Of a stretch of DNA of 64,000 nt, positions 1-64,000 are shown piece after piece. The DNA comes from Elusimicrobiaceae bacterium (GTDB lineage: Bacteria > Elusimicrobiota > Elusimicrobia > Elusimicrobiales > Elusimicrobiaceae). The number at the start of each line of letters is the position of its first letter. The first letter of the stretch is position 1. The notes under the pieces were generated by a model. That model saw only the letters and a list, made by a program, of their open reading frames with translations, did no database searches and was not told the origin of the DNA. A program made the position numbers and the translations under genes. The stretch is taken from positions 62,001 through 126,000 of the forward strand of contig JAFXUJ010000001.1 in assembly GCA_017525025.1 (NCBI GenBank). Direction: 5' to 3'.

Positions 1-1
1 A

Positions 2-1744
2 AGGGACACAATTACAGAATTGGAAATGCAGATTAGCCAATACCTGGTAGAAGTTTCCACCCGGCGCGATATTTACCGGGCGATTCGCGCCTATACGGAT
101 ACCCACCCGCAATTGGATCCCGTACAAGCCAAGCTTGTTAAAGAAATGTTAATTGGGTTTAAATACAAAGGGATGGATTTAAATGATAAAGATTTGGAAA
201 CTTTCCGGGAACTTAACAAAGAAGAAGCCCAATATACCATTAACTTTGATAAAAACATCCGCGAATATAAAGATCCGCTTTATGTAACGCAAGAACAGTT
301 AAAAGGGTTAGGGGAAGATTATATCCAAAAATTAGAAAAAACAGCTGACGGGAAATACACCGTTACGCTAGACTATCCGGACGTTGTTCCTTTCATGCGT
401 AGCGCGGAAGACGAAAAAGCCCGCCAACAATTGGAATACAAATACAATCGCCGCGGCGGGGAGCAGAACGTAACGTTGTTAGAAAAAACGCTTACGCTGC
501 GTCGGCAAGCCGCTCATTTGCTGGGTTACAAAACATTTGCCGATTTACAATTGGAAGACCGCATGGCTAAAAATCCGCAACGGGTGATGGATTTTCTAAA
601 AGATTTGCAGAAAAAATTAACCCCTTTTGGGAAAAAAGAAACCAAAAACTTGGTAGCCTATAAAAATGAAAAAACAGGCAAAAAGTCTCGCGTGCTTTAT
701 CCGTGGGAGAGCGCTTATTGGGGCTATCAATATAGCAAAGAACATCTTAATTTGGATAGCGAAAAAATAAAAGAATATTTCCCTTCACAGGTTGTTATTG
801 ACGGTATGTTAGATTTATTTGGGGGGCTTTTTGGCATTACGTTTGAGCCGGTTAATATTCCCGTTTGGCACCCGGACGTAAAAGCTTTTGCTATCAAAGA
901 TGCACAAGATAAACATTTAATTGCGTACTTCTACATGGATTTATATCCGCGTGAAGGCAAATATAAACACGCAGCGTGTTTTGATTTGGTGGGGGGGGAA
1001 GAAAAACCGGACGGAACGTATCAAACTCCGTTCGTGGCCATTGTGGCCAATATGAATAAGCCCTCCAAAGAAACACCCTCCTTGCTAAAACACGGCGAGG
1101 TGGAAACCTTGTTCCATGAATTCGGCCACGTATTGCACAACGCACTTACTCGTGCCAAATACAGTGCCTTTGCGGGCACAAACGTCAGTTGGGATTTCGT
1201 AGAAGCTCCCAGCCAATTGTTGGAACGCTGGGCCTGGGAACCGCAGGTGCTTAAAAAAATTAGCAAACATTATAAGACGGGCGAGTCCTTGCCGGACGAT
1301 TTAATAGAACGCATGATTGCGGCCAAGAATTTCGGCACAGCTACGGCCTATTTGCGGCAAAACTTTTTTGCCCAGTATGATATGTTATTGCACACAATGG
1401 ATAAAACGCCGGACACCACGAAACTATATTTTGATTTAACGAAAAAAATCTGTCATATCCATCTAACCAAAAACACCATTCCGCAAGCGGCTTTCGGGCA
1501 TATTATGGGCGGATATGATGCGGGCTATTATGGGTATTTGTGGTCGGAAGTAATTGCGGAAGATTTTTTCAGCGAGTTTAAAAAACAAGGGGTTTTCAAT
1601 CCGCAAATCGGATTAAAATTCCGTCGGGAAATCTTGGAAAAAGGCGGTACTTTGGAAGAAGAAGAGATGGTGCGTAACTTTTTAGGCCGCCCGGCAGAAA
1701 ACGAACCGTTTTTGCGGTCCTTGGGATTAAAAAAAGGGGAATAA
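2..1744 (+). CDS. M3 family zinc metallopeptidase, 5' end cut by window
   Basis: Thimet-oligopeptidase/Dcp-type peptidase that would degrade short peptides. The frame is open from base 2 with no stop, so the true start lies upstream. The first in-window starts (TTG at 20, ATG at 26) are probably internal, since family members run to about 680-700 residues and 581 codons are visible. The zinc site HEFGHVLH is at about residues 366-373 counted from base 20. The downstream stretch GTNVSWDFVEAPSQ contains the Glu that is normally the third zinc ligand. No signal peptide can be judged because the N-terminus is missing. coaW begins one base after the stop, which suggests cotranscription. Family call is secure; substrate unknown. 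Confidence 0.9.
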   Translation, partial: RDTITELEMQISQYLVEVSTRRDIYRAIRAYTDTHPQLDPVQAKLVKEMLIGFKYKGMDLNDKDLETFRELNKEEAQYTINFDKNIREYKDPLYVTQEQLKGLGEDYIQKLEKTADGKYTVTLDYPDVVPFMRSAEDEKARQQLEYKYNRRGGEQNVTLLEKTLTLRRQAAHLLGYKTFADLQLEDRMAKNPQRVMDFLKDLQKKLTPFGKKETKNLVAYKNEKTGKKSRVLYPWESAYWGYQYSKEHLNLDSEKIKEYFPSQVVIDGMLDLFGGLFGITFEPVNIPVWHPDVKAFAIKDAQDKHLIAYFYMDLYPREGKYKHAACFDLVGGEEKPDGTYQTPFVAIVANMNKPSKETPSLLKHGEVETLFHEFGHVLHNALTRAKYSAFAGTNVSWDFVEAPSQLLERWAWEPQVLKKISKHYKTGESLPDDLIERMIAAKNFGTATAYLRQNFFAQYDMLLHTMDKTPDTTKLYFDLTKKICHIHLTKNTIPQAAFGHIMGGYDAGYYGYLWSEVIAEDFFSEFKKQGVFNPQIGLKFRREILEKGGTLEEEEMVRNFLGRPAENEPFLRSLGLKKGE

Positions 1745-1745
1745 T

Positions 1746-2579
1746 ATGAGCGTGGTTATTGGAATTGATGTAGGCGGTTCCACAACAAAAATCGTTGGGT
1801 ACACGGATAGCGGGAAGTTGGTTTCCGTACAAAAGGTAGAAGCAGCCGATCCGCAAACGTCGGCTTACGGTGCCTTGGGAAAATTTATTAACGAAAACAA
1901 TTTATCATTAACAGATGTAACCCAAATTATTCTAACCGGTGTGGGGGCCGCCCTTTTTAAGAAAAATGTTTACGGAATTGCTACGTCTACCGTGGATGAA
2001 TTTCAAGCTATCGGTTTAGGCGGGTTGGAACTTTCCGGCAAAAAAGAAGGGCTCATTGTGAGCATGGGCACCGGCACGGCTTTTGTCCGTGCGGGGCAGG
2101 AAGGAATTTATCACATCGGCGGTTCGGGTGTAGGCGGCGGTACCGTGTTGGGTTTATGTAGCCAAATGTGTGGGGCAACTTCTTTTAAGACGGTGGAAGA
2201 ATTAGCAGCGGCCGGCTCGTTAAGCAAAGTGGATTTAAACATTAAAGATATTAGCACCGGGCACATTGTTACATTATCCCCGGACACAACGGCTTCCAAC
2301 TTTGGGAAAATGGAAGACGAAGCGTCTCACGCCGACATCGCGCTTGGTGTACTTAACATGACGTTTCAAACCATTGGCATGATGGCGGTTTTTGCTTGTC
2401 GCAACGACCGGGTAAAAGATGTTATTTTAACAGGGACGCTTTCTCAAGTTCCGTTTGCCAAAACGGTTTTCCAAGCGTTGCACAAAATGCACGGTATTAA
2501 CTTTATTATTCCGCCCAATGCGCTATATGCTACGGCAACGGGGGCGGCTTTGTCATATTTGCAAAAAAATAAAAAATGA
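1746..2579 (+). CDS. coaW: Type II pantothenate kinase
   Basis: Phosphorylates pantothenate, the first step of coenzyme A synthesis. The N-terminal phosphate-binding loop GIDVGGSTTK is at residues 6-15, and a second ATPase-fold glycine motif, SMGTGT, is at about 106-111, as in eukaryote/Staphylococcus-type PanK (ASKHA fold). At 277 residues it has the normal bacterial length. It starts one base after the M3 peptidase stop and overlaps the next gene by 4 bp (ATGA), so it is translationally coupled. coaD, a later CoA step, lies far away at 52141. Type II enzymes usually resist CoA feedback; that is family knowledge and is not visible here. Confidence 0.88.
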   Translation: MSVVIGIDVGGSTTKIVGYTDSGKLVSVQKVEAADPQTSAYGALGKFINENNLSLTDVTQIILTGVGAALFKKNVYGIATSTVDEFQAIGLGGLELSGKKEGLIVSMGTGTAFVRAGQEGIYHIGGSGVGGGTVLGLCSQMCGATSFKTVEELAAAGSLSKVDLNIKDISTGHIVTLSPDTTASNFGKMEDEASHADIALGVLNMTFQTIGMMAVFACRNDRVKDVILTGTLSQVPFAKTVFQALHKMHGINFIIPPNALYATATGAALSYLQKNKK

Positions 2580-3400
2580 ACACAGCGGCTAACGAATCAT
2601 ATAAAAAATCCAGCTTTGGTCCCGCTTTTTTCTTTTTATCCGAATCGCGGCGGGAGGCCTTGGCCTCGTACTATGAATTTTGCCGTTTAATGGATGATAT
2701 CGCTGACGAGCCGACAGTCAAAGAACCGTTAAAAGAATTAGATTTTTGGCAAGAAGAAGTAAACCGAATTTTCAATGCTACCCCGCAAACAACTTTAGGC
2801 AAACACCTGGTTCACACGATAAATCGTTTTGGACTAACGCCGGATCGTTTTTTGTTATTAATAGAGGGGATGAGGGCTGATTTGCAACAGAAAAGGTATA
2901 CCACCCTGAAAGATTTGGAGTGGTACTTGCACCGGGTGGCCGTAGTGGTAGGAATGGCTACTTTGGATATTTTAGAAATAAAAGGCCCCATCGCCGAAAA
3001 GTTAGCGCAGGAGTTGGGGCGGGCGGTACAACTTACGAATATCATTCGGGACGTGCCCGAGGATGCCCGCTTGGGACGGGTATATTTGCCGCAAGAATTA
3101 CTCACGCGCCATGGCTTAGCTCGTGAAGATATTTTAACAGGTCAAAAACTTGATAAACGTGCTGCGTTGTTAGGTAAGATGGCTGATTTAGCACAATCTT
3201 ACTATCGTGCGGCCTTTAATACCATGCAGGAGTTGCCCCGTTTAAAAATGTTACCCTGCCGCATGATGGGGTATGTATATGCTAAAAATCTTGCTAAAAT
3301 AAGAAAGATGGGTTTTTCATTCCGTTCCCCTGTTAAATTGACAAAGCTGGAAAAGGGGGCAGGAGTTTTAGATGCGTTATTCAAAACGGTTTTTTCTTAA
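2576..3400 (+). CDS. Squalene/phytoene synthase family prenyltransferase
   Basis: Head-to-head condensation of two prenyl diphosphates. Both Asp-rich Mg-binding motifs are present: DDIAD at residues 40-44 and DVPED at 159-163, the latter in the usual context NIIRDVPEDARLGRVYLP. Length 274 residues is typical of HpnC/HpnD-like and CrtB-like enzymes. No squalene desaturase or cyclase gene is nearby, so product (presqualene diphosphate, squalene or phytoene) cannot be decided. It overlaps coaW by 4 bp and the following TPR gene by 29 bp. Confidence 0.88.
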   Translation: MNTAANESYKKSSFGPAFFFLSESRREALASYYEFCRLMDDIADEPTVKEPLKELDFWQEEVNRIFNATPQTTLGKHLVHTINRFGLTPDRFLLLIEGMRADLQQKRYTTLKDLEWYLHRVAVVVGMATLDILEIKGPIAEKLAQELGRAVQLTNIIRDVPEDARLGRVYLPQELLTRHGLAREDILTGQKLDKRAALLGKMADLAQSYYRAAFNTMQELPRLKMLPCRMMGYVYAKNLAKIRKMGFSFRSPVKLTKLEKGAGVLDALFKTVFS

Positions 3401-4718
3401 TTCGTTACTTTTTTCTTCCCTAATGCTTAGCGGCAACGTGTGGGCAGCCCATACGAAGAAATTGGACGCTTGTTTAGAGGAAGGAAAGCAAGCTTATTCC
3501 ACCCAGCAATTCGCGCAAGCCAAAGAAATTTTTGAGCGCTGTGTTAAAATTTCTCCGCGGGATGCCGAAGCGCGCATGTCCTTGGCAGGGATTCTTCTCA
3601 CGCTAGAAGATTTGGACGGGGCAGAAGCTTCTTTTAAAGCTGCTTTAAAAGAGATGAAACGCACCTCTCCTTACGTTTCATATGCGTATTCCATGTTGGG
3701 GGATATCGCCCTTAAACGTCAACGAAATGATGAAGCTTTTGACTGGTATACCAAATCGTTGGAGTCCAATGCCGCTAATGTTAATTCGTTAATCGGTAAA
3801 GGCGTTATTCGGGAATACCAAGGCGACAAAAAAGGCGCGGCGGAATTTTACCGCTCGGCCTTGGCCGTAGAGCCGCTGAATTTAATCGCCCGTAAGCGAC
3901 TTATCAATCTGGAGCCGGAATATTTTACGGACGAAGAAATTTTGGACGCCCTAAAACAGCGTTTTGCCGTACAACCGGAAGTAACGGAGTTAAGTGAAGA
4001 ACTTCGAAAACTTTTTTCTTCCATTCACCAAGCCGAACAACGCCGTGGGGTAGATTATTTAAAAAGCAAATTCCCCAGAATGCCGGCGGATTATATAGTT
4101 ACCCTTGAAAAAGGAACTGATTTTGAACGGGAAATTTTAACGTTGGCCGGTTACAAAGCCTTGCAAAAACATATCGGGCAAGATGCTATTGCTGTCTTTC
4201 AACAAGCCGGCGTGCCGATACAAGAAGTATTTAAATTGCGGGATTTGAAAGGGGGTAAAGTGTTCAACCAAGACAACACCCTCACCGAAAGCGGATATTT
4301 TGTATATACCGAAACTTTGAAAAACCGCAAAGCTTTCTTACGGCCCAACGAATCGTTGCCGCCGTCTAAAAAGTTTTTACAGCAACTGGCACAACGGGAA
4401 GCGGCTTTGAAAAAAGCCGGGTATATGGAAATCTCGCGCAAAGAGCTTAAATTTATTGAGAAGAAAACGAAATGCTCGTTAGAAACGCTCCGCTCTGATT
4501 TGGGATTATACGTGTTGCCGGTTACTAAAACGGCCCGCCGTTATTTTATTATCGCGCGCGAAACGCCGGATCCTAAAAAAAGTGTGCCGTTTTATTATTT
4601 AATGAAAGAGCGCGCCAAGGTAAACAAGTCTATTAAAGTGCCCAGAAATTCATTAGTGGAAAGCTATGCTTATTATGGTTATACGGTTTGTTTAGATGAC
4701 GGCAAACCGATACAATAA
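3372..4718 (+). CDS. Exported TPR-repeat protein
   Basis: 448 residues with a signal peptide ending near VWA-AH (about residue 26). Residues about 30-185 form tetratricopeptide-type helical repeats, with recognisable units around LEEGKQAYSTQQFAQAKEIF, ARMSLAGILLTLEDLDGAEA and SLIGKGVIREYQGDKKGAAE. The C-terminal half (about 200-448) is Lys/Arg-rich and matches no domain I know. It is the last gene of the unit, overlapping the prenyl synthase by 29 bp, and a hairpin terminator follows 22 bp after the stop. Probably a periplasmic scaffold; function unknown. Confidence 0.75.
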   Translation: MRYSKRFFLNSLLFSSLMLSGNVWAAHTKKLDACLEEGKQAYSTQQFAQAKEIFERCVKISPRDAEARMSLAGILLTLEDLDGAEASFKAALKEMKRTSPYVSYAYSMLGDIALKRQRNDEAFDWYTKSLESNAANVNSLIGKGVIREYQGDKKGAAEFYRSALAVEPLNLIARKRLINLEPEYFTDEEILDALKQRFAVQPEVTELSEELRKLFSSIHQAEQRRGVDYLKSKFPRMPADYIVTLEKGTDFEREILTLAGYKALQKHIGQDAIAVFQQAGVPIQEVFKLRDLKGGKVFNQDNTLTESGYFVYTETLKNRKAFLRPNESLPPSKKFLQQLAQREAALKKAGYMEISRKELKFIEKKTKCSLETLRSDLGLYVLPVTKTARRYFIIARETPDPKKSVPFYYLMKERAKVNKSIKVPRNSLVESYAYYGYTVCLDDGKPIQ

Positions 4719-4740
4719 ATCTAACATACATACGTACTCC

Positions 4741-4775
4741 GGCGGGTTAAACTTCGGTTTGACCCGCCCCTTTTT
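4741..4775 (+). terminator. Rho-independent terminator of the M3-coaW-TPR unit
   Basis: A 12-bp stem (GGCGGGTTAAAC paired with GTTTGACCCGCC, one G-T pair) with a TTCG loop is followed by CCTTTTT. It lies 22 bp after the TPR stop. Confidence 0.85.
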
Positions 4776-4776
4776 G

Positions 4777-4938
4777 TACTTTTTAGGCAAAAAGTATGTG
4801 CAAAACTTCTACTTACTTTTTCTGACAACAGAAAAAGTAACAAAAAGATTGCCGTCCCAGGGTGCCCTAAAAAGCAGACAAGCCGGAAAAATTTATAAAC
4901 TCGCTACGCTCAAACATATAAATTTTCTAATCCGGCTT
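4777..4938 (+). repeat. Cluster of palindromes upstream of a pilin
   Basis: Three nested inverted repeats lie in about 160 bp. TACTTTT/AAAAGTA spans 4777-4796. A perfect 12-bp pair, TTACTTTTTCTG/CAGAAAAAGTAA, lies at 4813-4824 and 4829-4840 with an ACAA loop. A longer imperfect pair has arms at 4880-4897 and 4917-4938, both ending in an AAGCCGGA-type sequence, with the loop containing CTCGCTACGCTC. This resembles a REP/MITE-like repetitive element, but only one copy is in the window, so repetitiveness in the genome is untested. Confidence 0.55.
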
Positions 4939-4946
4939 GGCGCTTT

Positions 4947-5492
4947 ATGCCGTCCGCAGGACCGGCACAAAGGGGGCGGAATAACCACGAACAACAAATC
5001 GGTATTACCTTAATAGAACTTTTGGTAGTAGTATTGATTATCGGTATTTTAGCCAGTGTAGCTTTGCCGCAATATCAAAAGACGGTGGAAAAAGCACGTG
5101 CGGCGGAAATGATTTCTTTTGTTGGCAATGCCAAAAAAGCGGTGTCCTTGTACTTATTGGAAAACGGCTTCCCGTCTTCCAATACCGAACTATTACAGTC
5201 GGGAGTTTTGACGGCGGATTTAACAAGTGGATTAGATTGTGCCTTAAGTCCTATTACTTGTTTTAGCAGATATTATGCATACGAAATCAACCGTAATTCT
5301 TCTGGTTGCCAAATAGTAGCACACCGGACGGTAGAACCAAACCAAAGCCAGAACTATCATTATAAGGGATCCTTGAGTACTACTGATGGAAAAACTTGGA
5401 TTGATAGTGTAAATGCTCTATCTGAGATTGGCCAGGTGAGTTGTAGAGAATTAGCGAAATTAGGTAATAACAGTTCGAATTGTTCTCTCTAA
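4947..5492 (+). CDS. Type IV pilin-like protein with an atypical leader
   Basis: Class III prepilin: the hydrophobic helix ITLIELLVVVLIIGILAS follows a Gly at residue 19, with Glu at mature position +5. The mature residue is Ile, not the Phe of two of the other three pilins. The 19-residue leader (MPSAGPAQRGRNNHEQQIG) is longer and unlike the MKNK-type leaders elsewhere. No ATG, GTG or TTG exists between 4947 and the helix, and there is no Shine-Dalgarno before 4947, so either this ATG is used or the original start was replaced by the palindromic element just upstream. The C-terminal domain has a CALSPITC cysteine pair. Could be a minor pilin or a partly disabled gene. Confidence 0.65.
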   Translation: MPSAGPAQRGRNNHEQQIGITLIELLVVVLIIGILASVALPQYQKTVEKARAAEMISFVGNAKKAVSLYLLENGFPSSNTELLQSGVLTADLTSGLDCALSPITCFSRYYAYEINRNSSGCQIVAHRTVEPNQSQNYHYKGSLSTTDGKTWIDSVNALSEIGQVSCRELAKLGNNSSNCSL

Positions 5493-5506
5493 ATCATGTT
5501 TATATA

Positions 5507-5538
5507 AAAACCCCGCTCTATATGGAGCGGGAGTTTTT
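5507..5538. terminator. Bidirectional terminator between pilin and murD
   Basis: A 7-bp stem CCCGCTC/GAGCGGG (5512-5518, 5525-5531) is flanked by an A run on the left and a T run on the right, so it can serve both convergent genes. The murD stop lies inside the right T run. Confidence 0.8.
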
Positions 5539-6926
5539 TATTTAGCGTCGGTACGTTCTTTAAAAATGCGGGCGTCTACGAGGCGTTTAAATACGCGGCC
5601 GCGGTGCTCATAGCTTTTAAATTGGTCAAACGAGGCGCACGCCGGAGAAAGTAATACAATATCTCCGCGGGTGGCGCCGTCCATGGCCACTTGAACCGCT
5701 TTATCCAACGTATAACAGCGGATAACCTCAACCCCGGGGAGTTCTTTTTCTATTTTATCCATGGCTTCGCCGATAGTCAGCACTCGCTTGCAATAATCTT
5801 GCAGATAGGGGCGTAAAATTTCGTAAGAGGCTCCTTTATCACGCCCGCCTAAAATCAACCAAATATTGCGGCATTTTTCAAAACTCTTTAAGGCGGTAAC
5901 GGTAGAATCCAAATTAGTGGCTTTGGAGTCGTTTACGTAAATCACACCCCGGTGGTAAGCAAATTGCTCAATACGGTGTTCCATGGCTTCAAAATGATCA
6001 AAGGCTTCCTGCACGGTATCGGCAGGCACGCCCGCGCTAAGGGCCATTAAAGCGGCGGCCATGGCATTTTCCACATTGTGAATGCCCTTTAAATGCGGAG
6101 GATGAAGTTGGTGTCCCTCGCTAAAAATCATTTCGTCGCCATCAAAAAACACATTGGTTTTTAATAAATGTTTTGGTTGCGTGGAGAAAGCCAACACGCG
6201 GCTTCTTGTTTTGGCAGAGAGATCCACACAGAAAGCGTCGGCGCCGTTTACAACCAAGACGTCACTTGCGTGTTGGTTTTTAAAAATTTTTCCCTTCGCT
6301 TTCACATAATTTTTCATCCCGCCGTGGTGTTCCAAATGATCGGGGGTAATATTTAAAATACACGCTACACGCGGCCGGAAATAAGAACTGTCTTCCAGTT
6401 GATAACTGGATACTTCTATTACCACATCATCTTCCGGGCGGATTTTATCCACGCAAATAGAGACGGGTTGCCCGATATTTCCGCATACCCACACGGTTTT
6501 TTTGCCGCCTGTCCGGCGGGCATGAATTTTTAAAATTTCACCTAATAAGGCCGTGGTTGTGGTTTTGCCGTTTGTGCCGGTAACGGCAAAAACGCGTGCC
6601 TCTTTGGGCACAAACGATAAAGCTGCTTCTAATTCGCTAAACACGGGAATTCCGCGCTTTTTGCCTTCCAGCAAAACGGGTGCTTTGGGAGAAATGCCGG
6701 GGCTTTTGATCCAAAAATCGCAATTAAATAATTCTGCGCTATGGCCGCCGGTTTCTACCTGGATTCCTGCAGAGATTGTGAGCAATTTGGCGTGCGGAAC
6801 GGAAGATTCCTCACTGATCAATACGGCTACGCCGTGTTTGTGCAATAGCTCGGCAACCGCTTGGCCGCTTTTGCCCAGCCCCAGCACGCCCGCTTTTTTA
6901 CCTTGCCATTCGCTTGGCTTAAACAT
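5538..6926 (-). CDS. murD: UDP-N-acetylmuramoylalanine--D-glutamate ligase
   Basis: Adds D-glutamate to UDP-MurNAc-L-Ala in the cytoplasm. The Rossmann-type N-terminus VLGLGKSG, the ATP loop GTNGKTTT at residues 117-124 and the central-domain motif TPDHLEHHG are all present. I place the start at MFKPSEWQG (6926) because AGGAG lies 7 nt before it; the longer frame to 6995 runs inside murE. This gives 462 residues, normal for MurD. It overlaps the murE 3' end by 8 bp. murF, mraY, murG and ftsW are not adjacent, so this is a split dcw cluster. Confidence 0.95.
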   Translation of the reverse strand: MFKPSEWQGKKAGVLGLGKSGQAVAELLHKHGVAVLISEESSVPHAKLLTISAGIQVETGGHSAELFNCDFWIKSPGISPKAPVLLEGKKRGIPVFSELEAALSFVPKEARVFAVTGTNGKTTTTALLGEILKIHARRTGGKKTVWVCGNIGQPVSICVDKIRPEDDVVIEVSSYQLEDSSYFRPRVACILNITPDHLEHHGGMKNYVKAKGKIFKNQHASDVLVVNGADAFCVDLSAKTRSRVLAFSTQPKHLLKTNVFFDGDEMIFSEGHQLHPPHLKGIHNVENAMAAALMALSAGVPADTVQEAFDHFEAMEHRIEQFAYHRGVIYVNDSKATNLDSTVTALKSFEKCRNIWLILGGRDKGASYEILRPYLQDYCKRVLTIGEAMDKIEKELPGVEVIRCYTLDKAVQVAMDGATRGDIVLLSPACASFDQFKSYEHRGRVFKRLVDARIFKERTDAK

Positions 6927-8373
6927 ATTTTTTCTCCTGCAAAAAACGGAAAATTTCTTCTTGATCGGAAAAGTGCTTTTTTTCCGTTCCGACAAGTTGG
7001 TAGTTTTCGTGTCCCTTCCCCGCCACGATTACAATATCATTTTTTTGTGCTTGGGAGAGCGCTTGGCGGATCGCTTCGGCACGATCGGGGATAATTTCGT
7101 AATTGGTATATTCTTTCATCCCGGCCAAGATATCATTGAAAATTTGTTTTGGATCTTCACACCGCGGGTTATCATTTGTTAAAAATACGCGGTCTGCCTG
7201 CGCACAGGCCGTATGTCCCATAAGCGGGCGTTTGGTGCGATCGCGCTGGCCGCCACAACCAAAAACAAGCAAAATTTTCCCTTTTGCAAAAGGTTTCACC
7301 GTCGCCAGAGCGCGTTCTAACGATTCGTTTGTATAGGCGAAATCCACAAAAGCAAAGAACGCTTGTTTTCCGCTGATGCGTTCCATACGCCCCGGAACGC
7401 CGGGCAAGGCAGCTAAGCCTCGTACAAGATCGGCCTGAGAGATTCCGTTAGCGGCAGCGGCCGCCCACGCCGCCAGGGCATTATACACATTGTGCCGGCC
7501 TAATAGGTTAATGCGTGCCGGGGTTCCGTTTATTTCAAATTCCGTATGAGTCAAAAACTCACGGATGTTGGTCGCCCGAAAATCAGCCGAATTTTTTTGT
7601 GCAAAAGTGATGATGTTTACCCGTCCTTTTAACATTTCTGCCAACCGTTGCCCGTATTCGTCATCTACGTTAATAACAGCGGTTTTAGTTGGTTTCGGGT
7701 TTTGCGGATCGGCTAAATTTTCAAACAGTTTGCATTTAGCCTGGAAATAATTTTCAAAAGTTTGGTGAAAATCCAAATGATCCCGTTGCAAATTAGTAAA
7801 AATAGCCGTATCGTACCAAATGTGCCGCACCCGTTGTAATTCCAACGCGTGGGAAGAAACTTCCATCACTACTTTTTGGCAATTTTCTTTTTTCATTTGG
7901 GCCAGTAATTTAAATAACGGCAAGGCCGCGGGAGTCGTGTTCGGGGCGTCGCAAATTTTTCGTCCGCCGATGCGGTAATTAACCGTTCCCAAGGCGCCTA
8001 CTTTCTGCCCGGACGCGGTAAAAATACTTTCCAGCAGATAAGCGATAGAAGTTTTCCCTTTGGTCCCCGTAACGCCGATCATACAAAGGTCATCAGAAGG
8101 TCTGCCATAGAATTCATAAGCGGCGTCGGCCATGTCTTTATCAATATCGGCCGATCGGTAGAACGCAACGGGGCAATTTTCGGGTGCGTTTTGCGCGGAG
8201 ACAATTAAAACCGCTCCGTTTTGGACGGCTTGTGCGATAAAAGAATTTCCGTCTACGTTGGCTCCTTTTAATGCAAAAAAGACAAATCCGGGTTGCACGT
8301 CCTGCGCCCGAAAAGTTAGGCCGACAATATGCAAGCCCGCTTGGCGGGCTTTTTCTAATACAAAACTGCTCAT
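6919..8373 (-). CDS. murE: UDP-MurNAc-tripeptide synthetase (mDAP-adding)
   Basis: Mur ligase adding the third stem residue. The ATP loop GTKGKTS is at residues 103-109. The specificity motif DNPR, in the context TNDNPRCEDP, is the version typical of meso-diaminopimelate enzymes, which agrees with dapA/asd/dapB at 44-47 kb. Length 484 residues is standard. The start has no clear Shine-Dalgarno. An extended -10-like TGATACCAT ends 6 nt before the ATG, so a leaderless transcript is possible in addition to readthrough from tilS 39 bp upstream. Confidence 0.95.
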   Translation of the reverse strand: MSSFVLEKARQAGLHIVGLTFRAQDVQPGFVFFALKGANVDGNSFIAQAVQNGAVLIVSAQNAPENCPVAFYRSADIDKDMADAAYEFYGRPSDDLCMIGVTGTKGKTSIAYLLESIFTASGQKVGALGTVNYRIGGRKICDAPNTTPAALPLFKLLAQMKKENCQKVVMEVSSHALELQRVRHIWYDTAIFTNLQRDHLDFHQTFENYFQAKCKLFENLADPQNPKPTKTAVINVDDEYGQRLAEMLKGRVNIITFAQKNSADFRATNIREFLTHTEFEINGTPARINLLGRHNVYNALAAWAAAAANGISQADLVRGLAALPGVPGRMERISGKQAFFAFVDFAYTNESLERALATVKPFAKGKILLVFGCGGQRDRTKRPLMGHTACAQADRVFLTNDNPRCEDPKQIFNDILAGMKEYTNYEIIPDRAEAIRQALSQAQKNDIVIVAGKGHENYQLVGTEKKHFSDQEEIFRFLQEKKYV

Positions 8374-8412
8374 ACCTAAATGGTATCAAATTGAGAGAAT
8401 GAAAGAAATGTT

Positions 8413-9156
8413 TTAACGGGAGAAGTTTTTTTCAGCCAGCCAATCGGCTAATTCTTGCGTCATGCGAGCCAAGTGTTGGCGGATTTGCGGCTGCTTGGTT
8501 TCTAAAAGCGGGAGCAGCGTTTGGCGAATCCAGTTACGGGTAAAAGTTTCGTCAAAGTTGCTTTCGTCGGTAATATGCGGCAGTTTATTCTGTGCCAAAT
8601 ATTGCTCCGCTTCCTGCCGGGTAATGCACAGAAGCGGGCGGACAATTTCCACTCCTTTTCCAAGCGGCCTGCGTAGAGGAATGCCGGCGAGGCCTTTGGC
8701 CCGGGTGCCCCGCAATAAATTAAGCAAGAACGTTTCGGCTTGGTCATCCAAATGGTGGGCGAGGGCGACTTTGGTGGCGCCGTATTGACGGGCCACTTTT
8801 AAAAAAATTTCATACCGGGCTTTGCGGGCAGCATGTTCCGGGCTGAGTTTGGTTTCCCGGGCTAATTTTTTTACCTGGGCCTTACAAGCGACAAATTCTA
8901 TCTGCAAGTCTTTGCATAATTTTTTGCAAAAGCGTTGATCGGCTGTGGCGGCCGATGCGCGCAAACCGTGGTTAACGTGCAAAGCTACGAGCCGGAAATG
9001 CTTTTCAGCGGCCAGGTAACGCAAAAAATGAAGTAAACAGACGGAATCAATGCCCCCGCTTAACCCCACCAAAACGGTATCTTTGCGGGAGATTAGTTGA
9101 GTAGCTAGGGCTCGCATACGGGGCAAGACGGAAGCATTAAATGTTTTTTTTGCCAT
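8413..9156 (-). CDS. tilS: tRNA(Ile)-lysidine synthase
   Basis: Modifies C34 of tRNA-Ile(CAU) to lysidine. The PP-loop SGGIDS is at residues 33-38, followed by the family signature HVNHGLR and later HHLDDQAET. Start set at MAKKTFN (9156), not the upstream MCFPHLL, because the extra residues would be a hydrophobic leader out of keeping with a cytosolic enzyme and a -10 box (TATACT) occupies that stretch. At 247 residues it is a short form that lacks the C-terminal domain of the E. coli enzyme. First gene of tilS-murE-murD. Confidence 0.92.
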   Translation of the reverse strand: MAKKTFNASVLPRMRALATQLISRKDTVLVGLSGGIDSVCLLHFLRYLAAEKHFRLVALHVNHGLRASAATADQRFCKKLCKDLQIEFVACKAQVKKLARETKLSPEHAARKARYEIFLKVARQYGATKVALAHHLDDQAETFLLNLLRGTRAKGLAGIPLRRPLGKGVEIVRPLLCITRQEAEQYLAQNKLPHITDESNFDETFTRNWIRQTLLPLLETKQPQIRQHLARMTQELADWLAEKNFSR

Positions 9157-9163
9157 ATAAAAA

Positions 9164-9169
9164 AGTATA
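9164..9169 (-). promoter_or_regulatory. -10 box for tilS, leaderless spacing
   Basis: TATACT on the minus strand ends 7 nt before the tilS ATG. No Shine-Dalgarno is visible between them. The -35 match (TTTCCC, spacing 17) is weak. Confidence 0.4.
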
Positions 9170-9200
9170 ATAAATAAAAGGAGATGGGGAAAGCACACCT

Positions 9201-9566
9201 ATGAAAAAGAAAATTTTAATTATTGAAGATGAGCCCGCTATTATTGAATTATTGCGTTTGGTATTGATGCGAGAGGGGTATGAAGTACATACGTGCCAAA
9301 CGGGGCGGGACGCTATTGCTACTATCAAACGGGTCACCCCGCATTTGATTATTTTAGATGTAATGTTGCCCGGTTTGGACGGAGCCACTCTTGTACGAAT
9401 TATGAGTGAAGATGATTCTCTTTCTTCTTTCCCGATTATTGTTTCTTCCGCATTGACGGAATCGGAAAGAATGTTTGCCAATTATCCGCAGGTAAAAGGG
9501 TTCTGCTCCAAACCGTTTGACTTGAAAAACTTTGTTATTCAAGTTAAACAAGCGATCGGTGATTAA
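9201..9566 (+). CDS. Single-domain response regulator (CheY-like receiver)
   Basis: 121-residue receiver with no output domain. The acidic pocket is D10/E11, the phosphoacceptor is D53 in LIILDVMLPG, and the conserved Lys is K104 in SKPF. Ser83 occupies the switch Thr/Ser position. No histidine kinase is adjacent. It lies divergent from tilS and is followed by its own terminator, so it is probably a single-gene unit. Role could be phosphorelay or pilus/motility control, but the partner is unknown. Confidence 0.85.
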   Translation: MKKKILIIEDEPAIIELLRLVLMREGYEVHTCQTGRDAIATIKRVTPHLIILDVMLPGLDGATLVRIMSEDDSLSSFPIIVSSALTESERMFANYPQVKGFCSKPFDLKNFVIQVKQAIGD

Positions 9567-9586
9567 CCTGTTCGTTAAAACTTTTA

Positions 9587-9615
9587 AGCCCGCCGGACAC
9601 GGCGGGCTTTTTATT
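9587..9615 (+). terminator. Terminator of the response regulator gene
   Basis: A 10-bp perfect stem AAGCCCGCCG/CGGCGGGCTT with a GACA loop is followed by TTTTTA. The left A-rich side is weak, so it mainly serves the plus strand. Confidence 0.85.
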
Positions 9616-9625
9616 GGAAAAGTTT

Positions 9626-10216
9626 TTATTTTGTGCTCGCGAGCCAATAAGCGTAGTACTTCCAAAAATTTTCCAGCAATTCTTCCAAAAAAAGTTCTTT
9701 GTTTGTTTCTTTTTTTAAGAGTTGCTTTACGCTAATCGCCGTTTCTTTTAAAGAAGCCGGCAGAGGATTGTTTACATTCACACCCACGCCCACCAACATC
9801 CATTGGTTTGCATCCGTGCTGGCGGAAGTTTCAATAAGCACTCCGCAAATTTTTTTCCATTTGCGTGTTTTTTCGTCCCAAGCCAACACGTCGTTAGGGA
9901 GTTTTACTTTTGTTTTAATATCAAATACACGCTGCAGCGTTTCCGAGAGGGCTTTTCCTACGGCTACGCTCAAAGAAGCATTACAAGAAGAAGGTTTATG
10001 TGGCCGTAAAATTAACGTAAAATAAACGCCTCCTTCTTCGGAGCTGAACGAGCGGTCGTAACGTCCGCGCCCGGCCGTTTGGTTGCACGCAAGTATCAAC
10101 GTTCCCTCCGGTTCTCCGTTTATGGCGAGTTCTTTAGCTAAGGTTTGGGTGCTGTCTATGGTCTCTAAACCAATAACCCTTTGTACAGCAGATAAAGGCA
10201 GTTGTGTTTTTGTCAT
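9626..10216 (-). CDS. birA: Biotin--[acetyl-CoA-carboxylase] ligase
   Basis: Transfers biotin to BCCP of acetyl-CoA carboxylase. Family motifs are the biotinyl-AMP loop AGRGRYDRSF and KLPNDVL followed by CGVLIE. The protein is 196 residues and starts directly with the catalytic domain, so there is no N-terminal DNA-binding domain: a group I ligase without repressor function. The C-terminal SH3-like domain also seems reduced. It begins 8 bp after the uvrB stop and is probably cotranscribed with it. Confidence 0.88.
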   Translation of the reverse strand: MTKTQLPLSAVQRVIGLETIDSTQTLAKELAINGEPEGTLILACNQTAGRGRYDRSFSSEEGGVYFTLILRPHKPSSCNASLSVAVGKALSETLQRVFDIKTKVKLPNDVLAWDEKTRKWKKICGVLIETSASTDANQWMLVGVGVNVNNPLPASLKETAISVKQLLKKETNKELFLEELLENFWKYYAYWLASTK

Positions 10217-10224
10217 ATAAAATC

Positions 10225-12213
10225 CTATTTTAATTTCATTTGCCGCAATTCAAATAAACGGTCCCGTAATTCGGCGGCCAGTTCAAAGTTAAGCGCATCA
10301 GCGGCCTGGTGCATTTGTTGTTCAATATCTTTTTCCAATGATTTAATATTTTTTACCGTCGGCGTCGGTAAAGAATCGCTCAAAATGCCAAACGCGCTGG
10401 TTTTGGCCTGTTGTTCAAATTCTTTTAGTTCCACTTCCGCCTTTTGGATAGTTTTGGGCGTGATGTGGTGTTCTTTATTGTAAGCTTCTTGTAATTCGCG
10501 CCGGCGGTTCATTTCGTTCAGTGCATATTTAATAGAATCGGTTTTGCGATCCGCATATAAAATCACTTCGCCTCCGGCGTTCCGGGCCGCCCGGCCGGAA
10601 ATTTGGATAAGCGTAGTAGTGTTGCGCAAAAAGCCCTCGTTATCGGCTCCTAAAATAGCTACCAGCCCCACCTGCGGGATGTCTATCCCTTCGCGCAAAA
10701 GATTGATGCCAACGAGCACGTCAAATTTTCCTTGCCGAAATTCTTTTAAAATTTCCACGCGGTCCAAGGCTTCAATGTCCGAGTGTAAATAACGTGTTTT
10801 TAAATTATGCTCTACGAAATAAGAACTTAAATCTTCTGCTGTTTTTTTGGTAAGGGCCAATACAAGCGTACGTTCGTTTTTGGTGATATGCTCTTTAATT
10901 TTACTTACCAAGTGGTCAATTTGCCCGGCGGTGGGATGAATCTCTACTTTAGGATCTACCAGCCCGGTAGGGCGGATGACCTGCTCTACAATGTTATTTC
11001 CGCTGACGGTTAATTCATATGGGCCCGGCGTGGCGGATACGAAAATGGTAGACGGCATTAAACTTTCAAATTCTTCAAATTTAAGCGGGCGGTTATCCAG
11101 GGCCGACGGCAAGCGGAAACCAAAATCTACCAACATTTGTTTACGCGCGCGATCTCCGTTATACATGCCGCGTACTTGCGGCAAAGCTACGTGCGATTCA
11201 TCCACCATTAACAAAAAATCATCATACCGTTTAAAATAATCTATGAGTGTAGAAGGGCGTTCTCCGGGTTGGCGTCCGTCCATATAGCGTGAATAATTTT
11301 CAATGCCGCTGCAAAACCCAGCTTGCGTAAGCATTTCCAAATCATATTCCGTGCGTTGTTTTAAGCGGTAGGCTTCCATTTCTTTGCCCAATTTTAATAG
11401 TTCCGCATGACGGGCTTGTAAGTCCGCGCGGATTTGTTCAATAGCGTTTTGCGTATCTTCATCCGTCGCCACAAAATGTTTAGCAGGATATATCCACGCC
11501 TCTTTTAATTCCGCCAATATATTCCCGGTAATGGGATGAATTTCGTAAATATGTGCGATCGTACGCCCGGAAAGTTCAATGCGAAGTGCATTCTGGCTAT
11601 ACGGCGTCATGACGTCTATATTGGGGCCGCGTGTGCGGAATTGTCCGGCAGTAAATTCCATTTCGTCGCGGTGGTATTGAATTTTAATAAGATGCCCGGA
11701 GAGTTGCGCGCGTGTCATTTCCATTCCCTGTTTGACATAAATACGCATTTCGCGGAAACTATCCGGCGAGCCGATGTTGTAAATACACGAGACCGATGCC
11801 ACCACAATTACATCTTTGCGGGAAGTTAAAGAAGTGGTTGCTTTTAAGCGCAGTTTATCAATTTGATCATTGACAGCGGAATCCTTTTCTATGTAGGTGT
11901 CCGTTTGTGGAATATATGCTTCCGGTTGGTAATAATCGTAATATGAAATGAAATATTCCACAGCATTTTCCGGGAAAAATTGCTTAAATTCAGCATAGAG
12001 TTGGGCGGCTAAAACTTTATTGGGCGATAAAATGAGAGTAGGTTTGTTCAGGCGAGTAATAACATTAGCCATCGTGAATGTTTTGCCCGAGCCCGTTACG
12101 CCCAGCAACGTTTGGCGCGTTTTTCCATCCAATACGCCGCGTGTTAGTGCGTCAATAGCTTTGGGTTGGTCTCCGGCCGGTTTAAACGCAGAAACAAGTT
12201 TAAAATGATCCAT
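10225..12213 (-). CDS. uvrB: UvrABC excision repair subunit B
   Basis: DNA damage verification helicase-like subunit. Walker A GVTGSGKT is at residues 39-46, the beta-hairpin YYDYYQPEAYIP at about 92-103, the helicase motifs DESH and QISGRAARN follow, and a C-terminal UVR domain (about 620-655) binds UvrC. Length 662 residues is normal. The start lacks a Shine-Dalgarno and lies only 11 bp downstream (transcript sense) of the T run of the marC terminator, so its promoter position is unclear. Confidence 0.97.
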   Translation of the reverse strand: MDHFKLVSAFKPAGDQPKAIDALTRGVLDGKTRQTLLGVTGSGKTFTMANVITRLNKPTLILSPNKVLAAQLYAEFKQFFPENAVEYFISYYDYYQPEAYIPQTDTYIEKDSAVNDQIDKLRLKATTSLTSRKDVIVVASVSCIYNIGSPDSFREMRIYVKQGMEMTRAQLSGHLIKIQYHRDEMEFTAGQFRTRGPNIDVMTPYSQNALRIELSGRTIAHIYEIHPITGNILAELKEAWIYPAKHFVATDEDTQNAIEQIRADLQARHAELLKLGKEMEAYRLKQRTEYDLEMLTQAGFCSGIENYSRYMDGRQPGERPSTLIDYFKRYDDFLLMVDESHVALPQVRGMYNGDRARKQMLVDFGFRLPSALDNRPLKFEEFESLMPSTIFVSATPGPYELTVSGNNIVEQVIRPTGLVDPKVEIHPTAGQIDHLVSKIKEHITKNERTLVLALTKKTAEDLSSYFVEHNLKTRYLHSDIEALDRVEILKEFRQGKFDVLVGINLLREGIDIPQVGLVAILGADNEGFLRNTTTLIQISGRAARNAGGEVILYADRKTDSIKYALNEMNRRRELQEAYNKEHHITPKTIQKAEVELKEFEQQAKTSAFGILSDSLPTPTVKNIKSLEKDIEQQMHQAADALNFELAAELRDRLFELRQMKLK

Positions 12214-12223
12214 AGCATTTGAT

Positions 12224-12249
12224 AAAAAAGGCGGCTGTCAAAGCCGCCC
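12224..12249 (-). terminator. Terminator of marC
   Basis: On the minus strand, a 7-bp stem GGCGGCT/AGCCGCC with a 5-nt loop (TTGAC) is followed by TTTTTT. It sits between marC and uvrB. Confidence 0.8.
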
Positions 12250-12262
12250 GGTACAAATAAAA

Positions 12263-12946
12263 TTACTGAGCCATTGCGGAATGAACAAATTCTGCGTTAA
12301 GCACGCCGGGCAACAGTTGCGCCACGCCGTCAATCATAAATTGCATGGCAATTGCACACAAAACCATACCCATAAAGCGCACCACAATTTGCGTGCCGTT
12401 ACGGCCTAGACGGTCAAAAATAAAACGGGAACAAAATAAAACAATTCCGACAATGAACGCACTGAGTAATAAGGTTAAAATCATCATAAAAGAGGTCGCC
12501 CAATCGGTGCTCTTTTCCGCGTACAAGATAACAGTGGTAATTGTGCCCGGCCCCACAAAAATCGGCATGGCAACGGGGACTAAAATGCGGCTCAAACTGT
12601 TTCCCGCTTGAGAGAATGTTCCGCCGGATACGGATTGGGTTTCAATCCCGTTGTTTTCAAACTTGCTTTTACCTTGTAACATGCGAAGCCCGACGAGCAA
12701 AATCATAATAGACCCTGCCAAACGGAAAGCCGGCAAGGTAATACCGAAGACATTTAATATCCGTGTACCGAATAGAAAGAAAACGAGTAATAAAACAAAA
12801 ATAGATAATGCCATGAGCAAAGCCACAGCGCGTTGTACTTTGGGGTTCTCATTTTCCACATATCCCAAAAAAATCGGCATATTGCCAATAGGGTTTAAAA
12901 TAGCAATAACACCGATAAACGTGTTAAATAACACACTCCATTCCAT
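12263..12946 (-). CDS. MarC family integral membrane protein
   Basis: 227-residue protein with about six hydrophobic helices, starting with FNTFIGVIAILNPIGNMPIF, the diagnostic MarC/UPF0056 opening containing the NPIGNMPIF motif. Function of the family is not established; the old link to antibiotic resistance in E. coli was withdrawn. Monocistronic: its own promoter (extended -10 at 13011) and terminator. Confidence 0.88.
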   Translation of the reverse strand: MEWSVLFNTFIGVIAILNPIGNMPIFLGYVENENPKVQRAVALLMALSIFVLLLVFFLFGTRILNVFGITLPAFRLAGSIMILLVGLRMLQGKSKFENNGIETQSVSGGTFSQAGNSLSRILVPVAMPIFVGPGTITTVILYAEKSTDWATSFMMILTLLLSAFIVGIVLFCSRFIFDRLGRNGTQIVVRFMGMVLCAIAMQFMIDGVAQLLPGVLNAEFVHSAMAQ

Positions 12947-13010
12947 AATATTTCGTGAACTCCTTGGTTAATCCGGCCATTTGGGCGCGGATATTTCATT
13001 TCTTACTTAT

Positions 13011-13020
13011 AGTATACCAA
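13011..13020 (-). promoter_or_regulatory. Extended -10 promoter of marC
   Basis: The minus strand reads TTGGTATACT, a TATACT hexamer preceded by TGG. It lies 65 bp upstream of the marC start and back to back with the tRNA-Val promoter. Confidence 0.55.
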
Positions 13021-13062
13021 ATTCGTACGTAGGGGAAATGACTATCCAAGACGGGTAGAAAA

Positions 13063-13072
13063 TTGGTATAAT
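13063..13072 (+). promoter_or_regulatory. Extended -10 promoter of tRNA-Val
   Basis: TTGGTATAAT with the hexamer at 13067-13072, 24 bp before the first tRNA base. The same 10-mer occurs before infC and sppA. Confidence 0.65.
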
Positions 13073-13096
13073 AAATATACAAAACCCGTTGATTTA

Positions 13097-13168
13097 GGGC
13101 AGTTGGCGCAGTGGTAGCGCGTCCGCCTCACACGCGGAAGGTCACAGGTTCGAACCCTGTACTGCCCA
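13097..13168 (+). tRNA. tRNA-Val (anticodon CAC)
   Basis: Full cloverleaf: 7-bp acceptor GGGCAGT/ACTGCCC, D stem GCGC/GCGC, anticodon stem TCCGC/GCGGA with loop CTCACAC (CAC at 13129-13131), T arm ACAGG-TTCGAAC-CCTGT, discriminator A. CCA is not encoded. Confidence 0.95.
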
Positions 13169-13204
13169 AATTTAAAAACCCACCGAGAAGGTGGGTTTTT
13201 ATTT
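13159..13204 (+). repeat. 46-bp direct repeat, copy 1 (tRNA 3' end plus terminator)
   Basis: Runs from the last T-stem bases of tRNA-Val through ACTGCCC and the whole hairpin terminator. Identical to 13372-13417 base for base; the unit period is 213 bp. Confidence 0.9.
13174..13200 (+). terminator. tRNA-Val terminator
   Basis: AAAACCCACC-GAGA-AGGTGGGTTTTT hairpin with T run, directly after the tRNA. Confidence 0.85.
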
Positions 13205-13371
13205 GGCGGTAGCGCACCAACTGCTTGGTGCGCGGCAGGGTTCGAAGCCCGGAGCGATGTTTTTGTTTGAGGGATGAACCGCTTGTGCGGTGAAACCGAA
13301 AGGCAAAAACCGCGAGGGCGGGCCCGGGCGAAATTTCCGTTAGGGAATTTACGCAGGGCGAACCGAGAAAA
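13205..13371 (+). other. Structured, tRNA-like insert between two tRNA-end copies
   Basis: The stretch begins like a decayed tRNA. GGTAGCGC resembles a D arm; a 9-bp perfect hairpin (GCGCACCAA/TTGGTGCGC, 13212-13233) stands where an anticodon arm would be; and GGGTTCGAAGCCC resembles a T arm. Further hairpins follow: an outer GTTTTTG/CAAAAAC pair, an inner ACCGC-TTGT-GCGGT, and AAATTTCC/GGGAATTT. It ends in GTACTGCCC, the copied tRNA acceptor end. No convincing ORF. Either a tRNA pseudogene from tandem duplication or a tRNA-linked repeat or small RNA. Confidence 0.5.
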
Positions 13372-13417
13372 GTACTGCCCAAATTTAAAAACCCACCGAG
13401 AAGGTGGGTTTTTATTT
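13372..13417 (+). repeat. 46-bp direct repeat, copy 2
   Basis: Exact second copy of 13159-13204, including acceptor end ACTGCCCA and the hairpin terminator. Confidence 0.9.
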
Positions 13418-13446
13418 AGTAAAAAAGCAATTGCCGGAAAAGCGGT

Positions 13447-14595
13447 TTAGCGCTCTGTATCAATGAGAAGTTTTGGGGAGGAAACTTCCCCGGAAGAAAC
13501 GTTTATGTCGTAGGAAAAAATAGCGGTAGCGTCCACAAATTGCGGGAAAATAGTTACGCGCAATATGTCATTATCTTCCAATTCAAAAAATTGTTCTAAA
13601 TGTTCCGGATCGGTAAATTCTTCGGCTTGTACGGTTTGTTTTACCTCTCCGTTGCGGATCAATGCTACGGAAAGCAAGGCATCTCCCGGTGGTAATACGC
13701 TTACGGGACGGCCCAATACTTTTATTACAAGGCCTTCGTTTCGTGTATCTTGCCCTAACAGATTGTGTACAAGCGGCAAGATGTTTTCAATCGGTGTAGC
13801 CACGTATAACGGCGGCAAAGACTGAATAGAAAAATCCGAAAGGAGCGGAACGTCCAACTTGGGTGAAAAAACCTTGTACGGAAAAGATCTTACATATAAT
13901 CCGGCTACTTTACCATTTATCATAACGGGAGAACCGCACATCCCTTTGTTTGATCTTCTAAAATTGTTACGAATCATCAAGCGGTATGAACTGGCAAATA
14001 AAATCTCCTCTTGTGGAAACCAGCGCGGTTGACCGAAAGCAAACCCGGCAATGGAGACCAGTTGCGTGGGTTTTGCGCGCTCGGTAGCAATAGGGAGGGG
14101 TTGCACATAATTACGGACGCTTGCCGGAATTTCAAAAACAGCCACATCCGTTCCCATTACATTACTCGTCTCCCACGAAGTAATTTTTTCGGCGCGGTAG
14201 CCTTGCGGAGTTTGAAAATACATATAAGGATCTCTGGATATGTTGTCCATCACGTGCGCGGCGGTTGCCCCGAAAAGTTTTCCTTGTACTTCAATAGCAA
14301 AGGCAGACGCCGTAATATCGGATTGAGGAGATTGTTGGACCTGAAAAACAATCGGCTTTTCGCCGGGAGGCAAGGTTTCGCGGACGGGCACTTCTGCCGC
14401 CCACGCGGGCCGTAACATATTTACGAAACGTTCTTTAAGAAGAAGATTGCTTTGCCTGGATAACGAGGAAACGGCTCCGGGCTTGAATAATCGTTTAGCC
14501 AATGCGTGTTCCACAGCGGATGAAACTTGCGCGTGGGAGAAGCCGGCACAGAAAAATAAAAGCAAAACGGAGTAATTAAAAAGAGACGTTCTCAT
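13447..14595 (-). CDS. Exported chymotrypsin-fold protease homologue with predicted Cys nucleophile
   Basis: 382 residues with a signal peptide ending near SHA-QV (residue 22). A trypsin-like layout is visible: His114 in GATAAHVMDN, Asp150 in GTDVAVFEI, and the nucleophile loop KGMCGSPVMINGKVAGLY, where Cys220 aligns with the Ser of HtrA/trypsin GNSGGP. Ser222 is the only nearby alternative nucleophile. About 60 residues at the C-terminus form an extra beta-rich region with no PDZ signature I recognise. A paralogue lies at 40979-42166 with the same triad. TTGCCG-17-TACAAT sits 7 nt before the ATG, suggesting a leaderless mRNA. Fold call is fairly sure, Cys catalysis is inference. Confidence 0.72.
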   Translation of the reverse strand: MRTSLFNYSVLLLFFCAGFSHAQVSSAVEHALAKRLFKPGAVSSLSRQSNLLLKERFVNMLRPAWAAEVPVRETLPPGEKPIVFQVQQSPQSDITASAFAIEVQGKLFGATAAHVMDNISRDPYMYFQTPQGYRAEKITSWETSNVMGTDVAVFEIPASVRNYVQPLPIATERAKPTQLVSIAGFAFGQPRWFPQEEILFASSYRLMIRNNFRRSNKGMCGSPVMINGKVAGLYVRSFPYKVFSPKLDVPLLSDFSIQSLPPLYVATPIENILPLVHNLLGQDTRNEGLVIKVLGRPVSVLPPGDALLSVALIRNGEVKQTVQAEEFTDPEHLEQFFELEDNDILRVTIFPQFVDATAIFSYDINVSSGEVSSPKLLIDTER

Positions 14596-14602
14596 CTCTT
14601 AT

Positions 14603-14631
14603 ATTGTAGAGCTTGTGGGTTGTGACGGCAA
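14603..14631 (-). promoter_or_regulatory. Promoter of the Cys-type protease gene, leaderless spacing
   Basis: On the minus strand TTGCCG, 17-bp spacer, TACAAT, then 7 nt to the ATG at 14595. No Shine-Dalgarno. Confidence 0.55.
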
Positions 14632-14635
14632 GAGT

Positions 14636-14664
14636 CAAAAGGCCCAGTAACTACTGGGCCCTTT
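14636..14664 (-). terminator. Terminator of glyA
   Basis: The minus strand carries GGCCCAGTA/TACTGGGCC followed by TTTTGA, 13 bp after the glyA stop. Confidence 0.75.
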
Positions 14665-14676
14665 GGGGAAGTGGAA

Positions 14677-15924
14677 TTATTTTAACATCTCATACAAAGG
14701 GAAGTGTTGCAAGAAAATTTTTACTTGCCTCGCAATCTCTGCCAAATAATTTTCATCTCCTCTGTGAGTAAGTGCGTCGTCAATAAATGCGGCGATTTGC
14801 TCCATATCTTTTTCTTTCATGCCGCGGGTGGTAACGGCCGGGGTGCCAAGGCGCAGCCCGCTGGTTACAAACGGTTTTTCCGGATCAAACGGAATTGTAT
14901 TTTTGTTGGCAGTAATGCCGGCTTTATCCAAAGCCGCTTCGGCTACTTTTCCCGTCATGTTTTTAGAGCGCAAATCTACGCACATCACATGCGAGTCCGT
15001 ACCGCCGGCTACAAGTCGGTAACCGCGCGCTTTTAACGCGTCTGCAAGTGCGGCCGCATTTAATTTAACTTGATGTTGATAGACCTTAAATTCCGGCTTT
15101 AATGCTTCGCCCAAACAAACGGCTTTGGCGGCAATAACGTGCATTAAAGGTCCGCCTTGTACGCCGGGGAAAACAGCGGAATCGATGGCTTTTGCTAAAT
15201 TTTCTTTGCACAAGATGAGCCCGCCGCGCGGCCCGCGTAATGTTTTATGCGTGGTAGTAGTTACCACGTCGGCATACGGAACCGGAGAGGGATATTCTCC
15301 GGCGGCAATGAGTCCTGCATAATGTGCTACGTCGCACGCTAAATATGCTCCGCAACTATCGGCAATTTCGCGAAGGCGCTTCCAATCAAACACGCGCGAG
15401 TAATTGGACGCGCCTGCTAAAATGAGTTTCGGTTTGTGCTCTTTGGCAAGTGCGGCCGCTTCGTCATAATCAATTTCTTCGGTATCTTTACGCACGTTCA
15501 TGGCAACCATATTGTAAAGTTTGCCGGAAAAATTCAGCGGGTGCCCATGCGTCAAGTGGCCGCCGTGGGAAAGGTTTAATCCAAGGACGGTGTCCCCGGG
15601 TTTTAATAATGCAAAATAAACCGCCATATTGGCTTGCGCGCCGGAATGAGGCTGTACGTTGGCATGCTCGGCCCCGAATAACTTTTTGGCACGTTCTTGC
15701 GCCAATTTCTCTACGATATCTACAAATTCACATCCGCCGTAATAGCGTTTGGCCGGGTAGCCTTCAGCATATTTATTGGTGAGTACGGAGCCCTGTGCTT
15801 CCATGACGGAAAGTGAAGTAAAATTTTCGGAGGCGATCAGTTCAATGCGTTCGCGTTGGCGGGCCAATTCTTGGGCTATGGCGTTAAAAACTTCGGTATC
15901 TGTTTTTTGTAAATTCGGGTACAT
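14677..15924 (-). CDS. glyA: Serine hydroxymethyltransferase
   Basis: PLP enzyme interconverting serine and glycine and charging tetrahydrofolate with a one-carbon unit. The PLP-lysine motif [13 protein letters not shown] is near residue 225, with the N-terminal SENFTS and [12 protein letters not shown] segments that form the active site. 415 residues, the usual length. AGGA lies before the ATG. Single gene, ending at its own terminator, divergent from the deoxyhypusine-synthase-like gene. Confidence 0.97.
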
Positions 15925-16015
15925 GGTTTTTCCTCATTTTTTACTATGAAAAAGCTGCGTTATTTACTATAATTTACTAAATAGAAGTTAATTCCAGCAA
16001 GAGGTGTAAAAAGAA

Positions 16016-17086
16016 ATGGCAAAATTGACCAAAAAAGACTTCCTCAAAAACACTATCAAACACATTGATTTGAAAAAATACAATGTGGTCCCCATGGTAG
16101 AAGCTTTTGAGGGCATGGCCTACGCTTCACGCGAAGTGGCCAGAGCGAGCAAAATCTATAACATGATGCTTTCGGATAAAAAATGCTCGGTTATTTTGTG
16201 TATCGCCGGGTCTTTGGTGTCCGCCGGTATGAAAAAAGTAGTAGTGGACATGATCCAAAACAACATGGTAGATGCTATCGTTTCCAACGGAGCTAACATT
16301 GTGGACCAAGACTTTTTTGAAGCCTTGGGTTATAAACACTATGTGGGTACTCCTTATAACCAAGATGATAATTTATTGCGCGATTTGCACATTGACCGCA
16401 TCTACGACACCTACATTGACGAAGACCAACTTAAAAATTGCGACGAAACTATTCACAAAATCTGCAATTATTTAGAGCCCCGCCCCTATTCTTCCCGCGA
16501 ATTTATTTGGGAAATGGGTAAATGGCTTGAAAAAAATAAAAAAGGGAAAGATTCTATTGTTTACAATGCGTATAAACACGGTGTGCCGATATTCGTTCCC
16601 GCGTTTAGTGACTGCTCGGCCGGTTTCGGTTTTGTAGCGCATCAAACGGAACATCCCACCGCTCACGTATCCATTGACAGCGCCAAAGATTTCTTGGAAC
16701 TGACCAAAATCAAAATCAAAGCTCAAGAAACCGGTTTGATGATGTGGTCCGGCGGCGTACCGAAAAACTTTGCACAGGATACAGTAGTAGCTGCTGAAAT
16801 CTTAGGAGCTGATGCCCCGATGCACAAATATGCCGTGCAAATCACGGTCGCTGACGTGCGCGACGGTGCGTTATCCGGCTCTACGCTCAAAGAAGCTTCT
16901 TCTTGGGGTAAAGTTTCCACCGCGCTTGAACAAATGGTATACGGGGAATGCACCACGCTTATCCCGCTTATCATTGGCTATGGTTATCACAAGGGCGCGT
17001 GGAAAAAACGCAAACCGGCCAACTATGTAAAATTCTTACAAGAGGAAGATGCCAAAATCGCGAAAGCGAAAAAAGCTAAAAAATAA
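16016..17086 (+). CDS. Deoxyhypusine synthase family protein
   Basis: 356 residues across the whole deoxyhypusine synthase fold. The NAD-site segments are NGANIVDQDF and FSDCSAGFG, and the catalytic Lys lies in SSWGKVS (K299), equivalent to the Lys that forms the enzyme intermediate with the spermidine butylamine group. Bacteria lack eIF5A, so bacterial members are thought to act in polyamine chemistry, for example as homospermidine synthase; that is family knowledge, not shown here. It heads a long plus operon and overlaps the next gene as TAATG. The Lys-rich C-terminal tail is unremarkable. Confidence 0.85.
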   Translation: MAKLTKKDFLKNTIKHIDLKKYNVVPMVEAFEGMAYASREVARASKIYNMMLSDKKCSVILCIAGSLVSAGMKKVVVDMIQNNMVDAIVSNGANIVDQDFFEALGYKHYVGTPYNQDDNLLRDLHIDRIYDTYIDEDQLKNCDETIHKICNYLEPRPYSSREFIWEMGKWLEKNKKGKDSIVYNAYKHGVPIFVPAFSDCSAGFGFVAHQTEHPTAHVSIDSAKDFLELTKIKIKAQETGLMMWSGGVPKNFAQDTVVAAEILGADAPMHKYAVQITVADVRDGALSGSTLKEASSWGKVSTALEQMVYGECTTLIPLIIGYGYHKGAWKKRKPANYVKFLQEEDAKIAKAKKAKK

Positions 17087-17940
17087 TGTTGCTTAAAACC
17101 GCGTTTTTAAGTCTCATTTTGCTGATCTGCCCGTGGGCTTTATGCTACGGGCAGCTCAGTTTTTTGGGCGTAAACGGAGAACGCGGTTATTCGGCCATGC
17201 GCGGTACGTATAAGTGGGATATGGATAATAATTTTATCTTTACGCCCTCATATGAATTTTATCGTATGTCCGATAATAAAGACGTGGAAAAAACAGGTGC
17301 CACGTACCGGTATGGCTTAAAAAGCTCGTATGACTTTTCGGACGCATGGCGCGGTTATACACAATTTTTTTGGCAACCGCCGGCCGTGGGGCACAAAGCT
17401 TTTAGCGGTTATGGCGGCCTTGTTTGGCAACCGTTTTACCGCAAGGGAATTATTAAAAATCCGTTTTTAGAAGCGCGCTTGGGAGTAGTACGTTACCGAA
17501 CTTGGGTAGATAGCAGCGGCACACTCCTTTCTTCCCCATTTAATGAAACGGAAACCAACTTGATGTTACGGAGCGGGGCAGAAGCGGGCCCCTGGGAGTT
17601 GCAAGCTTCTTGGCATAAAGTGCTACAATATAAGAACCCGGTATTGCCTTCGGTTTCATTCAGCTGGGCGGATATCCCGTTTATGACAGCCGTTGTGCAA
17701 GGTTTCTTGCGAAATGCGACGGCCTTGCGCGTCAGTTATCCAACGCGACTCGTTACACCGTTCGCCTCCGTCGTGCGGTATGAATATGCGCTGGCGGATG
17801 CTCCGGCAATAGCCGTAGGGGCGGGGTTAAATATTCGTTACGGGGAAACGACTTTCTCCGGCGGTATAGAAGTGTTTGAACCGCGCCGGGAAGAAAACCG
17901 GAAAACATTTTTTTCTGTTTCGGTAGAAGTGGATTTTTAA
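17086..17940 (+). CDS. Exported protein, outer-membrane beta-barrel candidate
   Basis: 284 residues with a signal peptide ending at LCYG-QL (about residue 22). The rest alternates aromatic and polar residues in short strands (YKWDMDNNFIFTPSYEFYR, YRYGLKSSYDFS) and ends in a hydrophobic/aromatic pattern FSVSVEVDF with a terminal Phe, as outer-membrane barrels do. I recognise no named family. It is coupled to the upstream gene through TAATG. Function unknown. Confidence 0.65.
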   Translation: MLLKTAFLSLILLICPWALCYGQLSFLGVNGERGYSAMRGTYKWDMDNNFIFTPSYEFYRMSDNKDVEKTGATYRYGLKSSYDFSDAWRGYTQFFWQPPAVGHKAFSGYGGLVWQPFYRKGIIKNPFLEARLGVVRYRTWVDSSGTLLSSPFNETETNLMLRSGAEAGPWELQASWHKVLQYKNPVLPSVSFSWADIPFMTAVVQGFLRNATALRVSYPTRLVTPFASVVRYEYALADAPAIAVGAGLNIRYGETTFSGGIEVFEPRREENRKTFFSVSVEVDF

Positions 17941-17950
17941 GCGGGGTTTT

Positions 17951-18391
17951 ATGGTAGAAATAGATTTACATTGTAAGATAGATGAAGAAGTTTTCTCCTG
18001 GGTAATTTTTTTGGTTCGCTTGCTGGTGGGCGGCGCGCTGTTATATGTGGCAGCCGGAAGTTTGTTGTACTCCCGCGAATTTTTATATAACGCGACCGCT
18101 TTAGGTTGGCCTATGCCGGTACCGGTGGGGCTTTCATTACTTGTCGTTCAAACCGGATTGGCGTTGCTAATCATATTAGGATGGTTTACGCGGCTGTCTT
18201 GCGCTCTGAGCGTGATTTGCGCGGCGGTGTCCGGGATTGTCTTTTTTGCGGCCGACTTAAATAAAATATACATAGCACTTGTTTTATTACTTATTACATC
18301 TTTGTTGACCCCGGCCTTGTTGGGGCCCGGAAAAATCAGTTTGGATTATAAACATGCCGTTCGCCGTGCAAATAAACAATTTAGAGGTTAA
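17951..18391 (+). CDS. DoxX-like small membrane protein
   Basis: 146 residues with four predicted membrane helices (about 17-37, 58-78, 82-105 and 108-128). The opening FLVRLLVGGALLYVAAGSL and the later GLSLLVVQTGLALLIILG match the DoxX/MauE-like pattern of a redox-associated four-helix protein. Located 10 bp after the barrel gene and 3 bp before dnaX. Family call moderate; role unknown. Confidence 0.65.
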   Translation: MVEIDLHCKIDEEVFSWVIFLVRLLVGGALLYVAAGSLLYSREFLYNATALGWPMPVPVGLSLLVVQTGLALLIILGWFTRLSCALSVICAAVSGIVFFAADLNKIYIALVLLLITSLLTPALLGPGKISLDYKHAVRRANKQFRG

Positions 18392-18394
18392 TGT

Positions 18395-20125
18395 ATGGAA
18401 GAAAACTCCCCTTATATCAGTTTGGCTAATAAATACCGTCCGCAAACTTTTGAAGATATGGTCGGGCAGGAGAGTATTTCCAAAACCCTCCAAAATGCCT
18501 TAAAATTGGGGCGCATTGCACATGCCTATTTGTTTTACGGACCACGCGGTTGCGGTAAAACAACGACGGCGCGTATCTTAGCAAAAGCACTCAACTGTAC
18601 CGGCAACGGAGCCACCAAACCTACCGCGGAGCCATGCGGTAAATGTCCGCAATGTTTGGAAATTGCCCAAAGCGGGGACTTGGATGTATTGGAGTTGGAT
18701 GCCGCCAGTAATACGCAAGTAGAAAAAGTGCGCGAAGCTATTATTGATACCGTAGCTTTAGCCGCTTCACGAGATCGTTTTAAAGTTTTTATCTTAGATG
18801 AAGTTCACATGCTTTCGGCAAGCTCTTTTAATGCGCTTTTAAAAACGATTGAAGAGCCCCCGGCCCACGTCGTTTTTATCTTAGCCACGACGGAAAAACA
18901 CAAAGTGCCGGCCACGATTGTCAGCCGTTGCCAAACCTTCCGTTTCCGCCCGCTAACGGTGGAAGAAATTACCACGCATTTATTAGATTTATCGGGTGCG
19001 GAAAATATTGATTTAACCGCCAATGCCGCCAAAATTATTGCCAAAAATGCCGGCGGGGCGATGCGTGATGCCTTAACGTTACTGGATCGTGCGATTGCCT
19101 TTTGCGGCAACCGTATTGATGAAAAAATGGTGGGGGAAATGTTGGGGCTTACACCGGAAGATTTAATTAAACAGGCCATAAGTGCTTTGATACAAAAAGA
19201 TAATGCCGCCTTGCACCAAGTGTTTGAAACGATCCAAGCGGAAGGATTTGATGCCAATGCATTTCTAAAAGATATAAAAAATGCGTTGGGAGAAGCCTTT
19301 TATTTTTCGTTAGGGCAAGGAGCGGAGCCCTTTGAAGGCGCCCGCCAAATTTTAGCGGAGGTTAGCCCCGGCTTTTTGGCGCAGCTTTCCCGTAAAATCA
19401 ATAAAATTGTTGAAGAAGTAAAATTTTCCGATAACGCACTTATCAGTGCCGAGGTCGGTTTATTTACGGTGATGGACAGTTGTTTGGATATAGAAAGGTT
19501 AGTCCGTCGTTTAGAAGCCCTGGAACGAGGCGAACAAACAACGCCCACCTCCGGCGGGGAAAGTTCTTTTACTAAAAAAGCGGCTACTCCTCGGCAAACA
19601 CCGATTTCCGCTAAGCCTAAACCGCTGCAAGCCGCGGCTACCCCTCAACCGCAAGAAGAATTGCCGTCTTCCGTGCAGCAAACTATTTCCAACCAGCAAT
19701 TATGGGAAAAAATGTTACAGTATTTTGAAAAAAGCCCGTTTGTTTATGATGTTATGCTGAATGGCTCCGTCCAATTTAATGGGGACGACTGGACGTTGCG
19801 TTTCTCGCAAGACAAAGCGTTTTATCAAATCCCGGCGCAAAGCAAAATTGCCGAGTTGGAGGCTGCTGCCAAAAATTTGAGTGGACGAAAAGTTAAAATT
19901 TCACTGGCGGTAGAAGAAGCATCTTCCGCAGCTCCTGCGGCGAAAAAAGAGCCCAAGAAAAAAACAAAAAGTACGCCTGTGGCTGCTAAACAGGTTGAAA
20001 TTTTAGATGAAGAGCCCCTTACCTCTACCAGCTTGCAAACGGCAGTTGTTTCTTCCGATCAAAAAGGAGCATTGGAAGAGGTAAAAGAAATTTTGGACGT
20101 TATCCCCGGGGAGCTATTAGCTTAA
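18395..20125 (+). CDS. dnaX: DNA polymerase III subunit gamma/tau
   Basis: Clamp-loader ATPase. Walker A GPRGCGKTT is at residues 49-57; the zinc-binding Cys set has C68 and CGKCPQC at 81-87; Walker B is ILDEVHML; the sensor/SRC motif is in TIVSRCQTFRF. 576 residues. Residues about 380-430 are a Pro/Ala/Gln-rich linker and the tail carries a tau-like domain. I see no obvious slippery A-run for a programmed gamma frameshift near the linker. recR follows after 3 bp, but ybaB, usually between them, is absent. Confidence 0.95.
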   Translation: MEENSPYISLANKYRPQTFEDMVGQESISKTLQNALKLGRIAHAYLFYGPRGCGKTTTARILAKALNCTGNGATKPTAEPCGKCPQCLEIAQSGDLDVLELDAASNTQVEKVREAIIDTVALAASRDRFKVFILDEVHMLSASSFNALLKTIEEPPAHVVFILATTEKHKVPATIVSRCQTFRFRPLTVEEITTHLLDLSGAENIDLTANAAKIIAKNAGGAMRDALTLLDRAIAFCGNRIDEKMVGEMLGLTPEDLIKQAISALIQKDNAALHQVFETIQAEGFDANAFLKDIKNALGEAFYFSLGQGAEPFEGARQILAEVSPGFLAQLSRKINKIVEEVKFSDNALISAEVGLFTVMDSCLDIERLVRRLEALERGEQTTPTSGGESSFTKKAATPRQTPISAKPKPLQAAATPQPQEELPSSVQQTISNQQLWEKMLQYFEKSPFVYDVMLNGSVQFNGDDWTLRFSQDKAFYQIPAQSKIAELEAAAKNLSGRKVKISLAVEEASSAAPAAKKEPKKKTKSTPVAAKQVEILDEEPLTSTSLQTAVVSSDQKGALEEVKEILDVIPGELLA

Positions 20126-20128
20126 TTT

Positions 20129-20722
20129 ATGAAAAGTTTAGACCGTTTCGTCCGTGCGCTTCGTCGTTTGCCGGGGGTAGGACCTCGTCAAGCGGAGCGT
20201 TTTGCCACTTATTTTTTACGGGCGTCCCAGGGTGAAACGGAAGAATTTATGGCGGCTTTGGCTGCTGTGAAGCAATCTATTAAACTTTGCCCGGAATGTT
20301 TTTCGTACAGCGAAGCGGACCGTTGCCCCATTTGTGCCGATCCGGACCGCGACCGCGGTTTAATTTGCGTTGTAGAAGATCCGCAAGATATTGAAGCTAT
20401 AGAGAAAACAGGAGCTTATAAAGGGTTGTATCATGTGTTACATGGGGCTATTTCTCCGGTAGACGGGCGAGGAGCCGAACACGTTAAAGTGCGCGAATTG
20501 TTAACCCGTGTACAAAATTCCCCGACGTCCATCCGGGAAATAATTATTGCCACCGATCCGGATAGTGAGGGAGAAACCACAGCCCTGTATTTGGCCGATT
20601 TATTGCGCGGATTAGTAGGGCAAGTAACCCGAATCGGATATGGTGTACCGTTGGGTGGCGATCTTGACTATATGGATGAAATGACGTTGGGATATTCCCT
20701 CAAAGGCCGCACCAAATTATAA
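20129..20722 (+). CDS. recR: Recombination mediator RecR
   Basis: RecFOR-pathway DNA-binding ring protein. Helix-hairpin-helix region LRRLPGVGPRQAERFA, a four-Cys zinc finger (CPECFSYSEADRCPICA), a Toprim domain starting ICVVEDPQDIEAIE, and the C-terminal Walker-like GVPLGGDLDYMDEMTL. 197 residues, full length. Overlaps comEC as TAATG. Confidence 0.96.
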   Translation: MKSLDRFVRALRRLPGVGPRQAERFATYFLRASQGETEEFMAALAAVKQSIKLCPECFSYSEADRCPICADPDRDRGLICVVEDPQDIEAIEKTGAYKGLYHVLHGAISPVDGRGAEHVKVRELLTRVQNSPTSIREIIIATDPDSEGETTALYLADLLRGLVGQVTRIGYGVPLGGDLDYMDEMTLGYSLKGRTKL

Positions 20723-22572
20723 TGCATCCGGATGTATACAAACGCCCGCTGTTACTCGTGCTGGCGGCGCTGATTTTAACCTTGTGCTTTTTCTATCGTC
20801 CCACCCCTTCCAAACGGGATGTTTTCCATTTTATTGCGCAAAAAGAAGTTACCCTCGTTGGCCGTGTAGAAAGTTTCGCGGTATTTAAAAAAGACAGCCA
20901 AAATGTGTGGATCAAAGTGAAAACCGTTAACGGGCAGCGCGCTGACGGGTGGGTGTATGCGCGTATAACGGGTTTTGCTCCGCAATGGAAAGACACGCTT
21001 ATTCTTACCGGGCGGTTACAACATCCTTATGGGATATCTTTGCCGGGCAATTTTGATTGGCGCGTCTATTTAGCCCAACACCACACATTTGCCGAAATCA
21101 AAACATCTCAAGCACAAAAACTTAAATCTGCGGCGTGGCCCTGGCGGATGATTCGCGCCGTCCGGCGTGATATGTTGCGGGTATTTAATGAAAGTTTCCC
21201 GCCCCCGATAGCTTCGGTAGCCGGAGGTGTATTGCTTGGGGAACGGGGCGAGTTGGGAGCGGATTTATACACGGCTTTTCAAGATAGCGGGGCCATCCAT
21301 TTGTTGGTTGCTTCCGGCGGCAATGTGGGCTTTGTGACACTCCTTACGCTAGGGCTGGGGGCCCTCTTGCGTCTTCGCCGTAGAACCCTTTTAGGGGCGG
21401 CTTTAATCACGGCAGGGGTTTACACGCTTATCGCCGGAGCGGATGGGCCCTTACTTAGGGCTTATCTAATGGCGGCTTGTGCTTGTCTGGGGTACTTTCT
21501 CGGCAGAAACAGCGGCGTATTCCAGGGGTTATTACTTTCCTGTGCCCTCATCTTAATAGGAAATCCGGCTGCTGTTTTTGATACGGGTTTTCAAATGTCT
21601 TTCTTGGCTACTTTAGCAATCATTATTTTTCTTAATAATTATCAGATGCCGGCCCGTTGGCCCAAAACCGTACGGTTTTTTGGACAAATATTTTTAGCTA
21701 CTTTGGCGGCACAACTGGTTTTGCTCCCTATTTTTACCAATGTGTTTTATAAAGTTTCTCTTACCGGGCTTGTGTCTAATATGATTTTGGTGCCGTTTGC
21801 TTCCGGTTTGATGGCCGTGGGCTTTGCGTATTATTTGTTTACTCTCTTACACGTCGGCATGTTGCTTTATTATCCTTGCTTGTGGGGATTGGAAATTTTC
21901 CAATATATAGTGGAATTTTTTGCTTCGTTCCGTTTTTCGTCCATTCCGGCCACTGCGTGGACCGGCGGCAGTATTATTGCGTATTATATTTTACTCTTTT
22001 GGTTCAGCCAAATGCCGCAACGGGCGTTTGCCAGACGGATCTTAGGGCCCTGCGTGGCAACGGCTTTGCTGGCCTGGGGCACCGGGCAATATAGAGCATC
22101 GCGTCCGCGCGTATTCTTACTTAGCGAGTGGAACAAACATGCGGTAATCGTAAAAATAAATAAAAAGCATAGCTTGTTATTTAATGCCGGGATTGCAGAT
22201 GAAAAGTTGGAACGGGCCCTATTTGCCTTAGGCCTAAGGCAAACAGAGGCGGCCCTGTCTTTTGATGGATACCCGGCAATTTCTTCGTCATTATCTGCTC
22301 AAGCCAAAACGGGTTTTTCGGATATTTGGCCCGGGGAAACGTTTTCGGTTAAGGGAGCTACTGTACAAGCGGTATGGGGCATACACCAAGCCAAAGACGG
22401 TCGTTTGTGGGAAGATACGGGTTATTCCGGTGCACGTAAAGGGAATATTTCTTATTGTGTAGAAAAATCAGCCCGCACATTATGTGCCGGTAGCGAAGGG
22501 CGTTTTGTAAAATTACCTTCCGGGGAGCTTTTAATTGCCAAGCGCAATGAAACGGTTTCTGCGCGCTGGTAA
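20722..22572 (+). CDS. comEC: ComEC/Rec2 DNA-uptake channel protein with degenerate C-terminal domain
   Basis: 616 residues: an N-terminal helix, an OB-like periplasmic segment (about 45-130), then the multi-helix competence domain with GGVLLGERGELG and the channel motif DSGAIHLLVASGGNVG (SGGN where many homologues have SGLH or SGSN). The C-terminal part (about 470-616) aligns in position with the metallo-beta-lactamase nuclease domain. It lacks the HxHxDH zinc motif and is short, so strand degradation is probably not performed by it. The stop abuts the convergent nagZ stop with no gap. Confidence 0.88.
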   Translation: MHPDVYKRPLLLVLAALILTLCFFYRPTPSKRDVFHFIAQKEVTLVGRVESFAVFKKDSQNVWIKVKTVNGQRADGWVYARITGFAPQWKDTLILTGRLQHPYGISLPGNFDWRVYLAQHHTFAEIKTSQAQKLKSAAWPWRMIRAVRRDMLRVFNESFPPPIASVAGGVLLGERGELGADLYTAFQDSGAIHLLVASGGNVGFVTLLTLGLGALLRLRRRTLLGAALITAGVYTLIAGADGPLLRAYLMAACACLGYFLGRNSGVFQGLLLSCALILIGNPAAVFDTGFQMSFLATLAIIIFLNNYQMPARWPKTVRFFGQIFLATLAAQLVLLPIFTNVFYKVSLTGLVSNMILVPFASGLMAVGFAYYLFTLLHVGMLLYYPCLWGLEIFQYIVEFFASFRFSSIPATAWTGGSIIAYYILLFWFSQMPQRAFARRILGPCVATALLAWGTGQYRASRPRVFLLSEWNKHAVIVKINKKHSLLFNAGIADEKLERALFALGLRQTEAALSFDGYPAISSSLSAQAKTGFSDIWPGETFSVKGATVQAVWGIHQAKDGRLWEDTGYSGARKGNISYCVEKSARTLCAGSEGRFVKLPSGELLIAKRNETVSARW

Positions 22573-23991
22573 TTATAGAGAAATGGGCAGGTGCCCTTGC
22601 GGCGGATATAAACCCAGCAACACTTCGGCCGCGGCCCGTTGGAAGTCCGGGGATGGGCTGAAAGTAAATAATTTTTGCTCAATAGGCAGTGTGGCCGGAA
22701 TAGCCCACGGACTTGCAAAAAATACACAGGTACTATGCTCGGCCTTTTGCAACGCCTGTTGCAACTGCGAGATCTCTTCTTTTTCCAACATAATTTTTCC
22801 TTGAAAAGCTTGGTACCGGCGGAAGCAAAGCACCAATAAATGTTGGGCATTTCCTTGATATTTTTGCAAAGAGATCCGATGCGCGCGCAACGTGTTTAAA
22901 AAGGGTTCGGCACTTTGCGCACTTTGGTTGCCGATTTCCAAATAATGTATAGTTTGTGTGCGCGTAAGCGGTGTAACCGACGGATAGGCACAAAGGGCCT
23001 GCCGTGCGGTGCGATACGCGTAATCCCCGACGTTAAAGGCCTCTTGTTGTTCGGGGCGAGGGGTTTGTTTTGCAAAAGCACATAATTTTTCCTGCCGAGC
23101 AAAGGAACGATCTAAAATTTCCGGCGAAACCTGTTTTTCTTCTAAAAAGCTGATTAGTTTTTCAGGTTCTTGCGGAACAAGTAAAATATCAACGCCTGCT
23201 TGCAGTGCTTTCCAAGCGGCCTCTTTTTCATCTCCGATTGCTTTCATAAGCAACGCATCGGTTAGGACGCAACCGTTGTAATGCAATTGTTGACGCAGTA
23301 ATTGATCGGCTACGGTTGAAGATAACGAGGCAGGATTTTTGTCATCTATTTCCGGTAATAATAAATGCCCCAACATCACGCTATCGGCAAGCGGTAATAA
23401 CGCTTGAAAAGGGATAAGCTCCCGTGCTAAAAGTTGTTTTTCCGTTTGGTGCAAAACAGGCAAGGCCAGGTGAGAGTCGGTAGATGTATCTCCATGTCCG
23501 GGGAAATGTTTGATACTATTAAGGGCTCCGCCTTGTTTGAGCCCTTTTAAAAATGCGCGGCCTAACCGGATAACACATGCCGGATCTGCTCCAAAGGAAC
23601 GGGTATTTACAATAGGGTTGAGCGGATTGTTGGCTAAATCCAATACAGGGGCAAATACCCAATCAACGCCCAAACTGCGTGCTTGGCGGGCCGTCAATAA
23701 ACCTTTTTCAAAAGCCAACTCGTCATCATTCGCCGCCCCTAAGGCCATGTTGGAAGGCAATAAAGGGGCATCCGGCAACCAACGACCCAAGCCGTCTTCA
23801 TAATCGGCAGAAATAAGCAAATGGTCCAGTGGGGAAGCTTCCCGCACGGCAGTTGTAAAAGCGGCCACTTCCGCCCGTGTCCCGCCGTATAAACAAAACC
23901 CGCCTACGCCGCGCTTGGCAAGGGTAAGGGCTTGTTCCAAGGGCGTTTTGCCGAACCAAAAACCGGGGTGGATCAGTCTTGCAATATTCAT
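22573..23991 (-). CDS. nagZ: Beta-N-acetylhexosaminidase, glycoside hydrolase family 3
   Basis: Removes GlcNAc from anhydro-muropeptides during peptidoglycan recycling. The NagZ signature KHFPGHGDTSTDSH is at residues 161-174, containing the His/Asp general acid dyad, and the catalytic Asp is D245 in VLTDALLMKAI. Start placed at MNIARLIHPGF (23991), which overlaps the anmK stop as ATGA; the longer frame runs inside anmK. 472 residues: about 340 form the barrel and the rest is a C-terminal extension longer than in E. coli NagZ. No signal peptide, so cytosolic. Confidence 0.88.
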   Translation of the reverse strand: MNIARLIHPGFWFGKTPLEQALTLAKRGVGGFCLYGGTRAEVAAFTTAVREASPLDHLLISADYEDGLGRWLPDAPLLPSNMALGAANDDELAFEKGLLTARQARSLGVDWVFAPVLDLANNPLNPIVNTRSFGADPACVIRLGRAFLKGLKQGGALNSIKHFPGHGDTSTDSHLALPVLHQTEKQLLARELIPFQALLPLADSVMLGHLLLPEIDDKNPASLSSTVADQLLRQQLHYNGCVLTDALLMKAIGDEKEAAWKALQAGVDILLVPQEPEKLISFLEEKQVSPEILDRSFARQEKLCAFAKQTPRPEQQEAFNVGDYAYRTARQALCAYPSVTPLTRTQTIHYLEIGNQSAQSAEPFLNTLRAHRISLQKYQGNAQHLLVLCFRRYQAFQGKIMLEKEEISQLQQALQKAEHSTCVFFASPWAIPATLPIEQKLFTFSPSPDFQRAAAEVLLGLYPPQGHLPISL

Positions 23992-25076
23992 AGCGTTATT
24001 TTCCCTAAAACGGTTGCCTTTTGGGCGCCGGTAGCTTGCGGGCGGTGATTTACTTTTCTGTTTAATGCCAGCCACGCGAACAGGGCAAAAGCGGCGGCCT
24101 CTTTAGCTTGCGGATCAATACCGTACTCGGTTGAAAAAGAGAGTTTTGTGTGCGGTAAATTTTCTTGCAGAAAGGACAAGAGAGTTGTATTATAACTGCC
24201 ACCGCCGGAAACAATGATTTCTTTTTGTGCCCGGCGCGGCACAAAGCGGATAATTTGATTCGCAATAGCGGCTGCTGTAAAATAGGTAAGCGTAGCCAAC
24301 AGATCCGGGGTATGCTTTTTATTTAGCGGCCCGAAAAAGCGGGTTAAATAATCTTCCCCAAAAGCATTTTTATCAAGACTTTTGGGAGGTTTTTGTTTAA
24401 AAAACGGTTGCGCAAGCAAGGCTTTTACAAGTGCCTTGTCAGGAGTGCCCTTGGCGGCCGTCACGCCGTTTTTATCAAAAGGTTTATGCAATAGTTTTTG
24501 GGTACATAGATCTATAAGTGTATTGCCGGGGCCAACATCAAACCCAAGCGGTTTTACCCCTTTGCCCACTAGCGATATGTTGGAAATTCCCCCAATATTA
24601 AGCAAAATTTTGGGAGAGCCTTTCCCCCAGATAAAAGTATCAAAAAACGGCATAAGGGGGGCCCCTTCTCCGCCCAATGCGATATCACGCGCGCGGAAAT
24701 CGCTCACCACGGGAGCGCCGATTTTTTCTGCCAAAAAAGAAGGTTCTGCCAGTTGTAAAGTATGCGGGAATTTAGCATGTGGCGCGTGTAGGATAGTTTG
24801 TCCGTGTGAACCGATAACACAACAATTTTTAGCGGATAAATGAAAATCTTTCAAAAAACGTTGGACGGTCTGGGCATACAACGCGCCCAGTTCATAGTGG
24901 AGGGCGGATAAAGAATCGGCATTTAATTGATAGGCCTTCAGTAATTTTTGTTGCAAGACTCGGGTGTAAGGGTAATTTTTGAAACAGATTACTTTAAAAG
25001 GCATAGGGCGTACTGCACAAACGGTTAAACCGTCTGCGCTTGTTCCGCTCATAAGGCCTAAGGCAAATTTAGTCAT
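23988..25076 (-). CDS. anmK: Anhydro-N-acetylmuramic acid kinase
   Basis: Phosphorylates and opens 1,6-anhydroMurNAc to MurNAc-6-phosphate. Family opening GLMSGTSADGL (residues 7-17), ATPase-fold motifs GSHGQTILH and NIGGISN, and GFDVGPGNTLID are all present. 362 residues. It overlaps murQ by 8 bp and nagZ by 4 bp, so it is tightly coupled within the recycling operon. Confidence 0.96.
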   Translation of the reverse strand: MTKFALGLMSGTSADGLTVCAVRPMPFKVICFKNYPYTRVLQQKLLKAYQLNADSLSALHYELGALYAQTVQRFLKDFHLSAKNCCVIGSHGQTILHAPHAKFPHTLQLAEPSFLAEKIGAPVVSDFRARDIALGGEGAPLMPFFDTFIWGKGSPKILLNIGGISNISLVGKGVKPLGFDVGPGNTLIDLCTQKLLHKPFDKNGVTAAKGTPDKALVKALLAQPFFKQKPPKSLDKNAFGEDYLTRFFGPLNKKHTPDLLATLTYFTAAAIANQIIRFVPRRAQKEIIVSGGGSYNTTLLSFLQENLPHTKLSFSTEYGIDPQAKEAAAFALFAWLALNRKVNHRPQATGAQKATVLGKITL

Positions 25077-25959
25077 CCAGCACGTCCTTTAAAAAACCTT
25101 TTCTTTTTTGAAGCAATCGCTTGGCTTGCGCCCGGCTGACTTGTTTACGGTGCATAACGATAGCGGTTTTTACATGTTGGCCGGAGTTTTTAAGTAATTT
25201 GGCAGCTGTTTTTTCATCCGTATGCGCAATCAGGCAAATCAAGCGTATGGCGCGTGCCACCAATTTTTTATTGGTGGGTTGCACATCTACCATCAAGTTG
25301 CCGTATGTTTTGCCGCACAAGGCCATGGCCCCGGTCGTAATAGCGTTTAAAGCCATTTTGGTGGCAGTTCCGGCTTTCATGCGGGTAGAGCCGCTAAGGG
25401 CTTCCGGCCCGGTAGGTAAATAAATGTGAATATCGGCGTGTGAAGTGTCGGCTTGGCGGTTGCATGATAAAAGTACGGTATGTGCGCCCAGTTGTTTGGC
25501 TTTGATCAGGGCCCCCAACACATAAGGGGTTCTGCCGCTAGCCGTTAGTCCAATAACTAAATCGTTTGCTTGAGCTTGGGCAGCAATATCCCGTGCGCCC
25601 TGTTGGGCATTGTCTTCGGCTCCTTCCTGTGAGCGAAAAACCGCTTTTTTCCCTCCGGCAATAAGGCCGATAATTTGTCTCGGGCGCGTGCCGAAAGTGG
25701 GCACACATTCTACCGCTTCCAAAATTCCTAACCGGCCGCTTGTTCCTGCGCCGATAAAAATAATTTTGTGTTTGGCAGCGTGCGTTTGGGCCGCCAATAC
25801 CAAAGTGGCCGCTATTTCTTTATGGGCTTTTTTGACAGCCCGGGCGGCATTGAAATCTTCCGCGTTGATAACGCGCGCCAACTGCATGGGCGTAAGAACG
25901 TCCAACTTCTGTGTATGAGGGTTAATTTGTTCGGTAGGAAGCGTTTTGGTCATACTCAT
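25069..25959 (-). CDS. murQ: N-acetylmuramic acid 6-phosphate etherase
   Basis: Cleaves the lactyl ether of MurNAc-6-P to GlcNAc-6-P. The SIS-domain phosphosugar site GAGTSGRLGILEA is followed by the catalytic Glu region VECVPTFG, and the family segment SGSTRMKAGTATK is intact. 296 residues. The start is either Met1 (ATGA overlap with ampG) or Met3 (MSMTK); the overlap favours the first. Confidence 0.96.
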   Translation of the reverse strand: MSMTKTLPTEQINPHTQKLDVLTPMQLARVINAEDFNAARAVKKAHKEIAATLVLAAQTHAAKHKIIFIGAGTSGRLGILEAVECVPTFGTRPRQIIGLIAGGKKAVFRSQEGAEDNAQQGARDIAAQAQANDLVIGLTASGRTPYVLGALIKAKQLGAHTVLLSCNRQADTSHADIHIYLPTGPEALSGSTRMKAGTATKMALNAITTGAMALCGKTYGNLMVDVQPTNKKLVARAIRLICLIAHTDEKTAAKLLKNSGQHVKTAIVMHRKQVSRAQAKRLLQKRKGFLKDVLDD

Positions 25960-27278
25960 GATAACGGTTTATTTTGTTTAAAACGTTCTTCCGTTTCCTC
26001 TAATGTTTTAATTTTAAAACAAAGCGGTACGACCGCGAAAGATAACAAACTGATAAAAGCCGTTACCCAGAAAAATTTTTCATATCCCAGCGCTACTTGC
26101 ATTTTGCCCGATAGCATAGCGGGTACCATCATCCCCAGCGCCATAATACCGGTGGAAATAGCATAATGAGAAGTTTTGTATTTCCCTTGGGAAACGTACA
26201 TGATGAATACCGTTAGGGCCATCATAGCAAGCCCATAGCCGAAATTTTCCAACGTAATTAAAGTGGCTATGGTAACAAGCCCCGGTTTGGCAACTGCCAA
26301 ATAAACGTAGAAAAAGTTGGGTAATACCAAACAGCAGGCAAACGGCCAAATACATTTTTTGAAACTGAATTTGCTGAGCAACCACCCGCCTAACAAATTT
26401 CCGGCGATAATTCCGCCCAGGCCCAACGTCCCTTTGATAAGACCAAAGCTTTGCTTAGACATTGCTAATGCGCCGTCTTCCGCCGGCCCCAATAAAAAGA
26501 GCGGAACAATTTTTTCTAACAACGCCTCACCAAAACGATAGAGCAAAATAAAGAGCAAAATATACAAGATATTTCTTTGGGTTAAATAGGTAGCAAAAGC
26601 ATCTTTCCACGCGTGCAGTTGCCCGGTTTGGACGGCTTTATCTTCGGTTGGTTTGGGCAAGATGAAGGTATGAAACAACGCAAACAAGCCAAACAACAAC
26701 CCTAAGAAGCCGAATAAACAGGCCCAATTGTAGGGTTTGTCCATCCAGCCGCGCTCGGTTAAAGCTCCGGTGGCGGAAATTAAAATTCCGCTACCCAAAA
26801 TCATGGCCACACGATAGAAGAAAGTGCGTACGCCTACAAACAAAGATTGATCTTTGGGCGTAAGGGCCAACAGATAGTAGCCATCGGTGGCAATGTCTAA
26901 TGTGGCAGAGGCAAAGGCTCCTATAAAAAAGCCGAACAACGTAAGCCGGAAAGTGGATAATAAGCCGTTTTCACCTGCGTATGCAAAAGCGTTCCAGGTC
27001 AATATGCCTGCGATAGAAAGAAATAGCAACGACAAAATAGCTTGGGCCGCTAATAACCAGCGACGTTTGGTGGCATGAGCATCTACCACCGGGCTCCAAA
27101 ACATTTTAAGTACCCAGGGTAAATAAAGCCACCCGGTCCAATAGGTAATTTGGTCATTGGGCAGCCCTAAATCTTGGTACAACAAAACCGATACCGTGTT
27201 AATCACGATATAGGGGAAACCTTCGGCTAAATACAAAGTGGGAACAAACGCCCACGGCATATGAGAAGTTGTTTTCAT
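25956..27278 (-). CDS. ampG: AmpG-like MFS muropeptide permease
   Basis: 440-residue major facilitator with about 12 helices. The opening PTLYLAEGFPYIVINTVSVL and WLYLPWVLKMFWSPVVD match the AmpG/acetyl-CoA transporter type, and the genomic position before murQ-anmK-nagZ supports import of GlcNAc-anhydroMurNAc peptides from the periplasm. Overlaps both neighbours as ATGA. Substrate is inferred from context. Confidence 0.85.
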   Translation of the reverse strand: MKTTSHMPWAFVPTLYLAEGFPYIVINTVSVLLYQDLGLPNDQITYWTGWLYLPWVLKMFWSPVVDAHATKRRWLLAAQAILSLLFLSIAGILTWNAFAYAGENGLLSTFRLTLFGFFIGAFASATLDIATDGYYLLALTPKDQSLFVGVRTFFYRVAMILGSGILISATGALTERGWMDKPYNWACLFGFLGLLFGLFALFHTFILPKPTEDKAVQTGQLHAWKDAFATYLTQRNILYILLFILLYRFGEALLEKIVPLFLLGPAEDGALAMSKQSFGLIKGTLGLGGIIAGNLLGGWLLSKFSFKKCIWPFACCLVLPNFFYVYLAVAKPGLVTIATLITLENFGYGLAMMALTVFIMYVSQGKYKTSHYAISTGIMALGMMVPAMLSGKMQVALGYEKFFWVTAFISLLSFAVVPLCFKIKTLEETEERFKQNKPLS

Positions 27279-28291
27279 TTGAAAGAATATTTTCCGGCCA
27301 ACAAATGTGCCAAGGGCCGGGTTGTTTCGTTGCGTTCAAACATCATTTTAATAATAGCTGTAAGCGGCACCGCCAGGAGGGCCCCCATGGGCCCCCAAAC
27401 GAGCGCCCAAAAAATTAAACTGGCCAGCACGATAATGGGGTCCAGGTCCATCCCTTTTCCAAGCCATTTTGTTTCCAAGATGTTGCCAACAAGAAAGTGA
27501 ACGGCTGTTAACAAAACCAGTGCCAATAAAATGCGCCAATCAAGCCCATATTGCAAGAATAACACAGGCATGGGCAAAATGGTTGCGATAAAAGGCCCTA
27601 CGTTGGGAATGAAATTTAACACGAAGGTAAGAACGGCCAACATAGATGCCAGTTCTGTATGCATAGCCGCCAACACAGTCCACGTACAAACAGCCGCTAA
27701 AAGCGAAACAAAAATCTTTACGATAAGATAAAAAGAAATTTGTTTTTGGATATTACCCACAAGCGCCGGTTTGTCTTCAGCGGCTTGCCCCATAAAGATA
27801 AAGATTAAAAACAGTGTGATTAGCATGAGGTTCGTGATGAGAGACATCAGCGTTCCACCCAAGCTTTTTACGAAATTAAAGATAGGCAGTTTAGCCACAG
27901 TATCTTCTATGAATTGAGCATTTATGTTGAGGTGGTGCTTTTGGGCCAAATCCAACAATCCTTGCAAGGTGTCGTTGAGGCGGTCCGTGTAGGCATCGGC
28001 TCCGGCTACAAAGCTCTCAATAGAGTTGGAAATAAAAACCACCGAAGCACCGATAAGCGTTAAAAAAATTAAAAAATAGATCACTAGTCCCAAAGTGCGC
28101 GGGACACGAAATTTTCGTTTCAGCCGTTCTGCCAGCGTGTTAGCCACCATAGAAATAAATAAGGCCATAACAAAAGGCATTAAAATCGCTTTGGTATATA
28201 CGAGGACGGCGGTGGCTGCGGTGCCGGCTAAAATCATTAAACAGATATTGTTGATGGGGGCTAATTTCTCAGCGGTGGAATTTGTCAACAT
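27275..28291 (-). CDS. AI-2E family (PerM-type) membrane transporter
   Basis: 338 residues from ATG 28291, which has AAGGAG 7 nt upstream; the longer frame to 28378 has no ribosome site. N-terminal helices, a charged periplasmic segment (about 85-160) and the C-terminal helix bundle containing VLNFIPNVGPFIATILPMP, a diagnostic AI-2E family stretch. Members export diverse compounds or exchange ions. It is the first gene of the recycling operon and overlaps ampG as ATGA, so a wall-related role is possible but unproven. Confidence 0.85.
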   Translation of the reverse strand: MLTNSTAEKLAPINNICLMILAGTAATAVLVYTKAILMPFVMALFISMVANTLAERLKRKFRVPRTLGLVIYFLIFLTLIGASVVFISNSIESFVAGADAYTDRLNDTLQGLLDLAQKHHLNINAQFIEDTVAKLPIFNFVKSLGGTLMSLITNLMLITLFLIFIFMGQAAEDKPALVGNIQKQISFYLIVKIFVSLLAAVCTWTVLAAMHTELASMLAVLTFVLNFIPNVGPFIATILPMPVLFLQYGLDWRILLALVLLTAVHFLVGNILETKWLGKGMDLDPIIVLASLIFWALVWGPMGALLAVPLTAIIKMMFERNETTRPLAHLLAGKYSFK

Positions 28292-28309
28292 AATTGTTCT
28301 CCTTAGTTT

Positions 28310-28319
28310 AGTATAGCAT
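28310..28319 (-). promoter_or_regulatory. Extended -10 promoter of the recycling operon
   Basis: The minus strand reads ATGCTATACT: hexamer TATACT with TG one base before it. It lies 18 bp upstream of the PerM-type start. Confidence 0.55.
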
Positions 28320-28367
28320 ACCGTGCGCATTTGTGGCACGTAATTGCGGTATAGGCCAAAAGGGCCC

Positions 28368-28395
28368 TTTACAACCATAGAAAATTTTGTAGAAT
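28368..28395 (+). promoter_or_regulatory. Plus-strand promoter upstream of structured RNA
   Basis: TTTACA, 16-bp spacer, TAGAAT (28390-28395). A purine-rich AAGGAG at 28415-28420 follows but has no usable ATG/GTG behind it. A second extended -10, TTGGTACAAT, lies at 28457-28466. Confidence 0.5.
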
Positions 28396-28471
28396 ATAGC
28401 CATCTTATTTAGTTAAGGAGAATTTTCATAGCAGCACCCCAAGCCGCGAAATAGGTTTGGTACAATTTGAA

Positions 28472-28722
28472 CTATTTTTGGAATCCTATGAAAGAATAGG
28501 AGGTGCTTTTGTAAAAAAGCCCATGAGAGTCCAAAAATAGCCGTTTGAGGCAGAGGATGTTTTAGGGTAGCTCCCCAAGGCATCTTCTGCCGAATGTTTC
28601 GCATATCTTTGTGCGAAACTACGGCTGTTTGATGCTGGGACCCTCTCATGGCTTGGCATTATTCAGCCGTTTTTTGCGCCTTATTTTTACGGGATTTCCA
28701 ATAAAGGAGATCCCGTTTTTTT
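28472..28722 (+). ncRNA. Candidate structured RNA or regulatory leader, family not recognised
   Basis: The 620-bp stretch 28292-28910 has no gene. Within it, stem A pairs CCATGAGAG (28521-28529) with CTCTCATGG (28643-28651); stem B pairs AGCCGT (28539-28544) with ACGGCT (28621-28626). Inside B lie stem C of 11 bp (28549-28559 with 28581-28591) and stem D TTTCGCA/TGCGAAA (28597-28618): a three-way junction. Two alternatives compete. CTATTTTTGGA (28472-28482) can pair with TCCAAAAATAG (28530-28540), and ACGGCT can instead pair with a second AGCCGT (28665-28670) that is followed by TTTTTT. An extended -10 at 28457 and a strong terminator at 28689 bound it. I checked by eye for tmRNA, RNase P, SRP and common riboswitch cores and found none. 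6S-like RNA is not excluded. Confidence 0.6.
28689..28722 (+). terminator. Terminator after the structured RNA
   Basis: ACGGGAT (28689-28695) pairs with ATCCCGT (28710-28716), followed by a T run to 28722. Bases 28723-28910 after it hold no clear gene; a -35-like TTGACT at 28777 lacks a matching -10. Confidence 0.8.
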
Positions 28723-28910
28723 GGTCTCTATCCTGTGTGATAAACCGAAAAAGGTGCGCAGGCAAATAAAAGAGGGAATATTGACTGATCCTGTTCTAGT
28801 GCAAAAAAGGGAACGCGAACAGAAAGTACAAATATTAAAATAAAAAGGTTATATATCCCCGTGAAAATTGCCTTGCCGCCTGATTGGGGTGGTAAATTCA
28901 GGGGGATTAT

Positions 28911-29870
28911 GTGACGAAACCGCTTTCCGTTTGTTTTGCTTGTGATGATAAATATGCACCGTATATGGGACTGGCTATGCTTTCTGTTTTGCAATCAGCT
29001 GACCGGGCAGATCGCTTTCATTTCTACATACTGGATAATAAAATATCAGCCCAGAACAAAAAGAAACTGGCAGAATTACACCGGAAATACCGTTTTGGCC
29101 TCACGTATATTCCGCTGGATGAACATCTTTTTGCCCGGTGTGATGCCAAGCGCTCTAACTGGACGTTGTCTATTTTCGGGCGGTATTTAATCCCCAAGGT
29201 TATTTCGGATGATAAGGTGTTATATTTGGATTGTGATGTTATGGTAAGAAGTAGCTTGCGCCCGCTTTTTGAAGAGGATATCCGCCGTTATTACGTGGCC
29301 GGGGTGCCGGATTACAATGTAATCTTCCGCGGAAAACTTCGTGAACGCTTTGGAGTTAGTTTTAAAAAAGAAGAATACGTTAATAGCGGAGTGTTGCTTA
29401 TCAATAATAAAAAATGGCGGGAAGAAAATTTATTTGAAAAACTACTGGATTTTTCTCAAAGGCATGCGGCAGAACTTTTATGGCCGGACCAAGACGCTAT
29501 TAACGTGGTTTGCCAACATCACAAAAAGATACTGCCCGAGCGTTACAACGTCATGGGATATCTATACAAGCCGGATTTATTTTTAAATAGTCCGCGCTTT
29601 GCCCAAATAAAACAAGAAACACGGCACCCGGTTATTCGGCATTTTCATGCGTGGAAGAAAAATTTTTTTGTTCCGCACCGAAGCGAATATTTAACACTTA
29701 TTCAAAACAGCCCATGGCCGCAGCTGATGCCCCAAGATGATATAAAACCATGGGCTTGGTCCAAAATTGTTAGCCGGTATTTGTGGAATCATCCTTTCTG
29801 TTTTCTGCTTCCTAAATTTTATAAACGTTGGAAATACCGTGGTACAGCGTGCTTGTTTATGGACGCGTGA
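28911..29870 (+). CDS. Glycosyltransferase family 8
   Basis: 319 residues, GT-A fold. Retaining GT8 features: the start VCFACDDKYAPYMGLAMLSV, metal-binding DxD as LDCDVMV (D107, D109) and WPDQDAIN. Similar to LPS glucosyl/galactosyltransferases. The start is GTG with GGGGG 7-11 nt before it; an ATG 3 nt upstream runs straight into TGA. It opens a three-gene set with GT9 and an acyltransferase, most likely building LPS core or another surface glycan. Confidence 0.88.
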   Translation: MTKPLSVCFACDDKYAPYMGLAMLSVLQSADRADRFHFYILDNKISAQNKKKLAELHRKYRFGLTYIPLDEHLFARCDAKRSNWTLSIFGRYLIPKVISDDKVLYLDCDVMVRSSLRPLFEEDIRRYYVAGVPDYNVIFRGKLRERFGVSFKKEEYVNSGVLLINNKKWREENLFEKLLDFSQRHAAELLWPDQDAINVVCQHHKKILPERYNVMGYLYKPDLFLNSPRFAQIKQETRHPVIRHFHAWKKNFFVPHRSEYLTLIQNSPWPQLMPQDDIKPWAWSKIVSRYLWNHPFCFLLPKFYKRWKYRGTACLFMDA

Positions 29871-31081
29871 GGTTCTTTGTGGATAGTTTAGATTATTTAC
29901 AAGAAAAACTGATTCATTTGCAAGAAAAATATTCGCATCGTCCGCGTTATTGTGCGTGGCGGATGGCGTTTATTTCTTTACGGGCACTTACCAAACGGTT
30001 TGACGGAAAAGTTGATTCTCTGTCGCGTTGTTGGGGGAAACAACGTGATTATCCGGCCATTGTATTTTCTGTGAAGGGAGGAATGGGCGATTTGCTGTTG
30101 GCTAATAATTACATTTATTGCGTGCGTAAATATTTGAATGATGCCAATTTTAATTTTAAAATTTGCTACCACGCGTTGCCATTATTGCAAGCTTTTTGTT
30201 TCCCGGAGGCGGAAACCGGGACGAAACTGGACAAAATGTCCGGCGTATTAAAAGTAGAGTTAAACCGTTTTCCGCGCGTACTGGCAGGAGACAGAAAAAA
30301 GCTCAGCCAATATAGCCCGCGGTTGGGGCATCTTTTGGTAACGTGGGATAATTTTTTTAAGCATAACCGTAAATTTTTTGATTTTATGCCGCAGACAGAT
30401 GGCCTTGGAAATCACTATACGCAACTTTTAGGGGCTAAACGTATCAGTCAAGCCGATATTGGGGGCGTGCTTAATATGGATGAAGAATACAAAGCGCCGA
30501 TACCCATGCCTTCTTCCGGAAAAGAAAGAGATATTTTAACTAAATTCGGTTTGAACGGAGATCCGTTTGTTACAGTGCAGCGCGGGCAAGGGTTGGTAAC
30601 CAACACCAGCACAAACAATAAGTTATGGCCGGTGGAGTATTACAATACGTTGGTGGGGTTAATCAAACATCAAGGGCCCCGGTATAAAATTGTGCAGTTG
30701 GGTACCAGCCGGGAAGGTTTTAACGAAGATTTTGAGGGGGTAGATTTCAATTTACGTGGCAAAACAAATTTAGAAGAAATCAAAGTAATTTTAAAGTATT
30801 CTAAATTGCATATAGATTGTGAAGGCGGTTTGGTGCATTTGCGCCACGCGCTTCACGCGGGGCCCAGCGTGGTACTGTTCGGGCCGACTTCACCGGAAGT
30901 GTACGGATATAAAGAAAATCTTAATTTGCATAGTAGTGCCTGTAAACATCCGTGTGAATGGGTGACAAACGATTGGCTTTCGCGCTGTGCGCGCCGTAAA
31001 GATAAAAATTGTTGTATGAAAAAATTAGAGCCACAATTTGTGTTTGAACAAATCAATAAGCGTTTTGCTTTGAAAAAATAA
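29867..31081 (+). CDS. Glycosyltransferase family 9 (heptosyltransferase-like)
   Basis: About 404 residues if read from GTG at 29867, which overlaps the GT8 stop as GTGA; an ATG at 29828 in frame would give 417. GT9 marks: FSVKGGMGDLLLANNYI near the N-terminus (nucleotide-sugar fold start) and the C-terminal HIDCEGGLVHLRHAL ... SVVLFGPTSPEVYGY, the ADP-heptose-binding region. A Cys-rich tail (SSACKHPCEW ... SRCARRKDKNCC) is unusual. Probably LPS core assembly with its neighbours; donor sugar not known. Confidence 0.85.
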   Translation: MRFFVDSLDYLQEKLIHLQEKYSHRPRYCAWRMAFISLRALTKRFDGKVDSLSRCWGKQRDYPAIVFSVKGGMGDLLLANNYIYCVRKYLNDANFNFKICYHALPLLQAFCFPEAETGTKLDKMSGVLKVELNRFPRVLAGDRKKLSQYSPRLGHLLVTWDNFFKHNRKFFDFMPQTDGLGNHYTQLLGAKRISQADIGGVLNMDEEYKAPIPMPSSGKERDILTKFGLNGDPFVTVQRGQGLVTNTSTNNKLWPVEYYNTLVGLIKHQGPRYKIVQLGTSREGFNEDFEGVDFNLRGKTNLEEIKVILKYSKLHIDCEGGLVHLRHALHAGPSVVLFGPTSPEVYGYKENLNLHSSACKHPCEWVTNDWLSRCARRKDKNCCMKKLEPQFVFEQINKRFALKK

Positions 31082-31082
31082 T

Positions 31083-31772
31083 ATGAACTGGGAACAAGAA
31101 AAGGAACGTTTGTCCGTTAAATATAAACCGGGCACCTGGCGCTATTATGTGCACCTGTGGGCCCGGGTTATTAAATCTTGGTATCATAAAAGTCCTGCTT
31201 TCTCCGTTAGAATTGAAGGTGCCCGCAATTATGTGCCGTATATCCCGCCCGGATGCAAGATCCAAATTTTTGGGCAAGACAACACGGTAAAAATAGATCC
31301 CTCCGTTACAACTTTTATGGGGCTTATTAGAATGGGAGATCCGGACATACCGGTTCGGGGTTGCACGGTCAAAGTAGGGAGCAGAAGCTCCTGCGGCGGA
31401 GCAAATATTATGTTGTATGAAGACAATTCCGCTGTTTACGTGGGAGATGAGTGCATGCTTTCTTTCGGTATAGAAATTTGGGCATCCGATTCGCACAGTA
31501 TTATTGACTCAAAAAATAAACAGTTAGTTAATTGGGGAAAAGAAATTGTTATTGGAAATCATGTATGGATAGGGATGCGGTCCATCCTCCTCAAAAACAG
31601 TTATATTGCGGATGACTGTATGGTTGGGGCGGGTTCGGTAGTGGCGGGGAAATTTAAAGAACCGCATTGTATCTTGGCGGGCAATCCGGCCCGGGTTGTA
31701 AAAAAAGGATTTTCTTGGGATTCGTTACGCCCGATACAGTATAGAGAAAAAGTTTCAATCCAAACGAGATGA
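31083..31772 (+). CDS. Hexapeptide-repeat O-acyltransferase
   Basis: 229 residues with left-handed beta-helix repeats from about 60 to 210 and the acetyltransferase end motif GAGSVVAGKF ... ILAGNPARVVKKG. The catalytic His is probably in WASDSHSIID. Related to WbbJ/CysE-like sugar O-acetyltransferases. Begins 1 bp after the GT9 stop. Likely acetylates the glycan made by the two transferases upstream. Confidence 0.85.
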   Translation: MNWEQEKERLSVKYKPGTWRYYVHLWARVIKSWYHKSPAFSVRIEGARNYVPYIPPGCKIQIFGQDNTVKIDPSVTTFMGLIRMGDPDIPVRGCTVKVGSRSSCGGANIMLYEDNSAVYVGDECMLSFGIEIWASDSHSIIDSKNKQLVNWGKEIVIGNHVWIGMRSILLKNSYIADDCMVGAGSVVAGKFKEPHCILAGNPARVVKKGFSWDSLRPIQYREKVSIQTR

Positions 31773-31784
31773 ATGAAAGAGGGA

Positions 31785-34177
<2,393 letters not shown>

Positions 34178-34210
34178 GATTGTCCCTCACTTGATAAAGA
34201 AGTTATTTTT

Positions 34211-34220
34211 ATTCTAGCAA
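34211..34220 (-). promoter_or_regulatory. Extended -10 promoter of nusB-ligA
   Basis: The minus strand reads TTGCTAGAAT, 33 bp upstream of nusB. The identical 10-mer precedes dapA. Confidence 0.6.
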
Positions 34221-34251
34221 ATTTAAGAGTCTTATGCAGAAGGAAGATTTG

Positions 34252-34273
34252 ACATAGGCCCTAGGGCCTATGT
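34252..34273. promoter_or_regulatory. Perfect 22-bp palindrome between divergent promoters
   Basis: Each half is ACATAGGCCCT; the two halves meet without a spacer. It lies 22 bp upstream of the -35 of the 34354 gene and about 30 bp behind the nusB -10. There is no T run, so it is not a terminator. Possible operator for a dimeric regulator. Confidence 0.45.
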
Positions 34274-34295
34274 TAGGGTGGGCCTTAAGACCCCC

Positions 34296-34324
34296 TTGAA
34301 AACTAACTCTTTTTCTTTTACACT
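34296..34324 (+). promoter_or_regulatory. Promoter of the 34354 gene
   Basis: TTGAAA, 17-bp spacer, TACACT; the start codon is 29 bp downstream behind AGAGGAGG. Confidence 0.65.
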
Positions 34325-34353
34325 AAAAATATAGAGAAAAAAGAGGAGGTTGT

Positions 34354-35076
34354 ATGAAAAAGTTACTGGGTGTTTTGTTGGGGTGCATGGTGCTTTGCAT
34401 GACGGCTTACGCGCAAAAAGATGACCCGTTTATGTATCGGGGTGAGCTGACGGCTAAAGACGTCATTGAGCTCATGAAAAAAGACGAATTTTTACCGTTG
34501 TCTGTCAATATCCCGCGGTATTTCGAAGATGAAGCAGAAAAGGCCGAAGTGGTAGCCGTAGCGCTATCCCGCGTGAAAAAGAACGATAACTATTTAAATA
34601 ACTATAACGCGGCGGTGGTATATGCCACGGCGGACGATTTGCAAGGAGTGGATTTCGGCCGTCACGTAAATGACGAAGATTCCGACAAAGCGGTTAAGTA
34701 TGCCACGCGTGCAATTGAGCTTTCCCCGAACACGCCGTATATGTATATTTTGCGTGCTGCGGTAAATTATGAACGGGCGTATATGTTCTCTATTGATGGA
34801 TCGGAGTTGGTCAACAAAAAATATGCCGAACAAGCCGATGCGGATATGGCAAAAGCGCACGAACTGAACCCGACTTTGTTTAAGAAAGAGATTCGGAGTG
34901 TATTCCCCTCGGAAAACGGGAGATTCCTTAAAGAGATAAAAAAACTGAATAAAGTAAGCGTTCCCGCCGTTCCGAATAGGCCGGGCAACGAAATGATGAT
35001 GCTTGATGAACGCGCTCGCTCGCAACAGGAAGTCCGCAAAGCGTTAATTCAAAATCATCCGGACAGAAGAAAATAA
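34354..35076 (+). CDS. Exported protein with TPR-like helices, unknown function
   Basis: 240 residues with a signal peptide ending AYA-QK (about residue 21). The region 85-170 reads like one or two degenerate TPR units (YLNNYNAAVVYATADDL, KYATRAIELSPNTPYMYILRAAVNYERA), the second being a fairly typical repeat. The charged tail is probably disordered. Single-gene unit with its own promoter and terminator. No named family recognised. Confidence 0.7.
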   Translation: MKKLLGVLLGCMVLCMTAYAQKDDPFMYRGELTAKDVIELMKKDEFLPLSVNIPRYFEDEAEKAEVVAVALSRVKKNDNYLNNYNAAVVYATADDLQGVDFGRHVNDEDSDKAVKYATRAIELSPNTPYMYILRAAVNYERAYMFSIDGSELVNKKYAEQADADMAKAHELNPTLFKKEIRSVFPSENGRFLKEIKKLNKVSVPAVPNRPGNEMMMLDERARSQQEVRKALIQNHPDRRK

Positions 35077-35097
35077 TCTTCTTATTTCCTATATAAA

Positions 35098-35126
35098 ATC
35101 CCCCGGTATAAACCCGGGGGATTTTT
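35098..35126 (+). terminator. Terminator after the 34354 gene
   Basis: A 9-bp stem ATCCCCCGG/CCGGGGGAT with a 7-nt loop, then TTTT. Confidence 0.8.
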
Positions 35127-35147
35127 ATGCAATAATACCGTTGCTGA

Positions 35148-35177
35148 TTGACACGTGTATTGGGAAGTTGGTATAAT
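35148..35177 (+). promoter_or_regulatory. Strong promoter of infC-rpmI-rplT
   Basis: Consensus TTGACA, 18-bp spacer and TATAAT in the extended context TTGGTATAAT. The best promoter match in the window. Confidence 0.8.
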
Positions 35178-35221
35178 AAAAAGGTCCCAAAAAGGGGCAA
35201 ATTTTTTGAAAGAAAGATTAA

Positions 35222-35761
35222 ATGGCCAGATTCGATAACAGAAGAGTTTACAAGCAAGACTTGTATTGCCGTAACCAAAATATCCGCGCAGCCGAAGTGC
35301 GCGTAATCAATTCGGATGGCACCATGTTGGGTGTTTTTCCGACGCGCGAGGCCGTCGCGATGGCCAGAGAACAAGAGTTGGACTTAGTGGAGATTTCTCC
35401 CAACGCCCAACCTCCTGTCTGTAAGATACTGGATTACAACAAGTACGTTTACGAACAGGGTAAAAAAGCCGCCGAGGCGAAGAAAAAACAAGCGAAGGTT
35501 TCTTTAAAAGAATTGCGCATTAAATCGCGCATTGCTCCGCACGATTTGGAGGTTAAACTCCGCCAAATTGAGGAATTTTTAAAGAAGAAAAACCAAGTGC
35601 GCTTTGTGGTCGTCTTCCGCGGACGTGAAAATCAGCACAAAGATTTGGGTATCCAAATTTTAAATGATACTGCCAAACGCTTAGAACCGTTGGCCACGGT
35701 GGACGGAGGATTACAGCAGCTGGGTAACCGCATGTCCATGACCTTTGTGCCGAAAAACTAA
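35222..35761 (+). CDS. infC: Translation initiation factor IF-3
   Basis: 179 residues. N-domain from VRVINSDGTMLGVFPTREA, IF3 signature around LVEISPNAQPPVCKILDYNKY, Lys-rich linker, C-domain KLRQIEEFLKKKNQVRFVV. The start here is ATG, not the rare AUU that gives IF3 autocontrol in enterobacteria. First gene of the classical infC-rpmI-rplT operon. Confidence 0.96.
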   Translation: MARFDNRRVYKQDLYCRNQNIRAAEVRVINSDGTMLGVFPTREAVAMAREQELDLVEISPNAQPPVCKILDYNKYVYEQGKKAAEAKKKQAKVSLKELRIKSRIAPHDLEVKLRQIEEFLKKKNQVRFVVVFRGRENQHKDLGIQILNDTAKRLEPLATVDGGLQQLGNRMSMTFVPKN

Positions 35762-35769
35762 ACTGATTT

Positions 35770-35852
35770 TTAGGTTCTTTTTGGTGTGACTGCGTTCGGG
35801 GCTTGACCGGCTCCCGCCGCAGGTTGTGTAAATAAGAACCAATTAACAAAAA
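35770..35852 (+). promoter_or_regulatory. Structured leader between infC and rpmI, possible L20/L35 autoregulation site
   Basis: An outer stem GGTTCTT/AAGAACC encloses ACTGCG/CGCAGGT-type pairing and an inner CGGGGC/GCTCCCG hairpin. No ORF lies in this 102-bp gap. L20 represses its own operon through a leader in other bacteria; whether this is such a site is inference from position and structure. Confidence 0.4.
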
Positions 35853-35863
35853 GGAAAATAAAA

Positions 35864-36070
35864 ATGCCTAAATTGAAAAATCACGCAGGCGGTAAAAAGC
35901 GTTTCCGCAAAACCGCCACGGGTAAATTCACCCACAGAAAAGCCGGCAGAAAACACTTGCTAACGCCTGTTTCTGCCTCGCGCAAGCATGAAATGCGTAA
36001 GACTGGGGTTATCACGCCTGAGTCTAACAAAGGGAAGATCTTGAAAAAATATCTCCCCATGGCTAAATAA
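35864..36070 (+). CDS. rpmI: 50S ribosomal protein L35
   Basis: 68 residues, MPKLKNHAGGKKRFRKTATG, Lys/Arg-rich, with the family tail RKTGVITPESNKGKILKKYL. AAAAAGGA lies before the ATG. 11 bp from rplT. Confidence 0.97.
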   Translation: MPKLKNHAGGKKRFRKTATGKFTHRKAGRKHLLTPVSASRKHEMRKTGVITPESNKGKILKKYLPMAK

Positions 36071-36081
36071 GAGGTTGAAAC

Positions 36082-36432
36082 ATGAGAATTAAATTCAGCG
36101 TTCCCAGACACGCAAGAAAGAAAAAAGTATTGAAAAATGCCAGCGGCTATTACGGAGATAAATCCCGCCGCTTACGCATGGCTACGCAGCAACTCGGTAA
36201 ATCCGGAGTGCATGCGTATGTGGACCGCAAAGACAAAAAAACCACTTACCGCCAAACATGGATTATGCGTATTAACGCAGCCGTACGGGAAGAAGGTTTG
36301 TCTTACTCCAAATTCATTAGCGGCTTAGCCCAAGCCAACATCACGCTTAACCGCAAGATGCTTAGCGAAATGGCGATTAAAGACCCTGTTTCTTTCAAGA
36401 AATTGGTGGACGTCGTCAAAGCCGATAAATAA
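36082..36432 (+). CDS. rplT: 50S ribosomal protein L20
   Basis: 116 residues with the L20 patterns ARKKKVLKNASGYYGDKS and KTTYRQTWIMRINAAVREEG, and the C-terminal domain LNRKMLSEMAIKDP. Last gene of the operon, followed by a terminator. Confidence 0.97.
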   Translation: MRIKFSVPRHARKKKVLKNASGYYGDKSRRLRMATQQLGKSGVHAYVDRKDKKTTYRQTWIMRINAAVREEGLSYSKFISGLAQANITLNRKMLSEMAIKDPVSFKKLVDVVKADK

Positions 36433-36454
36433 GTTAACAAGTATTTAAGGCAAA

Positions 36455-36481
36455 AGCCCCGCTTAACGGCGGGGCTTTTTT
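36455..36481 (+). terminator. Terminator of infC-rpmI-rplT
   Basis: A GCCCCGC/GCGGGGC stem with a 6-nt loop and a TTTTTT tail. Confidence 0.88.
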
Positions 36482-36482
36482 G

Positions 36483-36491
36483 TGGTAGAAT
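36483..36491 (+). promoter_or_regulatory. Extended -10 of the 36498 pilin, leaderless spacing
   Basis: TGGTAGAAT ends 6 nt before the pilin ATG, so transcription would start at or next to the start codon. It lies immediately after the rplT terminator. Confidence 0.5.
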
Positions 36492-36497
36492 AAGAAT

Positions 36498-37034
36498 ATG
36501 ATTATATCCAATACATCTATTTCTTACCGTTTGCGTTCCGGTTTTACACTTATTGAATTATTGGTGGTGGTTCTTATCATCGGTATTTTGGCTTCTATTG
36601 CTTTACCGCAGTATCGGGTGGCAGTTGCCAAAGCCAGATATGTGCAAGCCATGGCTGTAGGAGATAAAATGTGGTTGGCGCAACAAGAGTATTTTTTAGC
36701 AAGCAACCAATGGGCCGAAAATTGGGACGATCTAACTATTTCTCCGCCTGCGGGTTATACCCACATAAATCCGGAACATACGCAATTGTGGTATCCTTGG
36801 GGAACATGCTGGTTTTCTCCGTCTCCGAACATGCCCGACGCATTAAAAGAAATGAACTGTACCATCCTGGGGGGCGCTCTGTGTTTTTTGCGGGCTTATC
36901 ATGGCAAGAGAAGGTATTGTCGCGTTTATTATAATCAATCCCAAGCGGATGTAGCGGAAAAGATATGCAAGTCTATGGGGACCTTTAACAACGAAAACGC
37001 TAGCCTAGGGTATAGGCAGTATATTATCCGGTAA
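36498..37034 (+). CDS. Type IV pilin-like protein
   Basis: 178 residues. A leader of 15 residues ends in Arg-Ser-Gly, cut before FTLIELLVVVLIIGILASI (mature Phe+1, Glu+5). The globular part is Trp/Tyr-rich with four or more cysteines (GTCWFSP, NCTILGGALCF, YCRVYYNQ, ICKSMG), probably disulphides. Its helix is nearly identical to those of the other three pilins here, but the globular domains differ. Stands alone; no assembly genes nearby. Major pilin, minor pilin or pseudopilin cannot be told apart. Confidence 0.82.
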   Translation: MIISNTSISYRLRSGFTLIELLVVVLIIGILASIALPQYRVAVAKARYVQAMAVGDKMWLAQQEYFLASNQWAENWDDLTISPPAGYTHINPEHTQLWYPWGTCWFSPSPNMPDALKEMNCTILGGALCFLRAYHGKRRYCRVYYNQSQADVAEKICKSMGTFNNENASLGYRQYIIR

Positions 37035-37039
37035 TACTT

Positions 37040-38077
37040 CTACAAAATCAGCATACTATCGCCAAACGAATAAAAGCGGTACTTTTTTTCCACGGCTTGC
37101 AGGTAAGCTTCGTAAATAAAATCTTCTGTGGCAAATGCGCTTGTCATGCACAAGGGCGTAGAATCCGGGAAGTGAAAATTCGTAATCAAACAATCAATAG
37201 CCTTGAATTTATATCCGGGATAAATGAACAAATCCGTCCATTTTTTGCCGGAGTGTGTGATATGGTTTTCATCTGTAAAACTTTCTAAAGTGCGTGTACT
37301 GGTGGTTCCGCACGAAAAAACCCGCTTACCTGCCGCGCGCACTTGATTTAACGTTTCGGCGGTTTCGGCGGATACTTCTCCCAGTTCGGCAAGCATTTTA
37401 TGTTCTTGCGGTTCCCCGCGCAAAGGTTTAAAAGTGCCCCATCCTACGTGTAAAGTAATGTAGCAAATCCGCACGCCTTTATCCGCTAATTTCTGTAATA
37501 ATTCCGGCGTAAAGTGAAATCCGGCTGTCGGCGCGGCAATAGATCCTTTATATTTGGCGTAAACGGTTTGGTATCGTTCCTTATCGGTTTCAATACTGGT
37601 GCTCATCCCGCTGTGTTTGCGGGCCTTTTCAATATATTGCGGCAAGGGCATGAGGCCGTGCGCATCGCAGAACGGTAAGATATCATCGGTATTAAATTCC
37701 AGGATAACTTCATTCGCGTCTGTTTTCCCGAGCGTTTTGGCGGAAAGTCCGTCACCAAAATCAAGCGTAATACCTTCTTTGTAATCACGTGTCAAAACGG
37801 CCCAGGTGTGGGTATTGGTTGTCGGCCGAACCAACAAAACCTCTACCTTCCCGCCGGTCGGTTTATGGGCAAATAATTTGGCCGGAAAAACTTTTGTATT
37901 GTTGATAACCAGTGCATCCCCCGGATTAAAATATTCGTGAATATCGCGGAAAATGCGGTGTTCAATGGTGTGCGTATCCCGGTGTAATACCATTTGGCGG
38001 GCACTATCCCGCGGAGTGGCGGGTTGTTTAGCGATCAAGGGATCTAAATCTAATTTTTTAAAACGTTCAAAAGCCAT
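37040..38077 (-). CDS. queA: S-adenosylmethionine:tRNA ribosyltransferase-isomerase
   Basis: Makes epoxyqueuosine in tRNA. Family motifs: GDALVINNTKVFPARL-type (here VFPAKLFAHK), YIEKARKHSGMST, GSIAAPTAGFHFTPELL, and TNFHFPDSTPLCMTSAF near the end. Start at MAFERFKKL (38077), 2 bp after the upstream stop; the longer frame overlaps the spoIID-like gene. 345 residues, usual length. Confidence 0.96.
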   Translation of the reverse strand: MAFERFKKLDLDPLIAKQPATPRDSARQMVLHRDTHTIEHRIFRDIHEYFNPGDALVINNTKVFPAKLFAHKPTGGKVEVLLVRPTTNTHTWAVLTRDYKEGITLDFGDGLSAKTLGKTDANEVILEFNTDDILPFCDAHGLMPLPQYIEKARKHSGMSTSIETDKERYQTVYAKYKGSIAAPTAGFHFTPELLQKLADKGVRICYITLHVGWGTFKPLRGEPQEHKMLAELGEVSAETAETLNQVRAAGKRVFSCGTTSTRTLESFTDENHITHSGKKWTDLFIYPGYKFKAIDCLITNFHFPDSTPLCMTSAFATEDFIYEAYLQAVEKKYRFYSFGDSMLIL

Positions 38078-38079
38078 AT

Positions 38080-39306
38080 CTATTTTAAGGTGGTTAACTG
38101 GGCCCCGGGGTAGTATTTTTTCAAAATTTGTTCGTAGTTTTTGCCGGCTTTGGCCATTCCGTAAGCTCCGTCTTGGCACATGCCAACGCCGTGTCCGTAG
38201 CCGCGGCCTTCAAAGAGGGCTTTGTTTTTGGATACAGTGATGCGGCTAATCTTGCAACTTTTTAAACCTAAGCTTAAACGAAATTTATTACATACAACAC
38301 GTTTTTCTCCCTTGGAGGAACGAACGGTTAAATGCGTTACACGGCCGGAAGGCGTCCGCCCGGCTACTTTAACACTTTGCAACGTCCCCGTTAAACCAAA
38401 TTCCTTCATGTAATTCATAATTTTAGTGGGGGATAATTCCGTTTTCCAACTGAAATTTTTAGAATGGGAATCGTACGGGCAGGTGGTTCCGGCCAGCGGT
38501 TTAATAACTTTAGAGCCCGGATTCCAAGTATTTACACTATCCGTTCCGGCGCCGCAGTTTCCATGATAATACGTATAAAAAAGCTTGTCGTTATACGTAA
38601 GCACTTGGTGTTTGGTAGCATCTACGGCGGTGCGGACGGAATCGTATTGTTTTCCGCCGCCTTTATACATTTGGCTACGTACATCACTATATAAATCAAA
38701 ATATTTGTTTTTACTGTTTTCAAGCGTTTTAAGCGTATAGGTGCGCGCGGCTACGGCTTGCGCTTTGAGTGCTTCCAGCGGCCAAGAGTAACTCATTTCA
38801 TATGGAAGAACACCGTAAAGATAATTTTCCAAATCAACGTGTTCTACCAGCAAAAATGTATGCTGGGCCGGTACAACCATAATTTTGCCGGCATAGAGGT
38901 TGTTGTTCCAGGTAAGCAAAGTATCGTTGTCCGGTTCAAGGATGATCGGTTGCGCGCTTTGCAAAGAGCCTACCTGTATTTTCCCGCCGGAAAGGGCGCG
39001 GGCGGATACCGTCCCGGCGGAGGATATCTTGTATTTTTTTTCTAAATCTTGTGTATAGACAAACACCCGGCCGGAATGTTTGATAAAGGCTTCTTTTTGA
39101 TTATCGGCTAATTGCACGCGGACTGTTTTTATTGGAGATTCTTTGACGGGTAGCGCGTCTTCTTCTTTGGGGGTGTTTTCCGGTTCTTCTGCGGGGGCCG
39201 TTGCTTCCGTTGTAACCGGTGTTTGGCGCGCGGAAGGAGTGGCGCAGGCGGCCAAAAAAGCGGCTGTTAACAAACACACGCAAAAGAAAATGACAAATTT
39301 TTTCAT
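38080..39306 (-). CDS. SpoIID/LytB-domain lipoprotein
   Basis: 408 residues. Lipobox LAAC with Cys21, then an acidic Pro/Glu-rich linker (about 25-65). The SpoIID domain follows: the catalytic Glu region LPYEMSYSWPLEALKAQAVAARTYT and the HGNCGAGTDSVNTW ... TTCPYD segment, whose His and two Cys match the zinc site described for Clostridioides SpoIID, and GYGHGVGMCQDGAYGMA near the end. In non-sporulating bacteria such proteins are thought to cleave denuded glycan strands in cell-wall turnover. Lies between ruvB and queA. Confidence 0.85.
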   Translation of the reverse strand: MKKFVIFFCVCLLTAAFLAACATPSARQTPVTTEATAPAEEPENTPKEEDALPVKESPIKTVRVQLADNQKEAFIKHSGRVFVYTQDLEKKYKISSAGTVSARALSGGKIQVGSLQSAQPIILEPDNDTLLTWNNNLYAGKIMVVPAQHTFLLVEHVDLENYLYGVLPYEMSYSWPLEALKAQAVAARTYTLKTLENSKNKYFDLYSDVRSQMYKGGGKQYDSVRTAVDATKHQVLTYNDKLFYTYYHGNCGAGTDSVNTWNPGSKVIKPLAGTTCPYDSHSKNFSWKTELSPTKIMNYMKEFGLTGTLQSVKVAGRTPSGRVTHLTVRSSKGEKRVVCNKFRLSLGLKSCKISRITVSKNKALFEGRGYGHGVGMCQDGAYGMAKAGKNYEQILKKYYPGAQLTTLK

Positions 39307-39310
39307 ATAG

Positions 39311-40333
39311 TTAAAATAAAGAATCTTTTTGTGCTTGGCGGCCTAAATGTTCATAGGCTTTGGGAGTAGCTACCCGGCCGCGCGGGGTACGGGCAATAAA
39401 CCCAGCCTTGATTAAGAACGGCTCTATGACGTCCGTAAGAGTATCAATAGACTCCGAAACGGCAATGGCCAAATTCTCTACTCCTACCGGGCCACCGGCA
39501 AAGCGGTCAATCAAAGCTTCTAAAATGCGCTTATCTACACTGTCTAATCCCTCATCATCAATGTCCAACGAGTTCATAGCATTTTGGGCGATTTCTTGCG
39601 TGATAATGCCTTTTCCTTTTACTTGGGCAAAGTCTCGTGCACGGCGCAACAGGCGGTTAGCAATACGTGGTGTGCCGCGGGAGCGTTTGGCTAATTCGGT
39701 AAGGCCTTCGCGGTCCGCTTCTATGTTTAGTAAACGGGCCGAACGTGATAAAATATCGGTAATTTCCGGCGTCTCGTAAAACCCTAAATTAAACACAATG
39801 CCAAAGCGGTCGCGTAGCGGCCCGGTTAACAACCCCGAGCGGGTGGTAGCCCCTACCAGGGTAAAATGCGGTACCGCTAATTTAAGCGTTGTGCTACCGG
39901 CTCCTTTGCCGGTGTTAATGAAAAAAGTGAAATCTTCCATGGCCGGGTATAGGGCTTCTTCTACGGCGGGGTTTAAGCGGTGAATTTCGTCAATAAACAA
40001 AATATCCCCTTCGGCCAGTTCGGTTGTTAACATGGCGGCCAAATCACCGGGGCGCGCGAGCACCGGGCCGGACGTTACCTTAATGTTGACGCCCATTTCA
40101 TGGGCTAAAATATTGGCCAAAGTGGTTTTACCGAGGCCGGGGGGAGCATAAAATAAGCAGTGATCCAAGGCCTCTTTGCGGGATTTAGCGGCTTTAATAA
40201 ATACGCGCAAATTTTCCTTTAGTTTTTCTTGCCCGACAAATTCATCCAACGTGGCCGGGCGCAAAGCGGCCTCCAGCCCGGCGGATTCGTCGGGCAGTTG
40301 GGTAACGTCTAAAATTTCGTTTTGGTTGCTCAT
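39311..40333 (-). CDS. ruvB: Holliday junction helicase RuvB
   Basis: AAA+ motor for branch migration. Walker A PPGLGKTT at residues 64-71, Walker [10 protein letters not shown], sensor [19 protein letters not shown]-terminal winged helix with [16 protein letters not shown]. 340 residues. Overlaps ruvA as ATGA. Confidence 0.98.
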
Positions 40334-40941
40334 TTTTTCAGTACCCGTAGGGCCTCTTTAATAATGGTTTCAATTTTTTCGTTCGGGCCGATTCCTTGCG
40401 TATGTAAGGTATCCAACGCACGGCGCGATTCAGCCGCCGAATATCCAAGTGCCCCCAAAGCTTCTTGTACATGGGAAAGATAAGGAGCTTCGTCCAACAC
40501 CTTAATTTTGCTTTCGCCTTGTACGGTAACGGCGTCCATTTTGTCTTTTAGCGAGTTAATTAGTTTTTCCGCTGTTTTAGAGGTAAAACCGAATATCCCG
40601 GTCAAAATTTTCGGGTCGCGTTTTAAAATAGCTTGGTGAAAATCCGCTACCGAACGCAAGGCTTTATTTAAAAATTCCATGGCCTTTTTAGGGCCGGTGT
40701 TGGGAATAGCAGTTTTAAACAGCATCCATAAATCTTTATCTTCCTTGTGGGTAAAACCATAGAGCACAGTTCCGTCGTAGGGCGAGATAGATTCCGCCAC
40801 ATAAAACGCGGCCTGTTGCCCGACGGTTAATTCCTGGGCGGAGGGATGGGCCAAATTAACATCATATCCCACTCCGTTGCATAGGATAACGGCCCCGTCC
40901 TCCTTAACTTCTAAAATTTCGCCTTTCAAGTAAGCTATCAT
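40330..40941 (-). CDS. ruvA: Holliday junction-binding protein RuvA
   Basis: 203 residues from MIAYLKGEI (40941). OB domain with GVGYDV, HhH region ([26 protein letters not shown]) and C-terminal RuvB-binding domain [20 protein letters not shown] reject the longer start at 40977 because the stretch between holds an extended -10 (TGGTAAAAT) 7 nt before this ATG and no Shine-Dalgarno, which points to a leaderless mRNA. Confidence 0.93.
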
Positions 40942-40948
40942 ATGTTTT

Positions 40949-40960
40949 ATTTTACCATAA
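40949..40960 (-). promoter_or_regulatory. Extended -10 of ruvAB, leaderless spacing
   Basis: The minus strand reads TTATGGTAAAAT, with 7 nt to the ruvA ATG. Confidence 0.5.
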
Positions 40961-40978
40961 ATTACCCGCAGGGCCAAT

Positions 40979-42166
40979 TTAAGGCGTTTCCCGCCGGGTT
41001 ACTTGGCCGGTGGATACGTTTACTTCGTACAAGAACGCCGCATCGTGTTCGGCAGTGTATGTTTTGGTGAAAATAACCAACCGCAAGATATCGTTTTCTT
41101 GCAATTCAAATAAATTTTCCAAGTGTTCGGAGTCCAGTAAATCGCCGGGCGAGATTTTGTCTACCGGGGTTCCGTTTCGTACCAATTGAACGAAAGCCAG
41201 GGATTCTTCCGGTTGTAAAAATGCCACGATGTTGCCAAACAATTTAAGCGCAAGCCCCGGGGCTTGTTTTTCCCCGGTTAGCCTGTTAACCAACGGAAGA
41301 ATGTTGTTAATGGGCGCGGCCCGGTGCAGTAACGGAGAGTTGAGATTGGCCGGAATTTCTTTAGGAAAGTGCATCCACAAAAAATTTTCTTGCCCGGTCA
41401 AATGAGCCCCCGTGTATAAACCGATTACTTTTCCGTTTGCCATAATCGGCGAGCCACATAGTCCGTTGATATTTTCCGAAAACGAATTGCGCAGCAGTAG
41501 CAGGAAGGGGGTTGAAAATAAAATTTCCTCGTTGGAAAGCAATAACGGGCGGTCTTCGGCAAAGCCGGCAATAGAAACCGTTTGCCATACGGAAACCGGT
41601 TCGACCGAGAAAGGCAAGGGATGCACCCACGGAAGTATTTCGTCCGGAATTTCAAAGACGGAAACATCCGTGCCGTGGGTATTACTTAACTGCCACGAAA
41701 CGATATCTTGCGATACAAGAGCCCCGTCCGGGGCTTGAATTTGCATTTGGGGTGGGGGATAGGTTGAATCCATGTACAGACCGCGTGCTTCCAACTCGGC
41801 TATGTTTTTGCGGGCATCCATTTGTGCGATACTGCGCATGACGTGCCCGGCCGTTACCCCGAAGACCTTTCCATTTACTTCTATGGCAAAGGCAGAGGCA
41901 TTGGCTTGCGGTACGCCCGGGCGGTGTACACGAAAAGTTGTTTGCGGAAACACGTTTTGAGCCGTCAGCGGCTCGGTACGTGGAGGTTCAAAGAGGTTTA
42001 ATATACGGTTGAGCCATTGTTCCTTGGCCGCCCGCGACAAAACCTCCACCCCTTGCCGGGCGGTTATCCCTTTGATTACGGCACGTTGTAACTCTTGGGC
42101 GTTAATAACGCCGGGACAAAGCAAAAAGTACAACGCCGCCCAAAACCCCATATAAACTTGTTTCAT
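40979..42166 (-). CDS. Exported chymotrypsin-fold protease homologue with predicted Cys nucleophile (paralogue)
   Basis: 395 residues with a signal peptide ending VINA-QE (residue 23). Triad positions: His108 in GVTAGHVMRS, Asp167 in HGTDVSVFEIPDE, Cys237 in NGLCGSPIMANGKVIGLY. It shares this layout, spacing and a similar beta-rich C-terminal region (LENLFELQENDILRLVIF versus LEQFFELEDNDILRVTIF) with the protein at 13447-14595, so the two are paralogues 26 kb apart. TACAAT lies 7 nt before the ATG, again leaderless. Substrate unknown; Ser239 could be an alternative nucleophile. Confidence 0.72.
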   Translation of the reverse strand: MKQVYMGFWAALYFLLCPGVINAQELQRAVIKGITARQGVEVLSRAAKEQWLNRILNLFEPPRTEPLTAQNVFPQTTFRVHRPGVPQANASAFAIEVNGKVFGVTAGHVMRSIAQMDARKNIAELEARGLYMDSTYPPPQMQIQAPDGALVSQDIVSWQLSNTHGTDVSVFEIPDEILPWVHPLPFSVEPVSVWQTVSIAGFAEDRPLLLSNEEILFSTPFLLLLRNSFSENINGLCGSPIMANGKVIGLYTGAHLTGQENFLWMHFPKEIPANLNSPLLHRAAPINNILPLVNRLTGEKQAPGLALKLFGNIVAFLQPEESLAFVQLVRNGTPVDKISPGDLLDSEHLENLFELQENDILRLVIFTKTYTAEHDAAFLYEVNVSTGQVTRRETP

Positions 42167-42173
42167 TATTTAA

Positions 42174-42179
42174 ATTGTA
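42174..42179 (-). promoter_or_regulatory. -10 box of the protease paralogue, leaderless spacing
   Basis: The minus strand TACAAT ends 7 nt before the ATG at 42166. The paralogue at 14595 has the same hexamer at the same distance. Confidence 0.45.
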
Positions 42180-42268
42180 ATAATTTAATGACGCTAGTAC
42201 CAGGGTCAAAAGACCTGTACGGAGAATAGGCCTTATTAAACCGTGGTTTGCTGAAAAAGTGGAAACGC

Positions 42269-42297
42269 TTGTAATCATTTTTTTTTTTTGATACACT
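42269..42297 (+). promoter_or_regulatory. Promoter of the 42330 pilin
   Basis: TTGTAA, 17-bp spacer made mostly of T, TACACT. The ATG is 32 bp downstream, with TAGGAG 6 nt before it. Confidence 0.6.
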
Positions 42298-42329
42298 GAC
42301 TTTATCATTTCTCTCGTGTAGGAGTACGT

Positions 42330-42869
42330 ATGAAAAATAAAATCAGTTGTCATAAAGGGTTTACGCTCATAGAACTTTTGGTAGTGGTGTTAATTATTGG
42401 TATTTTAGCGAGTGTTGCTTTGCCGCAATACCAAAAAGCGGTACAAAAATCGCGATTGGCACAATTAGATACCATGATAGATGCGGCTCGCAAAAATGTA
42501 GAGCTATACTTGCTGGCCAATGGGCATCCTTCTTCCGGTCTTGTTAAGTTGACGGGACGGGATAGCGTGTCTGACTTTAACATGCCCGGGGATTGCTCGC
42601 ATGAGAATTACTGTATACTGGGAGATGAAAATGATATATTAGTGGAGGTTTATCCTGACTATGTAGAAATTCTAGTGCATTGGGAAAGGCGTTCCATGCG
42701 TTTTGCCCTGGTGCGGCCTGCGAACACAAGAGAGTGGCATGTTGGCGATGCAGCACACGTAAATCAAGTGATTTGTCAGTGGTTTAGAGATAGACATTAT
42801 TCGGGGAGTTCCCAAGTGGTCGCGGACTGTGCGGAAGTTGGAATTTCCGTTTCTGCGCATGCCGGTTAG
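42330..42869 (+). CDS. Type IV pilin-like protein
   Basis: 179 residues. Leader MKNKISCHKG, then FTLIELLVVVLIIGILASV with the mature Phe+1 and Glu+5. The globular part has CSHENYC and further cysteines near the C-terminus (VICQWF, VADCAEVG). Nearest in its N-terminal 35 residues to the 4947 pilin (VALPQYQK). Monocistronic with promoter and terminator. Confidence 0.85.
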   Translation: MKNKISCHKGFTLIELLVVVLIIGILASVALPQYQKAVQKSRLAQLDTMIDAARKNVELYLLANGHPSSGLVKLTGRDSVSDFNMPGDCSHENYCILGDENDILVEVYPDYVEILVHWERRSMRFALVRPANTREWHVGDAAHVNQVICQWFRDRHYSGSSQVVADCAEVGISVSAHAG

Positions 42870-42883
42870 TGGCGAAACAATAT

Positions 42884-42918
42884 AAAACCCCCGGCCAAAG
42901 GGCCGGGGGTTTTAGTTT
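42884..42918. terminator. Terminator between pilin and murC
   Basis: A 13-bp stem AAAACCCCCGGCC/GGCCGGGGGTTTT; usable from both convergent sides. Confidence 0.85.
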
Positions 42919-42935
42919 TTCAAAAACAAATAATG

Positions 42936-44351
42936 TTATTTGCTATACGCCATACAACAGTTGCCCAACATACAATTTTTGCATGTGCAATCGGGTTGGC
43001 GTTCTTTAAGTGCTTCTAACAACTTGCGGGCGAAGTCGGTTAATGTCGGGTCGCGCGCGCCAAGTACTAAAAGCACGTCTCCGGGTTTGGCGGCGGCGGC
43101 CATTTCGGCTAACAACCGTTCGCGGCAATCGTCGTAACTTACGTTTACGCCCCGCGCTTTTAATCCTTCATAAATCGTGCGGCAGGAAACTCCTTGTGGG
43201 ATGGTTCCTCCCGGATAATACACTTCGGTCAGCCACAAGCCGTCGTTAGGCCCGATGGAGCGGGCAAAACTTTCCACAAATTCCGGCGTTAATAACTTAA
43301 CGGATGTAAATGCATGCGGTTGATAGAAAGCCAATACCCGTTTACCGCGCAAATGCGCGGCGGCAATGGTGGCAGCCAATTTGTGCGGATTGTGGGCGAA
43401 ATCGTCCACTACTTCAATTTTATTATAGCTGCCAATACTGGCAAAACGTCGGGCGATACCCTGGAATTTATGTAAGGCTTTGGCGCATGTTTCCAAATCT
43501 ACACCCAGTTGGAGTGCGGCCGCCACGGCAGCGGTGGCGTTAGCCACGTTATGCAGCCCCGGCACTTGCAAACGGAACGGTTGGCCTTGGATGGTAAAGT
43601 CCGAGCCGAAACCGTCCACCTTAATCTCCGTGGGGTGAACGTCCCCGTATGACAAGCCAAATGTTTTGGCTCCGGGCGCAATAGAGGTTAGGTTGGATTC
43701 TTCCGCATTGACGATAGCCGTTTGGCAATGAGAAATAAATTCTTTAAAGTAACCTTGTAAAATTTCAATTTCTTTGTGGTCTTTTTGTAAGTTCAAGCAC
43801 AAACCTAAGTGCGGTTTGTATTTGACGATAGAACCGTCGCTTTCATCGGCTTCAATAACGAGCAAATCGGACGAGCCTTTGTATACGTTTCCAAAGACGC
43901 CCTGTTCTTTTTGTAAGGATAAAATAGCGGCTCCCGTAATGACGGACGGATTTAATCCGGCAAAAGCTAAAATGTCGTAGACCATGGCCGTGGTGGTGCT
44001 TTTGCCGCTCGTGCCGGAGACGGCAATCGTGCGGTGGGAAGCCACGTGTTTGGCCAAAAGTTCCGAGCGGTGCATAGTAGGAATACCCAACGCATGTGCT
44101 TTTTGCAGTTCGGGGTTATCTTGTTCAATGGCGGAAGATAAAATAACCAGTTCGGTCTTTTCATCAATACCGCTACCGTCTTGCGGGTATAATTTAACCC
44201 CTAATTTTTGCAAGTAGCCCCATAAGGCCATATCGGTATAACCTTTGCTGATAAGCCGGTCCGAGCCGGTAACTTCGTCTTTTCCCATGGCGTGCAGTTG
44301 TGCTAATGCACTCATGCCTACCCCGCCAATACCTATAAAATGAATTTTCAT
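42936..44351 (-). CDS. murC: UDP-N-acetylmuramate--L-alanine ligase
   Basis: First Mur ligase of the peptide stem. N-terminal FIGIGGVGMSALA, ATP loop GTSGKST at residues 113-119, VIEADESDGS, and HNVANATAAVAAAL. 471 residues. The last 20 residues carry a cysteine cluster (DCTCKNCMLGNCC) not usual for MurC, possibly a metal site. Overlaps dapB as ATGA at the end of dapA-asd-dapB-murC. Confidence 0.95.
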   Translation of the reverse strand: MKIHFIGIGGVGMSALAQLHAMGKDEVTGSDRLISKGYTDMALWGYLQKLGVKLYPQDGSGIDEKTELVILSSAIEQDNPELQKAHALGIPTMHRSELLAKHVASHRTIAVSGTSGKSTTTAMVYDILAFAGLNPSVITGAAILSLQKEQGVFGNVYKGSSDLLVIEADESDGSIVKYKPHLGLCLNLQKDHKEIEILQGYFKEFISHCQTAIVNAEESNLTSIAPGAKTFGLSYGDVHPTEIKVDGFGSDFTIQGQPFRLQVPGLHNVANATAAVAAALQLGVDLETCAKALHKFQGIARRFASIGSYNKIEVVDDFAHNPHKLAATIAAAHLRGKRVLAFYQPHAFTSVKLLTPEFVESFARSIGPNDGLWLTEVYYPGGTIPQGVSCRTIYEGLKARGVNVSYDDCRERLLAEMAAAAKPGDVLLVLGARDPTLTDFARKLLEALKERQPDCTCKNCMLGNCCMAYSK

Positions 44352-45034
44352 TTTTTATGTTCCTTTAATTTAAATTTTGCATAGTCTGACATGGTGTAAA
44401 ATCCCGCCGGACACGTGGCCAACCAAACCGCAATTTCCAAGGCGGACTTGGCAAATAAATCGCGGTTAAGGGCTTTGTGTGTGAGGGATATTTCATCAAA
44501 GGGGGAATTAAATTTTACTTCATGTGTGCCAACCGTCTCGCCGATTCGTTCGTACGTAACTTGCGTAGCCGGTATGTTAACGGCGTCCGCTAAATTTTTA
44601 GCGGTTCCGCTGGGGGCGTCTTTCTTGTGCACATGGTGAATTTCGTGCAAGCGGACGTCATATCCGGTATACATGCGGGCGGCTTGACGGGCCAGCTCCG
44701 TAAAAAAATATACGCTTAGGCTTACGTTCGGGGCAAAAAATACAGGTATTTTTTCTTCTTGCTGCATTTGAAATAAAAACACTTCCGGCAAATTGGTAGT
44801 GCCGGTTAAAAAAGGTTTACGGTGTTGTTTGGCTAACGCAAAAGCTTCTTGCGCGCCCTGTGGCGTAGAAAAATCAATAATAATATCAAAATCTTCTTTT
44901 ACTTCTTGCCCGGCCTTGCGAGTAGCGGCCACGGTTAAACCCAAAGACGGCAGTTCTTGAATTAGGCGCACAAGTGCCCGGCCCATTTTGCCGCCGGCTC
45001 CGTTAATAAGCACTTTTTTAGGGGTTCCTTTCAT
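44348..45034 (-). CDS. dapB: 4-hydroxy-tetrahydrodipicolinate reductase
   Basis: 228 residues. Short Rossmann start INGAGGKMGRALV and catalytic motif EIHHVHKKDAPSGTAK. It lacks some N-terminal residues relative to E. coli DapB but is within the range of short forms. NAD(P)H-dependent step towards mDAP and lysine. Overlaps asd and murC by 4 bp each. Confidence 0.95.
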   Translation of the reverse strand: MKGTPKKVLINGAGGKMGRALVRLIQELPSLGLTVAATRKAGQEVKEDFDIIIDFSTPQGAQEAFALAKQHRKPFLTGTTNLPEVFLFQMQQEEKIPVFFAPNVSLSVYFFTELARQAARMYTGYDVRLHEIHHVHKKDAPSGTAKNLADAVNIPATQVTYERIGETVGTHEVKFNSPFDEISLTHKALNRDLFAKSALEIAVWLATCPAGFYTMSDYAKFKLKEHKK

Positions 45035-45909
45035 ATAAAACGCTCCAACAAAAGATCTACAATTTGCCGTCCGTTCATAGCGGCGCCTTTGAGTAAATTG
45101 TCAAAAGTTACAAAATAATGAATCACATTTTCTTCTTCCACATCTTGACGCAAACGGCAGATAAAAGTGGTTTCTTTCCCGCTGGCTTCCTTGGGGGTGA
45201 TAACTTTTTCGCGATAAGTTAAGTTTGGAAATTGATTCCATAAATTTTTAATTTGTTCTAAGTCGGCCTTTTTATCCAGCTTGACGGTAATTCCCAGCGA
45301 GTGGCAATTTTCTACCCCCACGCGCACGGTGTGGCAGTAAACTTTTAAGTCGGGGATTTCTAAAATCTTGCGCGATTCGTAAAGGCCTTTTAATTCTTCG
45401 CTGGTATGGCCGTTATCTAATAAAGAGCCGATCAGCGGCACACAGTTTTTTTCGTAATAAGAACCGGGCGTATTAAAATCATCCAATAATTTTTTGCCGC
45501 CGCCGCTAATGGCTTGGTAGGAACAAAAAAAGATTTCTTTAAAATGATAGAAAGGTTTTAACGGGGCCAAGCTCATCACTAGCCCGGTCGTCGTGCAATT
45601 GGGGCTGGCGATTAGCGGGGTCTGCTTGGTGATTGCGTGCGGATTGATCTCCGGTATGACAAGCGGCACCCCCGCCGTCATGCGAAATTCGGATGACATG
45701 TCCACGATAAATTTCACGCGGTTTTTAAGTTCGGGGGCCAGTTTACGGCTGACGGGGTTATCCGTGCATAAGATGGCTATATCCAACGCGGGGATTTCGT
45801 CGTGGCGACCAAAGAGTTTAAGGTCAAAGGGACGTTTGATTTTGGTAAGTTCGGCCTGCATTTTTTGGCCGACCATGCCGTTACTGCCGATAATTCCTAC
45901 TGTATGCAT
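45031..45909 (-). CDS. asd: Aspartate-semialdehyde dehydrogenase
   Basis: Start at MHTVGIIGSNGMVGQ (45909), with AAGGA 6 nt upstream; the longer frame runs inside dapA. NADP-binding GSNGMVG, catalytic Cys105 in ASPNCTTTG, and SYQAISGGGKK. 292 residues, somewhat short for the family (about 330-340). Supplies semialdehyde to DapA. Distinguished from ArgC by the SYQAISG segment. Confidence 0.93.
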   Translation of the reverse strand: MHTVGIIGSNGMVGQKMQAELTKIKRPFDLKLFGRHDEIPALDIAILCTDNPVSRKLAPELKNRVKFIVDMSSEFRMTAGVPLVIPEINPHAITKQTPLIASPNCTTTGLVMSLAPLKPFYHFKEIFFCSYQAISGGGKKLLDDFNTPGSYYEKNCVPLIGSLLDNGHTSEELKGLYESRKILEIPDLKVYCHTVRVGVENCHSLGITVKLDKKADLEQIKNLWNQFPNLTYREKVITPKEASGKETTFICRLRQDVEEENVIHYFVTFDNLLKGAAMNGRQIVDLLLERFI

Positions 45910-45917
45910 AAAAATCC

Positions 45918-46805
45918 TTACTGAATCATCCAAGCCGGATCCGCCGTTTTTAAAAGAGCGTCTATTTGCTCTTTGTGCTCGGGGGATATTTCTCCCAGCG
46001 GCAAGCGGACGGTTTCCGTGCCGAACCCTTTTTGCGCAAGCATATATTTGATGCACGTGGGATTTGTTTCCAAATAACACGCCTTAATAAGCGGATAAAG
46101 TAGCGCAAATAATTCAAAAGATTCGTTCGTTTTTCCGGCTTTAAATAAATTGTAAATCTTTACAAACGCAGGTGCAAAAATATTTGCGGCCGCGCTGATA
46201 ATCCCCGCTGCTTGAATGGATAAATATTCCGGGAACAAATCGTCATTACCGCACAAATAATCCAAGCGTTTAGCATATCGGGTGGCGGTATCTGTGACGT
46301 GCGCCATGTCATAATCGGATTCTTTAATTCCGCAAATTTGCGGTACTTCTTGTAACAACCGTGCTAATACATGGGCCGGAACCTTTAATCCCGTGCGTCC
46401 GGGAATGTGGTACATAACGAGGGGCAACCCTACTTCGGCAACGGCTTTATAATGGCCGATCAATCCGGATGGGTTGGGCTTGTTGTAATAGGGGGTTACC
46501 ACCAACGCAGCGTCGGGCTTATAAGATAAAACGCCGCGGGTGTTTTCTACGGCGGCAGTTGTGGAGTTGCTGCCGGTACCGATGATAATTTTACATTTAC
46601 CGGCTAATCGCGGCACACAAAAATCTAACAATTGTTTTTTTTCTTGCGTGCTGAGTGTGGGGGTTTCTGCCGTTGTTCCCAACAGCACAATCCCGTGCAC
46701 ACCGGCAGATAGTTGGGCGGCCAACAGCCGCTCCAAGGACGGGTAATCAACTTGGCCGCGTGTCGTAAGCGGTGTTGCCAGCGCGGTAAAAACTCCGTTT
46801 AGCAT
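45918..46805 (-). CDS. dapA: 4-hydroxy-tetrahydrodipicolinate synthase
   Basis: 295 residues from MLNGVFTALATPL (46805), which has GGGGGAG upstream. TIM barrel with substrate motif GTTAET (43-48), Tyr132 in MYHIPGRTG, and Schiff-base Lys161 in CGIKES. First enzyme committed to lysine/mDAP and first gene of the dapA-asd-dapB-murC unit, which ties precursor supply to wall synthesis. Confidence 0.96.
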   Translation of the reverse strand: MLNGVFTALATPLTTRGQVDYPSLERLLAAQLSAGVHGIVLLGTTAETPTLSTQEKKQLLDFCVPRLAGKCKIIIGTGSNSTTAAVENTRGVLSYKPDAALVVTPYYNKPNPSGLIGHYKAVAEVGLPLVMYHIPGRTGLKVPAHVLARLLQEVPQICGIKESDYDMAHVTDTATRYAKRLDYLCGNDDLFPEYLSIQAAGIISAAANIFAPAFVKIYNLFKAGKTNESFELFALLYPLIKACYLETNPTCIKYMLAQKGFGTETVRLPLGEISPEHKEQIDALLKTADPAWMIQ

Positions 46806-46839
46806 AGCTCCCCCAAAAACAAAATAGAATGACACCCAT

Positions 46840-46849
46840 ATTCTAGCAA
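46840..46849 (-). promoter_or_regulatory. Extended -10 promoter of the dap operon
   Basis: The minus strand reads TTGCTAGAAT, 34 bp upstream of dapA and only 5 bp from the divergent sppA promoter. Confidence 0.6.
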
Positions 46850-46854
46850 TTTAA

Positions 46855-46864
46855 TTGGTATAAT
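46855..46864 (+). promoter_or_regulatory. Extended -10 promoter of sppA
   Basis: TTGGTATAAT, 30 bp before the sppA ATG. No clear -35. Confidence 0.6.
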
Positions 46865-46894
46865 TTAGGTAATATTTTTACCAGCGAGGATATT

Positions 46895-48007
46895 ATGGCT
46901 GAAAATGAAAACGAACAAGGCACTTTTTCTGCTTTTGACAAAACTTCTACCGGTTTACCCACTGCCCAATGGGAAAATAAATTAAAAGAAAACGAAGCTC
47001 CTGCTACACAGGCAAAAGAGCCCTTGCCGCACCATTCTTTTGCGCCGCGCAGCGCGTGGGGCTCGCTATTATTGCTGACATTTTTGATATCTGCTTGTTG
47101 CGGGTTGTTTTTAGCCTCACGGCCGGTGCCCGCTTGTCCCCAACGTGCCGCGGACGGCGAGGCGATTGTAATGGACTCGTTAGCTAAGGCCGGCAGACCG
47201 GGAATCGCGTGGATTAAAGTGCGCGGAGTCATTGCGCAAGATAATAGCACGGGGCCTTTTGCCCGCCAACAAGGGGCAGCGGCTATCGCTCGGCGCATTC
47301 GCCAGGTGGCGGATGATAAAAATGTAAAAGCTATTGTACTGGATATTAACTCTCCCGGCGGAACGGTGGCTTCCGTGCAGAATATTTACGGGGAACTGCA
47401 AAAGGCCAAAGAAAAAGGTAAAAAAATCGTGGCACTTTTTAGAGATGTAGCCGCTTCCGGCGGGTTTTATATTGCCATGGCGGCAGATAAAATCGTAGCC
47501 GAACCGGGCACGATTACGGGATCCGTCGGCGTGATTATGCAAACGAGCAATGTGGAAGGGTTGTTTAACAAAATCGGTGTTAAGATGATTCCCATAACGT
47601 CCGGTAAATATAAAGATATGGGATCTTCTTACCGTCCGATGACCGATGCCGAAAAGGCCATCTTGCAAGACATGGTAGACGATACGTACTCACAGTTCTT
47701 TGCGGCGGTAAAAGCGGGCCGACCGAACGTAAAGCCGGAAGATTTAACGGAATATACAGACGGCCGTGTGTTTACCGGGCAACGCGCGTTTAATTTAGGA
47801 TTTGTAGACAAATTAGGTGGCGAAGAAGAAGCCCGTTTGTTAGCCGGTGAAATCGCGGGCCTAAAAGATCCTAAAGTGCTTTCTCAACGGGGCGAAGGCA
47901 TACGGGAATTTATTTTTTCGTTAGGCTCTAACATGGAAAATCAGTCCTTGTCCAAACAATTACAAATGATGTCCACCCCCAGCGTATCGTATTTGTGGGT
48001 AAATTAG
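46895..48007 (+). CDS. sppA: Signal peptide peptidase SppA
   Basis: 370 residues. Cytosolic tail of about 50 residues, one membrane helix (about 56-76), then the S49 protease domain with nucleophile Ser188 in VAASGGFYIAMA and general-base Lys240 in SGKYKDMG, the Bacillus-type short SppA layout. Degrades leftover signal peptides in the membrane. Followed after 7 bp by the Yip1-like gene. Confidence 0.93.
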   Translation: MAENENEQGTFSAFDKTSTGLPTAQWENKLKENEAPATQAKEPLPHHSFAPRSAWGSLLLLTFLISACCGLFLASRPVPACPQRAADGEAIVMDSLAKAGRPGIAWIKVRGVIAQDNSTGPFARQQGAAAIARRIRQVADDKNVKAIVLDINSPGGTVASVQNIYGELQKAKEKGKKIVALFRDVAASGGFYIAMAADKIVAEPGTITGSVGVIMQTSNVEGLFNKIGVKMIPITSGKYKDMGSSYRPMTDAEKAILQDMVDDTYSQFFAAVKAGRPNVKPEDLTEYTDGRVFTGQRAFNLGFVDKLGGEEEARLLAGEIAGLKDPKVLSQRGEGIREFIFSLGSNMENQSLSKQLQMMSTPSVSYLWVN

Positions 48008-48014
48008 AGGCTTT

Positions 48015-48578
48015 ATGCATTTAATCAAATCTTATTTTGACTATATGAAAACGCCCGAAGAGGCGTTGCACCAACTGTTGGAAGAACGTTCGGTTTCGCA
48101 GGCCTTGGTTGGGTATTTGGCGGCTGCGCTGAGCTGGGTGCTGTTTTTTAATATCGGGGACGGGGTTTTCTTTCCGGTCTTGTTATTAAAAATATCTGTC
48201 ATGTTCGTAGCCGAAATAACTTTTGGATATTTCCTGGCCTCTTTCTGCGGACTATTTTTAGATTTTTTAAAGATAGAAACTTCCCCCGTTAAGCTTTTTG
48301 TTTTGCTTGGCTCGGCGGGCTTTATCAAAGGGATACTCATTGCCTTTGCGCTTATTTCGGCGGCTTTCCCGGCGTTGCATTTGGGTTTATTAGCGCCGTT
48401 AGCCCTTTTAATTGTGCTTGGGTTGCAGCTTGGATATTTAACCCGTGGCGTGAAGCGTGCCTATGGCGTTTCTTACGGGCAAGCGTTGGGGGCGTGGCTG
48501 TTCGCTTTCATCCCGGTAGGCATGGCGCTTGTGTTGTTGGGTGTCTTTTTGCTTTGGGGCATTGGTTTGTTATTTTAA
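48015..48578 (+). CDS. Yip1-like five-helix membrane protein
   Basis: 187 residues, starting FDYMKTPEEALHQLLEERSVSQALVGYLAAALSW, then four further hydrophobic helices. The N-terminal helix-plus-membrane pattern fits bacterial YIP1/DUF1282-type proteins of unknown role. Probably cotranscribed with sppA. Confidence 0.6.
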   Translation: MHLIKSYFDYMKTPEEALHQLLEERSVSQALVGYLAAALSWVLFFNIGDGVFFPVLLLKISVMFVAEITFGYFLASFCGLFLDFLKIETSPVKLFVLLGSAGFIKGILIAFALISAAFPALHLGLLAPLALLIVLGLQLGYLTRGVKRAYGVSYGQALGAWLFAFIPVGMALVLLGVFLLWGIGLLF

Positions 48579-48593
48579 ACAATAACGGATAAA

Positions 48594-48636
48594 AAAACCG
48601 GGGATAAAAACCGTTCGTTTTTATCCCCGGTTTTAG
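48594..48636. terminator. Strong terminator after the sppA unit
   Basis: An 18-bp stem (AAAACCGGGGATAAAAAC and its complement) around a 5-nt loop, with A and T tracts on either side; serves both convergent units. Confidence 0.88.
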
Positions 48637-48648
48637 TTTGAGGATTTT

Positions 48649-49038
48649 TTATTGCGCGGGACTTAAAGCTTTTTTGGTGTCGGCTCCCATTGGGGTGGGC
48701 ATTCCCTGTGCGTTGATACAAACCAAGGTTGTTCTGCCTTTGGTGCAAAGGCGTCCGTTTTGGTTGGTAATGGTGTTTTCAAAAATAATTTTAATGTCGG
48801 ACACTTCTAAAATTTTAGTATCTACATTGATAACGTCTGCATAACGTACAGGATATTTATATTCCACTTCTTGCCGGGACACCACAAAAAACAGGCCCCG
48901 TTTCATTAGTTCCGATATAGCATATCCGCGTTCTTGCATATAAAGAGTGCGGGCTTCTTCAAAAAATTTTAGATAGTTCCCGTAATAAACAACTCCGCCG
49001 CAATCTGTGTCGTGATAGAAGATAGTTTTTTGCATCAT
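48649..49038 (-). CDS. Acyl-CoA thioesterase, YbgC/4-hydroxybenzoyl-CoA type
   Basis: 129 residues from MMQKTIFYHDTDCGG (49038), preceded by AGGAG at 8 nt; a longer frame to 49350 crosses the divergent gene. Hot-dog fold with the active-site segment HDTDCGGVVYYGNYLKFFEEAR. In other bacteria YbgC belongs to the Tol-Pal region; no tol genes are here. Hydrolyses short acyl-CoA or acyl-ACP. Confidence 0.88.
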   Translation of the reverse strand: MMQKTIFYHDTDCGGVVYYGNYLKFFEEARTLYMQERGYAISELMKRGLFFVVSRQEVEYKYPVRYADVINVDTKILEVSDIKIIFENTITNQNGRLCTKGRTTLVCINAQGMPTPMGADTKKALSPAQ

Positions 49039-49129
49039 GCCAAGCTCTCCTGTGCAAAGGATGGAATAGATTTCATATAATAGATTATACTTGATTGAAG
49101 TCATATATGCACAGTAGAGAGAATTTTGC

Positions 49130-49996
49130 ATGGATAGAAAAAAGTTGGTACAAATGATAGGCACAAAATCGTTCTCCCGCGGAGAAATGGGCCTGGACGT
49201 GTTGGTGGGCTTGGGCGTGGGGGCGTTGGTATTGCTAACCTTGTTGTTTTGGTTAGTGTCTAAACACCGGGCCGAAAATTTAACCTCAGCTTTAGATCCC
49301 AAACAGTTGCAGGGATTGCATGTTACCGGTAAAGAATTTAACCCCAACACGGGGGTAACTTATATCCAAATTCAAGAAGGGCAAGACCGCAATGTGGCGG
49401 TTAGTAATTTGGGCTCCACGTTGCCGATTATCAGCCGGTTCAATTTAAAAACGTTGACAGATAAAAATTACGAAGTGATCGGTGCTGCTCCGTGGGCGTT
49501 AACAACCAACTTTGAGTCTAATTTATCCGATCCGGAACTGATACAGTATTTGCTATCCAACGATAAAATGATTGAAGCCTTTTTATCCCGCGAGGATGTG
49601 GAACCGTTGCTGGCAGACCCGCAGATGTTACTTGCTTTTACCGAAGATACAGCGGCTATGCGGGATTTCTTTGAAGATGAAACGGTGAAAGCGGTACTGG
49701 CCGATGAAAAAATGGTACGTACAGTGGCCGGGAGCCGTTTTATGAGCCATTTGCTTACCAGCCGGGCCGTTAAATATTTTCGGGATCATCCGGAAGAGGC
49801 CGTAGCCGTTATCCGGGCCAATCCGTACTTGGCGCAAGCGCAACGTAACCCGAATGTGCAAAAGGCGGTAAAAGAAAACCCGTACTTAAAGCAAATCGCT
49901 TCCGTTCTGTTGCGCGGAGCCTCAACGACGTCTTCACGCCCTTCGGGCAAGAAGCAAACGCAAACCGGCAAGACGTCGCGGCGTACCAGAAAATAA
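49130..49996 (+). CDS. Membrane-anchored protein with STI1-like helical repeats
   Basis: 288 residues. One membrane helix (about 22-44, VLVGLGVGALVLLTLLFWLV), a beta-rich segment (about 60-125), then from about 135 to 265 short repeated helices with Asp-Pro/Asn-Pro steps (LLSNDKMIEAF, LLADPQMLLAF, VLADEKMVRTV, RNPNVQKAVKENPYLKQI), reminiscent of STI1/DP repeats. The basic Ser/Thr/Lys tail is disordered. No named family recognised; the repeat call is by eye. Confidence 0.65.
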   Translation: MDRKKLVQMIGTKSFSRGEMGLDVLVGLGVGALVLLTLLFWLVSKHRAENLTSALDPKQLQGLHVTGKEFNPNTGVTYIQIQEGQDRNVAVSNLGSTLPIISRFNLKTLTDKNYEVIGAAPWALTTNFESNLSDPELIQYLLSNDKMIEAFLSREDVEPLLADPQMLLAFTEDTAAMRDFFEDETVKAVLADEKMVRTVAGSRFMSHLLTSRAVKYFRDHPEEAVAVIRANPYLAQAQRNPNVQKAVKENPYLKQIASVLLRGASTTSSRPSGKKQTQTGKTSRRTRK

Positions 49997-50018
49997 AAGT
50001 GTACAAAGCGGTTTGAAT

Positions 50019-50028
50019 TTGTTATAAT
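50019..50028 (+). promoter_or_regulatory. -10 promoter element of tRNA-Gly
   Basis: TTGTTATAAT, hexamer 50023-50028, 27 bp before the tRNA. Confidence 0.55.
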
Positions 50029-50055
50029 TTCCTTGTAAGCAGTAGAGCCGATTTT

Positions 50056-50129
50056 GCGGGCGTGGTTCAATGGTAGAACGCGACCTTGCCAAGGTTGAGA
50101 CGAGAGTTCGATTCTCTTCGCCCGCTCCA
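50056..50129 (+). tRNA. tRNA-Gly (anticodon GCC)
   Basis: Acceptor GCGGGCG/CGCCCGC, D arm GTTC/GAAC, anticodon stem CGACC/GGTTG with loop TTGCCAA (GCC at 50088-50090), T arm with TTCGATT, discriminator T, and CCA encoded at 50127-50129, unlike the tRNA-Val of this window. Confidence 0.95.
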
Positions 50130-50134
50130 TTTAG

Positions 50135-50158
50135 CCCCCAGTTCGCTGGGGGTTTTTT
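50135..50158 (+). terminator. tRNA-Gly terminator
   Basis: CCCCCAG/CTGGGGG stem with TTCG loop and TTTTTT. Confidence 0.85.
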
Positions 50159-50166
50159 ATTGGGTT

Positions 50167-50207
50167 AATTAGGACCTAGATTTTGTCTAGGTCCTAATTC
50201 TTTTTTC
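50167..50207 (+). terminator. Second hairpin with T tract, 9 bp after the first
   Basis: A perfect 14-bp stem AATTAGGACCTAGA/TCTAGGTCCTAATT around TTTTG, then TTCTTTTTTC. Tandem terminator, or regulatory hairpin for the next gene. Confidence 0.65.
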
Positions 50208-50273
50208 ACTAGGCCCAAAGACCCTCGTAAATATACGTCGGGATAGATAGACTATACGTAGGAGGGGAAAGGT

Positions 50274-50918
50274 ATGAAAAAATTTTTAATTATTTATGCA
50301 GTACTCAGTATTCTTTGCGTTTTACCTGTGGCAGCGCAGACTTCCGGAAAGAGATTATATTATCCGTCTGCCGCTACTGAAAAGGCAGCTCCGGTTATTT
50401 CTTCCGAAAAAGAGTTTTTGGCTGCAGCTAAAGATGGCCAACGGGAAGCTATTTTGAAACTGAAAGAAAGTGCTTGGTTGTTAGCTACCGATAAATTTGG
50501 CAATAATTGCTTCCACTTAGCCAAAGATGCTCCTACCCTTCAAGCCTTGGCGGCTGCCGTCCGCCGTTTATCGCCGGAGCAATCCTTTTCCATTATCAGC
50601 CGGTTGCGTAACCAACGCAATAATATGGGGGAAACTCCGTTGATGGCCCATATTAACTATGGGAAAGCAGATACTTTCCGCTTGTTGTATGAAGGAAGCG
50701 AGTTGGCCGGTGCTATTCGCGAAGCAAAATCCGTTAGTACGGGGGGAGCCCTTTTAGAAGTGGCCGAAATTAAAGAAGGGGTAGTGCTTTCTTTGGCCAA
50801 GGATAATAGCGGTCGCACGGTAGCGCAAGCGGCTCAGGCCAATTATAACCGCCCCGGCATGAGCAGAGTGGTTGAATTTTTCCGCCAGGAAGCACCGTAC
50901 TTGTTTGAAGCGATTTAA
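50274..50918 (+). CDS. Exported ankyrin-repeat-like protein
   Basis: 214 residues with a signal peptide ending PVAA-QT (about residue 22). Three ankyrin-like units can be seen: DKFGNNCFHLAKD, NNMGETPLMAHINYGKADTFRLLYE and DNSGRTVAQAAQANY, the middle one closest to the consensus (GxTPLxxAxxxG). Probably a periplasmic binding protein. A GGAGGGG site precedes the ATG. Followed by a terminator; single gene. Confidence 0.68.
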   Translation: MKKFLIIYAVLSILCVLPVAAQTSGKRLYYPSAATEKAAPVISSEKEFLAAAKDGQREAILKLKESAWLLATDKFGNNCFHLAKDAPTLQALAAAVRRLSPEQSFSIISRLRNQRNNMGETPLMAHINYGKADTFRLLYEGSELAGAIREAKSVSTGGALLEVAEIKEGVVLSLAKDNSGRTVAQAAQANYNRPGMSRVVEFFRQEAPYLFEAI

Positions 50919-50920
50919 TA

Positions 50921-50949
50921 AAAAGCCTCCCTTTCCGGGAGGCTTTTTT
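50921..50949. terminator. Terminator between the ankyrin-like gene and dgt
   Basis: GCCTCCC/GGGAGGC with flanking A4 and T6, bidirectional. Confidence 0.85.
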
Positions 50950-50964
50950 ATGCCTTTTTCATAA

Positions 50965-52092
50965 TCAGCGCAAAAATTTGATAGAACTGGGCAAAATTAC
51001 ATCTTCCATAGTATCCAGCGCATACGAATCCGTCATGCCGGAGATATAGTCTGCAATAATATCATCCAATTGAGTTTCGTCTTGCCCGTATACTTTTTTC
51101 ATAGATTTCATGTAGTTGGCAAAATTGTGGGCAGTTTGCTTGCCTTCTTTTTCGTAAGCTTCATAATCAAATTTATATTGCTTGAAGATATGATGAAAAT
51201 AGGTAAACAAATCAGCAATACATTTACAGATTGTTTCTTTACGTTGGCGCATTTGTTCGTTATCGTAAATGCGCTGGTAGTTAAAGTGGCGCAATTGAGA
51301 AAGAAGCTCAAATTTTTCAGCCGAAAAGCCGATAAAATCTTTGTCTTTAGAATGGTTGATTAGATCTAAGGTAAGGGTGTTAATGATTTCTCCGTTTTTC
51401 TCACCTAACTCTTTGCGCACTTGTTGGGGGATATCGTCCGTTGTAATAAGTTCCGCTTTGATAGCGTCTTCAATATCGCGCCCTAAATATGCAATTTTAT
51501 CGGACAGGCGCACAATGCATCCCTCGTAAGTGGAGGGCATTTGGCGGCGGCCGGTAATTGTTTCCAAATCGTTGGGGGTGCTGCCGGGGCGGAGCCGGTT
51601 GTTGGCATAGTCTTCGCCGCAATGGCAGATGATACCGTCTTTGACGGCAAAGGTTAAATTAAGGCCTTCGCCGTAGTTGGCCAAATGCTCTACGACGCGG
51701 TAGCTGTTGATTTCATGCAAGAAAGGGGCATGGCCTTTTGGTAAACATGCATTGATGGCCCGTTCTCCTTCGTGCCCAAAGGGGGCGTGGCCGATATCGT
51801 GCCCGAGGCCGATTGCGTAGGCTAAATCTTCGCTTAAATTCCAATTTCCGCTTTTGTTAAGGCCGCGGCAAATGGTGGCGGCAATGGTAGCCACGTGTAA
51901 CACGTGCTCAATGCGCGTGCAGATGTGATCGTTATTAGGGGCAAAAAATACTTGCGTTTTATGTTTCAAACGCCGAAACGGAAGCGAGTGGATGATTTTG
52001 GTTTGGTCGCGGAAATACTCATCGCGCAAATCAGGTGCGAGTGGACGAGTGCGGCGCAAATAAATTTCATCACTAAACGGGTTTTTAATCAT
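50965..52092 (-). CDS. dgt: Deoxyguanosinetriphosphate triphosphohydrolase-like protein
   Basis: HD-domain enzyme removing triphosphate from dNTPs. Metal ligands: H of TRIEHVLHVA, HD of GLGHDIGHAPFGHEGE, and the later D of LSDKIAYLGRDIEDA. The opening RDEYFRDQTKIIHSLPFRRLKHKTQVF is typical of the family. 375 residues. No Shine-Dalgarno; TTATGGTATCAT ends 6 nt before the ATG. Confidence 0.93.
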   Translation of the reverse strand: MIKNPFSDEIYLRRTRPLAPDLRDEYFRDQTKIIHSLPFRRLKHKTQVFFAPNNDHICTRIEHVLHVATIAATICRGLNKSGNWNLSEDLAYAIGLGHDIGHAPFGHEGERAINACLPKGHAPFLHEINSYRVVEHLANYGEGLNLTFAVKDGIICHCGEDYANNRLRPGSTPNDLETITGRRQMPSTYEGCIVRLSDKIAYLGRDIEDAIKAELITTDDIPQQVRKELGEKNGEIINTLTLDLINHSKDKDFIGFSAEKFELLSQLRHFNYQRIYDNEQMRQRKETICKCIADLFTYFHHIFKQYKFDYEAYEKEGKQTAHNFANYMKSMKKVYGQDETQLDDIIADYISGMTDSYALDTMEDVILPSSIKFLR

Positions 52093-52098
52093 AAAATT

Positions 52099-52110
52099 AT
52101 GATACCATAA
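52099..52110 (-). promoter_or_regulatory. Extended -10 of dgt, leaderless spacing
   Basis: The minus strand TTATGGTATCAT, then 6 nt to the ATG. Nearly the same 12-mer as upstream of ruvA. Confidence 0.5.
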
Positions 52111-52140
52111 TATGAGAGAGCCCCGCTATAGGAGAAATAT

Positions 52141-52623
52141 ATGAGCATGCTAAAAGCCGTTTATGCCGGAAGCTTTGATCCTGTTACTAACGGACATTTG
52201 GATATTATTACCCGGGCCGCTAAGTTGTTTGGCGGACTTACGGTGTTAGTTATGAAAAACGAGGCCAAAACACCGTTATTTTCCGAAGAAGAGCGGGTGG
52301 ATTTTTTAACGCGTGCTACAAAAGATATTCCGGGGGTAACGGTAAAAACGGCTGAGGGGCTGCTGGCGGATTATGCGCGCAAACATCATGTGCAAATTTT
52401 GGTGCGCGGGCTACGCGGGGCAGAAGATATAGAGCCGGAATTTGCGGCAGCCTATTTTAATAAGAAGTTTTACCCGGGAGCGGAAACGGTTTTCTTGCCG
52501 GCGCGCACGGAACTCAAATACGTTAGTTCTTCCTCGGTAAAAGAAGCCGTTAAAGCCGGTGCGGATATCAGCGGTTTCGTCCCGTTGTTTGTGGCACAAT
52601 CCCTACAGGGAAAAATAAATTAG
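52141..52623 (+). CDS. coaD: Phosphopantetheine adenylyltransferase
   Basis: Penultimate CoA step. Nucleotidyltransferase start AVYAGSFDPVTNGHLDII with TNGH in the T/HxGH position, RGLRGAEDIEPE, and the SSSSVKE signature. 160 residues. A GGAG lies 7 nt upstream. Its stop overlaps the stop of the convergent pilin by 3 bp. Confidence 0.96.
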   Translation: MSMLKAVYAGSFDPVTNGHLDIITRAAKLFGGLTVLVMKNEAKTPLFSEEERVDFLTRATKDIPGVTVKTAEGLLADYARKHHVQILVRGLRGAEDIEPEFAAAYFNKKFYPGAETVFLPARTELKYVSSSSVKEAVKAGADISGFVPLFVAQSLQGKIN

Positions 52624-53153
52624 TACTGGTCCTCTTCTACCCATTCGTAGCCCAAGTGGCGCATTTGTTCGCAGAATGCTCTTCCTATATCTGCGTGAGT
52701 AGCATTAACATTCCAATAGCAATAATGCGACCATCGGTTGACCTCTTGATCTAGACCGTATCCCATTCGTACAAGCCGCGTTTGTTGGCCTTCGTTATCA
52801 TGCACGATAGCATCCCAATAACAAGCCTGAGGTTGGCAGTACATTCTATAACGTGCCTGATCGGTTTGATACCATCCCAACCAAGAAGTACTGCCTGTGA
52901 TGCGCGTGGCACCTCTAAGAGCATCAATATCCGCAAGGGCAACCCAGTCCTCTGATTGGTGGCCAAAGACCATTCCTTGCATGTGAAATAACTGGGCCTG
53001 TTTATCCAGGGCGTTGGCGACAGTTAGCACAGCACTAAGACGTGCTTTAGCTACGGCTTTTTGATATTGCGGTAAAGCAATACTGGCCAAAATACCGATA
53101 ATCAATACAACAACTAATAATTCAATTAGCGTGAACGCGTTTTTGTTTTTCAT
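52620..53153 (-). CDS. Type IV pilin-like protein with Ala at the cleavage site
   Basis: 177 residues from MKNKNA (53153), with AGAGG 7 nt upstream. The helix FTLIELLVVVLIIGILASI follows Ala rather than the otherwise near-invariant Gly(-1); prepilin peptidases tolerate Ala less well, so processing may be slow. The globular part is Trp/Tyr-rich with cysteines (YCQPQACYW, HYCYWN, RAFCEQM). Strong promoter TTGACT-16-TATAAT upstream. Confidence 0.83.
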   Translation of the reverse strand: MKNKNAFTLIELLVVVLIIGILASIALPQYQKAVAKARLSAVLTVANALDKQAQLFHMQGMVFGHQSEDWVALADIDALRGATRITGSTSWLGWYQTDQARYRMYCQPQACYWDAIVHDNEGQQTRLVRMGYGLDQEVNRWSHYCYWNVNATHADIGRAFCEQMRHLGYEWVEEDQY

Positions 53154-53198
53154 ATTAAAACCTCTAATGAATAAGAGAAATTCCAAAGCTTTCTCTTT

Positions 53199-53226
53199 AT
53201 TATAGCGGATAATCAATAAAAGTCAA
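53199..53226 (-). promoter_or_regulatory. Promoter of the 52620 pilin
   Basis: The minus strand reads TTGACT, 16-bp spacer, TATAAT, 45 bp before the ATG. Confidence 0.7.
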
Positions 53227-53231
53227 AAAAT

Positions 53232-53260
53232 TTGCATACCGAACCATAATTTTCTATAAT
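53232..53260 (+). promoter_or_regulatory. Plus-strand promoter ahead of a small ORF
   Basis: TTGCAT, 17-bp spacer, TATAAT. A GTGGAGCT ribosome site follows 5 bp later. The gap 53154-53523 holds this promoter, the small ORF at 53277 and a terminator. Confidence 0.5.
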
Positions 53261-53276
53261 AAATGTGGAGCTAAAT

Positions 53277-53468
53277 ATGAGTCTTTTGTACTGCAACCAT
53301 TTAAGATGTGTTTGTCAGTGCACTTCCCGCCTTTTTTCTTTTGGGCTAGGGGAGAGGATTTCGTTGACTATTTTTCATCTATTAGTTCCCTTTTTACTGC
53401 CTGTGGCGCAACGCGCCCGTATGCGGCAGACCTATTTAAAAATAGGGCCAAAATGCACCGTAGTTTAG
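53277..53468 (+). CDS. Possible small protein, 63 residues, uncertain
   Basis: It has a promoter (53232-53260), GGAG 6 nt before the ATG, and ends inside a terminator hairpin. The sequence is Cys-containing at the start (MSLLYCNHLRCVCQCT) with a hydrophobic middle (TIFHLLVPFLLPVA). No family. The same promoter/ribosome-site wording recurs before the large gene at 53524, so this may instead be the remnant of a duplicated 5' end. Confidence 0.3.
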   Translation: MSLLYCNHLRCVCQCTSRLFSFGLGERISLTIFHLLVPFLLPVAQRARMRQTYLKIGPKCTVV

Positions 53469-53488
53469 GTCTTTTGGCCCTATTTTTT
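53438..53488 (+). terminator. Long hairpin terminator before the large fusion gene
   Basis: A 16-bp perfect stem AAAAATAGGGCCAAAA with its complement at 53472-53487, loop of 18 nt, T-rich right side. Confidence 0.7.
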
Positions 53489-53523
53489 TGCATGTTTTTT
53501 TTGGATAATATAAGTGGAGCTTT

Positions 53524-56500
53524 ATGATAGAGAATATCATGAAAAAACTTTTATCGCTGGTACTAATCGCTTCTTTACTAACAAGCAGCGTGTCTCCTGC
53601 GTTTGCGCAGTTGCGGCCTGTTTCTAAAGGCGTTAAAAACGGAGTGCGTGCATTAACAAACGGAGGAAAAGCCGTACAAACAACGGCCCGCACCGCCAAC
53701 GAAGCTGTGGAAGCCGTTTCCCAAATAGGAAAATCCGTTTCCCAAGTTCCCGCTCCCAACTTAAATTCTTCTTCCTTATATACAGCTGTTTCCCGCGGCG
53801 CTGCCCAACGGCAAGTTGCTTTCCGGGGGAGCGTTGCCCAATTGCAATCACTTGTGCGCGGCGGCCAATTCGAGGGATTAGCGGCCGCTATCATTGATTT
53901 GCCGACCGGTAATCCGCAAAGAGCCCTTTTGTTACGCAACGAATTTGTTTCAGTGGCGCTGTCCGGCTCGGCCAGCAAAGAGCAAATTGCCCAAGCCGTT
54001 AAATTTTACCGTACGGATTTAATGCAACGCGCGGATCTCTTGGCGGACATCCCGCAACAATCGGTAACCTCCTTTTTAGAACAAACTTTACCTGAAAGAT
54101 TAAAAGTTTACCAAGAGATTTTTTCTTCCGCCGGGGCACTTGCGCTATTTGGAAATAAAAGAGAAGATGCGGTTATCTTGTTAGATTTTTGGCAACACGC
54201 TAAAGATGGCCCGTTGGCGGAAGTGGCCGCCAACATTACGGGCCGCGGGCTCCTACGTTTTGAAGCGTACGAAGAATTTAATGCTTGGGCAAGAGAGGCC
54301 CAACCCAAAGGCGAAGTATGGTGGGGGTTTGAGGAGTATGCCGCCAAACACAAAGAATTACCGCTTACATTTACCGTAGAGTCGTATGACGTTTCGCTTT
54401 TTCCCAAAGAGCAGTTGGGCGCTTGGTTGTACGACGGATGTGCTGTAAATGGTGCCAATGCCTTTTTTGACCCGCTGGTTACGCAATGGTGGGTGGAAGA
54501 CTTGGGCAAAGACCGGGATGTGCTTTCTTACTTGTTGACGCATTCCCCGCAAGCACCGGCTAAGCCCGTACAAGCTCCTGTGAAACCGCAACAGACTGAT
54601 GAGGTAGCCCAAATTCCGCAATTAACGCCCATTCAACCCGATTTATCCTCTATCTCTCTCCCTGTCCAGGCCGATTTAACTTTATCTGCGCCCGATTTAA
54701 CCGGCAGTCCGCTTGCTTCCAATCCGCTGCAAACGGTTTCTTCCGAGGCCCCCGTTAAACCGACACACTTTACTTCCCGCGCAGCGGTGGATAACTCCGG
54801 GATGTTATATTCCGGCATTCCGTTCTTTCACTTAGGCAAGACATTTTCCCGTTGGGGCCAAAAAATACGTTCTTGGAAGATTTTCCACCGGCACACCAAT
54901 TCCCGGGTGGCTTTTAATGAGGACCCGTCCCTACACGAAAATACGGTACAAAGTATTTTTGAAGATCCGGAGGAAACTATTACCGAGCCGGACGACCTGG
55001 TAGACTACAATGAAAATGACGGCCCCATTTTGGTGGGGGAACGCGGTTTTAAATTAACGGTGGAAGGGGATGACGGCCGGGAACAAATTTTACGGAATGT
55101 GGATGTGGGGATAGACGCCCCTATTAAAACGGACGGGTTCAACCGGTTGGTTCTTTCCAATGGGCATATTTTTCAGTTGCGCAATCTTACCCACGCTCCC
55201 TTTAATTTGGAGCATTTCTATTTTGAACTTCCCCATCAAAACGGTGGATTGTGGCAACTCTTATCTATCCGCCCTAAAAACCTGGAGCTTAACCGTCCCT
55301 TACGCATCAAATTAGAACGGACGCCCAACGCCCGCTATAGTATAACGGCTTTGCGGGCCTTGGTGGAGGGGACCTCTCAGCCGATCTCAGTTGTGGCGGA
55401 AGTGGACAGTTCTTTGTTACCTGCTAAAAAAGAAGGCTTTTTAATTATCAAGCAGAACGGAACGGTGGAGTTTTTCCAAGAGGGAGGAATAACGGTTCCT
55501 TTGCGCGATTTTTACGTCCGTTTGCCCAAACAAGAAAGCAGATATTGGGCGCCCCTTATGCAGGCACAACCCCGAAGCAATTTCTCGTTACAAATACACC
55601 CTACTACTAAAAAAACAAATATATTAACCACAGGCGTACCGCTGTTCCAAGTGGGTTTGGGTAAAACCGTTTCGCCGGAATTTAAAGCACGCACGACGTT
55701 GGGGGAATCTTCCGCCAGTGCCATTATGTTGGGCATTAATAACGTGCTTCCGGTCCTGATGGGGTTTGTGCATCCACTCTTGCGCCGCTACGGGGAAGCC
55801 GCGGTGATGCGTTGGGGGATGGGCTTCTTTGTGGCCGGCGGTGCCGTGGCGTTAGGATCCGGGTTGTACGGCTTCTTGGGGGATGGGTTGATGTCTTCTT
55901 GGCAAGTGGCCGGGTTCTTAACATCCAGCGTACTGATTGCCATGGGTACTAATATTACCCGTTTTGTACAAAACTTGCTTATTACCGCTAACCGCGGCAA
56001 GATTGTCCCCAAAGATTCTTTTTCCGCTACAACGGAAGAAACTAGCCAAGGCCCGGCGCCTGTTTATAATTTGCACTATTTAAAAAACCGTGCCAAACAA
56101 GTATTTACACAACGGCCGACTTCTTCTGCGCGCGATGTGGTTTTGTTCCAAACCGGACAAATGTTTAAAAATATCGGTACGATGGCCTTCTTGGCCGCTC
56201 CGTGGCTTGTTAATGCTACGGCTAAGGGGTTATTTGGGGTGGATTTGGGGTTAGATTTCTCAGCCAGTTACGTGCCGTACACCGCTTTCGGCGCGTGGAC
56301 GCTTCATAAGTTGCGTCGCACAGCTTTTAAAGATGCAGTTCCCAGTAATGTAAGCGCCGTACAAAATAATTTTCAGGAAACGTTGGCGACGGTTGTTAAT
56401 AGCTTAAAAACGCAACCCCGGGAAATTTTGCGCCCGGGACAAGAGGACATACTGAACGCAGCTAAACAACTGAAAGGAGCTATTGAGATTTTGGCCCGCG

Positions 56501-57354
56501 TAGAATCGCGCCATCAAAAAGTATCTTTTGAAAAATTACTGGTCCAACATGAAACAGAATGTGTGGAAGAGCTCCGGGCGCAACTTTTAGCACAGGGCCG
56601 TAGCTCCACTACCGCTAATCACGCTGCGCAAGCCTTGCAAGAAGCGTTTGATTCTCTCGGTCGGCGAGATGTGCGGTTGTGGCAGGTGCTACGTTCCCCC
56701 AAAATATTCCCGGCCGCATTGGGGATGACGCTGGCTACCATGCATGAATTGAGTGTTTCAAACGGTTTTGCCTTTACTATGCACAATTTGTTGCCTAACG
56801 GGGCCTATGCCAACGCCTTGACCGCTTTGGTACTGTACGGCTCTATGTCAACCGGGCGGTTGCTGGGCAACTGGATCAGCCGCCGCATTAGCGGTGGAAG
56901 CATGTATGCGCTTTCTTCCTCGCTGTCCTTGTTGGGCACGGCTACCATGGTGGCTGCCAGCGGGAATGTGCCGTTACTGATGACGGGGGCGGTAATCGCC
57001 AGTTTTGGGGTAGGAAACTTCTTCTCGCAAATGTATGAATATATGACGGGATTATATCCTAAATTCCGTCGCGAAATTTCTCTCTTAATTAACTATACCA
57101 TGCCGGCTGCGGCCATGCTGGCCATGCCTATGCGTAAATTAGTTGGCATTACCGGATTTGCCGGGATGGACTTGCTGGTATCCGGTGCGGGGTTAATAGC
57201 CAGTTTGGCATTAACCTCCGGAATGTTTGCCAATTCCAGTATCGTGCTAGCCGGTAAATATGGGTTAGGGCAGCTTAAACAATATGTTAAAAAGGTCTTT
57301 TCCCACAAAGGGAAGACTCCGCCGGCTGATTTGAATAACTCCGTAGCACAGTAA
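53524..57354 (+). CDS. Giant fusion: exported domain plus MFS-like membrane domain
   Basis: 1,276 residues from ATG 53524, or 1,271 from ATG 53539 (MKKLLSLVL), which gives a cleaner signal peptide ending AFA-QL; GTGGAG favours the first. Order: signal peptide; helical region (about 30-340); Pro/Gln/Leu-rich linker (about 345-415); beta-rich region with two similar blocks (about 500-700; for example DDGREQILRNVDVG and SLLPAKKEGFLIIKQNG); then from about 725 to 1245 ten to twelve membrane helices with a long soluble insert (about 935-1055), like a major facilitator (YGSMSTGRLLGNWISRR resembles the loop 2-3 signature). I know of no named family with this architecture. Monocistronic. Confidence 0.78.
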   Translation: MIENIMKKLLSLVLIASLLTSSVSPAFAQLRPVSKGVKNGVRALTNGGKAVQTTARTANEAVEAVSQIGKSVSQVPAPNLNSSSLYTAVSRGAAQRQVAFRGSVAQLQSLVRGGQFEGLAAAIIDLPTGNPQRALLLRNEFVSVALSGSASKEQIAQAVKFYRTDLMQRADLLADIPQQSVTSFLEQTLPERLKVYQEIFSSAGALALFGNKREDAVILLDFWQHAKDGPLAEVAANITGRGLLRFEAYEEFNAWAREAQPKGEVWWGFEEYAAKHKELPLTFTVESYDVSLFPKEQLGAWLYDGCAVNGANAFFDPLVTQWWVEDLGKDRDVLSYLLTHSPQAPAKPVQAPVKPQQTDEVAQIPQLTPIQPDLSSISLPVQADLTLSAPDLTGSPLASNPLQTVSSEAPVKPTHFTSRAAVDNSGMLYSGIPFFHLGKTFSRWGQKIRSWKIFHRHTNSRVAFNEDPSLHENTVQSIFEDPEETITEPDDLVDYNENDGPILVGERGFKLTVEGDDGREQILRNVDVGIDAPIKTDGFNRLVLSNGHIFQLRNLTHAPFNLEHFYFELPHQNGGLWQLLSIRPKNLELNRPLRIKLERTPNARYSITALRALVEGTSQPISVVAEVDSSLLPAKKEGFLIIKQNGTVEFFQEGGITVPLRDFYVRLPKQESRYWAPLMQAQPRSNFSLQIHPTTKKTNILTTGVPLFQVGLGKTVSPEFKARTTLGESSASAIMLGINNVLPVLMGFVHPLLRRYGEAAVMRWGMGFFVAGGAVALGSGLYGFLGDGLMSSWQVAGFLTSSVLIAMGTNITRFVQNLLITANRGKIVPKDSFSATTEETSQGPAPVYNLHYLKNRAKQVFTQRPTSSARDVVLFQTGQMFKNIGTMAFLAAPWLVNATAKGLFGVDLGLDFSASYVPYTAFGAWTLHKLRRTAFKDAVPSNVSAVQNNFQETLATVVNSLKTQPREILRPGQEDILNAAKQLKGAIEILARVESRHQKVSFEKLLVQHETECVEELRAQLLAQGRSSTTANHAAQALQEAFDSLGRRDVRLWQVLRSPKIFPAALGMTLATMHELSVSNGFAFTMHNLLPNGAYANALTALVLYGSMSTGRLLGNWISRRISGGSMYALSSSLSLLGTATMVAASGNVPLLMTGAVIASFGVGNFFSQMYEYMTGLYPKFRREISLLINYTMPAAAMLAMPMRKLVGITGFAGMDLLVSGAGLIASLALTSGMFANSSIVLAGKYGLGQLKQYVKKVFSHKGKTPPADLNNSVAQ

Positions 57355-57413
57355 AGCATTTCCCCGCCTTCTTAATACGGGAATGACCGATAGAATTTCT
57401 TCCACGTAAATTT

Positions 57414-57440
57414 AACCCCCGGTATAACCCGGGGGTTTTT
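57414..57440. terminator. Terminator between the fusion gene and the PHP gene
   Basis: AACCCCCGG/CCGGGGGTT with a 6-nt loop and T5; convergent genes on both sides. The sequence closely resembles the terminator at 35098. Confidence 0.82.
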
Positions 57441-57446
57441 AGTGGG

Positions 57447-58259
57447 TTAATTAAAGAATTTTTGCAGAAGTTTGTCGTAGTGGTTTTGAGGAATTTGCAT
57501 GCCGGGGGTTGTAATGCGCCCGCCGCGAGGGCCATGATAGTCCGACCCGGCTGTGCACAATAACCCGTATTTGCGCGCTAAGGCCAAAAGATCTTGTTTT
57601 AAGGTGTAAGTATGAGCCGGATAAAAAACTTCAATACCGTCCAAACCGGCTTCCACCCATTTGGGGAAGTCCCAATTAGCAGCTACGAGCCCCGGGTGGG
57701 CAATTACGGCCATTCCGCCAGCGCGTTTAATGTGTTGGATTGCTTCCACCGCGCTGACTCCGGCAGAAGGAACATATCCTACGCACCCCGGAAGCAAATA
57801 TTTGCGGAAACCATCTTGCCGATTTTGGGCGAGCCCTTTGGCTTTTAGTGCATCCGCCACATGCGCACGCGACACCGTATTGGGCGCACGTTGAAAAACA
57901 TCTTCCTCGCTAATAGCTACATCGGCTTGTTGTAATTGTGCAATAATTTTGCGGATCCGTTCCCGCCGGTTTTGGCGGTTTTGGGCCAAAAATTGCTGAA
58001 AGACGGGGTTGGCTATATCTATGTTATATCCAACAAAGTGTAAGTGGTCGTGTTCCCGGGTGCTAATTTCCACCCCGGTAACAAAACGCAAGCGATGTTC
58101 TGTGCAAAGGGTGGCTGCTTGGGCCACACCGTCCGTGGTATCGTGGTCTGTGAGGGCAAATAAATTGGCGCCTGTTTTTAAAGCCGCATGAACCACCTCT
58201 TCAGGCGAGCAGGTCCCGTCGGAATAGTTGGAATGTGTGTGTAAGTCTATTTTAGGCAT
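57447..58259 (-). CDS. PHP-domain phosphoesterase
   Basis: 270 residues. Metal-binding motifs of the PHP fold: DLHTHSNYSDG (residues 4-14), LTDHDTTDG, GVEISTREHDHLHFVGY, IAHPGLV and TAGSDYHGPRG. Similar to RNase AM/YciV (3',5'-nucleoside bisphosphate phosphatase). It ends the nfu-PHP pair; starts 1 bp after the NifU-like stop. Confidence 0.9.
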   Translation of the reverse strand: MPKIDLHTHSNYSDGTCSPEEVVHAALKTGANLFALTDHDTTDGVAQAATLCTEHRLRFVTGVEISTREHDHLHFVGYNIDIANPVFQQFLAQNRQNRRERIRKIIAQLQQADVAISEEDVFQRAPNTVSRAHVADALKAKGLAQNRQDGFRKYLLPGCVGYVPSAGVSAVEAIQHIKRAGGMAVIAHPGLVAANWDFPKWVEAGLDGIEVFYPAHTYTLKQDLLALARKYGLLCTAGSDYHGPRGGRITTPGMQIPQNHYDKLLQKFFN

Positions 58260-58260
58260 G

Positions 58261-58485
58261 TTACGCGCGTTGTACAGCGGTAACGCCGGGTACTACTTCT
58301 TTAATTTTACGTTCCACCACAGCTTGCAGAGTCATTTGAGCGTGCGGACAACCGCCGCAGCGTCCTTGTAAGGCAACCGTTACAATCCCGGTTTTTTCGT
58401 CTACGTCAATGAGTTGAATGTCCCCGCCGTCTCCTTGCAAGATAGGGCGAATTTGATCAATAACGTGTTGTACTTGTTCTTTCAT
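58261..58485 (-). CDS. NifU C-terminal-domain Fe-S scaffold protein
   Basis: 74 residues: only the Nfu domain, with GDGGDIQLIDVDE and the cluster-binding CGGCP (Cys43, Cys46). A Shine-Dalgarno GGAG lies 9 nt before the ATG. Holds or transfers an iron-sulfur cluster; no isc/suf genes in the window. Confidence 0.92.
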   Translation of the reverse strand: MKEQVQHVIDQIRPILQGDGGDIQLIDVDEKTGIVTVALQGRCGGCPHAQMTLQAVVERKIKEVVPGVTAVQRA

Positions 58486-58582
58486 ACAGATTCTCCAAAG
58501 GTTATTTTCTTTATTATAACTTTTTTCGCAAGATGCCGTCTAACCGGTTTCATTAAAAACTTTGTCCATTTTTACCCAATAT

Positions 58583-58592
58583 TTGCTATACT
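58583..58592 (+). promoter_or_regulatory. Extended -10 promoter of the SH3-like gene
   Basis: TTGCTATACT; a -35-like TTGTCC lies 19 bp upstream. Confidence 0.55.
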
Positions 58593-58635
58593 GGTAGGGT
58601 AGCTACTACCTTCTTTTTGTATGAGGAGACGATTT

Positions 58636-59103
58636 ATGAAGAAAATAATTATTTTGTTGGCCTTGGCGGTATTTACCGTTTTACCGGCTACCGCTCAAAA
58701 GTATGCCAGCATCAATGCCAAAAGAGCCAATATCCGTACGTGTGCCGGCACGACGTGTGCTATTAAATTTTATATGTGGCGCTATACGCCGGTTATCATG
58801 GTTAAAACCAACGAAGATAAAAGCTGGGTGCTTGTAAAAGATTTTGAAGGATATAACGGTTGGATCTCTGCCGATTTGCTTAGCCCGAACGGCGGTATGG
58901 CCGCTACGGTGGATTTGAACGTTCGCCAAAGCCCTTCTGCCAGTGCGGATATTGTTTGTACGGTGGCAAAGGGATATCCGTTTAAATATTTAACCCGCAA
59001 AGGCAAATGGATCCAAGTAGTGGATGAGCCGGAAAATAGCAAAGAAGGAAAATGTAAGGGCTGGATCTATAACGCCAACCTGTGGGGATTTTTTAAACAA
59101 TAA
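58636..59103 (+). CDS. Exported bacterial SH3-domain protein
   Basis: 155 residues from ATG 58636, which has AGGAG 7 nt before it; the upstream ATG 58621 overlaps that site. Signal peptide ends TATA-QK. Two SH3b-type units: NAKRANIRTCAGTTCAIKF ... WVLVKDFEGYNGWISADLL and ATVDLNVRQSPSASADIVC ... WIQVVDEPENS. Such domains bind peptidoglycan. Single gene, own promoter and terminator. Confidence 0.85.
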   Translation: MKKIIILLALAVFTVLPATAQKYASINAKRANIRTCAGTTCAIKFYMWRYTPVIMVKTNEDKSWVLVKDFEGYNGWISADLLSPNGGMAATVDLNVRQSPSASADIVCTVAKGYPFKYLTRKGKWIQVVDEPENSKEGKCKGWIYNANLWGFFKQ

Positions 59104-59123
59104 GATGGGGCTTTCCCGCTTTT

Positions 59124-59159
59124 ACCCAACGGATTTATAAAGCCGTTGGGTTCTTTTTT
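59124..59159 (+). terminator. Terminator of the SH3-like gene
   Basis: ACCCAACGG/CCGTTGGGT stem, 10-nt loop, TCTTTTTT. Confidence 0.82.
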
Positions 59160-59180
59160 CGTCGGGTGAAAATTTAGGCC

Positions 59181-59209
59181 TTGTCAAAATGTAGGAAAAA
59201 CATTAGAAT
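59181..59209 (+). promoter_or_regulatory. Promoter of the 59216 gene, leaderless spacing
   Basis: TTGTCA, 17-bp spacer, TAGAAT, then exactly 6 nt to the ATG. No ribosome site is possible within that gap. Confidence 0.65.
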
Positions 59210-59215
59210 ATAGAT

Positions 59216-59686
59216 ATGAAAAAAATATTATTGCTTGCTGTGGTTCTAAGCCTGGCTGTATGTGGGTATTATTGGAATCGCAGTGTAAAAGAAGGCCGTT
59301 TTAATATATCGGGTACGGTAACCGTGCCGGATCGTTTGGCTGCGCTTGCCCAAGCGGATAACAACGCTTGTGCCATTATTGTTAAAAATGCAGCGGACGT
59401 GCCGGTGGCCATTAAACGCGTAGTGGACCCCAAATTCCCGTTACAGTTCTCTATGGGTGAAGAAGATTTATTAACCGAACATATTGAGGGTGATTTGAAG
59501 TTGGAAGTGCAAATCAATAACCATGGGCGGTTAGGGTTTATTAAGCAAGGCGATATTTTTGGCGCCAGTGCCGAAACGATTAAACCCAATTCCAAGAACA
59601 TTTTGGTAGAGGCGGATAAAACCTTGGGCCGCGTGCAGTTGGCGCGCAGTGCAAAAGGCAATTTCTTCCGCACGGCCGCTCGTTAG
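59216..59686 (+). CDS. Membrane-anchored CcmI/CcmH C-terminal-like domain protein
   Basis: 156 residues. An N-terminal helix (3-20) anchors a beta-sandwich domain with the pattern ISGTVTVPDRLAAL ... CAIIVKNAADVPVAIKRV ... FPLQFSMGEEDLL ... LKLEVQINNHG, matching the C-terminal domain of cytochrome c maturation protein CcmI/CycH (GTV ... PLAVKR ... PLxFxLDD). No TPRs and no other ccm gene nearby, so cytochrome maturation is not assured. Promoter spacing implies a leaderless mRNA. Confidence 0.65.
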   Translation: MKKILLLAVVLSLAVCGYYWNRSVKEGRFNISGTVTVPDRLAALAQADNNACAIIVKNAADVPVAIKRVVDPKFPLQFSMGEEDLLTEHIEGDLKLEVQINNHGRLGFIKQGDIFGASAETIKPNSKNILVEADKTLGRVQLARSAKGNFFRTAAR

Positions 59687-59705
59687 GATTTAATCAAATT
59701 ACATC

Positions 59706-59740
59706 AACCCGGAAAGGGATGCCTTTCCGGGTTTGTTTTT
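59706..59740 (+). terminator. Terminator of the 59216 gene
   Basis: A 12-bp perfect stem AACCCGGAAAGG/CCTTTCCGGGTT, GATG loop, TGTTTTTTG. Confidence 0.85.
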
Positions 59741-59751
59741 TGTGTTTTTGC

Positions 59752-59781
59752 TTGACGGAACCCCCAGATATAAAGCACAAT
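59752..59781 (+). promoter_or_regulatory. Promoter of the 59812 gene
   Basis: TTGACG, 18-bp spacer, CACAAT. Confidence 0.45.
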
Positions 59782-59811
59782 ACTAATATAGAGAGTTTTG
59801 GGAGACAGAAC

Positions 59812-60516
59812 ATGAAAAGAAGTTCGCTATTTTTAGCGATGCTGGTATTAACACCTTCCTTGTACGCGCAAACAGAAAACCCGCTTTTTACGCGCGAACA
59901 AATATTGGATGTTTTTACTCGTTTTAATCCTGCCGCACTGGAACGCGCCGAACAACACGAAAAATATAAGATAGTGTTAGAGGAGTTTTTGTCCGGTTAC
60001 AGGGCCCAAGCTACTGCCGATAACGAAATTGTGCTAATCGGCGCTGTGCGCAATTTTGATACGTCAATTCGGCTACATCTTTTAACCCAAATCTATAAAA
60101 ACAAGTGGCATTATTTCAAAATGACGGGGCAGCCGCTAGATGCGCTTCACCGTATGTTTGCCGAGGATGTAAGTACAGAAATTGCAAACGTGTGGGCGGT
60201 AACGGTGCAATTGTGGCAATACCGGTTAGACCGGGTTAACGCCGAGTTGAGAGAATTGCGTAATGACCAGCCGGAACGGAAGCAACAGTTGCAACGTGAA
60301 AAGGCGGCTATTAAAGCACAAATCCGGGCGTTAACAAAAAACCCCGGGCAACGTGTGACGGAAAATGTTGAGCAATACATTGCTTCCATAGACAGAGACT
60401 TGGAAAAAGAAAACTTCTCCGTTGAAAACGCTATCGCCGGTCAAACAGCTGCGCAAGCGCGCGCCTCTACCAATTTGCAAATTAAAAGTAAAAATAAAAA
60501 ACCGGTTGCTAAATAA
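59812..60516 (+). CDS. Exported coiled-coil protein, unknown function
   Basis: 234 residues from MKRSSLFLAML (59812), with GGGAG 7 nt upstream; the longer frame from 59719 begins inside the previous terminator. Signal peptide ends SLYA-QT. Mostly helical; residues about 140-200 form a likely coiled coil (RVNAELRELRNDQPERKQQL). The basic tail SKNKKP is disordered. No family recognised. Precedes secA by 54 bp without a terminator. Confidence 0.68.
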   Translation: MKRSSLFLAMLVLTPSLYAQTENPLFTREQILDVFTRFNPAALERAEQHEKYKIVLEEFLSGYRAQATADNEIVLIGAVRNFDTSIRLHLLTQIYKNKWHYFKMTGQPLDALHRMFAEDVSTEIANVWAVTVQLWQYRLDRVNAELRELRNDQPERKQQLQREKAAIKAQIRALTKNPGQRVTENVEQYIASIDRDLEKENFSVENAIAGQTAAQARASTNLQIKSKNKKPVAK

Positions 60517-60570
60517 ATCGCGTTGAGGTAGTGCAATCTTATTTTTACATTTTTTATTAAAGGGAAAGTT

Positions 60571-63165
60571 ATGATTAGAACAGTAATAGATAAAATTTTT
60601 GGAACAAAAAGCGAACGCGATTTAAAGAAAATACAGCATTATGTGGATAGCGCGAATAAATTTACAGCTCAATTTGAAAGTCTATCCGATGAACATTTAA
60701 AAGCCAAAACGCAGGAATTTAAAGAACGCTTACAGAATGGCGAGACGTTAGATGACCTGTTGCCGGAAGCTTTTGCCGTAGTGCGGATAGCCGCTCAGCG
60801 TGTAATCGGTTTGCGCCCGTATGATGTGCAATTGTTAGGTGGTATTATTTTGCATCAGGGAAAAATTGCCGAGATGCGCACCGGGGAAGGTAAGACGTTA
60901 GTGGCCGTACTGCCTTCTTACTTAAACGGTTTAACCGGTAAAGGCGTGCACGTGGTAACGGTCAACGATTACTTGGCCCGCCGCGACCGCGAATGGATGG
61001 GCCCTATCCACGAATTTTTAGGCCTTAGCGTAGGGTATATCAATCACGACATGGAAAGTAATGAGCGTCGTGAAATGTATGCAAAGGATATTACTTACGT
61101 TACCAATAACGAGCTCGGTTTTGATTACCTGCGTGATAACATGGTAATTGCCCGGCAGGATCGGGTGCTTCGCCCGCTAAACTACTGCATCGTGGACGAA
61201 GTAGACTCTATTTTAATTGACGAGGCGCGTACCCCGCTTATTATTTCCGGCCCATCCGAGCAGAGCACGGATAAATACTACATTGTAAATCGGTTAATTC
61301 CTTCTTTGAAAGTTCGTTTAATTACGGAGAATGACGAAGTAAAAGCGAAGTATGAAGGCACAAACTTAGACGAAGGATATGACGCCATCATTGATGAAAA
61401 AGCCCATACGGCTACATTAACCGACACCGGTATTGCCAAAGCGGAAAAATTCTTAAATGTGCCCAATTTGTATAACGATGTGGAATCCGAATGGGTACAC
61501 CACATCAACCAGGCCTTGCGGGCGCACTACTTGTACAAAGTAGATGAGGCATATGTAATCAAAAATGGCGAAGTGGTCATTATTGATGAATTTACCGGCC
61601 GCGAAATGCCCGGTCGCCGCTGGAGTGACGGATTACACCAGGCCGTAGAGGCGAAAGAAGGGTTGCAAATCAAAGAAGAAAACCAGACGCTTGCCACCAT
61701 TACTTTCCAGAATTTCTTTAAATTGTATAGCAAGTTATCCGGTATGACCGGCACGGCCATGACGGAAGCTAACGAATTTTGGCAAATCTACAAATTAGAT
61801 GTAGTAGAAATTCGCCCCAACCGTCCTTCCAAACGCATAGACTATCCGGATGTGGTTTATTTATCGGAACGGGAAAAATTTAAAGCCATTGCCGACGAAG
61901 TAGAAGATTTGTGGAAAAAAGGGGCTCCCGTGTTAGTCGGTACGCGCTCCATTGAAAAATCGGAAAAACTCAGCCACATGCTTTCGGCCCGGGGCATTCC
62001 GCACAAAGTTCTTAATGCTAAATATCACGAAATGGAAGCTCAAATCATCAGCCAGGCGGGGCGGAAAGGAGCCGTTACCGTGGCTACCAACATGGCCGGT
62101 CGCGGAACGGATATTGTATTAGGCGGTAATCCGGCCAGCCCGGAAGAACAAAACGAAGTCATCCGTTTGGGCGGATTGCACGTACTTGGGAGTGAACGCC
62201 ACGAATCTCGCCGCATTGATAACCAGTTGCGGGGACGTTGTGCCCGCCAAGGAGACCCGGGTTCCTCACGTTTTTATATTTCGTTGGAAGACGAGCTCAT
62301 GCGTTTATTTGCCAATACGGCTAAGATTTCTGCGATTCTGAGCCATATGGGTATGAAGGAAGGAGAGGCCATTGAATCGCGTTTAATGAGCCGCCAAATT
62401 GAAGGTGCCCAACGCATGGTAGAGGGGCGCAATTTTGATATCCGCAAACAGTTGCTGGACTATGATAAAGTTATGAATCAACAGCGTACGGCTATTTATG
62501 GCTTGCGTAATGCCATTTTAGACGGGGAAAGTATGTCCGAACGCTCGCTGCAAATGATGGAAGAAATTGTGGATGAATTGGTGGAACAATATTATTTGCC
62601 CACGCACTTACAGCGCAGTGATTTTGAAACTCTCAACGTCAGTTTGCGTAATTTCTTCCCGTTAGAATTTACCTACGCCGCCGATACTATCGGGCGCAAA
62701 TCGCACGACGAGTTGGTAGACGAAATTATGGACCGTGTGAAAGATTTGTATCAAGAGCGGGCGGCCTATTTTGCAGAACAAGGCGTCAACTTTGCCGAGA
62801 TAGAACGCATGCTTATGTTACAACTGTTAGACGCTGCTTGGAAGCAGAATTTGTATGAATTGGATCAGTTGCGCAATAACGTCAGCTTGCGCGGGTATGC
62901 CCAAAAAGATCCGCTCATTGAATATCAAAAAGAATCGTATAAACTGTATTCTGCGATGTTAAATCGCGTTCGTGATTTGATGGTTAGTTATATTTTCCGC
63001 TTGCAACTGCCACCGCGCCGTACACGCGCCCAACAGGTGCAGCAGGAAGCCGCCGCCAATCAGGCCGGTGGTGATCAGCCGGTATCTAAACATATCGGCC
63101 GCAATGACCCTTGCCCTTGTGGCAGCGGTAAAAAATATAAAAAGTGTTGTGGAGCCAATCTATGA
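60571..63165 (+). CDS. secA: Protein translocase ATPase SecA
   Basis: 864 residues. Walker [10 protein letters not shown] (102-110), DEVD box in [20 protein letters not shown], preprotein cross-linking domain (about 225-365), helicase half with [13 protein letters not shown] and [16 protein letters not shown], and a C-terminal zinc motif [14 protein letters not shown] for SecB or lipid contact. Full length. AAAGGGAAAG precedes the ATG. The next gene overlaps its stop as ATGA. Confidence 0.98.
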
Positions 63166-63596
63166 AAAAAACATTAAAAAACTTAATTTTATGTGTTTGT
63201 ACCGGATGTGTGCTTTTGCTCATTCCGATACTTTACTCTAAAGATGCGCCGATAGAAGTTTCTGTTCCGCATTTAAACTTGCAAGAGTTGGAAGCGCAAG
63301 AAAAGCAGCAACAAGAAGAGCAGGCACGTGCTTTAGAAGCTACGCGTTGGCACCGGGTTAGCAGCTGCAAACGCAATGACGATTGTATTATTGTAGACTT
63401 GGATCCGTGCGGTTGTTTGGTTGGCCCACAAGGGGTTACCGCCATCAACGCTCTTTACACGCCGGATTTTGTTCTCTTGCAATCTAAAAAGAACACCACC
63501 AAAGCGTGCCCGAACAAGGCCCCCAGCAAAGTGCGGGAGTGTTCGTCTACTGCTCGTGCTGTATGCTTGAAGAATAAATGTAAAATTGCGTATTAA
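63162..63596 (+). CDS. Small membrane-anchored Cys-rich protein
   Basis: 144 residues from MKKTLKNL (63162), coupled to secA through ATGA. One membrane helix or signal anchor (about 7-25), a Gln/Glu coiled stretch ([20 protein letters not shown], about 38-57) and then a domain with eight cysteines ([37 protein letters not shown]), likely disulphide-bonded outside the cytoplasm. No known family. Position between secA and lnt suggests expression with envelope biogenesis genes. Confidence 0.72.
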
Positions 63597-63602
63597 ACCG
63601 CT

Positions 63603-64000
63603 ATGAGTTTGTTGCGTCGCATACCTATTTCCGCCAAACCGCCTGCTACCCGTTCTTGGGTGAAAGGCGGTTTGTTTGCGTGTGGAAAAGGAATGTTTTT
63701 GATGGGGGCGATGCTTGCAACGGCGGGGTTGGTATTTGTCAGTTTCCCGCGAGTTTCTCACTCCGGTTTGGCCTGGATAGCATGGGTGCCGTTTTTGTGG
63801 GCCATTACTAAAATACGCGGGTTTTGGGCTTCTTTTTTCTTTGGTTGGTTAACCGCATTTTTATTCCATGCCGGGCTTTTGTATTGGGTGTATTATACGT
63901 GTTTGCACGGCGGTGGGCTATCCGTAGGATTATCCTTGTCGGCGTGGTTGGGGTTATGTGCGATCCTATCGTTTCAATATGCTTGTTTTGGCGGAAGTTG
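63603..64000 (+). CDS. lnt: Apolipoprotein N-acyltransferase, 3' end cut by window
   Basis: 132 codons visible and open to the window edge. Translation gives a cytosolic basic start, then membrane helices with the Lnt N-terminal pattern LVFVSFPRVSHSGLAWIAWVP, FFFGWLTAFLFHAGLLYWVYY. The nitrilase domain is beyond the edge, so the call rests on the membrane part. Lnt adds the third acyl chain to lipoproteins; the window encodes at least one lipoprotein (38080-39306). Starts 6 bp after the Cys-rich gene. Confidence 0.78.
   Translation, partial: MSLLRRIPISAKPPATRSWVKGGLFACGKGMFLMGAMLATAGLVFVSFPRVSHSGLAWIAWVPFLWAITKIRGFWASFFFGWLTAFLFHAGLLYWVYYTCLHGGGLSVGLSLSAWLGLCAILSFQYACFGGS

Follow-up and report, generated by a model that had tools for sequence, protein, structure and literature searches.

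A bacterial family of predicted exported PA-clan proteins with cysteine at the nucleophile position in Elusimicrobiaceae

The 64,000-nucleotide stretch of Elusimicrobiaceae DNA analysed here (the window) encodes a protein that is likely to belong to a family of exported PA-clan cysteine endopeptidases of bacterial descent, for which we infer catalysis, location, the direction of the Ser/Cys switch and substrates. The wider proposal, which we hold in even balance, is that this is the first expanded cellular exported PA-clan cysteine peptidase family, in which one natural Ser-to-Cys switch in Elusimicrobiaceae was followed by radiation into many paralogues, most of them with a pocket of the Glu/Gln type, and Ser-type cousins persist both in sister lineages and in the window's own genome. 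The initial annotation of the gene had suggested a family of exported cysteine proteases in bacteria, with a His/Asp/Cys triad, and this is supported by the residues, their conservation, the predicted fold, the alignment with serine proteases and the expansion of the family. The family varies a known fold and mechanism.

Gene, protein and predicted fold

The open reading frame was confirmed exactly as first annotated, and lies on the minus strand, which had not been named before (Table 1). Reading of the codons also showed that the numbering of His114, Asp150, Cys220 and Ser222 was correct. The gene is preceded on the same strand by a gene (14677-15924) that we take from its sequence to be glyA. 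At the glyA-adjacent site in the record of an uncultured Elusimicrobium (L007, isolate RUG540), three tandem protease copies were found. By eye, hairpins flank the protease gene (13387-13413 and about 14643-14666), which suggests that it is transcribed alone; they were absent from the output of the terminator scan. Two plus-strand genes elsewhere in the window (36498-37034 and 42330-42869) carry a type IV pilin N-terminal motif and are presumably pilin-like.

Table 1. Features of the protease gene and the second family member in the window (rows refer to alignment A2)
Feature	Position	Strand	Basis
CDS, 382 aa, exported PA-clan His/Asp/Cys protein (export predicted)	13447..14595	minus	ORF reading and model
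Predicted Sec signal peptide, residues 1-22, probable cleavage after Ala22	14530..14595	minus	hydrophobic core, A-Q junction
Chymotrypsin-fold protease domain, residues 68-285	13741..14394	minus	model residues 68-281 vs SplA
His114, putative catalytic base	14254..14256	minus	130/132 rows
Asp150, putative third triad member	14146..14148	minus	Asp 120/132, Asn 11, Ala 1
Cys220, predicted nucleophile, in GMCGSP	13936..13938	minus	129/132 rows; aligns on catalytic serines
Ser222 codon	13930..13932	minus	
C-terminal all-beta accessory domain, residues 286-382	13450..13740	minus	model pLDDT 88.8
Second family member, 395 aa, GLCGSP	40979..42166	minus	39% identical to the 13447-14595 protein

From their sequences, the proteins are predicted to be exported via a Sec leader. 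A simple leader rule (hydrophobic core and AxA) was passed by 127 of 132 relatives, and position 22 was Ala in 119 of the 132 rows of the family alignment (A2). A lipoprotein was considered and rejected: a simple pattern found a lipobox-like sequence in 11/132, and that of the window protein was unconvincing by eye.

AlphaFold2, run on A2, gave a confident two-barrel fold (mean pLDDT 91.0, pTM 0.87), which together with the fold search upheld the chymotrypsin fold proposed initially. Among the best structural matches listed by VIA-align, where Z values within 1 count as ties, were SplA (Z 19.8, rmsd 2.7, 176 residues), DegS (Z 19.4, rmsd 3.1, 176 residues), V8 (Z 19.2, rmsd 3.2, 185 residues) and an astrovirus serine protease (Z 19.0, rmsd 2.5, 155 residues). 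The 50 structural matches listed had Z values of 18.6-19.8 over 155-194 residues, placing the model in the PA-clan two-barrel fold. In a Foldseek comparison with viral models, most matches were serine proteases from barna- and sobemo-like viruses.

At the level of profiles, A2 matched V8 (2.2e-7) and constructs of plant Deg2/Deg9 (1.5e-9), whose catalytic serine lined up with its Cys column. Alignment of A1 by hhalign with L109, a Ser-type protein from the same genome (E 4.1e-9), again paired Cys220 with serine. The window protein scored 18.6 bits with Pfam Trypsin_2 (PF13365; cut-off 27.6), and relatives scored up to 51.9 bits, several paralogues being above the cut-off. The second family member in the window had no Trypsin_2 match in Pfam, the NCBIfam search of the window protein gave no match, and phmmer with the single window protein against PDB gave chance matches only.

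The C-terminal domain had no confident counterpart among PDB folds (Foldseek E 0.17 at best, highest Z 4.7), and each Pfam family matched it in at most 1 of 80 members. The PDZ domain of HtrA (S1C) was likewise not matched in the C-terminal domain of the window protein, and PDZ_2 was found in 1/80 members (E 0.031).

Active site and substrate pocket

The His/Asp/Cys arrangement reported for this protein is conserved beyond chance. Within A2, His114 was kept in 130 and Cys220 in 129 of the 132 rows (exceptions W, A and H), in a sample biased by the HMM that gathered it, which was built from Cys members. Residues at the position of the cysteine in homologues, a point raised in the initial annotation, are therefore not random. 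Position 150 was Asp in 120 rows, Asn in 11 and Ala in 1; the oxyanion glycine, Gly218, which is the equivalent of position 193, was present in 131/131, and Gly221 in 131 rows of this 132-row alignment. Both rows without His114 belong to the three without Cys220, a coincidence with a chance of 3/8646 by our own arithmetic if rows are independent. Triad and oxyanion Gly were near invariant among rows down to 12-16% identity. Of 176 domain matches, duplicates and fragments included, 135 were His/Asp/Cys (HDC), 11 His/Asn/Cys (HNC) and 5 His/Asp/Ser (HDS), the remainder being partial or degenerate. The serine nucleophile in GxSGG or GxSGS that characterises MEROPS S1 is absent, with Cys in 129/132 and zero Ser in the column.

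Ser222 was ruled out as the nucleophile, since it is replaceable among homologues (S 98, G 27, A 5 and C 2 of 132). A structural disulfide or metal role for Cys220 was rejected as well. Besides C220, the window protein has one cysteine, the leader residue C16, so that the mature protein has no second; 75 of the 132 A2 members likewise have no other mature cysteine, which speaks against both roles. Some members may be dead, given the 11 rows with Asn for Asp and the three without Cys. The Asn150 proteins (e.g. L036:2676-3896 and L029:2679-3872) possibly have changed chemistry or specificity; Glu was found at position 234 in 9 of 10 HNC rows, marking a distinct subgroup.

Position 234, which by our own mapping we take to be chymotrypsin number 213, aligned with the S1 histidine in the V8-type match. 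It was His in 87, Tyr in 14, Phe in 14 and Glu in 12 of the 132 A2 rows, and His234 occurred together with Ser237 in 81. An S1 His is common to Glu-specific and 3C-type proteases according to PMC5508998, and many members are therefore predicted to cut after Glu/Gln. The window's own protein is one of the less typical members. It has Tyr234, and so lacks the His at chymotrypsin-213 of glutamyl endopeptidases (S1B), and Arg236 where 129/132 rows have Gly; its specificity is therefore probably unusual. In an arterivirus protease, the same source reports, a His-to-Tyr change halted processing (PMC5508998).

Distribution and descent

The family is expanded in one genus of Elusimicrobiaceae. The genome of the window (G000, 1.55 Mb in 17 contigs) holds 12 paralogues at E <= 1e-3; for 11 the E value is 4e-43 or lower, and five are consecutive at C9:1358-7034. 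All 12 carry Cys in GxCG (11 in A2, and L019 by eye), and the same genome also holds the ordinary Ser-type proteins L109 and L113. Matches were found in 61 of 340 genomes of the phylum: 44 in the window's genus, 3 in genus g2, 12 in genus g5, which belongs to the same family (Elusimicrobiaceae), and 2 elsewhere. When 16 genomes of the window's genus were scanned in full, each gave 1 to 28 matches, many of the weak ones covering the leader alone; three genomes (G025, G020 and G054) had no strong member.

The g5 matches that were readable at the nucleophile were Ser-type, and Cys versions occurred in g2 and in a genome of another family (G296). Outside the phylum the search consisted of one genome_contigs scan with the single window protein, which found one relative, and bacterial Cys versions elsewhere are possible. 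Plasmid spread was searched for by tblastn with the relative L096:3487-4692, which gave no match. Giant open frames in a related genus contain the domain several times within 1,077 to >5,000 aa; the giant frames of genus g5 carry Ser versions. Two large frames in a related genus are L099 1757-13660 (G078; 3,968 aa), with three readable PA-type Cys domains, and L100 (G079, minus strand; >5,200 aa), with several. A second expanded exported family was seen in L122 2784-15342 (G074:C19), as nine consecutive ORFs of about 430-500 aa; the two tested gave borderline ChaN/Tiki (Cofac_haem_bdg) matches, and the leader region resembles the protease-family leader (weak N-terminal matches).

In an unrooted 53-row tree, all 9 Ser rows lay to the same side of one branch (support 94/87); several rows have long branches, and a warning accompanied the joining of two of these. 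A single Ser/Cys change suffices for this tree, and the Ser-type relatives lie within the same family. One clade for all Cys rows had p-AU 0.052, though the test placed the nested Trp row outside. Judging by the HtrA-like rows and the Ser state of cellular PA proteases, Ser was probably the ancestral state. The best reading is a bacterial origin of the family, separate from that of viral 3C. The key catalytic atom thus appears to have been swapped by nature within a bacterial lineage.

Proposed function, alternatives and related systems

We propose that the Sec leader would export the protein from the cytoplasm. Asp150 would then position His114, which would activate the Cys220 thiol for attack on the scissile carbonyl, with an oxyanion hole formed by the Gly218-Cys220 backbone, and water would release the acyl-enzyme. 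The small C-terminal beta domain would be accessory. The family would have arisen from bacterial HtrA/V8-like serine proteases by one Ser-to-Cys switch in Elusimicrobiaceae and then multiplied in tandem arrays, its substrate pockets diverging. In anoxic guts, its members probably act on proteins at the cell surface or beyond it, digesting or processing them.

An active protease with a narrow role in self-processing or regulation, acting on its own leader or on neighbouring surface proteins and not in digestion, is possible but we think it unlikely. The repetition of the domain inside frames of 1,077 to >5,000 aa, as might be seen in a polyprotein processor, points this way, as does the presence, in most members, of the S1 His known from Glu/Gln-specific processing proteases. 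However, in the window's genus nearly every copy is a short gene of its own that encodes its own leader. Related genomes also differ in copy number, and with three genomes lacking a strong match the role would not be universal. Still less probable is a pseudoprotease in which the fold was kept for exported binding or chaperoning and the Cys/His pair took on another task, as in MamO. That bacterial trypsin-2 protein is a precedent for a non-serine residue at the nucleophile position, and is described in PMC4794232 as metal-binding, with a degenerate triad and Gly193 lost. Close to the substrate cleft, residues 234 and 236 of the window protein are changed, and a few members lack His and/or Cys. 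Unlike MamO, the family keeps its triad and has Gly218 in 131/131, and its lone thiol would make a poor metal site. The lost activity that the initial annotation had allowed for is disfavoured for the family, as triad and Gly218 are kept across very divergent paralogues.

The same annotation had likened the protein to viral 3C proteases, a likeness that holds for the chemistry and fails for nearest kinship, the closest relatives found being bacterial and plant serine proteases. Capture of a virus-derived 3C-type protease by a bacterium would account for the Cys nucleophile, GxCGS and the S1-His pattern, and relatives weakly matched Pfam C3 and S32, below threshold. On the other hand, the serine proteases Deg of plants and V8/Htr of bacteria are the best profile relatives, Ser-type relatives exist in the same family, and no relative was found in viral_contigs or phages, which may cover RNA viruses incompletely. 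We rejected a viral origin on the profile relatives, the tree and these empty searches, and consider it highly improbable. No C3 family was among the Pfam matches of the window protein, those of relatives being below the cut-off, and the gene lies in a 1.55-Mb bacterial genome adjoining the presumed glyA.

The reading we prefer, exported cysteine endopeptidases of bacterial descent, can be set beside known systems. With Deg/HtrA (S1C) and V8/Spl (S1B) the family shares the two-barrel fold, the His/Asp positions, the oxyanion Gly and profile similarity; it differs in having Cys for Ser, no recognisable PDZ and its own C-terminal beta domain. Viral 3C/3C-like proteases (MEROPS C3, C4, C30 and others) have in common with it the Cys nucleophile in the PA fold and, in most members, the S1 His of Glu/Gln-specific enzymes, but the family is cellular, predicted to be exported and arranged in chromosomal paralogue arrays. 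The definition of 3C/3C-like proteases in PMC6524800, a PA fold that has His and Cys and optionally Asp/Glu, describes the residues found here. A cellular precedent has been claimed: mammalian peroxisomal Deg-type Tysnd1 is a trypsin-domain protease characterised by its authors as a cysteine endopeptidase (PMC3573110). Unlike the exported expanded family, Tysnd1 is an intracellular single gene.

In the open-licence literature we found no description of the family, nor of an Elusimicrobium with a cysteine protease. Reviews assign all nine PA-clan families with cysteine to positive-strand RNA viruses (PMC6524800), and a directed-evolution study states that cellular PA-clan proteases use serine and that a nucleophile switch typically costs >10^4-fold, with few mutations able to restore activity (PMC4576821). 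If our reading is true, a fixed, triad-preserving Cys in bacteria would be a cellular counter-example to the serine-only view. It would also offer a naturally occurring replicate of this nucleophile switch, in which the Ser-type relatives could show which other residues had to change. The family may in addition supply thiol proteases of varied specificity from anaerobes.

What the first reader, a model, noticed from the sequence alone, without database searches (positions are those of the whole stretch)
28472..28722. Structured RNA that could switch between a three-way junction and a terminator
Seen: stems of 9, 6, 11 and 7 bp forming a closed three-way junction; a competing 11-bp pairing (28472-28482 with 28530-28540); ACGGCT at 28621 that can pair either with AGCCGT at 28539 or with a second AGCCGT at 28665 followed by six T. 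Extended -10 at 28457, strong terminator at 28689. Inference: a riboswitch-like leader for the glycosyltransferase genes, or a stand-alone regulatory RNA of an undescribed or diverged class.
Basis: partly seen in the sequence, partly recalled or inferred. Interest (0 to 1): 0.7.

Follow-up and report, generated by a model that had tools for sequence, protein, structure and literature searches.

The report
RNA switch upstream of pilin genes
This stretch encodes a previously uncatalogued folded RNA that seems to switch transcription of the following gene on or off; Elusimicrobiota gut bacteria carry it in up to about 130 copies per genome, mostly just in front of pilus and other cell-surface genes, and one of its loops looks built for two RNA copies to recognise each other.

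Summary
Window 28462-28675 is one member of an RNA family absent from Rfam. A covariance model finds it in 95 of 341 Elusimicrobiota genomes: 12 copies in this genome and at least 129 in one relative. Copies end in an intrinsic terminator a median 38 nt before a start codon. Most such genes are type IV pilins; others are glycosyltransferases, outer-membrane proteins and DNA-modification or restriction genes. Covariation supports two mutually exclusive states. MFE folding gives AT in 105 of 106 nascent RNAs and P1+P4 in about 98 of 106 full-length ones. Two features are unusual. PK is ~10 bp but nearly unique per copy. The P2 apical loop is self-complementary in 175 of 188 copies, using some 15 different palindromes, so a kissing homodimer is predicted; the palindrome type correlates with the gene controlled. 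The trigger is unknown and nothing was tested experimentally. Best reading: a new class of attenuator leader controlling surface-gene repertoires. In the window it precedes a glycosyltransferase operon and has a second terminator.

The parts
28368..28395 (+). Candidate promoter (TTTACA - 16 nt - TAGAAT); inferred start of the leader near 28402
   Evidence: consensus scan (2 sites found against 1.8 expected, so weak on its own); TATAAT-like box 15-90 nt upstream of P1 in 183 of 206 copies vs 114 expected
28416..28420 (+). AGGAG motif near the inferred 5' end, shared by a subset of copies; no start codon follows
   Evidence: 37 of 119 copies vs about 8 expected
28462..28468 (+).
28472..28482 (+). 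P1 5' strand (CUAUUUUUGGA), the anti-antiterminator strand
   Evidence: helix P1 98.2% paired in 107 distinct copies
28484..28501 (+). P1a hairpin inside P1
   Evidence: 98.1% paired, all 6 pairs with changes on both sides
28502..28522 (+). P1b hairpin inside P1; variable, poorly aligned
28521..28529 (+). PK 5' strand (CCATGAGAG), copy-specific sequence
   Evidence: pairs with 28643-28651; all 9 pairs covary; 185 of 188 copies pair over at least 8 bp
28530..28540 (+). P1 3' strand; its 3' part is also the 5' strand of the antiterminator helix AT
28536..28543 (+). AT (antiterminator) 5' strand, pairs with 28622-28629
   Evidence: seven pairs 97-100% and the last pair 87% paired in about 108 copies
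28549..28591 (+). P2 hairpin
   Evidence: 95% paired, 12 of 12 counted pairs covary
28569..28572 (+). Self-complementary AGCU in the P2 apical loop (predicted kissing-dimer site)
   Evidence: palindromic P2 loop in 175 of 188 copies
28594..28620 (+). Extra covarying pair at the base of P3 (A28594-U28620; A-U in 54 copies, G-C in 49)
28596..28619 (+). P3 hairpin
   Evidence: 96.2% paired, 10 of 10 pairs covary
28621..28629 (+). P4 5' strand (28621-28627) and AT 3' strand (28622-28629), mutually exclusive uses
28643..28651 (+). PK 3' strand (CTCTCATGG), forming the loop of the terminator hairpin
28621..28675 (+). P4/P4b intrinsic terminator with U run
   Evidence: P4 99.5% paired; T28671-28673 94-95% conserved
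28689..28722 (+). Second intrinsic terminator, present only in a subset of copies
28911..29870 (+). Downstream glycosyltransferase family 8 gene (first gene of the putative operon)
   Evidence: PF01501, E 8.8e-39
29828..31081 (+). Glycosyltransferase family 9 gene, second in the putative operon
   Evidence: PF01075, E 4.2e-10

Best explanation
It is a cis-acting, promoter-proximal transcription-attenuator leader of a new RNA family. As RNA polymerase proceeds, P1 forms first. Once the P4 5' strand and the PK 3' strand have emerged, the RNA can rearrange: the P1 3' strand pairs with the P4 5' strand (AT) and PK zips around the P2/P3 three-way junction, so the terminator cannot form (ON). If P1 persists or re-forms, P4 folds and transcription stops before the gene (OFF). 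An input acting on the conserved core or on the self-complementary P2 loop biases the choice; the most likely trans contact is another RNA of the family through a P2 kissing loop. The effect is selective expression from a large repertoire of surface genes. Shown by comparative sequence analysis: the helices, both alternative states, the upstream-of-gene position and the palindromic loops. Inferred: transcription, termination, direction of control, dimerisation and the trigger.
For: Covariation: (0 of 500 shuffles reach the observed values; slid structures fall to about 34-50% paired from 92-95%). PK and AT were not part of model R1, so the model alignment does not favour them. AT: 28541 and 28542, constrained by neither P1 nor P4, can pair in 107/108 and 108/108 copies, and 28537-28628 shows A-U to G-C changes. 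MFE switching. Gene context: 77 of 119 listed prepilin matches in G084 have the RNA upstream, 76 of them 32-70 nt before the prepilin match; median 38 nt to the start codon. Palindromic P2 loops. Palindrome type vs gene class.
Against: No transcript, termination or dimer has been measured. MFE folding ignores pseudoknots and kinetics. The copies are related, so cell counts overstate independent events. AT positions are highly conserved, so true double changes there are few. The window copy is atypical: its gene starts 235 nt downstream, after a second terminator. RNA number does not track pilin number between genomes: G029 has 58 prepilin matches and no RNA hit.
Confidence: 0.82

Rival explanations
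1. A classical small-molecule riboswitch: P1-P3 form an aptamer for a metabolite or second messenger that decides between P1/P4 and AT. (This is a version of the best explanation with a different input.)
For: Compact conserved architecture with conserved unpaired positions (28545, 28548, 28593, 28595), an expression platform of riboswitch type, many genes under one element.
Against: Few invariant unpaired bases apart from helix strands; the P2 apical loop and P1b vary in kind, which is unusual for a ligand pocket; the genes do not point to one metabolite. Rfam has no match.
Confidence: 0.35
2. A protein-dependent antiterminator leader (LicT/BglG-like, or RfaH/LoaP-like).
For: Surface polysaccharide and pilus genes are typical targets of NusG paralogs (established knowledge).
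Against: Only one NusG-family gene per genome, including RNA-rich G084 and G064; no specific antiterminator gene was linked to the RNA. Other protein families were not tested.
Confidence: 0.25
3. Ribosome-mediated (leader-peptide) attenuation.
For: An AGGAG motif lies upstream in a subset of copies; pil1 of Streptococcus gallolyticus works this way (PMC3894217).
Against: A Shine-Dalgarno plus start codon is found in the leader region of only 57 of 206 copies; AGGAG in the window is not followed by a start codon; many leaders appear to start close to P1.
Confidence: 0.06
4. A mobile or recombination element (MITE-like repeat or folded-DNA site) that sits near pilin genes, not a regulatory RNA.
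For: High and very variable copy number (0 to at least 129); some copies in different genomes share PK.
Against: One fixed orientation and a tight distance to the start codon; compensatory changes including G-U pairs; terminator U run conserved; no viral contig holds the P1 pattern. No target-site duplications or empty sites were examined.
Confidence: 0.07

Closest known systems
Transcription-attenuating riboswitches and T-box leaders
   Same: 5' leader, mutually exclusive antiterminator and terminator helices, U run just before the gene, many loci per genome
   Different: No Rfam match; no known aptamer or specifier; long copy-specific PK helix as part of the antiterminator; palindromic loop
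Streptococcus gallolyticus pil1 attenuation-like phase variation (PMC3894217)
   Same: A premature terminator stem-loop in front of pilus genes controls pilus expression
   Different: There a leader peptide of variable repeat length opens the terminator; here there is no conserved leader ORF, and the RNA itself is a conserved family in up to about 130 copies
OLE, ROOL and GOLLD RNAs (PMC12286853)
   Same: Self-complementary loops; in OLE and GOLLD these switch between palindromes in evolution, taken there as evidence for symmetric intermolecular kissing loops
   Different: Those are large RNAs of other families; this is a ~215-nt leader with a terminator switch; dimerisation here is only predicted
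c-di-GMP riboswitches upstream of pilin genes (established knowledge, e.g. Clostridioides difficile)
   Same: RNA control in front of pilin genes
   Different: Different architecture and no Rfam hit to c-di-GMP families

Membership tests
Any Rfam 15 family | Covariance-model score at or above the gathering cut-off | tested here: not met
   Searches (window: only two tRNAs; five further members): only sub-threshold matches
T-box leader | Rfam T-box model match, specifier loop, T-box sequence pairing with tRNA acceptor end | tested here: not met
   no Rfam match
6S RNA | Rfam 6S model match; long hairpin with central bubble | tested here: not met
   architecture differs
c-di-GMP riboswitch | Rfam c-di-GMP-I or -II model match | tested here: not met
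Transcription attenuator leader (functional kind) | Promoter upstream | tested here: inconclusive
   TATAAT-like boxes enriched (183 vs 114 expected); no start-site mapping
Transcription attenuator leader (functional kind) | Intrinsic terminator immediately before the regulated gene | tested here: met
   P4 and U run conserved; median 38 nt to start codon
Transcription attenuator leader (functional kind) | Conserved mutually exclusive antiterminator | tested here: met
   AT and PK
Transcription attenuator leader (functional kind) | Regulated read-through in response to a signal | not testable with these tools
   needs transcription assays
Leader-peptide attenuator | Conserved short leader ORF | tested here: not met
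RfaH/LoaP-type antitermination | Specialised NusG paralog in the genome | tested here: not met
   one NusG-family match in each of 7 genomes
Homodimeric RNA with symmetric kissing loop | Loop switches between palindromes across homologs | tested here: met
   23 of 42 distinct P2 loops have a 6-nt palindrome vs 2.6 expected; loops of P3, P1a and P1b do not
Homodimeric RNA with symmetric kissing loop | Dimer observed | not testable with these tools
   needs native gel, SAXS or cryo-EM

The most novel reading that the evidence does not exclude
The leaders form an RNA-only self-recognition network. Terminated leader RNAs accumulate and pair through matching palindromic P2 loops with nascent leaders of the same type, and through the copy-specific PK strands with their own locus. 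Each leader type thereby couples expression across its set of pilin, glycan or restriction genes, setting which members of a hundred-gene surface repertoire are on.
Probability: 0.2. Interest if true: 0.95.

Novelty: new variant of a known kind. Interest (0 to 1): 0.85.

Why it matters
A structured cis-regulatory RNA with at least 129 full-length copies in a 1.7 Mb genome is, as far as I know, exceptional. It gives a candidate answer to how gut Elusimicrobiota manage 60-150 pilin-like genes. A leader that carries a predicted dimerisation loop whose type goes with the class of gene controlled would be an unusual way to couple many genes through RNA alone, and it can be tested in vitro with a few short transcripts.

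Tried and rejected
Known Rfam class: none. RfaH/LoaP-like control: only one NusG per genome. Leader peptide: no conserved ORF. Phage origin: no match of the P1 pattern in viral contigs. The Evansella record found by the P1 pattern (L156) has no model hit and is taken as chance. Control of the second terminator by the P1 5' strand: complementarity of 7-10 bp in some copies (L011, L015, L026, L059, L150), but over all second hairpins found there is no excess over cross-copy pairs (4.4 vs 4.2), and many hairpins in that scan lie inside coding sequence, so this is left open. Selection for PK sequence identity: some PKs are shared between genomes, but overall identity is high enough to explain this by descent. 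P1b could not be counted well because its length varies.

Full report
1. The observation. The stretch 28464-28722 folds far better than shuffled sequence (z -10.1), and a strong terminator-like hairpin lies at 28689-28716. Rfam 15 has no family at gathering score here, and a permissive local search returns only weak, unrelated matches. Genome handles, plus named Elusimicrobiota MAG records found by a P1 pattern, place the window in the phylum Elusimicrobiota, probably family Elusimicrobiaceae (inference from kinship and record titles).

2. A multi-copy family. DNA search found a diverged second copy in the same genome and copies in 20 of 61 genomes searched, all of them in the window's genus. 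An alignment of 25 copies gave model R1. With R1 the window's genome has 12 full-length copies and relative G084 has at least 129 (only 150 of 636 candidates were scored). Across the phylum 95 of 341 genomes match: 62 of 66 in the genus, 18 of 18 in a sister genus (g15), 13 genomes of a distant family (f21), 2 in another family of the order. Copy number varies from 0 to over 100 between close relatives.

3. Position. In G084, 77 of the 119 listed prepilin N-terminal matches have an R1 RNA directly upstream on the same strand, 76 of them 32-70 nt before the match. In 120 distinct copies the median distance from RNA end to start codon is 38 nt among the 100 with a near gene. Besides pilins, the genes include glycosyltransferases, a polysaccharide pyruvyl transferase, a beta-barrel outer-membrane protein, an EcoRI-type methylase, a type I restriction R-like protein and an SNF2/ResIII helicase. 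In the window the first gene is a family 8 glycosyltransferase followed by a family 9 one, 235 nt downstream and after a second terminator.

4. Structure. Counting pairs on the model-free MAFFT alignment and on 107 distinct copies supports P1, P1a, P2, P3, P4 and the long-range PK helix; no shuffle reaches the observed values, and sliding the partners by 1-3 columns drops pairing from 92-95% to about 34-50%. R1 contains neither PK nor AT, so the model alignment does not favour them. PK is on average 10 contiguous pairs within a copy but 4.2 between copies, with 103 distinct sequences in 120 copies; 185 of 188 copies have at least 8 pairs. An extra pair, 28594-28620, is A-U in 54 copies and G-C in 49.

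5. Two states. AT (28536-28543/28622-28629) uses the P1 3' strand and the P4 5' strand and so excludes both. Seven of its eight pairs form in 97-100% of about 108 copies and the last in 87%. Positions 28541 and 28542, free of P1 and P4, are almost always pyrimidines opposite G; 28537-28628 changes from A-U to G-C in three copies, which neither P1 nor P4 requires. Minimum-energy folds give AT in 105 of 106 nascent RNAs ending at the PK 3' strand, and P1 (97) with P4 (98) in full-length RNAs. These folds cannot represent PK together with P1, and they are not kinetic.

6. A self-complementary loop. The P2 apical loop contains a palindrome of at least 4 nt in 175 of 188 copies and of 6 nt in 120. 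Among 42 distinct loops 23 have a 6-nt palindrome against 2.6 expected by shuffling (maximum 8 in 400). The loops of P3, P1a and P1b show no excess. Some 15 palindromes occur (UAAUUA, UUAUAA, GAUC, UCAUGA, AGCU, UUGCAA, UUCGAA and others). Adjacent bases of such a loop cannot pair with one another within one molecule; the same kind of switching between palindromes was taken as evidence for symmetric intermolecular kissing loops in OLE and GOLLD (PMC12286853). UAAUUA and UUAUAA loops mostly precede pilins (60 of 74), while GAUC, UCAUGA and AGCU mostly precede other genes (49 of 74); chi-square p 2.6e-7, not corrected for relatedness.

7. Mechanism and limits. The best account is transcription attenuation with P1 as anti-antiterminator, AT+PK as antiterminator and P4 as terminator. 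Promoter-like boxes are enriched upstream but no start site is mapped. Which input sets the switch is not known; ribosome-mediated attenuation is unlikely, and a specialised NusG paralog was not found. Expression, termination and dimerisation are untested.

8. Novelty. I found no description of this RNA in Rfam or in the papers searched; the library searched is incomplete, so a report outside it cannot be excluded. Attenuation in front of pilus genes is known in another form (PMC3894217). What is new is the RNA family, its copy number, the copy-specific helix within the switch and the palindromic loop.

Noticed in passing
L174-L210 (upstream of pilin genes in G000 and G084; e.g. L187, L191, L205): Many sampled pilin genes without this RNA have instead a promoter with a run of about 9-14 T between a -35-like CTTG/TTGAC and a GATAYWCT -10-like box, which looks like a spacer open to slippage-type phase variation; tract lengths were not compared within strains.
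   Followed up: partly
window 28689-28722; L011, L012/L059, L015, L026, L031, L150: A subset of leaders, several of them upstream of glycosyltransferase genes, has a second terminator of common form (GGATTCCA..TGGAGTCC then T run); its 5' arm can pair with the P1 5' strand in some copies.
   Followed up: partly
G084:C3, C4 (e.g. RNA C4:61718-61929 -, pilin C4:62035 +): Several pilin genes lie divergently about 110 nt from the start of an RNA-led pilin gene, sharing the intergenic region.
   Followed up: no
L165:251-468, L125:2545-2762: Copies in which the two PK strands do not match; the L165 3' strand equals that of L120. Possible recombination between copies or an assembly chimera.
   Followed up: no
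L019, L023, L031: A diverged subtype with an enlarged P3 region and altered P1/AT sequence (AGCGGYC paired with GRCUGCU), in which AT appears to be kept by a matched change between L019 and L023 (by inspection).
   Followed up: partly
G102: A single-contig genome of 1,643,562 bases, by length (from memory) Elusimicrobium minutum Pei191, has 80 prepilin matches but only one weak R1 hit.
   Followed up: partly
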